Below, piece after piece: positions 1-64,000 of a stretch of DNA of 64,000 nt. The stretch comes from Nymphaea colorata (lineage: Eukaryota; Streptophyta; Magnoliopsida; Nymphaeales; Nymphaeaceae): the NCBI RefSeq assembly GCF_008831285.2, contig NC_045143.1, positions 4,659,503-4,723,502 on the forward strand, in the 5' to 3' direction. Position 1 is the first letter of the stretch, and the number at the start of each line of letters is the position of its first letter. Below the pieces are notes generated by a model. That model had not been told where the DNA came from. It did not search any database and saw nothing but the letters and a program-made list of their open reading frames with translations. Made by a program: the position numbers and the translations under genes.

Positions 1-395
1 ACCAAAAGCTACCAGATATCATTTTTCCTTGTCCAAGCTGTCTCACTCACCTGTTCCCATGTCCAGCTATGTCAAGAAAGGCAAGAACCCGTGTCGACAT
101 AGCTGCTAGCATGTTCAGTTGATAATGTGTTGATTTGCAGTAAGAATAAGCTAATAACATTAGGTTGTTAACTCTATGATAATTGCTCATAATGAAAAAG
201 ATCTTTCAGACTTTATTTTGGAATGCATGGTGAGGTTAAAAGCCGCTTGAATTCTGTTGACACCCTCTTAATGTGTATGCTTGCTTTCTTCTGCTTATGC
301 ACCATTTTCTACATATCTAAACTTTGCTATAACTGATTCTTTTGTGCATTCATGAGTATTTTGAACTTTAAATATTCTCCAATGTTGTGTGGCAG

Positions 396-3300
396 GTCGC
401 ACTCAAAGAAAACTTCATCTTGCCTTTGTTTAGGGATGAGGTACTGCTCAGTCTCTGCATATGTGGTTCGCTGTAGTACTTCCCAGTGACAATAATTCTT
501 CCTTTTTGCTATATACATCCTCAACACTCAAACTCTCAACATTTGATTTTTCACAGTACTTTCCACTAACAATATTCTTCCTTTTTCAGTATATACTATT
601 GCATGAAGAATACCAGTTGTATGTTCTTCCAAGAGTATCTGAATCCAAGAGGATGGCCAAATCTGGGCGCACAAAACAGAAAGAAGCAGATCTAGAATAC
701 ACTGTTGCCAAGCAGGTTGAGAAAATGATTTGGTATGGATTTTCATTTACTGTAGCCCACAATTTTCATAGTACCTTTTCTATTGGAGTTTGATTTGTTC
801 TGTTTGTCATAATATCTGTTGAATTACAAAATGGTTATATACTGTGGTTGGGCGGTTCTCTTGTGTAATATAGTTGTCTGAAAGTTCTTATGAATTGCAG
901 TGATGTGCATGAACAAGCATTGATGACCTGTGATGCTATCCATCATGAGAGGCGAGTTATGCTAAAACAGGAAATTGGTCGGATGGTTTTATTTTTCACA
1001 GACCAGCCTAGTCTTCTGGCTCCAAATATTCAGGTTCCTCTTTGCATGAAGTGTGAATTTTATTTATACCTTCTTTCTGCACTCATCTCTTTCCCATTTT
1101 AAAAAATATTGATGGGCTTTGGTCATTATCTCATTGTTTAATGCACTTCCATTGGAAAATCAAAATTGTCTTCCAGATGTTACAGAACCTCTATTTTTGA
1201 AGACTTGAACATCTGTATGTTAGTTTAGTAGCATGTTTGTCATTTTATGGCACTCTTTGTTAAATGCTTGTGTTAAGCTCTCAATCCAGATTATGAGAAG
1301 AATCCATAAACAAAACATGGAACAACTGAAAAACTAGAAGAAGAAAGATGATAGAAAAACAAGAATGGAGGGGAATTGAACTGAATCAGAAACTCGTAGT
1401 GTCAGACTAGATTATTATGTTAAATCAAGTCTGCCGCCAGGAGAATAAAAGGCTGGTTGCATTACAACTTGATGAACGTGGAATCCAAGAACAGAAGACA
1501 TGTACAAGAACAGAAGACGTGTACAGACAGGTAAAATAATTCTGATTTCATGGCCACGACCACGAGCGTTTAGTACAATAAAAATAAAGAAAAGCTGATA
1601 TGAAGAGATCTGGTTTCTTGTGAAAAAATCTTATTTCACATGAACAGATATTCAAATATGTGCAGATTGAAAAAAGAATATATATATATTTATACACACA
1701 CACACATATATGTGTGTGTGTGTGTGTGTGCATATATATAAAGAACCTGATCAGACATAAAATCAGGGAATGAAGATAAGCAAAGGAAGCACAACATTGC
1801 AAAAGGAAACAAATTCAGCATTGCGGAAAGGAAGGGACATGAAGAAAATAAAAGGGGAGAGAGTGTGTGTAACACCCCATAAATTTAGTCCCGTATTGAA
1901 GATTGTGAGATCTTCAAACGCTTATAAAAGTGGGTCATTAATGAGATGATTGTCCTGGTTCCTAGCCTTTTTAGGGCTGGAGCCGAAAATGCTAGGGGGC
2001 GGGTTGGGATCCGAACCAGGAGCCCGAGCCCAAGAGTGGGTCAGGTTGTTACAGTGGTATCAGAGCTGGTTCAGCACTCGGACCTAGGGTCCCACACGCG
2101 CGGACGCATGTGCCTTAAAGGGGGTGGATTGTAACACCCCGGAAATTTAGTTTCGTATTGAAGATTGTGAGATCTTCAAGCGCTTATAAAAGGGGGTCAT
2201 TAATGAGATGATTGTCCTGATTTTTAGCCTTTTTAGGGTTGGAGCCAAAAATGCTAGGGGGTGGGTTGGGATCTGCCCAATCAGGGACCCGGGACCCGAG
2301 CCCAAGAGTGGATTAGGTTGTTACAGAGAGAGACAGAGAGGAAATCAGAAGTAGAAGACTTGGAAATGACACAAATCTGTTGAAACTTGAAAACGCATCT
2401 TTTGAGAGGAAAATGCGGCCCTGGGTTCTCAACACCACTCCGGTATCATGTTAGAAATCTGAAAGAACATTCTAGAATCAGTCTTTAACAAAAAACAGAG
2501 AGCACAATGAAGGAGAGAGATAGATGCCGTTGCATTAAAAAACACTTAGGGGTGGTAACCTAATTGTGCTTCATTGTAAAGTAATTGTTTATTTTATAAA
2601 GGACAATTATGTACCTAATAAGTAATGCGTAATAGTAGCTACAGTAGGACAGAACAAACATGTCATCCGATTCCGATCCCCATAAGTCTTAATGCAAAGC
2701 TGCACTTTTTTCAACATAAAAAAGTTGCCAGAAAAGGTCAGTTGATGTCATTTGCTAGCATTTTATAGTTTTCTTTTATACAAACGTTCCAGCTTACTGC
2801 ATGTAAAGCCCATTTCCTTTGTTTTTATACCTGGAGATGTTGAGGAGTCAAAGATAGTAAAACCTCACCCATTATCGAGATATTGTTCACTTTAGTCACC
2901 TGAAAAAAAGAAGACATAAAGAAACTCTCTTTCAACTCGCTCTCACACATACAGAACCCATACACACTTGCGAGCATTTTAAATAGCCATGTCATTTTGT
3001 CTTAACTTTAGTTCTGATTGATGCAGTTTGTACCACAAGCAACATCTGCTTGTGTAAAGTATCCTGCTTTCTCATATGCACCTGTATGTGCGTGCAAAAT
3101 GTATGTGTTACGTGTCAAGTTACGTTTTTCCTGCATTAATAATTTAATTCATGTCATGTGTTCACCAGTATTCAACTATTCTCACAACTGGTTTTCATTA
3201 AACAAACTCTTCTTGGTGGTCATTAATATATTTGTCATTTGGAGAATGTGTTCCTGCCCTTGTGAAAATGGTCATTCCAGTTATGCTTTGTTCTGTTGAC

Positions 3301-5828
3301 AAACTTGTGCATTTTATCTAGTGAAGTGATGTTTGCTGCTGCATTTTTCTTATTTCTTTGCCTGGAATGCTGAGTTCTACTGAAATAAGCTCATTGTGGT
3401 TGTCTTTTCTTTTTATACAGTTGTATATTTTCTTTTGTTTTTTTTTTTTAATTTTCATTTAAATGTGTACTGATTAAATGTTACATATGCATGATGTTAG
3501 ATGGTCTTTTCTGCATTGGCTTTGTCAAGATATGAAATTTTGTGGTATTTCCAACACATTGGAGTTTCATCCTTGAAGTCCAAAGGCACAAGGATTACAC
3601 CAATCGAGATAGTGAGTATTTTGTTCATGTTCACTTGATAAAGCTGGGTCCACATGAATACAGTTCCTTTATCTTTGAATACATTCATACTTTTGTGACA
3701 GGATGCAACTGATTCTACCATTGGATTTTTACTAGATGGAATGGACAGACTATGTTGTCTGGTACGGAAGTATGCCACAGGTGAGTTCTTATCTTTTTCT
3801 GAATTAATATTTTCACTCTGCTCCATCAATCTCATTTTATTAACAATATTTTAGATCTTAAGCTTATGTTTCCAATTTGGATGTTCTGGCAGCAATAAGG
3901 GCGTATGCATTGTCTTACTTATCATCATCAGCAGAGAGAATACGTTTTCTGTTGGGTACTCCAGGCATGGTAGCGCTTGACCTAGATGCAACTCTAAGAG
4001 GGCTTTTTCAGCAAGTCATTCAGAGTCTTGAAAGCTTACCGAAGACACCGGGTGATAATGCTCAGTCAGTATCATCCTCCCTGTCGGTAAGGATAGTTGC
4101 ATTTGATTCCTCTGTTAAAGGAAATATTACTCTCATCTGTTTTTTTTTCCCTTAAAACAAAAGGCATGCTCTTATAGTTTAGACATTAGTGAAAAATAGT
4201 TGGAATTCTTGCAGGGAGCATAGGGACAGGTAATGATAACTTTGATTTGACAGATAATGATAAGTTTGATTCTGAAAGGAGCTCTCTCTCTCTCTTCTTA
4301 ACTAATGAACTGAAATTACCTTATTTTCTTTTTTGTGAATAAAAGATGCAAATATTGTATTTCAGCAGGAGAGAACTAGAATGATTCCAATGCCAAGAAA
4401 TCCTATCAAAGCTAGGTAGAGGCAGTAAGACCTGATAAGACCTTTTCTTTTGGTACATAACCATATTAACAATTTTATTTATTTATTATCATAGACAATG
4501 TTCTTCACATGACATGCTTTATCAGTAAACTAAGTTCTTGAACAACTCTAGTATAATGGCATGGCTAATCTTTTTATTGTTTTCTAAATCAAGTTAGTGC
4601 TACATTCTGGTCTTGTCAAGACAGTTTGTTCTAATGTCAATACTGTTTGTTAAACTAGTTCAGATTTTTTTTGCTTAATGGATATTATATCTTGGATGAT
4701 GCTATTGGTGATCTTAGCTCAGATAACATAAGCAACTTGTTGAATTTAAAGAGCAATGGAGCAAAATTAAAAAAAGTGTGACTTCTTATCAACTAGGTTT
4801 AAGACAATTTGTCTGTTTACTTTTTTCATTTTTGATCCCCTTGAGTTTTGGTTCAGCATAAGCAAATAACAGAGGTTGCCAATGTTCTTGACATTATGTT
4901 ACACATAGAATGACCATCATTTTACTGCCTCTGGAAGCTCTTTGAGCTTCATTTTTTGGAAGATATAGATGGAAATCATCTATTTTCTTTCTGATGTTTT
5001 CCTATATATATTTCTTTTACAGGAGTTGAGAAAAAGCTGGCTTTCTGTACTGATGATAATCACTTCTTCGAGATCATCAATAAATATCAGACACTTGGAG
5101 AAGGCTACAATGTCCACTGGGAAGGAAGGATTAGTTTCTGAAGGAAATGCTGCCTACATGTGGTCCAGGTTGGTGAACATTATAGATCTTAAACCTTTTC
5201 CTTCTGAATATTGCAATAGTGGCCCTTCTTTTTTCTATTGATCCAACCGGCAGTTTCATACTATTGAGAATGATGTTTGTGAGACAAATGTAATTTTTTT
5301 TCTGAGGTGGCTGGCTTATATGTTTTAATATGCAGCTATGAATTTGTGGGGAGTCATATTCATGTTTTTCTTCATTCTTCCCCATTTTTTCCTTCTTTTT
5401 GAAAAAAAAGCTGTTCATTCAGTATCAATTGCTATTCCTGTCAGTCTTCCTTGTGAGCCATGTTCTTGTCTTGGTTATTGAAAATTTGGATATTACAGAC
5501 TTCCTTAGTGCTAGGGACATAGCACTTTTTCCATTTGGGGTCATGGCGTTGAAGAACATTTAGATGAGTCTATTTAAGTTACTCTTGGATAGACTATAAT
5601 CAAATCATGGCTGAAAATTGCTTAGGGGCCATTGAATCCTTCATAAATTCAACAATCCAGATCATGTTGTTTAACAAACAACTAGGGTCAGCAGCACAAG
5701 AGGAGCCTGGATCCCCATGTGCACTGTGGTAACCCAGCTGCATTGCTTCGGGCTCTCTTTCTCTCTCTCAGGGTGCATGTGTCCCTTCCATAATGCCACC
5801 GGCCAAAACCTGGCTACGGCACTCCAGG

Positions 5829-5872
<44 letters not shown>

Positions 5873-8800
5873 GTTGTGCACTTTGTTTTTTATTAAAAGG
5901 TACAATTATTTCAGGTGTATTGATGAGCTCGAGTCCCAGCTAAGTGAGCATGGAAGCCTTCACAAGCTATACTTTTACCATCACCATCTTACGACTGTAA
6001 GCACTATTCTTGTTATATCATTCACAATCAACTTTCTGCATGGCATCCTGTGTTAGATTTCTTTATTAAACTGATCTTTGTGGTGGATCTGCATGTATAA
6101 CCCTGAAGTCTTGGTTTTTGATGACATCATGTTGGATCTAGAAGAAAGATTTTGTGGAATCATTTGTTTGAAATTTTCATGAATTCAGGTTTTCCGAAAC
6201 ACTATGTTTGGGCCAGAAGGACGTCCACATCATTGTTGTGCTTGGCTTGGAGTTGCTAGTAGTTTCCCGGAGTGTGCTTCACTAACCCTGTCTGATGAGG
6301 TACACAACTGATTTTATTTGAACATTATTTCTGATGTAGATTTTCATAGATACAAGATGCATCATTTTTGTAAGTGAAACATGATTGCTCTTTTACTTTC
6401 CATAAAGGGAAAGTTCCCTTTCCCCTTGCTTCGATTATAGCGGATGGTTGCTTTTCCTCCTTTTGTATGGGGAACTTGTTTGATGTTTCTTTCTCTTCTT
6501 TTTTTTCTTTTTTCCTTCTGCTGTTCACTCATCTTTTCTAAATTCTGTTGCTGTTTGATTTCCACTTTGTTTTCTAGCTGATTCTTGAGAGAAACTTACA
6601 CTTTGTAGAAGGGAACTACTTGGAAACCTAAGTTAAGTTGTTCCTTGATGCCTCAAACTTAAAATAGAACATTTTCTATGCTAATTTGGCAAGTCATATG
6701 CCAAAGAATTCGGTTATTGGACAAGGATGATTCTTCTAGCGGAATGGTTCTGTGAGTTTAATTATTTAAAACCTTTGTCAGTGCATTTTAAATGGCCATA
6801 AGTAACGGGACCATGAGTGGCTGATAATGTCTAGACTTGTATGGTAGACAAATGTTGCATTAGGATCCCTATCAACCTGGAGACAAAATGGCAGTAGCTT
6901 GGTATATCATGTGATTTGTGATGCTTGATTAAATTTCATGTCATTTAATTGTGAAACTTTTGTTTAAATGCTGAACTCTTGTTAGTTCATTTTAGTTAGC
7001 CATAACTAACTATCATGAGTGGCTGATAACATCTTGACTTGTATGGCAGACGTAAAATGTTTCACTGGAATCCCTGTGAAATCCTGACGATCATAAGGGT
7101 TCTGTATTGAAAACTTGGCATCTCATTAATTTATGATGCCTGATTGCACGTCATTTTATTCATTTATTGTGACATTTGTACTTTTCCAGATCACTAGAAT
7201 TGGAAGAGATGCTGTGCTATATGTTGAATCCTTGATTGAGTCTATTATGGGTGGTTTGGAAGGTCTAATTAACATTCTTGATTCTGATGGTGGATTTGGT
7301 TCCCTTGAACACCAGGTTTGTGAATTATGATTTCCTTAGTTTATTATAATGCAATGTCATAGATCAAGACTTATGCTTCAAGGAATGTTTCAGCTTTTTC
7401 CAGAACAAGCTGCTATCCGCATGAATTATGCATCAAAACTCTCAAATTATGCAGCAAAATCTCCAAAAGGAATAACCATATTGCCATTGCCTGGTCGTGA
7501 GAGCTTTCCTGAGAATAATAATTCTGTAAAAATGTAAGTTCCTGAAGATTAGTTTCTTGTAAGATGGATGCATCAAACAGTCGAATTAAGTGTTTATTCA
7601 TTTTTGCTTCTGAATCAGGCTAGAAGCTGCAACACAGAGATTGACAAATTTATGTTCAGTTCTCAATGAAATGGAACCAATATGCGTCCTGAATCATGTC
7701 TTTGTTCTCCGGGAGGTAGTATTCTTTTAACTTCTGTAGCTAGCTCACTTTGCATCTTTGTCAAAATCATCTGACTAGTATCATGTGCGAATGTATATGT
7801 TGCCAGTTACTCTCTCTTATTCTAGTTAACGGATTGACACAGAGATGGGTTTATTTTTCTGTAATGTCTGGAATATCCTACCGTTTGGCATGCTACTTAC
7901 TGTTAAATGAAAATTTATCAAGATATACCTGCATAAAGCTCTTTTCAGATGAACGAACTTGTTACAGCCAGGTCACCTTGTTTAGCAAGATCTGAGCCAT
8001 TCTTCTTTGACATACAAACCAATTTACTTTTTTTCATACAAACCAATTTACTTTTTTTCAGTTTATAGATGCATCTTGCATATTATTATCTGACATAAGA
8101 ATGACTACTTTTGTTAACTTACATGGAGATGAATGTGGGAATAATTTCATTTTAATTCCTGCAGCCAATTGTGTTCTTCTTAAGCCGACACTACCACCAA
8201 GCAGCTTCATCAATCATCACCCACTTTGGAACCTAAGATTTTGATTTTCCAATTTCCTCTCATGTAGGTCAATGTTTAGTGTAGACCAGATTCAGTTGGA
8301 TATCGGTCAATTACAGTTCATACCTAAAATATTACCCTATGTCACCTGAGTGCCGGGTGCGGGTGTAGGTGCAGGTGCTGGAGCGGAACATCCCAAAAAA
8401 TTTAGGTGTGGCGGTGCCCCGAGGGTATTTTATTATTATTATTATTATTAATTTATTAAATATATAACAGAATAAGCATGTATATGTTACTATTACAATT
8501 TAGTTATTAATGTATATAACATACTTGAATAATTGTATTGCATAGGAAAATATCAGAACAACATATGTTATATAAGTAATTTAGTCCAGTGCACACCCGA
8601 CTCGATGCGACTCGGGTGCGGCAGTAAAATAGAAGAGTCCGGGTGACTTAGATATTACCATTAGATCTAAATGTGCTTATGGATCTTAAAAGATTTCATT
8701 AGATATAGATGAATCCTAGCCAGCATGGAATTTACATCTATTGCAATGGCTTAAAATTACACTTTGTGTTTTTTCTGGTATATTTTGATATTTATTGGTT

Positions 8801-11800
8801 AGTAATTCATGTTCTATTTAAATTGTAAGTGCTTTTATGGTACATTGGGAGCTAGAGATGCATTTAGGTCATCCTGTTTTTCACTTTTTTGAAACATAAA
8901 TATCTTTTAGTGCTAATTTACTTAGAAAATGTTGTGCAAGCCTCACTCTTTTTAAAGGGTTTACAGTGCACGTTGTTTGGAAGAGAGAGACGTGCATTAG
9001 TTGAGGACCTCAAGTCACCTTATTAAACATTTTTCTGGAAACTTAAATATCTTCCCACCCTTTATAGGTCGTGGCAGAGAAAGGTGGTGGGGGGAGAGGG
9101 GAGGGGGGGTGGGGAGGAAGGGGTGGGTTAGAGAGGGTTCTATGTGGTCGAATTAATTAAAAGAAATGAATTTTATAGTGATTCCAATGAAACATTTAAA
9201 TACAGCCAATGGAACATTTGAGCTTAATTAGCAAGAAATCTAATTATGTTCTGTGTTGGGAACTTAAGTTTCTTTTCCTCATCCAACTGAAGTGTTAAAT
9301 ATAAATAAATGAAAGTACATTGTATAGTAACAGCCACAAATATCGTTCTCGGGAAAATATTGGCAACGTTTTTCTCTGGTTTTTTTCGGCGAAGCTATTT
9401 TTCTCAGAAAAATCTTGGCAATTTCTAATTTAAATAAAAAAAATTATGTAAAAATAAAATAAACAAAAAAAAAAGGAACTTGAAGGCGTAAAGCTTGCTC
9501 TTCTTCTATTGAATAGTTGAAACTTAAAAGATAGAAAGATAGGTGGGAGTAAAGGAATGCCCAAGCCCCAAAGGCCTACTGCTGGACTGCATGCCCTCTT
9601 CCTTCTCACGTCAGCAATGCCCAAGCCCGAAACCTATCATGGAGGGAAGAAGGGCTTAAAAGCCCTAATTCTCTTTCCCTTTTCCGTTTTTGCCATTAAA
9701 AAGAAGAAAAGAGTTCAAAACTGTCCTGCTAAAACGTTTTCATTACAAGACTACCTACCCCTTTTAAAAATGAAATGGAGCACGTGCAGTTTAAAAGTTT
9801 TAAATTTTTTGAAAAATACCAACAATGCCCCTGTTTGACCGCAACTTTAATCAGGGACGAAAAATGCGATAAAATCGCGTTTTTATCGCGATAAAATCAT
9901 AATATGTCTTTTTTGGCGATACTTTGAAAATATCATGGCATTTTTCCTTTTTTTTTCGTTTTCCTTGTTTTTATCGTAAATATTGCGATATTTGTGGCTG
10001 TGTTGTGTACACATGTGAATGAGCGCATACCCATGCACACACATGGCCATGTCACCGCATTCAAATTTTCTAAATAATAAATATGCCCCATAACAGTGTC
10101 TGCACCCACATCCTGTGACATAGGCCCTGGTCATCATCATTATTGTGAAGTGGAGGACTAGTCACTCAGGAAGACAAGAACTTTGTTCTTCGTGAAAAGG
10201 ATGAATATTTTCCGTCTGTTTTGTGCAAAGGACTTACAAAAGAAATGCTATTAATATGTTGCTTCCATCAAGTTCCTCGTCCCCCCAGAAAAATAGCATC
10301 CCGAAAGTGAGAAATGCAGCATGAATTCTAGGATCCCATGCAAACCATAGAGAGACCATCATGTATGTCACATTGTAAAACTGGTAGCAAATGCTTCGTA
10401 GAAATATTGATGCTGTAATTTTTGGTGTGTTTAATGGGCAAAACTTCTTGAATTCATGAATTGAATGTGACATAGCTTTGTTGATGTGGCAAAAGGTTCA
10501 CACCAAATTCTAGATTCATCAAATTAAAGAATTGATATGAAACCTAAGGTCCGGAGTTGTGCTCCCCACTTTGCTATTCTCACTGTCAGAACATCAGATC
10601 TAAGACCGGGGAGGGTCTGACATTAAATCCACGGCTAAGTATGAGAGACTATCCTTCAATTTCACATCTCTCGTCCATGATACAGTAAACTGCAACTCAT
10701 TGTTGATATGATGCAAGTTGAGACCACAATGCAGATGTACTTTCTTATTGTTGTGGTGCGGTGCTGCATACTTCTGTTTATGGAAGAATTTGTTTCTGTA
10801 TAGACAGCACCCAATAGATCTAACCTTTCTCCTTTACAGTACATGAGAGACACTATTCTCAGCAACTTCAGGAGAAGAATGCTTGCAATACTGAAGACTG
10901 ACAATGATCTTCAAAGGCCTTCTGTGCTTGAGACCTTGATACATCGTCATTTGAGGATTATCAATTTAGTGGAGCAGCATGTCAGCATGGACCTTACCCA
11001 AGGAATTCGTGAGATCTTTCTGAGTGAGGCATTCTGCGGCCCCTTGCATTATTTGAAACCTTCTGTTAAGCTTGCAGAGTATGCTACTGGCTCTGCAGTT
11101 CAGATTGTTTGTGACTGGTACATTGACAACATTATCAAAGATGTAAACAATGTGGGCATCCTGTTTACTCCAAGTCACAAATGCTTCAAAAGTGCAAGGC
11201 CTGTTGGTGGATATTTTGCAGATTCAATTGCTGACCTTGCAGAGTTAAAGGCTTTTGTTAGACTTTTTGGAGGTTACGGAGTTGACAAGCTTGATCGATT
11301 GATGAGAGAACATACTGCTGCTCTTCTTAACTGTATTGACATTGCTTTACAATCAAATCGTGAAGCGCTTGAAGCAATCTCAGCTAGCTTCCATTCTTGT
11401 GATCCAGTTGAAAAAGAATGCAGCGTGAAGCAGATTGTTGACATGGAAACAGTGATTGGTTTCTGCATACAAGCTGGGCAAGCACTGGCTTTCAGTTCGC
11501 TTTTGGCTGAAGCTGCTGGAGAAGTTTTGGATGAGAATGTTCCGTTGCTCTTTTCTCTTATGTCAGGGTTGACAAGGCACTTGCCTGTGGAGATACCTGA
11601 AAAGGCTGAAATAGGTAGACTGCGAGCTGCTGCAAGTAGCATTAATGTGAGTTTTGATCATGATACAGATTGGGTGCGATCAATTCTTGTGGCAAGTGGA
11701 TGTGCTAATGTGGGAGCACTGAGTCTCTTGCCATATCTATTTGCATCGTTTATGACTTCCAGCATTTGGAGCATAACCAATTTTAGTATTGATACTGGAG

Positions 11801-14243
11801 GATTTAGCAACAATATTCACTGCCTTGCCAGGTATTACACGTTCTGTGCATATTTTATGTTTCTGAACTAATAAAGATGTAGTACTTCCTGTTAAGATGC
11901 ATTTCAAATTTATGAAATACTGGCTATAAGAACATCTGCTTTAAAAACGTTCTTAAATAGTTTTGAGTCGGCCATCCAAAAATTATTAACTTGTATTAGG
12001 TTTCCTCTGTGGTTTCTGTATTTCATTTCTTTGGTCAAAGGCAAAACTTAACTTCTGTGTCATTCTTTTGTTGAAGTATAGAAGATATATATGCATAAAC
12101 TCATCAACAGCATTCATGCCACTGAGTGTTGGTGTATCTTTTTTGGTCTATCCAAGTTTGCCCATTTGTGAGAGATTAATGGTTCAATACTGGAAACATG
12201 TTTGTCTTTTAAAAATTTGTGCTTTCAAGGTGCTGTTGTGCTGGCCTGGTAGAAAATTGATTCCAAGGAGGTCAACAAATTTACAGGTGGCTCTTAAGTA
12301 GCTGGACAAATTGAAGGGGCATGCTCTTTTTAGGCTGTTACTGTTTACTAGCGGTAGACATGACATAAGGCACAGATTGAGCTTTTGGAAAGCTGAACCT
12401 GGTTATGTTTGGACTCACAAAAATTTCATACGGGTGCCTGGATAACATTGCACCTGGTTTGGCGTCAAGTGTGAGGCTTGATTTGACTTCAGATTTCAGT
12501 TGACATGGTCAGGACCAAAAATAGCCTGTGGCATGTCATGGCCAGGCACGAGAGGAGCCTGTAATTGAATTTTTTCAGGCATTGTTTTTTAGGATTCTGG
12601 ATTTTGCTGGGCTTCATTTGCAGGTTATCATATAGACACCAATGTGAAAAATAAGATGAATAAAAATAGGATATGAAAGTGGTTGATTGGACTGAGGTAA
12701 ACATAGGAAATATGAATCTCTGTCATTGACATATAGGGCAGATAGATCAGAAGACACCCAAGGCCACTATTAATTTTTTAATGGATAATATTCTATTTCT
12801 TCTTTGATTCTTGGCCTTTACACAGCGTATGATACAGTGGTAGCCAACATTGATCTCGGGATTCGAGAAGGGAAAAATCCTGAAACATGTCTTCTTAATT
12901 CTTTAGTCTTTGTTAAAGAGACCCAGGGTATATTTTGTTTGACTTAAACACAGGAAGCTTCACAAGTTCATTGGATGTCCTTTTGCTGTATCTACTTGTT
13001 TATCCCGTTGGTTGGTTGAAAGTTTGTAAGCTTATTACTTCTGGTAATAAAACTTGACAGACTATAGAAGTCAACAAGAAACCTGTGCAGAACTCTTTTT
13101 TTTATATAAATAAATAAATGTTCCTCAGATTTTTTGCTATTAGCATTTCTAGTTTCATATAGTTTCTTAATACCATATTTCTTGTTGTCTTTTGTTCTTG
13201 GTTGCAAAGTAGGATTAAAAGCATTGTGAATGTATAAGTCTGCTTCATCTGTCTCATCTACTGTCACAGGTGCATCAATGCGGTAATTGCAGCCAGTGAG
13301 TTTGTTAGGTTGGAAAGAAAAGAGCTTCAAAAGCAATCTCTTTCAAATGGTCATGCTAGTGAAACTTCAGATCCTGAAATCCAGAATCTTTTATCTGTTG
13401 AAGCAAGCATAAAATCGGTCATGCAACTCTATGTGAAATGTGCATCTTCGATGATAATGGATTCGTGGAATGAGACTAGCAGGTTTTTCCTTCATCATAG
13501 TTGCTTATGTTATTTCATTTAAATTAAATCTCTCCCCTCTTGGCTATGTTCTCTTTCATATGGTTCAAATCAGAGGCTTTTCTTTCTGAAACTAATCATA
13601 AAGATGCTTACAACTTTCTTGTTCCTAATATAAGTCTTTTATATTCATTGAATGAAGTTATAATAATCGTGTTACAGCTTTTTCTCATTGTCATGGATTA
13701 CTGAACTGTTTAGCTAATTTATCTCGTCATGATTGTGTGGTATGATGAAGGTCCCATCTGGTTCCCAAATTGATCTTTCTGGACCAGCTCTGCAAGATAT
13801 CCCCATACCTACCGAGAAGCACAATCGAAGTGCATATTCCTTACACAATCCTCCGTTCAATTTATCGACAGTACTATGGAAACTCACAGGTCTCACAATT
13901 GGCTTTGCTGAGCCCATCCCCACGCCAATCCCCAGCAGTACTTCTCAGCCACGCATCATCACCTGCAGCCAAACTCAACAACGTGGATGCAAACCCAGAA
14001 GCTTTCCTAGGCATTTCACCTGCTCTAAGAACATCTGGTCCAATACATCAGCAACTTATTGAGCCTGAGAATATGGACACGAGGCAAAATGACAATAAAC
14101 AGCGAAATATGCGTCGATCTGGTCCCCTGGAGTATAGTTCAAGCAGGAAGGGGAAACATCCTGGAGGACCTGCTTCTGGCAGCAGAGGCGTCAGTCCACT
14201 GCCAAGAATGGTTTCCAGATCTGGTCCATTGTCGTACAAGTAG
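396..14243 (+). CDS. NAP1: NAP1 (NCKAP1-like subunit of SCAR/WAVE complex), 5'-truncated by window edge
   Basis: Plant homologue of NCKAP1/HEM, the large scaffold subunit that with SRA1 holds SCAR/WAVE and lets Rac/ROP GTPases switch on ARP2/3 actin nucleation at the cell cortex. Exons read: 396-440, 590-732, 901-1033, 3501-3611, 3702-3780, 3893-4086, 5033-5168, 5915-5996, 6189-6299, 7190-7315, 7394-7533, 7619-7715, 10840-11831, 13270-13492, 13751-14243 (stop TAG). They sum to 3105 nt in one open frame, 1034 residues. All donors are GT and all acceptors AG. Landmarks recalled from Arabidopsis NAP1/GNARLED and seen here include KSGRTKQKEADLEY, GRMVLFFTDQPSLLAPNIQ, TSSRSSINIRHLEKAT, NTMFGPEGRP, EQHVSMDLTQGIRE and the C-terminal SPLPR...SRSGPLSYK. 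The Arabidopsis protein is about 1400 residues, so roughly 360 N-terminal residues lie left of the window. I found no exon in 1-395. The ninth-decile exon 10840-11831 (992 nt) is unusually long beside the 45-223 nt exons before it. Identification is very sure; the short exon 3501-3611 is the most divergent part. Confidence 0.95.
1681..1740. repeat. (TA)n-(CA)n-(TG)n microsatellite with hairpin symmetry
   Basis: A run of TA, then CA, then ATAT, then TG, then ATAT repeats. The CA and TG blocks are complementary, so the stretch can fold on itself. It is intronic in NAP1. Confidence 0.9.
1868..2325 (+). mobile_element. TRIM-type miniature LTR retroelement in a NAP1 intron
   Basis: Two direct repeats of about 186 and 196 bp (1868-2053 and 2130-2325) each begin TGTAACACCCC and end in TTGTTACA, so the ends form the usual TG...CA inverted repeat. 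Between them lie only about 76 bp. That stretch holds a primer-binding site complementary to the 3' end of initiator tRNA-Met (TGGTATCAGAGC, 2055-2066) and a purine-rich tract just before the second LTR (around 2116-2127). Each LTR carries a short hairpin (GAAGAT/ATCTTC) followed by a TATA-like CTTATAAAAG. There is no room for gag or pol, so it is non-autonomous. A clear 5-bp target duplication is not visible because the left flank is a GAGAG/GTGTG microsatellite; GAGAG occurs on both sides. It lies between the exons ending at 1033 and starting at 3501. Confidence 0.85.
5832..5860. repeat. (GT)n microsatellite in a NAP1 intron
   Basis: Fourteen or so GT units followed by GTAT units. It lies about 55 bp before the exon at 5915. 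Confidence 0.95.
8337..8651. mobile_element. hAT-type MITE with 8-bp target-site duplication
   Basis: A 315-bp element flanked on both sides by the identical 8-mer ATATTACC (8329-8336 and 8652-8659). Its ends are inverted repeats: the left end reads CTATGTCACCTGAG and the complement of the right end reads CTAAGTCACCCGGA. Subterminal GGGTGCGG motifs recur inside both ends, and the middle is an AT-rich TTATTATT tract. An 8-bp duplication with short TIRs is the hAT signature. At 315 bp without an ORF it is non-autonomous. It lies in the 3.1-kb NAP1 intron 7716-10839. Confidence 0.8.
9330..10001. mobile_element. Candidate inverted-repeat transposon (MITE-like)
   Basis: The 16-mer at 9330-9345 (ACAGCCACAAATATCG) is matched exactly by the reverse complement of 9986-10001, giving terminal inverted repeats 672 bp apart. 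Inside, 9869-9898 has GCGATAAAATCGCG-type palindromes. I see no convincing target-site duplication and no transposase. It sits in the same NAP1 intron as the hAT MITE. A chance 16-bp match is unlikely, but the superfamily is undetermined. Confidence 0.45.
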
Positions 14244-16050
14244 ATGATACTATTTGATTGTTTTTGTAGAAGCTGTAGTATGCCTGTGTCTCTTGGTTTT
14301 GTGCCATATGCATTGCCTTCCATGTAATCTGTAAATATCAAAGTCGGCTCCAGTTCCATCTTAAATTTAATGGGCCTCTTTTCTCTTCTTCGTTTTTGTA
14401 TTCTTGATGAAGCCCAACATGAAATGAGAAGGTTAGCGTGCAGTCTCTTGCTATTATCAACTTTCGTTCTGCTGTGTTCATTGTTATGAATTATGATGAT
14501 GTTATATTCGATTAAAATTTTATCTGAATTGACTCTTCGAGCCTGCAATTTAGGTTACCTTGCACATCACTCAACACAGGAAAGCTTCTCATCTTGAAGA
14601 TCGAACGGCTTATAATCCCACCTCAGAATACCAAAATAATTTCAGCTGCCCACGTTTGACTCTTAATGCTCATTTAATATAAAGCCTTCAAGCCTTCGAT
14701 ATCTTGGGAGAATTCTCTGGGAATGGGAATTAAAAAAAGCGTGGGGCATGGAAACATGTAAGAATATACTGGTTTAGAAAACATAGACAAATTGTCTTGG
14801 GTGCACTCGGGTGTTGACCAGGTTATTCGTGTGGAATTTTTTTGGCAGCATGAAAGTTGTTTTAGTCGCAGCTATCATGAACTCGCCTCTAACATGATTA
14901 GCTTATATCACTGTATCTGATGGATCTAGAATCGCTGCCGTTCGTTTTCCAAGATCAAGGGTCAATATCGTGAACATGAATGATGCGCGTCTTTTGGTGG
15001 GCTTCCCCAGTTGCATAGTGAATGGTTGGATGGAATCTGGTGGGGGCATGGCTTCCCATTTTCGGCAGACGTCCTGAAACCACCTTTGAAAACTCAGCCC
15101 ACGGCAAGCGGACGTCGTTATGCCTGTAGGTTTGGACCAACCAAAATGGTCCTTACCTAATCATCAGACAACTGTGTTCCATGAAGCAGCAGCAGACAAT
15201 GAGTCTTCTTCGTGGAAAAGACAAACTAATCGCGTTGTTCAACACGAGTAGGTCATGTGTTCCTGGTGTGTGCGTTGGACGAACCCAGAAAGCACTCTTA
15301 GGAAAGGCAGAGCCACATGTGGGCATGTGTGGGCATTTGCCCACACAGACCCACAAATGCTAGTCATTTTCATATTGGTGGTTTCCAATAATTCATTTAT
15401 TCATGGTAATATACCATGTGCCCTTTAATTGGTTGGCTTGTGTTCTTTAATCATTTTCTTATGTTTAGGATTTTTTTTTTCTTTGCTGTTAGGATGGAAG
15501 ACTTGAAAGTCTAAGTCCAGATCAGGCATCATTAAGTCGGACAATATATTTCTTCCCTATGACTAACAATTAATGTTAACAGAATTTTTGAAAATTTTAG
15601 TTAGACTTCAAGTTTTTGCTGTAATTTGAAGAACGTACGCCTGTTTGCGTGTAGTAGTACATGCCTAACTGTTGCCAACGTAACATTTTGTACTTCTCTT
15701 TATTGCATTTCAAGTTATAACTTGTTTGCTTACTCTACAAGAAATATACAATATGTTCATTATATTTATTCATCATGACGAAGTTTTCAATGTGAATTAG
15801 AACAAAACATTTAAGATAAGTGGCAGGAACTCTTATTTAACAGTTATCAACAAAAGTAGGGTCCGTTCTAAGAAATTCAGAAACGTGAGTTTTTTTTTTT
15901 TAAATACAAAAGGTGGGCTCCTGAAAGAAGGTCAGATGGTGGCTGCACGCAACTCCCTTCCTTCTTCAGCCCTGCGGGGATATTAAGACCAAAAGCATAC
16001 GATGCATGGTCAATTCAACCAATCCCTTTCACACGATTCAACCTTCAATC
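14244..16050. other. Spacer between NAP1 and the cystatin-like gene
   Basis: Holds the NAP1 3' UTR in its first part. The rest has no ORF with family resemblance or splice structure. At 15311-15355 there is a small palindromic cluster of GTGGGCA/TGCCCAC words. The last 150 bp should contain the promoter of the downstream cystatin-like gene. Confidence 0.6.
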
Positions 16051-16057
16051 TCCTCTC

Positions 16058-16065
16058 CTATAAAG
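16058..16065 (+). promoter_or_regulatory. TATA box of the cystatin-like gene
   Basis: CTATAAAG, preceded by a pyrimidine-rich CTCCTCTC tract, lies about 140 bp upstream of the ATG at 16206. This spacing fits a 5' UTR of roughly 110 nt. Confidence 0.6.
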
Positions 16066-16205
16066 GTTCTGCAAATTTGGTATGAACTTCATCTTCCATC
16101 CCTTCACCTTCTGCCCTTCATAAACCTTTTCTTCCTTGTTTGGTGCCTGATCAGTTTCTACTTCCGTCCAGGGAACGAGGGGGCAAGAACATACCACCCA
16201 CCGCC

Positions 16206-16847
16206 ATGGGACGACTTCTTCCTCTCTTTCTGATAGTTATGACTTCAATGGCAGCCATGGCTTGGGCTGCTGCCACTTGGGTCGTGATCCCAAACGTCGA
16301 CAAAGACAGCCATGTCCAGAGCTTGGGTGCATACGCAGTGGCTAAACAGAACAACCCGTATCTCAAATTCATCAAAGTGGTGCGTGCAGAGGTACTGGAC
16401 CGCGGTACCCAGCATTACACCTACAGGTTGGCCATTCAGCTGGTTGAAGGCAGCCAGAAGAAGTACTACTGGAGCGAGGTCTTGCAGGATCTAGGAGCAC
16501 CTAACCAGCCGCCGGTCCTGAACATCGCCTCCTTCAAGCCCATCTCCGGCCCAGCTTCGACTCCCAACTGGGTCACCATCCCGGATGTGCAGAAAAATCT
16601 GCATGTGAGAAGCATAATCACATATGCAGTGGAAAAATTCAACTCACAGACTCAAGCTTCTTTCGAGTTCATCGACGTGCTCGATGGACAGCTCCTGGAT
16701 CGTGGTGCTAAGCATTACACCTACCACCTGACGATCAGGGTTCATGATCGCTACGGGGTGAAGAAATACAAGATTGAAGTGTTTGAGGACCTTAACACTC
16801 CAGGCGAGCCGCCAGTCCTCAATTTGGGCTACTTTATTTTGGTTTAG
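16206..16847 (+). CDS. Secreted protein with two degenerate cystatin-like domains
   Basis: Intronless, 213 residues. Residues 1-23 are a signal peptide (MGRLLPLFLIVMTSMAAMAW...). Two homologous cystatin-fold domains follow, about 25-113 and 122-213. Each opens with a W-V-x-I-P-(N/D)-V strand and an alpha helix that fits the plant cystatin signature (L-G-A-Y-A-V-A-K-Q-N at 40-49; I-I-T-Y-A-V-E-K-F-N at 137-146). Each ends with PPVLN. In working cystatins the next loop is Q-x-V-x-G. Here both domains instead have L-D-R-G-(T/A)-(Q/K)-H-Y-T-Y (64-73, 164-173), and the second-loop Pro-Trp and the N-terminal Gly pair are also missing. Papain-type inhibition by the usual wedge is therefore doubtful; a binding, storage or taste-type role as in monellin-fold proteins is only a guess. 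The start ATG has good context (CCGCCATGG); longer in-frame reading upstream has no ATG. An AATAAA lies at 16894-16899. Confidence 0.8.
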   Translation: MGRLLPLFLIVMTSMAAMAWAAATWVVIPNVDKDSHVQSLGAYAVAKQNNPYLKFIKVVRAEVLDRGTQHYTYRLAIQLVEGSQKKYYWSEVLQDLGAPNQPPVLNIASFKPISGPASTPNWVTIPDVQKNLHVRSIITYAVEKFNSQTQASFEFIDVLDGQLLDRGAKHYTYHLTIRVHDRYGVKKYKIEVFEDLNTPGEPPVLNLGYFILV

Positions 16848-16893
16848 GTTGGCGTGGGATTGTCCTCATAGTATTTTTTTTATTCTTTTGATG

Positions 16894-16899
16894 AATAAA
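16894..16899 (+). terminator. Poly(A) signal of the cystatin-like gene
   Basis: AATAAA 47 bp after the stop codon, followed by a GT-rich stretch. Confidence 0.5.
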
Positions 16900-17286
16900 T
16901 GTTGTGGCAGAACAGGGCTTCTGTATGCACATGAATTGAGCCGCAAGATACCATGTGGTTGTAAAATTACTTAGATATGATGTGTGTGTATTTTGAACAG
17001 AGAGGGAAGTTAGTTGCAATTTTTCTTTGTTTGTATAAAACGTGGATGTGAAGCGTGTGTACTTTGAACCGAAGGGGATCTTGCAATTTTCGATTTCTTT
17101 GTTGGGATGGTTCTGCGAAGTTGCAACTTGCTTTTCTCTTTTGTTCTTTTTTTGTTTTCCTCCTTCTCCTCTTTTCCTTGCTTGCAAGTTTAGTAGGAAA
17201 GATCCAGAAAGTGTTGATTTTATCGTTTTATAATAATATTTTTTATATTTGTTAGAGATCACGAGTTGACTGCTGCTCGTCACAAA

Positions 17287-17288
<2 letters not shown>

Positions 17289-17339
<51 letters not shown>
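17289..17339. repeat. (AT)n microsatellite
   Basis: About 25 AT units in the spacer downstream of the cystatin-like gene. Confidence 0.95.
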
Positions 17340-17344
<5 letters not shown>

Positions 17345-18039
17345 GCATTCATGTTTAAGCCCTTCACGCTTCCTTGAACGGGCATGATCTTGGAATGGAC
17401 TTTTCCTTTTTTCCACTGGGGACCCTTATCTCATCACCTAGTTTTGGATCAACTTCTTTTGTTTTATTTTCAAAACAACTGTTTCTAGTATTGGATATGG
17501 CACATATTGCCCATCTTGTCGATACCATACATTAATTCAGAGCGTCGTACGAGTTTATATTTTTCATCTTTAAGAACAGTTTAAAATAATTTAAAAAGTT
17601 AATTTTTAGATTCAAATAATAAAAAATAGACGAAATACGGGCTGATACATCATACATCCTATTGGTGAGCAAACAAATATGGCGCCAATATAACCCTTAC
17701 TTACAACACTAAATCGATCTCCCCTTCTTAATTTTCACAGTCAAAAGCACAGACTTTTTCTTCAAATCCGTTGATCTCCATCCAAGTTATAACTATAAAC
17801 TCAGTCTGTGAAAGAAGAAATGGAGTAATTTGGAGAATATAAGTTAGGCATCCATCCTAAACTTAAATTCTTCTATATAATTAAGAAGCCCTTCCTTTTC
17901 TGTCAAATCCATTAGGTAGTATTTGATAGAAATCCGAGGCTGCATTAAAAGGTGTATTATTAGATCCTCAATTTAAACAAACTGAAGATCTTAGTAGCAT
18001 TCAAGTTGTATGTAAAAAAAACAATGGATTTACAATATA

Positions 18040-18325
18040 GTCACAAAAAATGCGTTTTTTTTTAAATGAAAAAAAGTGCTGCATTAAATTGCTGTTTAAA
18101 ACTTTAAAAAATGCATTTTTTTTTTTACTTTTTTCTTTTTTTAATGCCAAACAGGTTTTTTTATTTTCTATTTTTTTATTTGTTGCAAATTTATTTATCT
18201 TTTCATGTTTGTGTTATTAGTTTCTCACTTATTTTATTTTTTTCTTATTTTTAGTTTTTAAATTTTTAAAAATTTACCATATTCTTCTCGTTTTTTCAAG
18301 CTCACTATATTATACTCGAGACAAT
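18040..18325. repeat. T-rich dispersed repeat, copy 1
   Basis: Shares an ordered series of blocks with 28345-28675: poly-T/TTTAA runs, TTTGTTGCAAAT, TTATCTTTT-ATGT, TGTGTTATTA, TTATTTTATTTTTT, and a final TTCAAG(C/T)TCA..TATTATA. The order and spacing agree over about 250 bp, so it is homology and not just low complexity. Confidence 0.6.
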
Positions 18326-21300
18326 CAGATTTGGGGAAAGAGGCCTCACCCTAAAACCACTGTTCTGATCTTACAGTTCTCATATCGATGGTGACAAACA
18401 CACCCTTAAGATCGGCTTTACTTAACGGTGTTCTGATTCTTGGATAGAGTTAATGCACCTTTAACTCAGTGCCTCACTCTATTTCCATGAATGCTTATGA
18501 GAATCAAATTAGTGACTCACTATTAAGTAAGGAGCTATGCTATACTATGCTTTTTGAATATGATCAAAAAGAACTTTTCCTCCTATTTTTGTCATTTTAG
18601 AGGGAGGGTGTTTCCTTGTCCTTTTGAGGGTATTTTAGTCATTTTAAATGTCAAACAATGGTCCAATTCAGGACGGAAACATATATATATATCACCTTCT
18701 GAAAGAAAATTTTTACAATTACCTAATAAAAGGGAGATTATTATAGAAAAAATTTTAAATATGATTTCCATCAAACGAAGACAAAATTAATTTCTAGTAT
18801 GTTACAGGGAAACCGGTAAAAAGGCACTGGTCCAAGATCGTTATCATCCTTGTTCATCTATAGGGATCCGCCTCCCTTATCTCTATTCACTTCAAAATGG
18901 AGGACAGAATAATTCCCCTCCAAATGAAAGGTTATATCAACTTTTCTACTTTTCAAATGGTAAGCCCATAAAACTTAATTTTGGATAAGTTTCTCCTCCT
19001 ACATATCCAAGACCGACCTAGGGGACCTACTGAACTTACTCATGAACCTTTTTTTTTTTTCGGCTGGATGCGTTGAAGATGAGGCACCTGAAGTTCCTGC
19101 ACAGTTTCTTCGTATTAGATAATTCTTTTTATTCTTTTCGTATGTGTTTTCTTGTTCTTTAAAATATGGTCCCAAAAGTGTGGGAAAACATAGACCAACT
19201 TCAAGAATCTTTCAAATTCTTGTTGAAATGCAACGAAGTGGAGCTCGATTACATCATGTATCAACTTCACGGTTGAATAGAAGATCACCAAAGAAATATG
19301 GGACAGATGGTGAAGGGTTTGTTCTCTTTGGCATTGTTGGTATCTGTGATGAGGGATCTCTGTCCTCGGAACACTTGGACAGAGATCTTCGTATCTTTAG
19401 TAAGATAAGGATATGAAAATATCTGGACTAACAACTAAGCCGATCTTTGTGGCCCTGCAGGAGGCTTGAAGATGGATAGTTCCACCTTTCCTCATCGGAG
19501 AAAAGTAGCCTATACAACTTGGGAGTCCGAAAATGGAGAGGGTTTGCACGAATAGTTCCAGTTTCTTTCCCTTCCAATAACCAGAGATGTAAATGGCTTG
19601 AATTCGAGTGTTGATTGGTCTTTAACAGAATAATTTCTTGTTCTGTTAAAGGTTAGCCCAAAAACTTTCTTGCCATTGAAAGAGCAAACAAAAGAAAAAG
19701 ACGAAATCTGATAGATTTAATTTATTGCGAAAGTTTTAGCCTTTTACTGAGCAAAAGTTCAGTCTGTATGTGCTTCTGCACATAGCTGGTGTTTTTCCAA
19801 GCATTACCCCAAAAAAATGACGAATTATCAGTCGGTTTATGAGGTCTACACTAGTCAAAAGTAAATGTGATGTGATCGTCGTCCTGTTCAGGTCAAGATA
19901 CGTCGTCTAGTGAGATGATGCCATTTGATCAACTAAACTAGAATGTGTTGCGGTGCCCATCATGGATTTGGTGGCCTATCCACTACAGTATAGAATCAGG
20001 TCACCTGAAAAAGTATGTGACTTGAAATCACAACTGTTCTTCGCCACCGTCCATTATGATGTTGCCCACAAAAGACCAATTCTCTGGTTATTTGATAAGG
20101 GGCACTGGTGATAAACAAAACAGGAGATGGTATTTTCAAAATGATGAAATATTTTCACGTACGCGTTTTGTCAAATCCGGGGGTGCAATTGGTCAAGTTA
20201 ATTTGCACATCCGAGAATGGAAAAGTTTAAATCAGATCCATCCTGTTCGACAGGATGAGTTGACACCGGAATCAGATTCGACGATGATATTGAATACAAT
20301 CAGGACAGTTGATATTATTAGTTAAATGATCTGACGGCCATTGCTCTTAGTTACGATTGGTTTTGTTTTCTTCTGCAGAATTTCCTTTTAAGAAGATGCT
20401 TCTTGTCAATGCACACGTAAGAAACAGGAACCCAAATCGCCAAATGGAAGGATGGTCTTGGAAAATAGTCCTGGCAATGCTGGACAGAAGGCAAACAATT
20501 TGAGATGAATGGAAAGAGAACAGCTAAGAAGCTCTGTTTGCAGTAGAATTCGGTGACTGATAAGGCCGCTTGCCTAAACAGTAGTAGAACTTCCTAAAGC
20601 ATCACCTGTCTTCTCACTGCACTCAAATACAGCAAGTAAATGTGCAAAGCCATCCATCGTTTCATTATGGGTTTCTGCTGCCGAAGCGTCCACGAACAGA
20701 TGACATGGAAGTCCAATAAAGTCGTGATCAAAAGCATCAAATTTGATGGAACTATCAAGTTTTGGATAAGCTTTACCAATTTGTCATCTTCCTCCTCCAA
20801 CCTTCACGGGGAAATAACTACTAGGAGAAAGTATAGCCTTTTTTTAATAAACCAAACATGACAATGCAGATCATTCTGAACAAGAGTCCAAAAAGGCATG
20901 ATTTTAATACCCAAATCCGTTTCTTCTCAGTAAATTAAGAGACCAAGTGCCATTAATTAACATTAAAAGACCTATCAGAAAGCAAACAACTTTTCAATCT
21001 CTAAATGGTTCCAGGGGATTGATTGTAGCTCCTAGATCTCCCTCCCATTCATCAAAAGACTGCAACTGATATTCTCAAACCATATATATGTAATCTCTTC
21101 TGGCTTCCTGTAGAGCAAATTAAGTCTCTAAATCCTGCCATATAAGATTCCTGAAGCAACGTGCTTGTTTGAGCCGAGAGCTTGCATCCACAAATGCATA
21201 AGGAGAAAAACCAAAAACCAGCAACCATTTGCTGATTGTGAAAGGGACAATTGGGATATACTCGAGATATGGAGGGAAAGGAAGGAGGATATACTTTTTT

Positions 21301-21603
21301 CCACCGTTGCCCATTATTTTTTGTCGCGAGGAGTTGATCTAATCTCGGGATCCTTTACAAGCCATGCCATGACAGAAGCATAATATGAGCCTCAACTTTT
21401 TTCCTTTTCTTCCTCCTTCACGCCAATGCACTAACAGTGCAGCTGGCTTCGTGATCCTGGTCGCCCTTTGCTTTCCATCAAAGTCACCTGTGAAAGTGGG
21501 CCACGGTCCACGGGGGAGAATCTGCTGCTTTAGGAGCAGGAAGGACTACGAAAGTGTGTGGCAACATCAACCCCATGCGACCCCCTGGTTGGAGGTTTTG
21601 TTG

Positions 21604-21607
<4 letters not shown>

Positions 21608-21645
<38 letters not shown>
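21608..21645. repeat. (TC)n microsatellite
   Basis: Nineteen consecutive CT units. Confidence 0.95.
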
Positions 21646-21647
<2 letters not shown>

Positions 21648-23188
21648 GTTTTCTTGCTTGTTTAATTCCCTTCTATTGCGTCATTAATCTTCAATTTTCG
21701 ATGTTAAAGAAGAACCTACTTACAATCTAATGCTAATGTAAATATATAGTATTTTTTTGAGCTTTCGATTGCTATTCTATGGTCATGCCTTTAATATTGC
21801 GATGTAATACGGCTTTTGATTTCAAATTTTATAAAAATTTAGGCACATGTACACTTAAATATTCACACATTGTATGTGTGTGTGTGTGCGCGCGCCTTTG
21901 GTGACATGTATGTGTACTTTTAAAAGCTTTAGAAATCGTCTTATATATCAAACGCTTTACTTAAAGAGTAATTTTTTTAGTGGAAGAGTCTAAATCTCAC
22001 CAAAAAATTTTCAATTCTAATATTTTAGCTGAACTTATGGCAGGATATCCTCATAACTTTGAACCTTCAATATTCTTCCATTCCTTTAATTTTATCGAAT
22101 CTGCTTAGATTTTATTCTTAATAATCAAATTCAACCAAAATATGGGTATACCCCACATTAAATAGGAAACCTGTCTCACTAAAGCTTCTTCCAGGTATGT
22201 AACTACCCAGGATAAAAATACAAGGGCAGATAAAGCATGTATCTGTGTATATATTTCCAAAGACGTCCAGGAATATGCTTGGAAGATAATAAGGTTTAGA
22301 ATCTCTCTCTCCCTCTACACGCACACACACACACACACACATGAAAGCACCCACGCACGCACGCAGCTACTGTGTTTGTCTCTTTCTCCATGCTACATGG
22401 CTATGCGATCATAAAAATAATTGCTTATACTCCACTGATGAAGAAGAAGGTGCTGAGTTCAATAAGCATTCTTTGTGGAAAATATGTCATACATGTCTTG
22501 CATATCTGATTTTATATTATCTATGATTGATTAATGTTGTTCCCCTAAAGTCATGCTTGCTTTTGCAAAAATCATAAGAAATCCATGTGGTACCTAATGA
22601 CAACCATAATTTGGACTAAGCGTATCTTGCCACCTGCGATTTCTTTAACGCATCTCAAATAGTAAAAGTTATCTCACTAAAGACAGAATTCAGCGTAATA
22701 ACTTATTTTTTTTGTTATCGAAACGAGAAGAATTATCTTGCTGTTCTGCAGAACTGCTTATACAGAGGTTAGAGTTAAAGAGCTTGTAGTTTCTAATAAG
22801 CATCACAAAAACATAGAGCTCGATTTAGCGGTGCAAGTTGCGGCTATCAGAAGGGGAGGAACAGAACTTGTGGACGAGAGGATCTATTCTGAAGCTGAGT
22901 CATCTTAACAAACCGATCTGAATCTACTTTTAGTCGATTCGATCAATCTATCTGGCACTCAGGATTTGAGAAAGACAGATTTAAATCTTACAGTGAAAAT
23001 AATCAGAAGACATCCAGAAAATATCAATGGTGCAAAGAAAGATCAGTGCTTGAGTGATGGAAGCTGAGAACAGGGTAGACATCTCCTAGCACCCTATTCA
23101 CCAAGGATTCCATATTGGAACTCGCATATCTGAAGACAATATCATTATGGTGAATCGACACCACCCACCAAGCTGTCAAAAGCACAGA

Positions 23189-23192
23189 CACA

Positions 23193-23230
<38 letters not shown>

Positions 23231-23247
23231 AAAAGAGAGAGAGAGAT
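23189..23247. repeat. Compound (CA)n-(GA)n microsatellite
   Basis: About eleven CA units passing directly into about ten GA units and an interrupted GA tail. It lies some 250 bp beyond the stop of the minus-strand DUF761 gene. Confidence 0.9.
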
Positions 23248-23497
23248 CATACATACCATCGAGTTAAACCTAAAAGATGGAATTAACAGAGAAACTTTTC
23301 ACATAACAAGCTTTTGATTCAGAAACAGACATGAAAAGAAAAAAGGAAGACACCAAAGCACAACCAAAACAGTAAGCATGCAGTCCGACTAAAAGTTTGG
23401 AACATATAACAACATCTAAACATATCGTTGAACTTGAGATGCTCTCAGTTATGAGTCTTCCGTCGACGACGACGACGTCCGACCACGGCCGGAAGCG

Positions 23498-23776
23498 TTA
23501 GGTGCCCCTGGCCAGCATCTGCTGGTAGTTCTCGATGGACTCCATGCGCTGGATGAGCAGCTGCTTGCGGAACCTCTTGATGAAGGCGTCCGCGCACTGG
23601 TCTATGTCTTCTGCCTGCTTCCCAGAGTTGGTCTCTGCGGCCTTGGGCGGCTTGGCCTCCTTACTCGCCTGATTCCTGGCCTGAGCCATGGCACCCTTCT
23701 CTGCTCCGCGGCCTCGGCGATGATGGTGATGGTTGGTCGAATCAGGGAAAAGGGAGGAGATAGAGATGTGCTTCAT
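23498..23776 (-). CDS. Small DUF761-domain protein
   Basis: Intronless, 92 residues, read right to left from the ATG at 23776 to the TAA at 23498. The last 36 residues are the DUF761 signature: an acidic D-I-D-x-x-A-D-A-F-I-x-R-F-R start, an amphipathic helix Q-L-L-I-Q-R-M-E-S-I, then Y-Q-Q-M-L-A-R-G-T at the very C terminus. The N-terminal half is low complexity, with four histidines at 16-19 and a lysine/alanine-rich linker at 31-56. DUF761 proteins are plant-specific, short, and of unknown biochemistry; some are induced by hormones or stress. The coding part is clearly GC-richer than its surroundings. A TATA box lies about 85 bp upstream of the start. Family membership is fairly sure; function is not known. 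Confidence 0.8.
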   Translation of the reverse strand: MKHISISSLFPDSTNHHHHRRGRGAEKGAMAQARNQASKEAKPPKAAETNSGKQAEDIDQCADAFIKRFRKQLLIQRMESIENYQQMLARGT

Positions 23777-23857
23777 GGTCCTGAACTTGTCCCCGCTTGT
23801 CTCAGAACAAGAGCAGTGATCCGGAGTTGGGTGCCTGACAATGGCGTCCCCCGAGCC

Positions 23858-23867
23858 ATTTTATAGA
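23858..23867 (-). promoter_or_regulatory. TATA box of the DUF761 gene
   Basis: On the minus strand the sequence reads CTATAAAAT, 80-90 bp before the ATG at 23776. This is the normal position for a plant gene with a short leader. Confidence 0.6.
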
Positions 23868-26800
23868 GCGGGAGTGGATTGCTGAGCAAGTTTATTTGGC
23901 TAAGATTTGGTTCTTGGTCTTGGAAAGTTTGTGGGGAGTAGAAATTTTCAAACTTGCTTTGTTGATGATGGCCGTCCTGCTTGACCAGGGCGGTGGATTC
24001 GCGTGCGATCGACGGTGTAGAGAGAAGCCGAGATCGTCCGAGAAGAGACGCCGGCTTAATCACTCTGTGGTTAGCTTAAAGGAGACGCGCTTACCTGAAA
24101 TTAAGCCACTGATCAGTAAGCTTTTGGACTAGTGAAGAGGAAGCTGCCTTGATTTTTTGGGTATTTACAATAATGAGCTTTGGCTTTTAATTATTTGCAT
24201 TTAGACCCCACCTCACATGAGGTTGATATGTCCTTTCTTTTTGCCGTTGACGTGATTCAACTCATGCCTCTCATGGTTTGAATGCAAATCAGTGGATATG
24301 GATCCAGATCTTGGATTTGGTATTGGAGGGTGTCACTCACCTGCATAACCACTAGGGCCAGATGGATCTGGATCTGGATCTGGATCTGAATCCAATTATA
24401 TGCTACTAGCCATGAATAGACCTATCTGGGCATACCATAGGGAAGAATATACCTGCTTCCTATAACATCACCTAAAGTTAGCCCTACCACACTTGGTGGG
24501 AGAATATTTTGATCATCTTAAGTGTTGTAGGTTGAAGAATATGCAACCTGTTGAATTGTCTAGTAATGGAATTTTCCACAATCCCATCTCGTTCGGTTAA
24601 AACTTGAATTTCAATTGGGTCGGTTCTTTCTCACCATCAGATCTGGATCTGCCATGTTCTTAAGTTTTAGCATTTGTATTTTACATCTTTGTAATCTGTA
24701 CTTCACTCTCGCTTCAGTATGCCTACAAAAGGTTGAAGTGAAAAAATGGACAAAAAATTTGCAAGTAAGAAGGCTTGGAATGCAAGAACCCGTGACTTTC
24801 TTGAAAAACAAAGGCATAGTCGGGCAAAAAGCCTTTAAAAATTTGCATAATTCCAGCAAATCAAAGTGTCAAACTTAGAGCTATGGAAAACTTTAATCAC
24901 CAGCATGAAAAGGAACACTTTATAATGACATATCATGTGCATTATATTTGCAAGTCCATGGGTCTCGTCATGTCAGTTAAGTGAGAATCCCAAATATCAA
25001 TATTTCAATAAGCGCAAGATCCGAGCCGAAAAGTCTGCTCGAAGCAAAGCCATCGCCGTTGTCCTTTCCTTACCACTTTGTTAAGAGGTCACGTCTCTCC
25101 TCTTACATGGGCAGATGTAATTAATTTGAGTTTTTACTTTGTTCATATTCGAGCTTTCACACCCTCTAAAATTGGCTCGTGGTAGAGCCAAGACATTTTA
25201 GTGAATATTAATTGAAAAAAATCTTACAGATTGAAAAGATATAATAAAACATTTGAGGCGCACTAAGTAAATAAATGAGAGACCAATATATGAAATAAAT
25301 TTCATGAAACTAGGTATGCACATCCTACACAAGCTCATATATGGTTCCACTAGCATTTCACTTCTGCAATAACGAAAAGAGTGAAACTGAGATCAATTAA
25401 AAGGTTTCAGAGTTTGATCAAGAGAAAAAGTTATTTAAGAGTGCAGAGAAAGTGGAGGTCGAGTGTGACATATCGGAAGCCAAGTTGCAGTATCATGAAG
25501 AGACGTTGGGGCTTAAGTTTCACATAAAAGGAGTGGCCGTCCCACATGATGACATGAATATATAATACATCATACATATGCACATTGGATTCACATTTTG
25601 AGTCCATTATATGTTTGTTGCATTTACGTCAATATTGCTTCCGAAGTAAGCTTCCAAACCAAGCCAGCTAACAAAAAGGGCTCGGCAGCAGTCGTAAAAT
25701 TCAGATAATAAATTGTACTTGTGCTAAATTACAGCTTTGACGTGATCATTTATTGGGATGCTCGTCTGTATATTGATTCTCTTTAATGTATGCAGGAAGG
25801 AAAGAATGAAATAATATCATCTGCTTTTTACAAGTGCAATTGGTTGAAAGTAAGGTGCTGCTTTTGTAGAGAGGAGCCAGCCGTCTGGCCAATTTCACCA
25901 ATCTACATAAATTATTTATTCGTTATTTAATTTTTGCGTGTGCAACTTAATTATTATATAGAAAAATTACAAAAAGCTGCAACTTTTGAATGAGTAACAA
26001 ATGGCCGTCGAACTTCTCATGCTTAACTAATAATTTTCCCATAATTCCAAAACCACTACTTCAAGGTTAAAAAAAACATGGAATGCAAAATATTTACAAA
26101 AGATACCTAACATTGAAAAATTTAGTATAAAAAACATAAAAACAAGCTACAGTGAGGGGAAAGTGGTGAAAATTGAGTTGCTTGCACACCTATGTGCATA
26201 CAAGAAATATGCATTAAAAGGGGTTGGGGGTATTTTTGAAAATTTTTATAAAGTAATAGATATCTTAGACTTTTTCATTTTTTTCACAATTTTTTTTTCA
26301 TTTTAAAAGTTTTTTTTTGTATTTTAAAAAGAGCCCCTTTTTGCATAATTTTTCATTCGCAGGAGTGTTCACATAGGACACTACCTCCTTCATTGTTTGT
26401 TGGGATCTTCTCTAGATAATAATTTTTTTAGTAAATTTCTTTTAAATATTTTATTTTGAGCCATATAATTTTTTGAATAGTGTGGAAAACATGGGAAGAC
26501 ATGTTTCTACCTATGGTCAAGGGGTATTTTCGTAATTTTAGACATAAAATTTCTACCAAGAGCCGTAATATATAACCTGTCCTACATTGCTCCTCTAATG
26601 TCAGAATTCTTATGTAGAGGTGAAGATTTGAGAATTATAAGAAAAACTTGAGCGCAATTGTTAGATATGAAAAGTTTAATAACTTTTTTGCCCAAAACTA
26701 TAGCAGCTTCTTTAAATTTTCTATATGTATATATATTTTTTGTATGGCTCTCATACTTTTCTAACGCCGATTCTCTTAGAGAACAAAAAAATCAATACGT

Positions 26801-29800
26801 CAAGGAATTCCCCCTGTGAACTAATGACCGATGGCATTAGTTTCTTGACCAAATCATGCGTATTTACCATTCTTTAATACGTGGCCGCGGCACGCCAGAT
26901 TCCGTGCCGAATAACAAACCTAACTCTCCGCGCTTATCAAAAGAGACGAGCGGCCTACCGCCCGACCCGGTCAAGTTTTTATCTTTATATCTTGACGAAC
27001 AAAAAGCTAATTCGGAAACTGTTGCTACATCCTTACCTAAAAGCCAAGTTTCATCCAGCACAAAGTTTATTTATGTTTGCTTTTAGTTTCAACTTTTCGG
27101 CTGTTTGGGTTATAATTAGAGCGATTGACCAACCATTTTGGTGTTCATTAGCGGCTAATAGTGGAGTAATCGACCGGCAAACTCAACGCCGGAACTGACC
27201 GGCATATTCAGCATTTTCCAAAAAAGTTCAGATACCTTGTGCCTTGCGTTCATTCTTTAGGAGTAATGTCATCGGTTTAGTTTTAAATCAGGCGGCCTGC
27301 GATTTGTTTTCCGGCGAGCGAAGAATCCGGACAACCAAAACCGAGCGCCTGACATATCTAAGACATATTTTATGTCTGGCTTCTATCATTCCGCGAATCA
27401 CCAGCAAGGAATTAGGCTCAAGCCCTTTGTTACCAAAAAATAAAATTATATATGTCTACGTTAAAAAATTACAAATCCCAATAAGAATCTGATTAATGGC
27501 TGAAACCCCAATCAAAGTTCGTATTTTCTGCATTCAAATCCAAATCCACCAACATCTCTAATTTTCATCAGTTGCAATCATTTACAGCCCCTTAATTTCA
27601 TCCTACTTTGAAATTAAAATAATGGTAAAATTATGCTTAATTAATTATCAATAATCTGATATGGCCACCTTTTTATGGTACACAAGCAGGAATCAGAAAG
27701 CCGCATGCAGGTAGTGCCCATGTGTGTATATGGTAAAGTAGAGGCATGCACGCAGAAATGGTCGAAGAAATTACGATGATATATCAAGGTAGGGCCAAGG
27801 CCGGCGCCGCGGCTCTGTGATTCAGAGATGGCCGGCCACGACAGATGTTAAACGGCCGGCCGGCCGGCCCTCCGGTGACGGAATCCGGGAGGGAGAGAAT
27901 ATATATATGGGCTCCATCCTCTCGCTTGGTCGTTAAGGAAAGATCTTTTTTGCCCGCTATGGGTGTAGAATCGAGATTGGTGGCAAAAGGCGACACAGAA
28001 GAAGACTCGAGAATTCCTTCCTCCTTCCCGGTGTAACGCAAAGTGGAACTTAATTCTATTAGTAAGAGCGCGTCTAATTTGGCAGCAGAGTCACGTCGCA
28101 CACACAGTTTGCTGGCTGCTTCCTTTTCTTTGTGGACGTAAAAGAACGATCGAGTTGGGAGCAATCACTAATTCGCTGACATTATAGACGGCTTGTTTCG
28201 CGCTAATGACACGCTAGCTAGAAGCTTCTTCCCAGGCAATATTCTTTTCTTAGGAAGGGAAGCTACCACAATTTTTCTAGGGACTGAATAACTACCCAAT
28301 CGTATGCGGATATTAAGCCTGCTTGCGTAAATAGTCGCAGTTTTTCAAAAAAAAAAAAACGAAAAAAAATGATAAATTAACTGGTCATTTAAAACTTAAA
28401 AAAACACGTTTTTTAAAAAGAACGTTAAAAATGAAAAAAAAACTTTTTTAACGCATTTTTTCATGTTTTTTTAGTTTTTTCACTTTCCTCATTTTTTCAA
28501 TTTTTTAACGTCAAACTGTTTTATTTCTTTTCTATTTTTTGTTTGTTGCAAATCTACTTTATCTTTTGATGTATGTATGTGTTATTATTTTCTTCTTTAT
28601 TTTATTTTTTCCTTATTTTTATGTTTAACTTTTTTCATTTTTTTCAAGTTCATCGTATTATATCCGAAATAAACCTCACTTTTAAAATTCCGAGACCTTA
28701 TTTATAACTATGTCAAGTAAATTATGTAGTACATACATCTAAAATGAAAAACTTTACAAAAGAAAGCCTCAAGTTTTATTGAAAACATTTCTTTTAACCA
28801 CGTAGATTATATGGACTTAAATGAAGAGATCTAAGGTCATGAATATTCTTGTTATATCACTAAATCTCGCGCATGTTTTTGTGAAAAGTGTACTTTGAAG
28901 TCCTAATTGGAGGTAATTATCTAGAAAATTTATGTAAGAAGCTGGGTGGTTCATCATTCGTAAAACTTCAAGCCATTTTTTTTTTAAAAATCGCTACAGG
29001 TTCTTGTGCAAATCAAATATAAAAACATACATGTTATGAAGTGTGGCATTGGAACATATTTGGATGTTTAATTGAAGGCAAAAGTTTTGTTTTCGGCAAC
29101 ACCTTTGCAAGGGGCGTACCCATTTTGCTTATAACAAAAAAAAAAAGACCGAAGATTTGAATCATGGCTGCAGATCTTGTTTTTGCTTTAAAAATAAGGA
29201 AAAATGTTTTTCCCTTCAAAGAGAAAAAGAAGAAAAACTTTTCTCTGCAACTTTTACCGGCAAAAGTTTTCCCATCAGTGAAATAACTGGTGTTATGTAG
29301 ACTTTTTAGAAAATAATGCTAATATAAGGACATATACATCCTGATGCAGAAAATGAATATATATTGGTAAAAAATTAAGGTAAGCAAACCTGATAAAACA
29401 TATTTCCCACTAGTAAAAAATCTAAACATCAAGTCAGAGATTCAGGACCTAACCCGGGCTGGTGATTTCTTGGTTGCGATCCAAATTTCCCGATTAAGCC
29501 CCATGAAACCGGGCCATGTCGGCAATGGTATACTCTTGAACCGGCCGGGTTTCAGTACCTCAGATGACTATTGTTTTGGATCGGGCTCAGTCTGGCCCTA
29601 CCGAGGTCGCTATGGGTTCAAACAGACCAGGCCAGCCTGAATCCGATCCAAAATGGAAGATCCATAAGTTCATCATTAATTTTTTTTCAAAAGAAGGGGC
29701 AAGGTTAAGAACCAACCCTAATAAAAGGTTAGAAAAGTTTTTTTTTTTTTCTCTCTCTCTATCTTTTAATGTTCATTTAGAGGCCTTCAATTTCATGCCC

Positions 29801-31748
29801 TTATGCCGCTAAGGTTCTGTCTTGTTTTAGAGCTTGGGTAGACCCATTGTATATATCCTTTTAACTTGGGTGTTGCGATCGCCACCGTTTATAGTAACAT
29901 AATAGCGACCATGAGATTTGAACCTTTGATTCTGTGAGTGCGAGTCGCATTGCCACTTGGTTGCATTTTTTGACAAAAAAAAAAAAAACCTTCCCACATC
30001 AGAACAAATTTCGTTAAGATTGGGATCAGACATTTCTAAGAACCGGATCCTATTAGTGAAAGACAGGAACAAAGACCGACTGTTAATATGGTTTGACAAC
30101 TACTGGTTGATATATAATTTTATTATATGATATCTCATAATTATATCATGCTTATCTGGTTTCCATGGACCCGTTGATGCAAACGTTCGAAAGTGTTGTG
30201 GATGTTCAATTCATGACCCGTAGCCGAATGGTTCGTCTCCGGCAACTCACATGAACTGGCCCTTGCAACATTTCTGATATTTCTTTTGATTTGTTTGAAT
30301 TGATGAAATTATTTGAAACTTATACGATGGTACTCCAAGATAGAGAACTTGGTAAAAGATTTTGGACATAGCTCAAAGATTTTACATAATATGTGAATTA
30401 TATTTAGGAGAAGATTTTACCAATGAAACAGTGGGGACGAATCATTTTAACCAGAAAGCAAAACGGACAAGGCCAAAACTTGCTGCATTTTTCTTTCGCA
30501 GAACGCAGACAAAATCCAATGACCAAACGAAATTAAGAGTCCCACGAGGAGTTGAGGGTTGACTGGTAGATTTGAGCTGAGCAACAAATTTGAGATGGAG
30601 GCACCAACAAGAATTTCAAATGGCTCAGCTCGAGCCTGCCAAATACATGGGAATTTGAATTCTAGTTAAGCTAAGTGAATGCAAGAAAAGAGCAAAACTC
30701 TTATACCAAAATCCAAAATCGACCTCATTGCAACCTGAAAGATGAGCTACCCTTTAATGCATATGATTGACGCAGGAATTCTCCTGCACTTCCCGCATCT
30801 CCACTTGAAATTTGGATTTTGAGATCCCTCCTTTGTTAGAGATCAAAAAGCTTAAATACTGAGATCTATGATCAAGATATGATCATCTTAGGTAATCAAA
30901 CTCCCTTACCTTCTTTCTTATAAGCCGATCAAGAAAATGAGTTGTTTTCAGGCAAAACACTTTCCTGAAGCGGTTTCTTCTATCTTTTCTTTAGGTACAT
31001 GGGTTTTATCTGTCTTTTGTTGTGTTTTATGTGCAGATTTCTCTGTTCTTCTTCCATGGAAGGTTCAAGAGAACTTATGAATAACGATTTTAATGGGCCA
31101 CGTAGAAACCAATTTTCGTTTCATCATGGCCACCCGTCAATTCCAGCGCCGGAAATTTCGAGCCGGAGTTTAGGCATTAGGCACACATGTCATGTGCTTG
31201 GGCCACCAACACGGTCTTTCTCGACGTCCCATTTACCGATCTTCAGGTTGGGAGCCCGGCCCGCCCGGATAATCTCGCTTCCGATTCACCGGAAAAAATT
31301 AAAAAAAAAAAGAGAAAGCAAAGCTTTAAAGGGCAGGAAAGCATCATTTTCATCTTGCTCTTTTACCTCCCATCCTTGACACGAGGACTACTGTTTCTGT
31401 TCCACCTATTCTAAACCGACAGTCTTGATCGAAGTTCAGCAGATCAATTTTGCTCCGAACCTCCAACTAGCCGAATCTTTCTCTGTCATTCTCGGTTTCG
31501 TTCAATCGCTTTCAATTTTATAAACTTTTTAGCCGTATCCAGACAGGGAAATGGATTCTGCGCCTTGAGCATTGAGTTGACAATCATTTTCTTCAGGGGC
31601 GTGTCGCCTTGGAGTTTATTGGCATCATGTGATGCGAATGAATGAACGTGAACTTGGGGAATTTGATCAAATACTCTGATGAATTGTTATGTATAGGAAC
31701 GAAGATTTAGGTGGTGCTGTTTCATTAAGCTGATCAGGGAAGGAAAAA
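23868..31748. other. Spacer between the DUF761 gene and the polygalacturonase
   Basis: About 7.9 kb with no gene I can support. Near 24360-24390 there is a short GGATCT tandem. A stretch with a different base composition lies at 26880-27440, a GC-rich palindromic patch at 27854-27870, and the second copy of the T-rich repeat at 28345-28675. An open frame at 30999-31379 starts with a hydrophobic stretch but has no family resemblance. Confidence 0.55.
28345..28675. repeat. T-rich dispersed repeat, copy 2
   Basis: Homologous in block order to 18040-18325, and better preserved around the TTTGTTGCAAAT and TTATTTTATTTTTTCCTTATTTTTA blocks. It may be a decayed MITE; no clean terminal repeats are visible. 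Confidence 0.6.
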
Positions 31749-34700
31749 ATGAACAGAGAAGACGGAATGGTTGGGGTCTGCAGGGCTACCACTTTATTGA
31801 ATTACTTTGTCAATTCCTTAGTCTATATTTTAGTCGCTTCTTCTGTAGAATGCAGCACCACCAGCGAGTTCGAATCTCTTCTCGAGCTCCCTCGATCTCA
31901 CAAACGGCCACAGGACCGTGTCAAATCGGTGACCCATGTTTCTGTAAAGGATTTCGGAGCAAAAGGAGATGGGTACACGTCTGATACGGAGGTAATTCGT
32001 GTCTTTTCTCGTCGTATTCCCTTCCCTGAATTGCCGTTCTCTCTTAATGTTTCTGACTGTTTTGATCCGCCGTGAATCTCTTGGTTCAGGCGTTTAAGCG
32101 AGCTTGGAAAATCGCTTGCTCCTTCTCCCCCGCGGTTCTTGAGGTCCCAAGAGGAGAGACGTTTGTGGTTGGCCCAATCGACTTCCCTGGAGGTTGTTCA
32201 TCTAAAGTTTCTCTGTTGGTATGTCAGAAACTTGTTCTGCAATGATCTTCTTATTGATTTTGGCCTTCCGTTCTTGAGGTTTTGGTTGTCGGGCATTTAT
32301 AAGAAATAGTTTAGCAACTCTTTGAAGAACATTAGTTTGGGACACTGTCAATTTCACGAGTCTCGTACGGAGCAAAATCGGCGCGCGTGATAGCGTGGAA
32401 AGCATTTGGAAAATCTGTTCTCTTTCGGGGAAAATCTTATGAGTTCTCAACCCATTCTCCCTGTTTCTATCTGAATGGTTATTGTGACGTGAATGGGCTA
32501 TTTGAATAACTCACCATTCCTTTAAACCAGAATGTGTGCCCCTGAGATGACTTTCACTTTGTTGCTGATCGTCCTGCAGAGCATTCTTGAGCCAAGGGGA
32601 GAAATGAGTAGCATGAATTATGTTTTAAAGATTCTTCATGGTGTTGCGATAGAACACTATATTTTAAGAAAAAATTGAATTCCCCGAACTTTTCTCATTT
32701 CTTTGAACGTTAGCTTAGCGTCTGAACCGAACCGAATAAAATTTATGCTATTTGCAAATTTTCTGCGATATTTGTTATGCGGAGTGGTATTAGTGATCAA
32801 TACCTTGAACCTCACTGTGCTAGATTTATGGTAAAATAGTTGCTCCAGAGGAGCCAGGTTTGTGGGAAGGATGGAATCCGAGGAGGTGGTTATACTTCCA
32901 TGGGGTTGATCGCCTTACTATTAAAGGAGGAGGAACCATAAATGGCAGGGGATCAAAATGGTGGGACAGATCTTGCAAGATCAATTCCAGCAATGTATGT
33001 TCTGGATCGTTCTTTTTAAATGAATTATGCTCCAAACTCTTTCCTGCAACCAATTTTGTGTATAATTCCATGTTCTATTTTGCAGCCATGTGAACCTGCT
33101 CCTACGGTATGTGAAGTTGGTATCCATGGTTTTTCTTCCTAGGAACTCATGTTCTTCTGCAAGAACAGGTAAAGCTTCTTTGGTTTAACTGGTGGGCCAA
33201 CATGCAGGCCATAACTTTCCACAGATCAAAGAAGTTGTATATCAAGAATTTAGAACTTCTAAACAGTCAGCAAATGCATATGGCATTCACAGAATGTTAT
33301 AATGTGAAGGTTACTGGTTTAAAAGTTACAGCTCCACCAGAAAGTCCCAACACTGATGGTATCCACATAAGCGCATCCAGCCAAATTTCAGTAAAAAATG
33401 TGGCTATTATGACAGGTAGGGATAAAGGAAGATTTTTATTGTTCTTGTTTGATTGAATGTCCTGAAAAAGTACCACATTTTCATTTTCTGTTTTATGAGA
33501 TATTCCAACCTTTCTTCACTTCAGCCGTCTGAAACACTTCAAAACTGTCTGGACAATTCAGTTAATGTGGGTTTTCATTGTTGTGATGTCAGTTTCTTTC
33601 TTGCTTTTTTTCAAAACAGTGATTCAAGCAGAGTAGGGTCTGTTGAAATATAGGAAAATTTTCATTATGACTTGTTCTCCCCTGAATCTGTTAGTCCACG
33701 GTGTAAGAAAATAAAGCAATGATTGGTAGACATGCACAAACAATTTATTGTGCAGATAATGAAATACCATGCTACACATTCAAGGTTTTAGGTCTATCCT
33801 TGCAGTACATTCTCAGAGCATGTGCTATTCATTTTCCTACATTATTTTCTGTCTTTCTTCTTTAGCACTGCTAGTATCAATCACCTTATGAACAAAATAA
33901 TCTTTAAATGTTGTTAGAACATCAAATTACTGTAAGCTTCTAAGTTCTAATAAAACACGCCAAGCACCTTCCTTTTATGGTGGGTCCTCTTCAAGGTATC
34001 TCCTTCTGTTTAAGGTCTATATTTTAAAATACAAGTGCAAATTCCCAATGTAACCAAGAGAATAGCATGTGATGGTGGCAGTACTTTATCATATGTCAGA
34101 GAATTTAAATTACAGACTTTTATCTTCTGTAAAGGTAAAGTATGATGTCTTCAAGAAAAAGAAAAATATGTGCAAGATGTGCTTCAGTTCTCTCCCTATT
34201 GATGAAAAACACACTTCAGAGGATCTTGACCTTTCTACCTCCATCTACGAGGCCTGACTGCATTTCCTTCAAACCTAACTGCAAATGTCTACGCTCTATG
34301 TACAAAGAGCTTTCCAGGAAAGGGATCAAGTTTCACATTCTTCAGCATGCCAAAATAAACTCCTCAGATCTTGTGCTTTTGGAACTACGTTGACATGCAT
34401 ACAACAGAATTTGTGCCTTCCCAGAATTACTTTCTTGATCTCCGTATGCATCATGAGATCAAGCTATAATATTTTCCAACTTCTTTGATTTATTATCTCT
34501 CATTACCGAAGCACCTGCTTGTCAGTTGTACGTAACATGAACATTACTGGTCGTCCCTCCCTTGGAGGCTGTGCCAGTTGACTAAGCTACTATCACTAGC
34601 ATGCTCATTCCATGATTCTGCTTTGGTTATCCATTCACATCAAAGTAAAATATAAAATATAATTGAGTCTTGTTTTCCCCGACTTTGCCTTGATATTCAA

Positions 34701-36410
34701 TTCATCATGTCTGGCATTTGATTGGTTTCCCTGCAGTTTACTGCAATACCATTTTGACAGATTCAATCCCATGTCTCGAACTTGTCATGCTCATTGAAAT
34801 ATTTCATGCTGCTGCTAACATCCCTTCTAGCCATGTTGCACTTTCTAATATATTTTTTATTTTTTAGATTTAGTGGTCTGAAATACTGTACTGTTTGCAT
34901 AATGACATTGAACTGAATAACAGGAAACATCACATTATTTCTTGATCCTAGTTCGCTCTTTCTATCATAGCATTTCCTTGAACCTTATGTTATTAAGTCT
35001 TCAGCGATAAAGAACATGTTCCCTTTGATCACATTTGAGATGTGGGTAAATTCTGTCACCATCTGCTGTGGAGTATTGAGTAAGCATCTTGTTGGCATCC
35101 CTTTTTTTCTTTTCAAGCCATTACTGGCTTCCTCATCTGACATCTGAAACTGAAGCAAAAGTGATTGCATCTTGGTTCTACTTTTGAATGTTAATCTGTC
35201 ATTTGTTTGATCATTTGCTGACATCTGAGACTAAAGCAGAAGTCATTACACTTTTTTTTGGGGGAGATGTTAGATGGGTCACTTGTAGGTCATGCATGTT
35301 CCTCCTTGTCCAGGTATTTTGTGTTATGATACAGCCGTCTCTTATTCTTTCGTTTAGTACAATGAGTTATCCTATAGGACGTGTATAATGGAACTTCATC
35401 TCTATCCATATACTTTCATGACCTAGACAAGAATGTCTTCAAAGTAAATTGCGGATAGAATTACTTTTATAGTCCTTTTTCTAGTAATCTTTAGCATGGA
35501 CTTCCTACATTTCAAACAGCAATTTATGGCATAGTTATCAACCTAAAAGAAGAACTATGAGATCTTGATGCTGCTAAATCTTTATCAGGTGATGATTGCA
35601 TTTCCATAACAACCAATTCTTCAAAGGTTCGACTAAGAAATGTAACATGTGGACCTGGCCATGGTATAAGGTGAGTGGATCTTGACATTGATAACAGCAA
35701 ATTTCAGTATTCTGAAACGTGAAATACCAACTAAAGGCTACACCATACAGCATTGGGAGCTTGGGCAGGAACAATTCATGGGCCGAGGTCCATGATGTGC
35801 TTGTTGATGGAGCCTTTTTGAACAACACAGACAATGGCGTCAGAATCAAGACTTGGCAGGTCATTTTCGTTCCACCATTAACTTTTCCGTGATGTTTGTG
35901 TCTCGCTAACTTCCTTTGTGATGCTTCTGTTGAAGGGAGGCACTGGTTTCGTCGAACAAGTCACATTCAGGAACATAGTGATGGAGAACGTATCAAATCC
36001 AATAATTATTGACCAGTATTATTGTGATTCATTTGTTCCATGCCCCAACCAGGTATAGAAGGCACCAGCGCCATGTACATGTTCATGGATGTGGGAATAT
36101 GTCTTTGTTAGGACTAATTATTCCCTGGTTGATGCAGACCACGAATGTAAAGGTGAACGGGGTTACCTTTTCTAATATCAATGGAACATCAGCCACCATT
36201 GAAGCAATCAGGTTCACATGCAGCGACAGTTTTCCTTGTCAAAATCTGTATTTAGAAGATATTCAGTTAAAACAAGCTTTAGGCGAACCTGCAGAAGCAT
36301 TCTGTTGGAATGCCTCAGGGCGAAGCTCAGGGTCTGTATGTCCTTCTCCTTGTTTTGATATGCCTTTTATAAGTACATTTGGAACATCCGCCCGTCATAG
36401 CTCTCAGTAA
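31749..36410 (+). CDS. Polygalacturonase (glycoside hydrolase family 28), complete
   Basis: Hydrolyses alpha-1,4 bonds of homogalacturonan in the cell wall. Nine exons: 31749-31991, 32090-32218, 32824-32994, 33086-33106 (only 21 nt), 33208-33415, 35589-35670, 35751-35859, 35936-36052, 36138-36410; all introns GT-AG; 1353 nt, 450 residues. Residues about 14-36 form a hydrophobic signal or anchor segment. The mature part opens with [10 protein letters not shown]. All four GH28 catalytic motifs are present in order: N-T-D-G-I-H (exon 5), G-D-D-C-I (split by intron 5), G-H-G-I-S (split by intron 6) and R-I-K-T-W (exon 7). The parallel beta-helix pattern runs through G-G-T-I-N-G-R-G and later repeats. 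The C-terminal end keeps the cysteines of the family (CSDSFPC, FCWN, VCPSPC). The length is normal. I expect an active secreted or wall enzyme; endo versus exo action cannot be told from the motifs alone. Exon 4 of 21 nt is easy for gene finders to miss. Confidence 0.93.
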
Positions 36411-36430
36411 TTTATTTTTAGAAGCAAAAT

Positions 36431-36456
36431 TACTCTCTCTCTCTCTCTCTCTCTCT
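36431..36456. repeat. (CT)n microsatellite after the polygalacturonase stop
   Basis: Thirteen CT units about 20 bp after the stop codon, so probably in the 3' UTR. Confidence 0.9.
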
Positions 36457-36710
36457 TTTGTTCTTGTAGTTAGGGACTTCTTGTCCCCAAATTTTGTTAT
36501 ATATTTCCATTTTATTCTCTCTATCTCTCTCTCCACTCGCCAGTCAAGTTCAGGGAAAACAAAAAGAAAGCAGATTTGGCTCATTTGTGTAAATGTGGAT
36601 CAACCTACCACTGAGGAATAACGGTGAAGCATTACTATGAATGTGATGTAAACCATCACGCTGAACACTCGTTTCCAATTCACAGTGTCATCATAAGAAC
36701 ACTTATAATT

Positions 36711-37139
36711 CTACCGGAGACATATGTATGTACCATGTTCATTACTGCATATTATATATTGTAAAACATACCAGGTGACAAATGTCAATTCCAGTGCAAA
36801 ATGATTCTTCATCCTCTTAAGGAGGTTTTCTCTGTCTTTGTAGATTATGTTGAGAAGGTACTGCTGAATGGCACAGCATATGTATTTTGGCATGGAGAGA
36901 TCATTCAATGCTTCTAAAGCTGGAGGCAAGAGGGCCAACAGTTGAAAAAGTTCCCAAGTTGAGAATCTAGCTGCCAAAATCTTTTCAAAGAAATGTTGGG
37001 GGAAAACTAGGGGAAAAGATTCTTCAAATGTCCTTAAAAAATTATTCCACAAGGCCATGGACTCAATCGTTTGAAGCAGTCCATCAAAGTTGCGAATTTG
37101 CCGAGACATCACTAGTTCAAAACTCAAGAAACATGCCAC
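36711..37139 (-). other. Unassigned open frame, 142 codons
   Basis: An open frame on the minus strand between the polygalacturonase and BRCC36. The translation is leucine/phenylalanine-rich and looks helical (for example L-L-Q-T-I-E-S-M-A-L-W and L-L-A-L-L-P-P-A-L-E-A-L). I recognise no family. No TATA box or splice partner was identified. It could be a relic of a gene or transposon, or chance. Confidence 0.2.
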
Positions 37140-39032
37140 TCACACATTGGCATCCTGAAGTTCATCGTGCTTCGGTTGTGAGTTCATGATTAGACTAAGG
37201 GCGGAACCAGGATTTTTTTCAGGGGCGGGCCGGCCGACAGTTCAACCTCTGAATCCACGTAGGGTCAAGATTCAGAGGGTCAATTGAATTCAAATCCAAA
37301 AAATACATTGCGTAATTAAAAATTTTTATTTTTTTCAATATAATTTTTTTTATTGGGCGTGCTGTGTTCGGGGCGAACCTACTAAGACAACAGGCCACGT
37401 TAAGGAAGGAAAAGACATTTTCTTTGTTTTCTATTTTGTTAGTTGCTAACACCGGGTCTGATACCTATCCTTACTTTATTTCATATATGGCGTCCCTATT
37501 TTATTATTATTACACGTATAAAAATAATTCATGATTTAAATTCTATGGTCCTGCATGTTGCCTGTTAGTCCATCATAATTTCCCTAATTAATATCCGTCT
37601 TATCATTTCTTCTCTAAGGGGTCATAACTTATTAGGTATATAAAAGATCATTCTAAAAGAAAATTTATGTATGTGCAAATGGCGGTCAATGTTTATGGTT
37701 TACATGTCACAGGCTTTATAACAAATATCCGAACTACCTGCGCGTCATTACACAGATGTGCATGTCTCATGGCCACAACTGTTGGTGATGTTATGAACAT
37801 TCTTCTTTATCACGATAATCTTGAACCTTATATATGAAAACGTTATTTTTCATTTTGAAGGTTTTAAGAATTATTGTGATGTCAATGAATATGGGTCCCT
37901 TTGTGTGTGTAGTGTAAACGCACATTTTTTCCCCCACAAATAACCACATGAATGGATGTGAAATATTGGAAAAACATAGAAACGAGAAGATCCTGGAGGA
38001 CCCATAATCAGTTCCATTTTTATGAGATGAGTAATCTATTGCTATTAATCTTAGAATTTGTATAAAACCTGACCTCGATATTGGGTTTTCTTATTCTTTC
38101 AACATAAGGTTTTGAAGATTATGCATCCATTCCCATTTCCCAGAGATGAATTTGCATTGAACGACCAAAAAATGAGTAAAATGGTCGAATGCCCAAGAAT
38201 GCACATAAAAATAAACCGCCGGATTCATATATCCCTTCTAATGTACAATGCCTCTTTTTTATACTTCAATACTTCAACTTGCATTGAAAAGACAATTTGA
38301 TCATGTAACGGACATTTTTTTATCTTGCCATTTTTTGCTCTTCTATGGAAGAAGTGTTCTATTTAACCAACAGGAACATTTTAGTAATTGCTAATCCATC
38401 ATGTAACCGGCTCTGCTAAGTATCTGTTACTGGGATCAAATGGAAAGAATGGTTGGCCCCTACTTGTTCAACTAACTTCAATTTAATGCGAGGAAAAGCA
38501 TTCTCTGGCCTCCGAGAAAAAAATCAGGAAATAGCCGAGAGATACAGAAGTGGTCGTCTTCCTGTTCAAGTATGCAGGTTAGATTGGTGCTTCCGAGCTT
38601 ACTCGGAAGCCAAAAATATATAACCTGCTTAGACCAGTAAATGACGGGCTTTCCATCCAATCACACTCCACTTCGTCATTTGACGTAAGTAATGGGAGAA
38701 AAGCAGGTATCGTGCTCTCGCCGTTTTGTCCCTCCCATTTTCTGTTTTTGTTGACCCGTCACTGTTGTGTTAATCAGAGGGGGATTTGCGCTGTTTTCTC
38801 TTTTGGAAGACGCGCGCCTGTTGGGGGCAGGCGAGCCCGCCGATTTCGGAGGGGAAGGGATACTGTCTTCGGCTGCCCCTGCCATCTAGGGTCTTTAGGT
38901 TTGAAAATCCCAACCAATTTTGTGCTTTTCCATTTCGGTCACGGACTGGCGACGAAAACAGGAGCAGGAGAACGGCGGTTGTTCTTCTTTTGCGTCTTTG
39001 TGGTAGCAGGACTGAGGTGAAGGGGAGCCAAG
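37140..39032. other. Spacer and 5' region of BRCC36
   Basis: Contains a fragment of a dispersed plant repeat near 37195-37400 (GGGCGGAACCAGG... type start). The last 350 bp are GC-richer and should hold the BRCC36 promoter and leader. Open frames on both strands across 38676-39061 overlap the leader and are not supported as genes. Confidence 0.5.
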
Positions 39033-42000
39033 ATGTCATTGACGGGAGTGAGAATGTCTGAGGAGGTTTGGCTAACGTGCCTCACTCATGCATTGTCTAC
39101 GGAGAAGGAGGAAGTCATGGGCCTTCTTCTTGGGGACATTCAGGCATGACTCTTGAGCTTCCTGCTTCTTCTTCTTCTTCTTCTTCATTTATCCTGTCTC
39201 CTCTCTCTCTTTCCTTCTTGGCATCTGTTTTTAACTAGTGAGGGATCGAAGGGAACGCATCAGCACTTGTTGGGACTTATTGTACTCATTGGTGCGTTTT
39301 TCTTGATCAGCATTAAACTCAAGGAAATACATGGGCAGCGTTTCCGGTTCATCGTTGGTACATTGGAATTGGTTCATTCATATTCTTTTTCGCTTTGCTT
39401 GTGTTGCCGTTTCTTGGCCCTGGGCATTTTCTTCATTGGATCAAACGGAAGAGGCAGCGCCTCTTTTGACCAGATGTTTGAGTAGCTTATGATGGCTGAT
39501 TCAGCTTAATTGGGTGTGTGGTTTTTATTGGAGATTCGCTTTCTCAAAGTATAACTTTTCTGTAATTCCAATTGTTTTGGTGGTTTCCAATTCTTTTCGT
39601 TCTTGGCTATTAAAAATGAGACGGAAAACTGTTCTCTCTTGCTTGGCACAGTCTATTATTGGAATTGCGTTTGATTTTATGGTATGACAGGGTAGGCCTA
39701 TTGCCAAGACGCTATGAATAGTTCTTGGGTGCGGTTCAAGATTTTAGTTAGGTAGTGGGAACCGGAATTTACTGAGCAGTTTTTCCTGATGCAATGTGCA
39801 ATGTTGCAGTATGGTAGAAACGGTAGTGCAACGGCTCTTATATGGGGAGCATCGCCACAGCCTAGATCTGATCGTCGGAAGGATAGAGTGGAGACAAATC
39901 CTGAACAGTTGGCAGCCGCATCAGCTCAGGCTGAAATATCCTATACAGATAGATTATAATTCGTTGTCCTTGCCCTTCTATGTGTTTTCTGAATTTAAAC
40001 GCTAATATAATTGATGCTTTTGGCCTTGACCTACAAGCACAGAATGTCCTTGGCAACAGGGAAGACGACACGTGTAATTGGATGGTATCACTCACATCCT
40101 CATATTACAGTTCTTCCATCCCATGTTGGTAAGCATGACTTTGCTAGGTAGCCTATAATGTCTCGTTTCCTGTTGGCATTTTTTTCTGTTTCCCTTGCAT
40201 TTGGACTTACATCTCATGAGCAAGGTGATTCACATTTCATTATTGTGTATGCCTCTTAAAAAAGAAGTGCACAAAAGTGGCATATTTTTCATTACTCTGT
40301 ACGCCAAATGCATTTTGATTGAATTAATTTAGCAAAACTGTTTCATGGATATATTTGTATATTCTTGCTTCTCGTAATGATATGCTTCAGTTGATGAAAT
40401 CATACTCTTTTAGTTGTTCCTATTTGAAGCAACATACGTGCCTCACATATGGAGGTGGCTCCTGAACCTCGTATTTTTATAATCAGTAGCAACTATCCAC
40501 AAAGAATTTGACAGTTTCTCTTCCTTTAATGCTTCATTGTGCTCGATCAAATAAGGAATAAGCATATCTGCTTTAGTATAATAGATAAGCTCCTCCCATG
40601 ACTACCTTGTCCACTATTAACTATTCAGTGAGGCTTTCTTCTTCGTTGCATATTCCGAGTAGAACATTATATCACATTTTTTTACCACATCTCTCCTCTT
40701 AAATATCTATCTTGCTTTGCAATTTCAACTCATTAGCATGACCATAGGCCTATGTCGCATAGGTGCGGGGGCACAAGTATGAAAATTTGAGACACCAATC
40801 AGAAGATGTGGCTACAGGGTGTATCAATATATATACTCCCTCTTTCAGACTGGCTGAACCACCTCTTGCTCTCTCGCTTGCCCATTTTCCACCTTATCTC
40901 TATCATTCAATGCACAACTACTGTGAGCAGTGAATGAGGAGAGAGAAATAGAGAGAGAGAGAGAGGTGGGCTTTGGCCAATCCCATGGAGGGACTAGCTG
41001 AAAGCATTTCTTTATGTTTATATGTTCGTGCATAATCCTTGGACCATGTGATAATCCATGTAGTTGAGCAAAGTAGTTTGTAAGTTCATATTCTCAAAAT
41101 ACATGGCATGACTTGATCCACATGACCCTCCACTTGCAGGTTCCAATCTACTTATGAAATCCTCCATGTGAACCACCTTATCACTTGGACCTGTCAGAAG
41201 GCATTGATACACATGCATATTCTTTGAATTTATTTTCCTTGTTATTTGACCCCGACCATCATAAATTCATAATCCTATACCTCAGTCTGGATATAAGATT
41301 TAAGACATAAGATTAAGGTGATTGGGACTTATGAATGGATGCTACTAGTCGATAACCTTTCGAATATGTTGGTACCTCCATGTTTCATGAAGAAAAATGT
41401 GCTTAATGACTTTCAGCACCTTTACGAGCATGTTACTAACCTTTTATATTATTCCTATACAAATTCAAAATCTGTGCAACTTCATAAAACATCAAAACTG
41501 GATGGCAATAGAAAAATATCCCTAAAAGTTTGGATAAAAAATTGCAATGTACTTTGGGGAATCATGAAATTGTGCATGAATACTAGGTTAACATGGCTTT
41601 CTAGCTTCCATGTATTTGTTTAACTGTAAATGAGTTAGTATGGAGAGAAATAGTGATAGAAACACTGACAAGGCCACAAGGAAGAGTAGGATGATGGGAA
41701 AGAGCAGAGACGGTTTGAAGACATTAGGGCAAAATGAGAGTTTTACGCAGAGTTGCCAAATGTGTAAGTGGGAGCAGAAAGGGGGTGAGGCCCTTAAAAA
41801 AATTATGTAATGGAAATCTGGAAACATGCTAGACATGAACCTGGAATTGAACCAGAAGTGAAAAGAGAATGAATTAGGAATCAGCTAGAAAGTGAAAATT
41901 ATGACATTTTCTAAACAAAAATATATTACTTATGGTTCAAATTAAGTCATGAGTTACTAAAAGATATATGCTCACATACATAGGTGCATGCATGAAGGTG

Positions 42001-42073
42001 GATTCCTCTGGCCAGATGGGATCCCCTGTGATCAGCATCAGGTGACCTCCTTTCACGCTGGAGGAATCCAGTA

Positions 42074-42109
<36 letters not shown>

Positions 42110-45100
42110 GCACACACACACACACACACACGCACGTACATGATTCATACATATGTATATTTATGTATGTATATATGTATAAGAAATGCATATATAATTC
42201 AAGGAAGCATTCCTCACTTCCTCTTGCATTGGAAGCAATCTTCCGTTCTCAATAAGGCACATTCTATTGTGTGAAGCATGCTTCCTAAGTGGTTGTAGTG
42301 CTTGCAGTAACTTTGGCCCTATCCCAGAAAGATTAAAAGTCATTAGAATATCCTATCTGTTGCTTAGAATGTGGACTGGAAATCAGCATGTTTAGGTACT
42401 AGTACGTCCTTCTTAAAAGAAATGTATTATTGCAGAATTAGATCCTCGTCAATTATGTGTGATTCTCAGATAATACTTTTCTATTGTGGCCCTCTCTCTC
42501 TCTTTCTCTCTTGTGCGCTCACGTGTGCACATTAAAGGTCTTTCTCTTCTCCCTGTAAAGTCTTGGTTTTCCCTTTTCCCTCTTATTTTCTTTGCAGCAA
42601 AATTTTATCCTTGTAATTACAACGCTGCATCTTTAGTAAGTCCGCCGCTATATTCTTCAATCTTCATCCATCTCAATGTTATTACTGCACTTCACCTAAT
42701 CACCAGTCTCAACCATCCATTTTTTAGGGTAGTAAATGACTACAATTGATATGTCTTACAACCTTTTTTATAGATCAGTGTGTTTTTGCAACTGTTAAAG
42801 TCTAGTACAACATATTCATGTCTGTGTATTGAGCTTTTCTGAAGGCATTTCCTTACACCTGACTGTTTCTATTGCAGATGTTCGAACTCAGGGGATGTAT
42901 CAACTTCTAGATTCTGGCTTCATTGGCTTGATATTTTCATGTTTTAGCGAGGATGCACAGAAGGTAGGTCAGATAACTGTATCTGTTGGTATAGTATATT
43001 TCAATTCTATGACTCTCATTTGCGGGCAATTGCAGGTGGGGAGAATCCAGGTTATTGCTTTTCAATCTTTGGATGGTAAGCAAAAAAGCTTTTCAAGGTC
43101 TCAAAATCCTAATCCAACCAGTGGGGGCCCGATTATAAATGTCGAGTCATCTTGGAGCTCATCAGAAAGTCTGTCATCGGCATCTGCATCTGCCCGGGAT
43201 GAAAGTGCCTTCCAAGATACTTCTGATTCTCGAAATGTAACTAGAAGTGCTAAGGTACTTCCTTTTGTGTACGGTTATCATATTTCTTTGCTTGTGATGT
43301 CATCAAACTCAACATGGATTTTAACTAAATAAGTCCTATTTCATCTTATTTCTTGCTGCTGTCACCATACCATATTAATGCTATTGGCAAATCTGTGACC
43401 TTCAAAATGGAGATAAACAATGTTATCTTAAAAGTTATTTGTGGAGAAAGTAAGTTGCCCGGGATGAAAGTGCCTTCCAAGATACTTCTGATTCTCGAAA
43501 TGTAACTAGAAGTGCTAAGGTACTTCCTTTTGTGTATGGTTATCATATTTCTTTGCTTGTGATGTCATCAAACTCAACATGGATTTTAACTAAATAAGTC
43601 CTATTTCATCTTATTTCTTGCTGCTGTCACCATACCATATTAATGCTATTGGCAAATCTGTGACCTTCAAAATGGAGATAAACAATGCTATCTTAAAAGT
43701 TGTTTGTGGAAAAAGTAAGTTGCACGGTGTAGGGGAAAACGCTAGTTGGAACCTGAATAATAGCTCCTAGTCCACAATAGTGATCCAATACTCAAATGAG
43801 TAAATTATTTCTTTTAAAAACCCAAAGAAGAGCAAGGAACAAAATAACACAAATTCTTCTAAATTTTGTTGGATTATAAAGGAAACCAATATTTTCTTTT
43901 TTCTAATCCCCCTTTTAAGCAGTCATCTGCTGGCTAGTTATTGGTTTGGTGCTAGGTGAGCACGCGAGAGAGAGAGAGAGAGAGAGAGAGAGGCACTAAT
44001 TCTTAGTTTCAGAACATTAAGCGATCAGCCGATCACAATTACTAGCTGTTAAGGCCCCCTGAGTGTTGGGTGCCCTTCAAATGGACAGTTCGTTTGGTCA
44101 ATATGCAAATGAAGTTAAAAAATTTACTTTGATATGTAAAGAGGATATAACTATGGAAAAAAACTTTTAGGAATTTTGCGTCATTCTTTGTGTTATGCTG
44201 TGTTATTCATTGTTTAGGAATTCTCTCTTTCTTCCTTCTCTTTCTGTGTCTGTGTTTGTATGTGTATGTTATGTTTTACCCATAACCACTTCTTTGCCCT
44301 TCTTCATTGTATCACATTAGGGTGCTGGGAAGAATATTTCTCCATCAGATTTGGAGGAATTTTTTGCTCATGCAGATGTCAATCAAGCAGGGAGGGGAAA
44401 GCTAAAATCAGAGCCTCTCTCACCTTATACCCACAATGACACCGTACAACAAACAGTTGATATTGATCCTATGGATATGACCGCTGGTATGCAAGAGGCC
44501 ATGCATCGCTCAAATTTAGATATGAGGTAGTGTAAATATAATTTTTATGTGTTAATTTGTTGTGTTCTTTTTGTGGCTGTCCTGGGAGACATGTTATGGT
44601 CTTTCATTACCTGAAGTTATGGAACATGTTGTTACACACACACACACACACATCCACCCCCACACCTACATAATTATTTTTATTCGAAAAAAATAGTCTT
44701 ATTTTACCCTATAAAGTAGCTAAGCAAAATGTTACCATCTTGCAGGGAAATGGTTGGTGGCCTAAGCAGCAGAAATTGTACTCCTTTTTTATCTCTAAAT
44801 TGACGATATTGATGAATATTTAATTTTATTAAGATATGAAGCTGATAATTGGTATTCATTTGTCATATTTGAACAGCTTTTTTTTTTAGTTAATCATCAT
44901 TTACATGGAATATTCCAGCAACTTCAACATCCACAATGTAACAATGATGATATTCCTGACATCCATGTATGGTGTCAATGTTTGAGACAAACTTGGTTTT
45001 CAGAGATCTAAATAAGCTCTGTTGAACTTTCATTACCAGACCTTTTTATAGCATATGAGCATGTAACAGAAAGAAAGAAAAAATTCTATCCAGTGGCTTC

Positions 45101-46390
45101 TTAGATTCTATTATAGAATCTGCATCCTCTTTCTTGCTAGGTAGCTGACTAGGGGTGTATCGATCCAGTTCATGTGATCTTTTCATGTCTATGTTTAGTA
45201 CACCCTTCCCGTGTTTATTCCACTTATACCTCCAGCCTTTATGTTCTCGTCATCCTTTTGTTGCTGAATTGTGACCTTTTGTGGGTGAGACATACTTGCC
45301 ATGACCAATCTTGTTGTGCAAGTATGTGCCTTCAGAATATACCGCTAGCTATCCAACTTTTGTCCCGCTCAGCTTAGTCAACCATGATACTTTTGTCTCT
45401 TTGATCATTCTCTTGAGCATTCTAGGGACTACTGTAGATTTAATGCATAATCTCTTTTTTACTTGTTATTTTTCATTAGAATCTGGAAATTCTGTTCAAG
45501 TGCTTTCTAAGCAAGTACTGTCTTCAATGCCAGTGGTGCTGAGTACACGAGGAAAGAAGTTCCTCTTCAAGTTGTTCCAAGCTCTTCACTTCTGAAGCTT
45601 GATTCTCCTTTGACATCATTCATTGATATGCAAACCATGTTGTTTGAGGAAGAAAAGACAGCATACAATCAAGCAGTTTCTCAGTGCAAATGGTGATCTT
45701 CTCTCCCTTTCGCCCCAGAAGCTGTCAATTGACTTAATTTCTTTATTTTGCTTGGCTGCTTTTAATTTTAAGTACCTGAGTGTTGGCAGATAATGAGAGT
45801 CCTCGACATAACATGATTGTTCTTGTGTTATTTTACATCTTTTCTTTCTTCTTCATCTTTGAGATTTTTAACAGTCCTTTTTTTCTGTCTAGGGACGGGA
45901 AGATTCATCCTCTTGCCTTCATTCACCACACCTCAACCTACCATGCCTCGTTATGCAAATTGATGGAGTACTGGTTGGTCTGGTGCTTTCTTTAGTTTTG
46001 CAGCTATCTTCTAATGACTGCCTTTGGTTAAACGTAGCCTTGAACTCTTGCAGTTTGAGTCCTGCTATTGTTTCACTACAGCACCAGTTGAAGGAGAATG
46101 ATGTTAGGGTGAGTTTGCAATTTTGGTTGATTGTTGTTTCCTTGGAGCATATATGACGACTAATGCACACCATGAAACAGCTATCGTTGCTGAAGGAGGA
46201 AGCAGAGGCTTTAGAGATTGAAGCTTTAAATCGAGCTGGTAGTCCTATCCTGAGTGCTGCTGGGTCTTTGACGAGTGGTGTTCGGATGCTGCCTTCAGTT
46301 GGGAGGGAACAAAGTGCTTCACCTGAGCGTGCTGCTAATGTTAGGAGCCCTGTTGGCATGACTTCTAGTCGAAGTAGAAGGGGTTACTAG
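39033..46390 (+). CDS. BRCC36: BRCC36-like Lys63-specific deubiquitinase (JAMM/MPN+), complete
   Basis: Zinc metalloprotease that cleaves Lys63-linked ubiquitin chains; in animals part of BRCA1-A and BRISC, in Arabidopsis linked to DNA repair and recombination. Ten exons: 39033-39143, 39810-39935, 40041-40128, 42878-42963, 43036-43254, 44321-44526, 45516-45692, 45893-45973, 46054-46108, 46181-46390; 1359 nt, 452 residues. The JAMM motif is complete: glutamate in E-E-V-M-G-L-L-L-G-D (exon 1) and H-S-H-P-H-I-T-V-L-P-S-H-V-D (exon 3), matching H-x-H-x7-S-x2-D. Other conserved blocks are D-R-V-E-T-N-P-E-Q-L-A-A-A-S-A-Q-A, L-L-D-S-G-F-I-G-L-I-F-S-C-F and F-I-H-H-T-S-T-Y. A serine-rich linker lies in exon 5 and a serine/arginine-rich tail in exon 10. 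Intron 1 begins with GC, and intron 2 is U12-type AT-AC; both are forced by the frame. The exon 7 acceptor (45514-45515) was chosen because it alone keeps the frame. Confidence 0.93.
39144..39809 (+). other. GC-AG intron (BRCC36 intron 1)
   Basis: Exon 1 ends ...GACATTCAG and is followed by GCATGA. No GT lies between this point and the in-frame TGA two codons on. The homologous protein continues directly with exon 2 at 39810 after ATGTTGCAG. A GC donor is therefore required, although its downstream bases match the usual GCAAGT only partly. Confidence 0.75.
39936..40040 (+). other. U12-type AT-AC intron (BRCC36 intron 2)
   Basis: The intron begins ATATCCTA and ends ...AAGCAC. Position 40024-40030 reads CCTTGAC, the U12 branch-point consensus, with the branch A 11 nt from the 3' end. 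Removing exactly 39936-40040 joins ...A-Q-A-E to R-M-S-L-A-T-G in frame. No GT-AG alternative preserves this junction. Confidence 0.88.
42074..42131. repeat. Compound (TA)n-(CA)n microsatellite in BRCC36 intron 3
   Basis: About eleven TA units followed directly by about eighteen CA-type units with CG interruptions. Confidence 0.9.
43192..43721. repeat. 265-bp direct tandem duplication over the BRCC36 exon 5/intron 5 boundary
   Basis: Copy 1 (43192-43456) starts in exon 5 at GCCCGGGATGAAAG, crosses the splice donor at 43255 and runs into the intron. Copy 2 (43457-43721) repeats it nearly exactly. I count about four or five substitutions, all in the intronic part. Copy 2 therefore carries a duplicate of the last 63 exonic bases and a second identical donor. 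Confidence 0.92.
43969..43992. repeat. (GA)n microsatellite in BRCC36 intron 5
   Basis: About twelve AG units between the tandem duplication and exon 6. Confidence 0.9.
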
Positions 46391-48407
46391 CAATCTGAAG
46401 ATTTTTAGGGTCTTGTTCATGTATGTCCATGCTTTGTTCCCTGTAAAGCATCTTATGCGTTTTTTTCTCTCAATGTTGTAAGATAACAGATGACTGTAAT
46501 TTTGAAATGCATCAGATAAATCTTTGTTGAATCCTTGTTAATATCTTTTCTGGTTAAGTATTTGGAGTACTTGTATAGAATTAGTTTTTCAGGCCTACGG
46601 GGGGGGGGCTTGATGTAGGATTTGATGGCTTTTGACTCAAATTTTTTGAGAGATTCAATAGTGGGTTGATGCAACACCATATATTACACGATGCTGTGTG
46701 TAGCTTACCACCTCCCAATGCTTCAGCAGGGCAAAGCTTTGATAAGGTTGGTTGAACAATTGTTACAGATATCATTTTCTGGTCTTTATTGACAAGGTTT
46801 TTTTGGGTATTAATTAAAAAGCTGGTTTTTCAAATAACAATGTCCGAAGTTCAAAAAAATAGACATATGTGACAAGTAGAAGACGTTCTGACTAAGCAAC
46901 CCTGCTGGAGGATGACGTTCGATTTTATTAGCCAAAATCTTTACAGCAAAAGCAATACAGCAGGCCAAAAGACTATTAACAAATTGCCATATAGAAAAGG
47001 AAAAGGCCAAGATTCTAGGGTCCGATCTGATTCAATAGAAATAAGATGGCGATTGTTTACATTATGGAAGCCAGAGTGGGTCTAGAATAGATAAAGCTTT
47101 GCATCAAGGGAAATCCATCAATGCAGAAGCAATTTCGATGGCGGGGTCATCGTCTAAACAATAATCTTGAAAGCCACTATAGAGAGACTGGGGAACCTCT
47201 GGACAGACTGCTGATCTTTGTAGTCCTCAGCCAGCCAGTTCATTCTTTTTCATTCGAAACCAGAAAAATGCTGGAGACCTGGTCAGTTTAATTAGCAAAA
47301 AATCGGTACATCTTGAACCAGCTGGAAAAGTAAGCACTTGTTTTCGTCGGTCAGCTGGTTGTCGTCTCCAATCATGCTTCTCTAGCAAAGCGTTCTCGTG
47401 CAGAATTTTTCATCCGATTCATATTTTCTTCAGTTCTGAATCTAAGCCGCTTGGAAAGCTTTTGTTAAGTAGGGATAAACGGTTTCTATCAAGTCTCCGA
47501 TATGCCCCACCTATAAGCTTTTTGCATTTCACTTGAATTGGATCAGGAAGACATTTCACAGTTATATTAATATGAATAGTTTTTTTCTCATTTCCAAATA
47601 CGGGGATAGCTTGCACTGCGGCCCCTACATTGAAGTTGGTTCTTGAGATTAAATATAAGAGAGAGAGAGAGGAACAGAACTAACATTGTTCCCATGATCC
47701 CATCCACTCGGAGAGAAAGAAATTTTGACTGGTGGGAGCACTAGTTTAATAACCTTATTGTTTTAAAGGGCATTTATATATATCCATATATAAACAACCA
47801 AATATATGAAATTATTAACATAAAAATAATGGGCAACTGCCCACACTAGCCACCATGTGGCTCCGCCACTGTTTTCTTCAGATTGCCAATCAATCTAAAG
47901 GAAGATCCTGACTTCTGCAAATCCTGTCAACTTATCTCTGACCCTCTTCCCATCCCTCCTTTCAAATCACATATGAAGAGAAAGAAAGGGGAAGGATAGA
48001 AACAAAAACCCAAGATTGTCAAAATTGGTGACAATCAGAATCTGACATCCTTAATCGAGGGTTTACGATACTAAGATACAGCAAACTATGGTTTCCCGTC
48101 TGTTCAACTACTGTTTTGAATCGTCTCACTGGTGCTAAATCTTGGCAGTTTTGAACATGGAACGAGTTGTGTGCTTTGACCTGAACATTTCAATCACCGT
48201 CACTATCATAAAAACAACACCACATGACCAATAATAATGTTTTGTTAATTCAAATCAGAGACTAAATGTTCGCAATCATCAGTATGCAGTGTTGACCAGT
48301 GTGCTGCCTGTCATGGAAGCACGTAATTCAAACCTCCCCCTGGACTGGTAATTAAGGGAGAAAACTGAGGGCAGGAGAGTGAGAAAGGCGAAAGCGGCGC
48401 TCTGGTT
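46391..48407. other. Spacer after BRCC36
   Basis: BRCC36 3' UTR and 2 kb with no supported gene. Near 47830-47875 there is a fragment ending TGGCTCCGCCACTG, a wording common at the edges of decayed plant transposable elements. The ENOD93 segmental duplication begins after it. Confidence 0.5.
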
Positions 48408-48829
48408 TTGGAACCAATCCTAGGATTAGGTGGTAGATGAGTCAATCTTGTTCTTCTCAGGCTTGGCCAAATTCTTTGGTGAGTTGACTCTCTTTTTCAG
48501 ACGTACCAACGTGAATTAAACTAATGACAGGAAAGTCGGCAGGAAAATGAACTGCCACCAGGCACCATCATCCCATAAACTTTGGGTTTTTGTAATCCAG
48601 CGACCAACTTGGGCTTTTTGAAAGATTCATATATACATCCAACACGATGGATTATTTTGAAGCGGTCACAGAAACGACGCCATTCTGCTTTGACTCCATA
48701 ACCTCTCAAGAACTGCAGATCAAATTATCAAGCCACGGCAGCGACAGGGAATACCACGGCAGTCTGAAAGCTTAGCGAAATTGCTCTAACAATTTGTCAG
48801 CGAAGATAATCCTATTTTTGACAAAAGTT

Positions 48830-48833
<4 letters not shown>

Positions 48834-48898
<65 letters not shown>
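48834..48898. repeat. (AT)n microsatellite
   Basis: About 32 AT units inside duplication unit 1. It is absent at the matching place in unit 3 (near 57950). Confidence 0.95.
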
Positions 48899-51800
48899 CA
48901 GGAGAAATTTAAAACTTTTACTTTTTTAAACAGTTAAAAGTGATCAACCATTCCTGATATGAGACAAACGGCTTCTTCTTCGTTTTTGAATAACTCAACG
49001 TTACTTTTCAACGAAACGCATGTGCAAAGTTAACGTTTGGTGAAAAAAAATCATGAGACCGCCACAAAAAAGGTCTTCCACACAGAAGCTGGAGAATTCA
49101 TGAAATAATCGTTTCTTGGAAGCTATGGGCATGCTGCTGGTTTTTCTGTCACCATCTTGGCTTTCGATGCTTCTAGATTGGACGAGAAGCGGCAGCCAAA
49201 AAATTCTCTCGTGGACTCTTTGGACTATTAAATAATTCAAACTTTTAAAACGGAGTTTCATAATCAGTGGGGTTGAGGGCCGCTCGGATAAGAGATTCCT
49301 CTGTGTAAGTCCTCATTTCATGCACCCAAGACATTCATAAACCAAAACAGATCAATTTCTCTTCTCAAATTGTTATGCTTTATGAGAACTAAAGCACAAT
49401 GATTTGGAAGGAGAAATTGCTTAGTCCTGCTTTTTGAACGTCTTGTTCAAAAAATATATATTATGTATATATATTTATATATTTTTTATATTTAAAATAT
49501 ATATATTTTTAATTTAATTGGGTCCAGCTTGAACTCGGGTTTTAGGTGTTAGGCCGAGCTTGGGCCTAAGTTTCAAGTGTCGAGCCGACCCGATGCCCGG
49601 GCTTACTTCTCCATAGCACATATTAATCCAGTTACAGTATTTCAGATAAGGATCCAGGTCTAAATTAATATCTAAAAATTTATTGCAATAGGTAAACTGC
49701 TTGACTATCTGCTAACAATTATTGTATGTAGTTTTATTTCGAACTATTTTTTGTAACCGGATATGAGCGCGGTTTTCCTGATGAACTTGAAACCGGCTTC
49801 CACATAGAAAATAAATTAATAGCATGACTATTGAAAAGGATCTGCATGAAAGAAACCAAATAAAAAACAGACTAATCTTAGTAAGGAAAAGAAAAGGAAA
49901 TTCCATAAACTGCGTTCATGAGCTTAACTAATGACCTATATGAAATGTTCAGTCACATTCTCAATCCTTTCAATATTTATTTTCTTAACAATAATAACCT
50001 TTAATGAAAAATCCTGTAAATATACTCATCTATTGACTTATATTCTCGTGATATATTGACAATGATTTTCATCTTCAAGAAAGTCTGGTCCTATGAATAT
50101 TATCTCTAAGTCATAAAGTTTCAAGTCCTTTTGACAATGTCGGATTTGAGAACCTTAAGATTTAAGGACCGTGAATTGAAGATCAGATAGACCTTCCCTC
50201 TCTGATCTTAAATCTGACCTTTAATAAGAAGTAAAATAAGAATCTTAAGTGTGGATCTTAGGCCTGACTAAGATCCTTAGTTTGATGAAACATGGATAAG
50301 GCATGTCACATCATACTTACATCAAACTGTGGATTTCAAATCCGAAGTAATCAAACACCCTGTCGTTTTCAGTACTCAAATTTTGGGTCGAACCTAATGT
50401 CAAGCACTCCACGATGGACAACTGAGGAAAAAAAAAAACAAAAAAAACTCTAGTTAGTCAACATTGTTTGGGCTTAGTGGGCCACTAGATCCCTTCTTTC
50501 CGCGGCACATTATATATATTGCTAGTATTATCATTTCAAAAAGAACAGTAAGGGAAGGAAGTATCAACACCAAACTAAACATAAATGCTTTCAATTATCA
50601 GCCTTGTTGATATACACCTGAATAATTTGGATGCATAAAAACCAGATCAATTCCAGATATCCCAGTGCATGGTGATCAAAAGTCTGACCTAATTAAGTCA
50701 AGCAGATTGCTACCGGGTTATGGAAAGGATAGATTTCAATATCAAAATCTTGATCTCCTAAACTAAAAATGAACGAATAACTTAACGTAAGCTATGTTTT
50801 GAAAGAGTTATAAAATCTCCCAACATCCATTTTGATTTAGATGGTCAATGGTAGGAAGTTATTATACTTCTGGTGGCCCCAAAGCTTGTATTTGAGAATA
50901 TTCCTTGGATCAAACTAAGGGAGCAAGGGCTAGATGTTGTATATGTCCGTTTAATATATAGATGTTCTCGTTGGTAAACTAGAACACATTTAGCATAAAA
51001 TTTTTCACGTATGCTGTTTCATGTATCAATTTTCATGCCGTCAACATATTTTTTCACCTACAAGCATATCTGAAAGAAAATAAAGGCACCATCATGAACA
51101 CTGTAATCGGAGGGTCCAAACTTTTCCTTTCATTTCGACCTAGTTATACAACATAACCTTAGTTTAATTCTTTGATAGCTTCATCAGATCGTCCGTCAAA
51201 TTACGTCAGATTCAGAAAATAGTCCATGATATCTCCAGTCATCACCAACATACTTAATTTTTAAAATTTTAGTAAGCCATGGACAGGCTCGGGCCGCTAG
51301 CCTAGGTCAGGTCACAACGTTGACCTAAGCTAGATCGGTGGCAGTGGCAGAGCCAGAGGGCCGGCAGGGGATCATATTTATGATCTCTAAATATTTTAAT
51401 TTAGCATATATAAAAATTCTAAAAAATACAATCCAACTTCTATCAATATTTTGAAAACATAGTTTGGTTCCTCCAATGAAAAAATTCCAAGCTCTGCCCT
51501 TCTTGACTCCAGGCCCATCCTCATCATGGGGCCGAGGTTAAGTCGACCAGGCGGTGATGGCTCGGTTGCAATACTGATCAGTTTCTGGCTGGCTAGCCTT
51601 CCCACAGCCAGTGGCAAAGCGTCATATAGGCCTGGTGTGTGGCAGTTGCTCACACCAGGTTCTCAATTTTCTTTCATATTAAGATTGTTTAATATTTACT
51701 TTATTATACATGTAATTGTTATGTTAACATTGTTCAATATTTAGTTTGTTATACATGTAATTGCTTCTGTGCCGACAGTTCTACTCGTAATATACAAAGT

Positions 51801-52262
51801 CTATGATCTGATTAGTTTAAACCTATGGGTTAGCCGAACATCATCATGATCATTTGTCTGGCGTTGGAGTTTGCGACAAGGAGACGTGCCACCTAACTCT
51901 GAACTTAGCTTGAAAAATGACGTGATGCAGTCAAATACCTTGTCTCTTCGCTCAATCTTTATTAACATTTGAAGTCGGTCGATTCAACTAATTGAGTCCC
52001 ACGGAATGGTTCAAATCAGCCGATTCAACTAAGCACTGTATCTCAGCTTCGTGGTTGAACCCAGTTTTATGATCAGGACTTTTCGCAAGATACGGTAACA
52101 ACGTGTTAATAAATTTCAGAGCCCTTTTGTGTTCAAGAGAAATCGTGAATTCCTTCTGAAGATCTTCTCTTATAAGGATCTAAAGTTTCATCTTTCCACC
52201 AGAAACCAAGGGAGAGCAGTTTGCGCCGACCACGGGGCGGACCTCCAGATTGCCTTCGGCAC

Positions 52263-52288
52263 GTTGCCAATATTCTCCACGCCGAAGT
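52263..52288 (+). promoter_or_regulatory. Conserved CCAAT-containing block, ENOD93 copy A
   Basis: GTTGCCAATATTCTCCACGC and the next bases CGAAGT are identical upstream of all three ENOD93 genes, about 35-60 bp before the TATA box. Includes a CCAAT core. Confidence 0.5.
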
Positions 52289-52323
52289 TTTGGACTTTGG
52301 GAGCTCGATCTCTCTTCTGCCAT

Positions 52324-52332
52324 CATAAATAG
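52324..52332 (+). promoter_or_regulatory. TATA-like box, ENOD93 copy A
   Basis: CATAAATAG. The other two copies have TATAAATAG at the same place, so this copy has lost one T. The ATG follows about 105 bp downstream. Confidence 0.5.
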
Positions 52333-52433
52333 CCGAGCGCCCTTCTTCTGATCACCACCATAATCTCATGGTCATTACTCACTCGTGAACTACAAGTTCC
52401 CATCTCTCTCTCTCTCTAGCTATCTCTGTATCA

Positions 52434-53359
52434 ATGGCTGTTGATCGGTCTGCAGCTAAACCAGGAAACCCTAGTACCGGCACCATTTCGTGTCCATTGG
52501 AGATGAATACTGGTTTAGGATATTACATGGACCAAAGGGTTGCCCGGGCGAGGCGCTATGCTCATGGTATATTGTCCATGCCAATTCCATGTACCATATA
52601 TGCATCGTTTGATTGATTTATTAACATTTTTCTACAAATTGCTATAATTCCTAGCTGCCTTCGCAGCTAGATCATGAGATGAAAGCTTGCCGAGTGCAGG
52701 CACAACAGTCTCAACAACTAATTCTTCGTTCTGCACCAGCAAAGAATTGGACAAACTAAGTAAATGTTGTTCTGAGAGGAGCTCTGTAGTCCATCGGTTG
52801 CTGATTTTGTTTTCCTATTTTCTCCTGTTTTTGTGATGAAGAGGGAGTGGTCGCGGGAGCTAAAGCAGCTGTCATGGCTACTGCTGCCAGTGCCATCCCT
52901 ACTGTAAGTCTGCCTCTCTCTCTCTCTCTCTCTCTCTCTTACAGAAAATGAAAATTGTTGAAACGGAAGAAGAGGACAAAGTTATGGACGGAAAGTAAGG
53001 TGCCAAGTCCGCCGATAAGTCTTGATGGACGCATGTTCACCTTCGTTTTTCTGACACTCCACCGTCGTAAATTTTTCTGTCTTTCTCCATGCAGTTGGCC
53101 AGCGTAAGAATGTTCCCTTGGGCCAGGCGCAACCTCAACCCCACGGCTCAGGCACTCATCATATCCACTGGTAACTGATCTCTCTCATTCTTATATAATA
53201 TTGCATACGTTAATGAATTTTTATATCTAATTTTCTTTGTATTGACGAGGCGGGATGTTCAATTTGGTTGCAGTGGCAGGAGCGGCATACTTCGTTGTAG
53301 CAGACAAGAAAGTGCTGGCTTCTGCAAGGAAGAACTCCTTTCGAAATGCCCAAGAATGA
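52434..53359 (+). CDS. ENOD93: Early nodulin 93-like protein, copy A
   Basis: Four exons: 52434-52566, 52842-52903, 53095-53170, 53274-53359; 118 residues. The conserved ENOD93 core starts with a basic helix R-V-A-R-A-R-R-Y-A-H-E-G (35-46). It continues with a hydrophobic alanine-rich segment (47-69), then R-M-F-P-W-A-R-R-N-L-N-P-T-A-Q-A, a second hydrophobic segment (86-100), and A-D-K-K-V-L-A-S-A-R-K-N-S-F. ENOD93 was found in nodules but is general in plants and changes with nitrogen status. Published work places it in mitochondria acting at cytochrome c oxidase; the two-helix layout fits a small inner-membrane protein. The N-terminal 34 residues are the only part that varies between the copies. 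The codon for Glu45 is split by intron 1. Poly(A) signal AATAAA at 53512-53517. Confidence 0.9.
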
Positions 53360-54730
53360 GCTCCCGCTGCTTGATCCTGTTTCCTGCCTATGTTAGAGCA
53401 TCAGTAATTTATAAAAGATCGACTTCTTCCTCTTTCCCATTGTAACTTTATTATTATGAATACTAGTCTGGAGTTGGGTAGCGCCTGTCCAGGATTGAAA
53501 TTTATGGAATTAATAAAAGAACTGAATGAAGTTCATTAGATACATGACGTTTTCATTTTCCGATCGACTATTGTTTCTTTAAGTTCATTCATCCCACAAA
53601 CGTGGGCAGTAAATTTATGCGTTTGAAACATCACACCTGTGTTGCAATAAAAAGAGCGAAACCTTTTGCAATAAAAAGAGCGAAACCTTACTTTGAATCT
53701 TACGCTGCCCAGAAAATGGCAGAGATCAAATCCAGTACTCTTCTATAAACCACATCGCTGAAACGCTCGTACATCTCCGGACTAGTATGCTGATTAAGAC
53801 TAAAGGTTTTCCTAATTACCGCAATTATGGCCGCACTCCAAAATTGATGGTGAATATTTAGAAGTTCCCAAAAATATTGCGACGGATTAGAACAGAGTTG
53901 ACGTAATCAAAGTTTCAAAACGACAAATTCAAAGACATTTCTGCATGATCTGAGCAATCATCCTTAATAGGTAAACATTCAACCTACAATATTAGCTCGA
54001 TCTAATAATACATTTCTAGGGATTGAAATTAATGAAGTGACCATATTATGAAGTAGGATTAAAGTTTTCAGGAAGCACACAAAAAAAGCCCATATCGTCA
54101 AAGGCGATCGACATTTGCTCGGCCAGTTTGCTATACGCAATCATGTTCTTAGATGGGACAAACACGATATTGGTAAGTCTGTCCTCGACCTAAACAGACC
54201 CAATCACCGGTCACTGTCATGAACGTCATGACTCATTTCTTTGCCATTCTTCACCAACCTGACCTTGAGTGCAACTTTTGACGATGACAATCTTAAGGAA
54301 CAGATGGATCGAGTTGATCTTGGTCATCGATATGAAACATAAACATATTTGAAAAAAACGCACCATCATAAACACTGTAATCCGAACGCTCAAACTTTTC
54401 TCTTTAATTTCCACCTCATTATACAACATAACCTTAGTTTCTCCTTTAATCTTCGGTATCTTCTTTAGATCGACATTTAAATTATGCATGCAGAAAATAG
54501 TCCGTGAAACTTGGAATCATCACCAACATACTTAAATTTTAAATTTAATAAGCTATAGACAGGTTCAGACTGCTTGCCCAAGGAAAAGCGAGAGACCTCG
54601 CCACCCACTTTGGCCTCGCAGAGTGGGCCGAGTTGTCTGACCTAAATCAGCGACCTTCAATGTTAAGAACTATTTAATGAAGTTACAACCTTGAGGTCTT
54701 ACAGCCTGGTTCAATCTTTCTTAAAGGTGG
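53360..54730. other. Tail after ENOD93 copy A
   Basis: No gene. The stretch 53540-53960 is homologous to 63530-64000, the sequence after copy D. A minus-strand open frame at 54226-54489 has no family resemblance. Confidence 0.6.
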
Positions 54731-55487
54731 TGTAACATTGAAGATTGTGAGTGATCTTCAATGACTTATAAAGATAGTTATTGAATAGATGGTTGTCCTG
54801 ATTTCTAACATTTTTGAGGTTAGAGCCCAAACTGTTAGGGGGCGGGTTGAGATCCATCGAACCAGGGGCCCAAGCCTAGGAGTGAGTTTCTGATTGTTAT
54901 AGTGGTATCAGAGCCGGTTCAATATTCGGACGTGGGGTCTCACATGCATGAACGTGTGTGCCTTAAAGGGGGTGGATTGTAACACTTCAAAAATTTAGTA
55001 TTGTATTGAAGATTGTGAGGGATCTTCAAGGGCATATAAAAGGCGTTAGCCTTTTTGCAACACTTGGATCTAAGGTCCCACATGCGCGGATGCTTGTACT
55101 TTAAGGAGAGTGAACTGTAGCAGTCGAAAAATTTAATCCGGTATTGAAGATTGTGAGTGATCTTCAAAGACTTATAAATGGAGTTATTGAATAGATGGTT
55201 GTCCTAATTTCTAGTAGGTGCAAAATGAGATCCACCGAACCAGGGGCCTGAGCTCAGGCGTGGGTCTCTGATTGTTACTTTGGTATCAAAGCCAGTTCAA
55301 TATTCAGACCTAGGGTCCCACACGCGCACCACACACGCGAATGCATGTGCCTTCAGACGGGTGGATTGTAACACCCAAAAAATTTAGTGTTTCTAACCTT
55401 TTTGAGGTTGGAGCCAAAACTGATAAGAGGCAAGTTGGGATCTGCCGAACTAAGGGCCCTAACCAGGAATGGATCTTGATTGTTACA
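54731..55487 (+). mobile_element. TRIM concatemer: four LTRs and three internal segments
   Basis: Same family as 1868-2325. LTR a 54731-54901; internal 1 with the tRNA-iMet primer site TGGTATCAGAGCC at 54903-54915 and a purine tract; LTR b 54978 to about 55047, cut short; internal 2 without its primer site, about 55048-55115; LTR c 55116-55278; internal 3 with a mutated primer site TGGTATCAAAGCC at 55281-55293; LTR d 55367-55487, lacking the hairpin/TATA part. The internal segments share the wording GGTCCCACA(C/T)GCGC...TGCCTT. Each complete LTR has the GAAGAT..ATCTTC hairpin and a TTATAAA box. Multi-LTR chains of this kind are known for TRIM families and probably arise by recombination between LTRs. 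Confidence 0.82.
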
Positions 55488-56248
55488 GGTGGAGGGGGAG
55501 TACAATTTGGCTCCTCTCTTCTTGAAAACATAGTTTGGCCAATTAAAATTGTTTCCAAGCCCCACCCACCGGTAACAAAAATTCCAAACTCCGCCTCTCT
55601 TGACTTAATGCTCATTTTCATTGCACCGAGGTTGAGTCGGCCCCCCGTGATGGCTCAGTTGCAATACTGCGCTGACCAGGTTCAGGCTGGCTGGCCTTCT
55701 CACAGTCCAAATCATTATATGTATAAGTCTAGATCGATTAGTTTAAACCTATGGGTTAGCAACACGGGGAATACTGTACATCATCTTGATCATTTCTCTA
55801 ACGCTGGAGTCTGCGATAAAGTGACGTGCCACCTAACTCTGAACATGGCATGAAGAATGACGTGATGCAGTCAAATAACTTGGGTCTTCAATCAATCTTT
55901 AGTAACATTTATAGTACGTTTAGCACAACATCGGTCTGCCATTTTAGCTTGCGAATGTCACAGTACTAACCGAGTTCACGGAGTGGTTGAAATCAGCTGG
56001 TTCAACTAAGCACTGGGTCTCAGCTTCCAGATTGAAACCAGTTTTACGATCAGGACTTTTCGCAAGACACGGTAACAACGTGATAATCAACTTCAAAGCC
56101 CTTTTTTTGTTTGAGAAAAAACGTGAACTCCTTGTAAAGGTTTTCTATCGTAAGGGTCTACAGTTGCATCTTTCTACCAGAAACCAAGGGACAGCAGTTT
56201 GCTCCGACCAGGGGGCGGACCCCTAGATTGGCGTCGGTGATCCTCGAT

Positions 56249-56274
56249 GTTGCCAATATTCTCCACGCCGAAGT
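56249..56274 (+). promoter_or_regulatory. Conserved CCAAT-containing block, ENOD93 copy B
   Basis: Same 26-bp block as in copies A and D, at the same distance from the TATA box. Confidence 0.5.
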
Positions 56275-56308
56275 TTTGGACTCGAGCACTCCCATCTCTT
56301 TTCTGCCT

Positions 56309-56318
56309 TTATAAATAG
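56309..56318 (+). promoter_or_regulatory. TATA box, ENOD93 copy B
   Basis: TTATAAATAG, about 105 bp before the ATG at 56421. Confidence 0.65.
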
Positions 56319-56420
56319 CCGAAGGCGCCCTTCTCCTGATCACCACCATATTCCCATCCTCATTGCTCGCTCGTGAACTACAAAGTTCCCATCTTTCTAT
56401 CTCTCCCTATCTTTGCATCA

Positions 56421-57435
<1,015 letters not shown>

Positions 57436-59995
57436 GCTCGCCCTGCTTGATCCTGTTTCCTGCCTATGTTAGAGCATCAGTAGTCTATGAAAGATTAACT
57501 TCTTCGTCTTTCCCATTGTATACTTTATTATTATGAATACGAGACTGTAGTTGGCTAGCGCCTGTCAAGGATTGAAATTGATGGCATTAATAAAAGAACT
57601 GAATGAAGTTCACAAGATACATGACGTTTTCATTTTTCGAGTGGCCTACCTTGTTCTGGTTTTGGAATCAATGCTTGGGTTAGGTAGTAAATGAGTCTAC
57701 CTTGTTCTTCTCAAGCTTGGCCAAATTCTTTGGGGAGTGGACTCTCTCGTTCAGATGTAACAACGTGAATTAGAATAACGACGGGAAAGAAGTCCACCAG
57801 GTTTTTGGTAATCCAGCGACCAACTTGGGCCCTTTGAAAGATTCATATATACATCCAACACGATTATTTTGAAGTGGCCTCAGAAACGACGCCATTCTGC
57901 TTTGACTCCGTAGCCTCTCAAGAACTGCAGATCAAATAATCATGCCATAGTTTAAAACATTTGAAAGTGATCAATCATTCCTGATATGACACCAACGTCA
58001 TCTTCTTCGTTTTTGAATAACTCTAACTTTAACTTTTCACGAAACGCGTGTGCTCTGTAAACGTTTTAGGAAAAAAATCATGAGACCCCCTGAAAAAGGT
58101 CTTCCACACAAAAGTTTCGATAATTCATGTAATAATTATTTCTTGAAAGCTATAGGCATGCTGCTGGTTTTTCTATCACCATCTTGGCTTTTGATGCTTC
58201 TAGATTGGACGAGAAGCGGCAGTCAAAAAATTCTCTCATTGACTCTTTTGACTATTAAATACTCCAAACTTTTGAAACAGTGTTTCATACAATTGGTGGG
58301 GTTGCGAACCGCTAGGATTAAGAAATTGTTGTGTTAGTCCTCATTTCATACATCCAATGCATTCATAAACCAGAACATACCAATTTCGTTTTTCAAATTG
58401 TTGTGCTTTGAATCATATATGATTTAGACACTAATGCACAGCAATTTGGAAGAAAAATCACGTTTATAAACCAGAACAGAGCAATTTCTCTTTTCAAATT
58501 TTTGTGCTTTACTGTCTAAATCATATATATGATTTAGAACTAAAGCACAACAATTTGGAAGGAGAAATTGCTCAATTCTGCTTTGTGAACGTCTTGGATG
58601 ATTGAAATGAAGACTAACATACCAATTTTTTTATCCATTTCCTTGTAAATTAGGTAGATTTTGACTGCCGCTTTCTTTTGGGTGTACAGATAGTTAACAT
58701 GGTCGTTTCCGGGCATGGTGGCGGATTAAAGGCTGTCCATAGAGTGGGAACGAATCATATTATCAGTCGTCCTCAATCGGCCTATAAAAACCGATTTAAT
58801 GCAGCTAGCGTTCAATTAAACAGTGCCACATGTTATCTTTAGTAGCTCTGTCATTATTTTCCATTTTCAAAATTTCCCTATTTTTTCTTTTTGTATAAAT
58901 AAAATATTACTTTGTTTTGCCTATTCAAAATGATTCATTTAATCTATCAATCGCCTGAGGAGCATAATGTAGCTTATTGGCCTTAATATTAGGTTGACGA
59001 TGTATTTTGAGTTTGAATCTTGTAAGTGATACTGTTTTAAACTGCAAGTGATAGCATACGTGCCACTCGAATTGAAAGATGTACCATAGAACCACCCAGA
59101 TCCCAAGTTGAGGGTGGGAGAAGATGGGAAGGGAAGAGTTGGCTTGGCCTCTCATGAACTGCCAGTCTATCTGCTCAATCTTACCTTCCACAAACCCTGT
59201 TAATCATATATATTGAATCCAATAAGATCAACCTTCATGTGACTGCCACATAGCAAAAATTAATCCAGTTATAGTATTCCAGATAAGGATCCAAGTCCAG
59301 GTCTAGATGAAGATATAAAAATTTCTTGCAATAAGAACATTAAACTGCTTTACTATCTGATAACAATTAGTGTAAGTAGGTTTATTTTTAACTATACTTT
59401 GTAACCGGATATGGGCATGGTTTTCCCCATATAGATCCAAGAACTTGAAACAGGCTTCCCCATAGAAAATAAATTAATTGCATGACTACTGAAAGGGTTC
59501 TGCATGAAAGAAACCAATAGAAAACAACCTAATTTTAGTAAGAACATAAAAGAAAATTCCACAAACAATTTCTTCTTATCATGTGCTTAATTAAGTTTGG
59601 GGCTTGGATGCTATATAAATAATTTCAGTTAGTTTATTCCAAGTTGGATAAGAAAAACCCTGATTGGGTGTTGATTCTATGGTTAGTCATAAAATATGCA
59701 TAATATGTGTCTTTCTCTCTTGGACGGACTATGTTCAGATAAGCTATATGGTCACCAAATTTCATAGCATGTCTGTTTATCATTTTAACCAAGATCAGAG
59801 CCATATAGCTGTAATCTACATGATTAATTTCTTTTATAGGTCAACTTGGTGACAATGTTATTCAAGGACCAATAAATTAAAACATTGCAGTAAATAGAAA
59901 AACAGATGATCCAGCAGCTTCTGAATCAGATCTTCGTTTTTCATCTTTCAGTTCTTCAGAATAATGTTGTAACTGGATTTTCAATTTGGTTGCAG

Positions 59996-60088
59996 TGGCG
60001 AGAGCTGCATATATACCTGGTTGTAGCAGACAAGACGGTGCTGGCTTCTGCGAGGAACAACTCCTTTAAGCATGAACAAGAATATTGA
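59996..60088 (+). pseudogene. Lone, frameshifted last exon of an ENOD93 paralogue
   Basis: Preceded by an intact acceptor (GGTTGCAG), it matches ENOD93 exon 4. After G-A-A-Y the sequence has seven bases where the intact copies have three, a net +4 that breaks the frame; it then again resembles the A-D-K-x-V-L-A-S-A-R-x-N-S-F block and ends in a stop. No exons 1-3 exist within the preceding 2 kb. It is more divergent than copies A, B and D (it ends F-K-H-E-Q-E-Y), so it comes from an older duplicate. Confidence 0.8.
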
Positions 60089-60609
60089 GTGTCCCACTGT
60101 GATACAGACCTTGTACCTACCATACACCTTGACGTACCCTACTATATGGGGATCTAATTATATATTTCTCGCACTGTACACTTAATTCATAATATAAATT
60201 GGCCTTTAGCTGCAATCTGTTACATGTATGGATGCTTATGAGATCCCATATAAGAACTTTTTCATCTTTGAAGCATCAAATCCTTCAACCTTTTAGAATT
60301 TCATCTTTGAATTTATTACCTAAAAAACTGCGTTCATGGAGCTTAACTAATCATCTCTATGAAATATTCAGTCACATTCACAATCAATTAAATATTTTAT
60401 TTTATTAGCAATAATAACCATTAATGAAAAACCCAGCATATATACTCATCTATTGGACCATATTCTCGGGATATATTGACAATGATTTCTTCATCAAGAA
60501 ATTAGTGTTTGGTCCTATGAATTGGAATCTCTAAGCCATATGGTTTCAAGTCCTTTGAACTCCAGTCTTCATAAAAGTTTAGACATTCGAGAAAAGGAAT
60601 TAAGGGGCT

Positions 60610-60770
60610 GTTTGACATTCATAACAGTTTGTTACTGTCCAATAATTCTGCCCTAAAACTTAGAGTTGATTCAAGAAACATTATTATATTATAGGGTTTC
60701 ATGAATCTGCCCCAATTCTTGAGCAGTTTCATTGGACAGTAACAATTTGTTTCTAGTTTCAGATGACCTT
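60610..60770. mobile_element. Candidate foldback element
   Basis: The word TTGTTACTGTCCAAT at 60641-60655 is answered by its inverse ATTGGACAGTAACAA about 75 bp on (60730-60746), within a stretch that opens GGGGCTGTTTGAC, a start typical of plant hAT-like MITEs. It is missing from the collinear place in unit 1. Confidence 0.4.
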
Positions 60771-62257
60771 TTAGAGTTCTTATCATATTAACTTAGGGTC
60801 TAATCTAATGCCAAGCAACCCACAATGGACAAGTGAGGAAAGAAAAAGTTTGTTCAGTTAGTCAACATTGTTAATTAGGCATAGTGGGGCCGGGCCACTA
60901 GACCCCTTTTTTCAACGGCACATATTGCCAGTAAAATTTCAAAAGGAACAGAAATTGAAGGGAGTATTCAACCAAAATAAACAGTAATGCTTTCAATTAT
61001 CGGCCTTGTTATTAAAATTGAATAATTGAGTTGCATAGAGATCAGATTTGAGATGGTAAAATATTTAGCAATTCCAGATATCCCAGTGGGCAAACAAAAG
61101 TCAGTGACATCCAACTGTTCTTATTAATTGAAAGTTTTGTTAGTGACCTATGTCAAGCAGATTTCTACAGGTCAGGTTATGGAAAGGACATATTTTAATA
61201 CCAAATTCTTGATATCCTAAACTAAAAATGAAGGAATAACTTAATGTGAACTATGTTTTGAAAGAGTTCTAAAGGGAGTGGGACTGTACTTGCAAGTTGA
61301 AGCACATGGAGATCTCAACACTTGCTACCGATGTAACTTTAAAGGACACAGGAAGACTTTTCCTGATCGGACGGACCCAACGTGAAGCCTAAGCCCAGGC
61401 TCAACTGTAAAATTGAAGGGCTCCAGCAGCCAGAAGGCAGTGGGCGATACTTTGGCTAATAACCACTGCCTATTCAGTAAATACCAGCTAAGTGCTAAAG
61501 TAGAGCACGTTTAGATTAAGACTCACATGTGCTGAAGTTTCACGTTTAAAAAATACAATTTGGTTTCTACCAAAATTTTGAAATTATAATTCTATCTCTC
61601 CAACAAAAAATTTCAAGATTCAGCCAGGTTGACTCAGTGCCCATTTCCATCATGCCGAGCAAACTGTGAGGGCTCAGTTGCTGACCAAGTTCTGGCTGGC
61701 TGGCCCTCCCACAGCCCTATTCTTAATGTATAAAAACTACGATCGATTAGCTTAAACCTGTGGGTTGGCAACAGGGGGAACGCTGAACATCATGATCATT
61801 TTGAGTTTGCGACAAGGTGACCGGCCACCTAACTCTGAACGTAGCTTGAAAAATGACGTGATACAGTCAAATACCATGGGTTTTCGCTCAATCTTTAGAA
61901 ACATTTATAGTACGTTTAGCACAACATTGATCTGCCAGTTTAGCTTGTGAATGTGAAAGTACTCACAGAGTCCACAGAGTGGTTGAAATCCGCTATTCAA
62001 CTCAGCAATGAGTCTCAGATTCCTGGTTGAACACAGTTTTATGATAGAGGACTTTCGCAAGACACTGTAACAACGTGATGATGAACGCTAGGGCCCTCTT
62101 TTTGACCGAGAGAAATCGTGAATTCCTTTCAAAGATTTTCTGTCCTAAGGATCTAAGGTCGCATCTTTCTACTGGAGGGAGAAAGCGGAAACCAAGGACG
62201 AGCAGTTTTGTGCCGACCAGGGGGCGGACCCCCAGATTGTCTTCGGCACTCTTCGAC

Positions 62258-62283
62258 GTTGCCAATATTCTCCACGCCGAAGT
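62258..62283 (+). promoter_or_regulatory. Conserved CCAAT-containing block, ENOD93 copy D
   Basis: Same block as in copies A and B, with one change near its 3' end. Confidence 0.5.
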
Positions 62284-62315
62284 ATTGGACCCTGGCACTC
62301 GATCTCCTTTTGCCA

Positions 62316-62325
62316 TTATAAATAG
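62316..62325 (+). promoter_or_regulatory. TATA box, ENOD93 copy D
   Basis: TTATAAATAG, about 100 bp before the ATG at 62422. Confidence 0.65.
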
Positions 62326-62421
62326 CCAAAGGCGTCCTTCCCCTGATCACCACCATATTCTCACCCTCATTGCTCACTTGTGAACTACAAGTTTCATCTC
62401 CCTCTCTTTATCTCTGTATCA

Positions 62422-63359
62422 ATGGCTGTTGATCCTTCTGCAGCTAAACCAGGAAACTCCAGCACTGACACCATTTCGTGTCCATTGGAGATGAACACTG
62501 GCTTGGGATATTACATGGACCATAGGGTCGCCCGGGCGAGGCACTATGCTCATGGTATCTTGTCCTTGCCAACTCCATGTACCATGTATACATCACTTTA
62601 TTGATTTACTAAAATTTTTCTACAAACTGCTATACTCTTAGCTGCCTTTGCAGCTAAATCATGAGATGAAAGCTTGCCAAGTGCAGGCGCAACAGTCTCA
62701 ACAATTAATTCTCCTTTCTCCACAAGCCAATAATTTTTACAAACTAAGAAAATGTTGTTCCGAGAGGAGCTCTGTAGTCGATCGATTGCTGATTTTGTTT
62801 TCTTTCTATTCTTCTGCTGTTTCTGTGATGAAGAGGGAGTGGTCGCGGGAGCTAAAGCAGCTGCCATGGCTACTGCTGCCAGTGCCATCCCCACTGTAAG
62901 TCTCTCTCTCTCTCTCTCTTACAGAAAATGAAAAAAAATTGTTGAAACGGAAGAAGACGACAAAGTTATGGACGAAACTGAAGTGCCAAGTCCATCCAGA
63001 AGTCTTCACCAATGCATGATCATCTTCGTTGTCCGACACTCCACCGTTGTAAATTTTTCTCTCTGCCTTTCTCCATGCAGTTGGCCAGCGTAAGAATGTT
63101 CCCTTGGGCCAGGCGCAACCTCAACCCCACGGCTCAGGCCCTCATCATATCCACTGGTAACTGATCTCTGTCTCTCTCTGATATACATACATATATAATA
63201 TTGCATAGGATCATGAATTTTTCTTTCTAATTTTCTTTGTATTGACGAGGGGGGATGTTCAATTTGGTTGCAGTGGCAGGAGCGGCATACTTCGTTGTAG
63301 CTGACAAGAAAGTGCTGGCTTCTGCAAGGAAGAACTCCTTTCGAAATGCCCAAGAATGA
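62422..63359 (+). CDS. ENOD93: Early nodulin 93-like protein, copy D
   Basis: Four exons: 62422-62554, 62834-62895, 63081-63156, 63274-63359; 118 residues, intact. It differs from copy A at a few N-terminal residues (Pro5, Ser13, Asp16, His34, His41) and has Ala55 for Val55. Exons 3 and 4 are identical in protein to copies A and B, with one or two silent changes in the DNA. The downstream AATAAA is at 63508-63513. Two of the variable residues (34 and 41) fall in the basic helix just before the first hydrophobic segment. Confidence 0.9.
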
Positions 63360-64000
63360 AATCACGCTACTTGATCCTGTTTCCTGCCTATGTTAGAGCA
63401 TCAGTAGTCTATAAAAGATCGACTTCTTCGTCTTTCCCATTGTATACTTCATTATTATGAATATGAGATCCGGGGTCGGCTTGTCCTGGATTGAAATTTA
63501 TGGAATTAATAAAAGAACTGAATGAAGTTCAAAGGATACAAGACGTTTTCATCTTCCGATCGAGCTCCAAAAGGCGCGATTGTTTCTTTAAGTTCATTCA
63601 TCCCACAGACGTGGGCAGCAAAGCATGCGTTTGAAACATCACACTCGTATCGCAGTGAACTAAAGGTTTGAATCTTACGCTGACAAGCAAATGGCACAAA
63701 ACCACAACACTCGAACATCTCTGGACTAACATGCTGATTAAATCTAAAGGTTTTTCCTACAACCGCAATTATGGCCGCTCTGCACAATTGTTGGTGAAGG
63801 TTTAGAAGATTGGAAGTATTGTGACGGATTAGAATAGAGTTGAGGTAATCAAAGTTTCAGCCCCCTACATAATTATATTGTGTGTCTTTACTTTGAACAG
63901 GTTTCAGCAATAAAAATAAAAACTTTCAAAGACATTTCTGCACGTTTTGAGCAATCATCCTTAATAGGTAAAACTTCAACCAACATTATTAAGTCGATCT

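Follow-up and report, generated by a model that had tools for sequence, protein, structure and literature searches.

A predicted U12-type AT-AC intron in an apparently single-copy BRCC36 gene of Nymphaea colorata

Introduction

The window studied here, i.e., the whole 64 kb stretch of Nymphaea colorata DNA that was analysed, contains a 105-nt segment at 39936-40040 (+) that a preliminary description presented as a textbook U12-dependent AT-AC intron inside BRCC36, with the implication that the case was novel. The locus raises two questions: whether the segment would be spliced as a minor-spliceosome intron, and whether such an intron in this gene is new. The best explanation, to which we give a probability of about 0.94, is that 39936-40040 would be intron 2 of an intact and apparently single-copy plant BRCC36 gene, and of the U12-dependent AT-AC class.

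Gene model and copy number

Protein comparison assigns the gene to BRCC36, a predicted JAMM K63-deubiquitinase. BRCC36 chains are the top-ranked protein matches in the PDB, and the Pfam JAB domain PF01398 is matched with E = 2.9e-17; the identity originally proposed was thus confirmed. The model comprises ten exons on the forward strand, from 39033 to 46390, joined into one intact frame of 446 codons plus the stop. Homology supports exon 1 with the start codon (39033-39143), exon 2 (39810-39935), exon 3 (40041-40128), exon 4 (42878-42963) and, of exon 5 (43036-43254), the initial 15 codons. The remainder of exon 5, exon 6 (44321-44526), exon 7 (45534-45692), exon 8 (45893-45973), exon 9 (46054-46108) and exon 10 with the stop codon (46181-46390) were placed solely by their open frame and splice sites. 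The JAMM motif, H-x-H-x7-S-x2-D, is present in the spliced frame as HSHPHITVLPSHVD. Exon 3 codes for HSHPHITVLPSHV and contributes the first base to the codon of the catalytic D; intron 3 interrupts this codon after its G (G|AT). Hence, the claim that the exon following intron 2 codes for H-x-H...S..D holds for HSH and S, but for D it extends only to that first base.

In the whole-genome protein search (407.8 Mb, 783 contigs), eight candidates were scored and four matches were obtained at E <= 0.001, all of them on one contig (C6) and each corresponding to one of BRCC36 exons 1-4. No BRCC36 paralogue was found genome-wide at this threshold, which divergent copies could escape, and the gene is apparently single-copy as judged from these matches. 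The search for relatives was also extended to other genomes: a scan of viral contigs returned three pattern matches and no relatives, and a scan of prokaryote genomes returned 36 pattern matches, three of which encode distant relatives, one of them from a Lokiarchaeota bin.

Of the nine introns, seven have GT-AG ends; the exceptions are intron 2, with AT-AC, and intron 1 (39144-39809, +; 666 nt, phase 0, CAG|GCATGA...TTGCAG), which was read as GC-AG. For intron 1, the GC-AG reading has a protein score of 431, two AT-AC pairs that carry no U12 motif score 430 and 429, and no GT-AG pair exceeds 392. The AT-AC pairs score nearly as high owing to the poor conservation of zebrafish BRCC36 in this part; given that the protein score alone is not decisive, the GC-AG reading is preferred for its CAG|GC and TTGCAG sites. 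GC-AG introns account for 0.3-1.6% of U2 introns in Arabidopsis, soybean, rice and maize (PMC7367187, Table 2). Introns 1 and 2 of BRCC36 are thus probably both outside the GT-AG rule. The warning that gene finders restricted to GT-AG would mis-model this gene is borne out by the AT-AC intron 2, and intron 1, probably GC-AG, adds to the problem.

A side observation concerns the region 43191-43720, a 265-bp head-to-tail duplication whose copies are 98% alike, and which repeats the last part of exon 5 together with its donor site and some of the intron behind it. The duplication yields two possible exon 5 donors, at 43255 and 43520, and readthrough to the second runs into stops.

Splice signals of intron 2

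The coordinates, the length of 105 nt, the ATATCCT start, the AC end and the CCTTGAC motif 11 nt from the 3' end, all given in the preliminary description, are exact in the sequence. Exon 2 terminates in ...GCTGAA at 39935 and exon 3 opens with AGAATG at 40041; between them, intron 2 begins with ATATCCTATA, ends with ...AAGCAC, and lies in phase 0. Its 5' splice site, ATATCCTA (39936-39943, +), matches seven of the eight letters of the consensus ATATCCTT, which was taken from PMC2831892 and PMC2426677. The sole departure is at +8, where the intron has A and the consensus T. The branch-site core CCTTGAC occupies 40024-40030 (+), with the presumed branch A at 40029, and the branch site GCCTTGAC agrees with the consensus TCCTTAAC in six of eight letters. 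U12 branch sites tolerate a purine directly before the branch A. The AC acceptor at 40039-40040 (+) sits at the coding junction, 10 nt past the branch motif and 11 nt past the branch A, and a spacing from branch to 3' end of 10-15 bases is quoted for U12 introns in a passage of PMC2426677.

These values indicate a strong U12 signature, though an imperfect one: the U12 motifs are present, yet one donor mismatch and two branch-site mismatches make the term "textbook" an overstatement. The phase also counts mildly against the U12 class, in which phase 0 is under-represented (PMC7367187).

Taken alone, the motif set is mildly unusual and constitutes weak evidence. In its strict form (ATATCCT donor, and CCTTRAC with its A 8-16 nt from AC), it occurs a single time in the 64 kb when both strands are searched, and dinucleotide shuffles contain at least one such set in 13 of 300 cases for lengths of 50-200 nt and in 123 of 300 for lengths of 50-1500 nt. 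The full 8-letter consensus ATATCCTT occurs twice in the window, both times outside intron 2, a count not above expectation. A wider scan, which admitted U12-like introns of up to about 1500 nt with an AT or GT donor, CCTTRAY and either AC or AG at the end, found no other donor in the window and none on the minus strand; it paired the intron 2 donor with three possible ends, at 40037, 40040 and 40042, the last of which would break the frame.

Exon junction and competing splice sites

The position of the junction can be judged from protein homology. The BRCC36 chains in the PDB span the exon 2/exon 3 junction free of gaps, and both printed types agree: 5cw6_A (DrBRCC36, which we take to be zebrafish), aligned with an E-value of 2.3e-50, and 6r8f_A (BRCC36, presumably human), with 1.6e-48. 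Donors whose last exon base lies in 39850-40000 were combined with acceptors at least about 40 nt downstream, up to 40100, and the 3265 pairs that keep the frame open were scored against the protein. The top score, 431, was reached by two pairs, the AT-AC pair 39936-40040 and its 1-nt slide (TA-CA), which give identical mRNA. The junction 39935/40041 is hence favoured by homology without recourse to splice motifs, as it has the top protein score among the 3265 pairs. The spliced frame across it reads ...PEQLAAASAQAE|RMSLATGKTTRVIGWYHSHPHITVLPSHV (...AQAE|RMSL...). The earlier assignment to the U12 type is upheld by this junction along with the donor and branch-site agreement.

This result changes the weight of the motifs. 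In the two strands of the window, ATATCCT was counted 14 times and CCTTRAC 11 times, so that by these counts ATATCCT is expected at one given base with a chance of about 1 in 9000 and CCTTRAC within a 9-base zone with a chance of about 1 in 1300. By simple arithmetic from the same window counts, the joint chance of both at the junction that homology requires is about 1e-7. Chance is therefore negligible, given that the motif set falls exactly on the homology-favoured exon junction.

The other classes of splice site pairs scored lower, the best values being 423 for AT-AG, 411 for GC-AG and 388 for GT-AG. The AT-AG pair with 423 is 39938-40042, whose donor begins within the U12 motif. In-frame acceptors also exist just upstream of the AC at 40040: an AG at 40036-40037 (+), which would add one residue (His), and an AC at 40033-40034 (+), which would add two.

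The first of these gives the alternative that survives best, a U12-type intron of 102 nt with AT-AG ends at 40037 and a protein reading ...AQAE-H-RMSL... with one His inserted. This pair uses the U12 donor, keeps the frame open, has its AG at a distance of 8 nt from the branch A and reaches a protein score of 420, against 431 for the AT-AC pair; moreover, ends besides GT-AG, GC-AG and AT-AC make up about 4% of orthologous plant minor introns (PMC10639083). The inserted residue, however, is missing from the aligned BRCC36 chains, and the AC at 40040 already fits the spacing quoted in PMC2426677, which makes this ending very unlikely. Use of a nearby ordinary U2-type intron in place of the AT-AC one is less credible still. 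Open-frame pairs are available near the junction, four of them GT-AG and twelve GC-AG, yet even their best scores fall short of 431, and the best three pairs of each class all change the conserved stretch. Removal of the AT-AC intron by the major spliceosome can practically be set aside: although U2-type AT-AC introns exist, SCN4A intron 21 being one reported in the cited passage of PMC2831892, the present intron has the U12-type ATATCCT donor and the CCTTGAC branch site at the usual distance, and in the four plants covered by PMC7367187 no more than 0.05% of U2-type introns are AT-AC.

If intron 2 were retained, translation would continue as EISYTDRL and stop at an in-frame TAA at 39957-39959 (+), upstream of the catalytic motif. 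Retention would thus end the protein ahead of that motif.

Predicted splicing and the minor spliceosome

For the AT-AC intron at 39936-40040, the donor ATATCCT would pair with U11 and later with U6atac, and U12 would pair with CCTTGAC around a bulged A at 40029, the presumed branch nucleotide. Ligation by the minor spliceosome would next place AGA (40041) directly after GAA (39935), which would restore ...AQAE-RMSL... before the catalytic HSH...S..D exon.

When the window was scanned with Rfam, nothing reached the gathering scores. In the same genome, U6atac snRNA has five matches above the Rfam cut-off of 33, the best with 97.6 bits, at loci L009-L013, every one of which covers the full model. 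The two best genes, L009 and L010, share an upstream stretch, AATAGTCCTGTAT, at about -65, with four (L009) and three (L010) mismatches in comparison with the plant USE; of these two, L010 alone has a TATA, at -28. Such a promoter-like upstream stretch was not seen at the three lower-scoring U6atac loci. Near their 5' ends, L009 and L010 carry GAAAGGAGAG, which can pair with the donor TCCT and which we take to be the donor-pairing region of U6atac.

By analogy with other plants, intron 2 would most likely be removed by the minor spliceosome. In Arabidopsis, minor-spliceosome mutants show impaired U12 splicing and impaired growth (PMC4892727). A further proposal is that introns 1 and 2 jointly act as a slow-splicing checkpoint, in which DNA damage or stress, via the supply of minor spliceosomes, would set the level of active BRCC36, the minor intron having been kept since the plant-animal ancestor. 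The preliminary description suggested that the efficiency of the minor spliceosome would decide whether active enzyme is made; for BRCC36 this may hold, and it corresponds to a hypothesis published for minor introns at large. Slow minor splicing has been proposed in general terms as a control of gene output (PMC3728624 and PMC2426677), but the title of PMC10639083 argues for neutral processes, which partly counters the idea, and we regard the checkpoint as improbable.

Relation to known U12-type introns

In comparison with plant AT-AC U12 introns, intron 2 shares the ATATCCT donor, the CCTTRAC branch site, the AC end and the short distance from branch to end, and differs in the A at donor +8, the G preceding the branch core and the phase of 0. 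AT-AC introns make up 26% of the U12 introns in Arabidopsis, 23% in soybean, 22% in rice and 13% in maize (PMC7367187, Table 2).

The implied novelty did not survive comparison with the literature. A passage of PMC2831892 describes more than 200 Arabidopsis U12 introns, of which U12DB matches only two, those of EXOSC5 and BRCC3, to orthologous U12 introns in human. Given that BRCC3 is BRCC36, as stated in PMC12475092, a minor intron in BRCC36 has been in print since 2010. Intron 2 is hence not new in kind, the same gene being already reported with a U12 intron in Arabidopsis and human. The likeness consists of the same gene and the same intron class, and the comparison is by gene and class alone, as the passage of PMC2831892 gives neither position nor terminal letters. 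Intron 2 very probably corresponds to the Arabidopsis and human BRCC3/BRCC36 U12 intron, an orthology of position that we infer. Among the papers retrieved, none linked BRCC36 with AT-AC, and passages of PMC12475092 name no BRCC36 U12 intron.

By itself, intron 2 leaves existing knowledge unchanged. It is useful for checking the BRCC36 gene model in this genome, and it adds a further data point on a minor intron that is unusually old. Should its position match that in Arabidopsis and human, the intron class would have been kept since before the plant/animal split in a DNA-damage repair gene, and intron 2 would therefore be usable as a reporter for plant minor-spliceosome activity.

Other open reading frames in the window

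Two further open frames were observed on the forward strand. That at 16140-16847 encodes 235 aa and looks like a two-domain cystatin, a name given by reading the sequence. That at 10843-11871 encodes 342 aa and appears similar to part of a NAP1-type SCAR/WAVE subunit.
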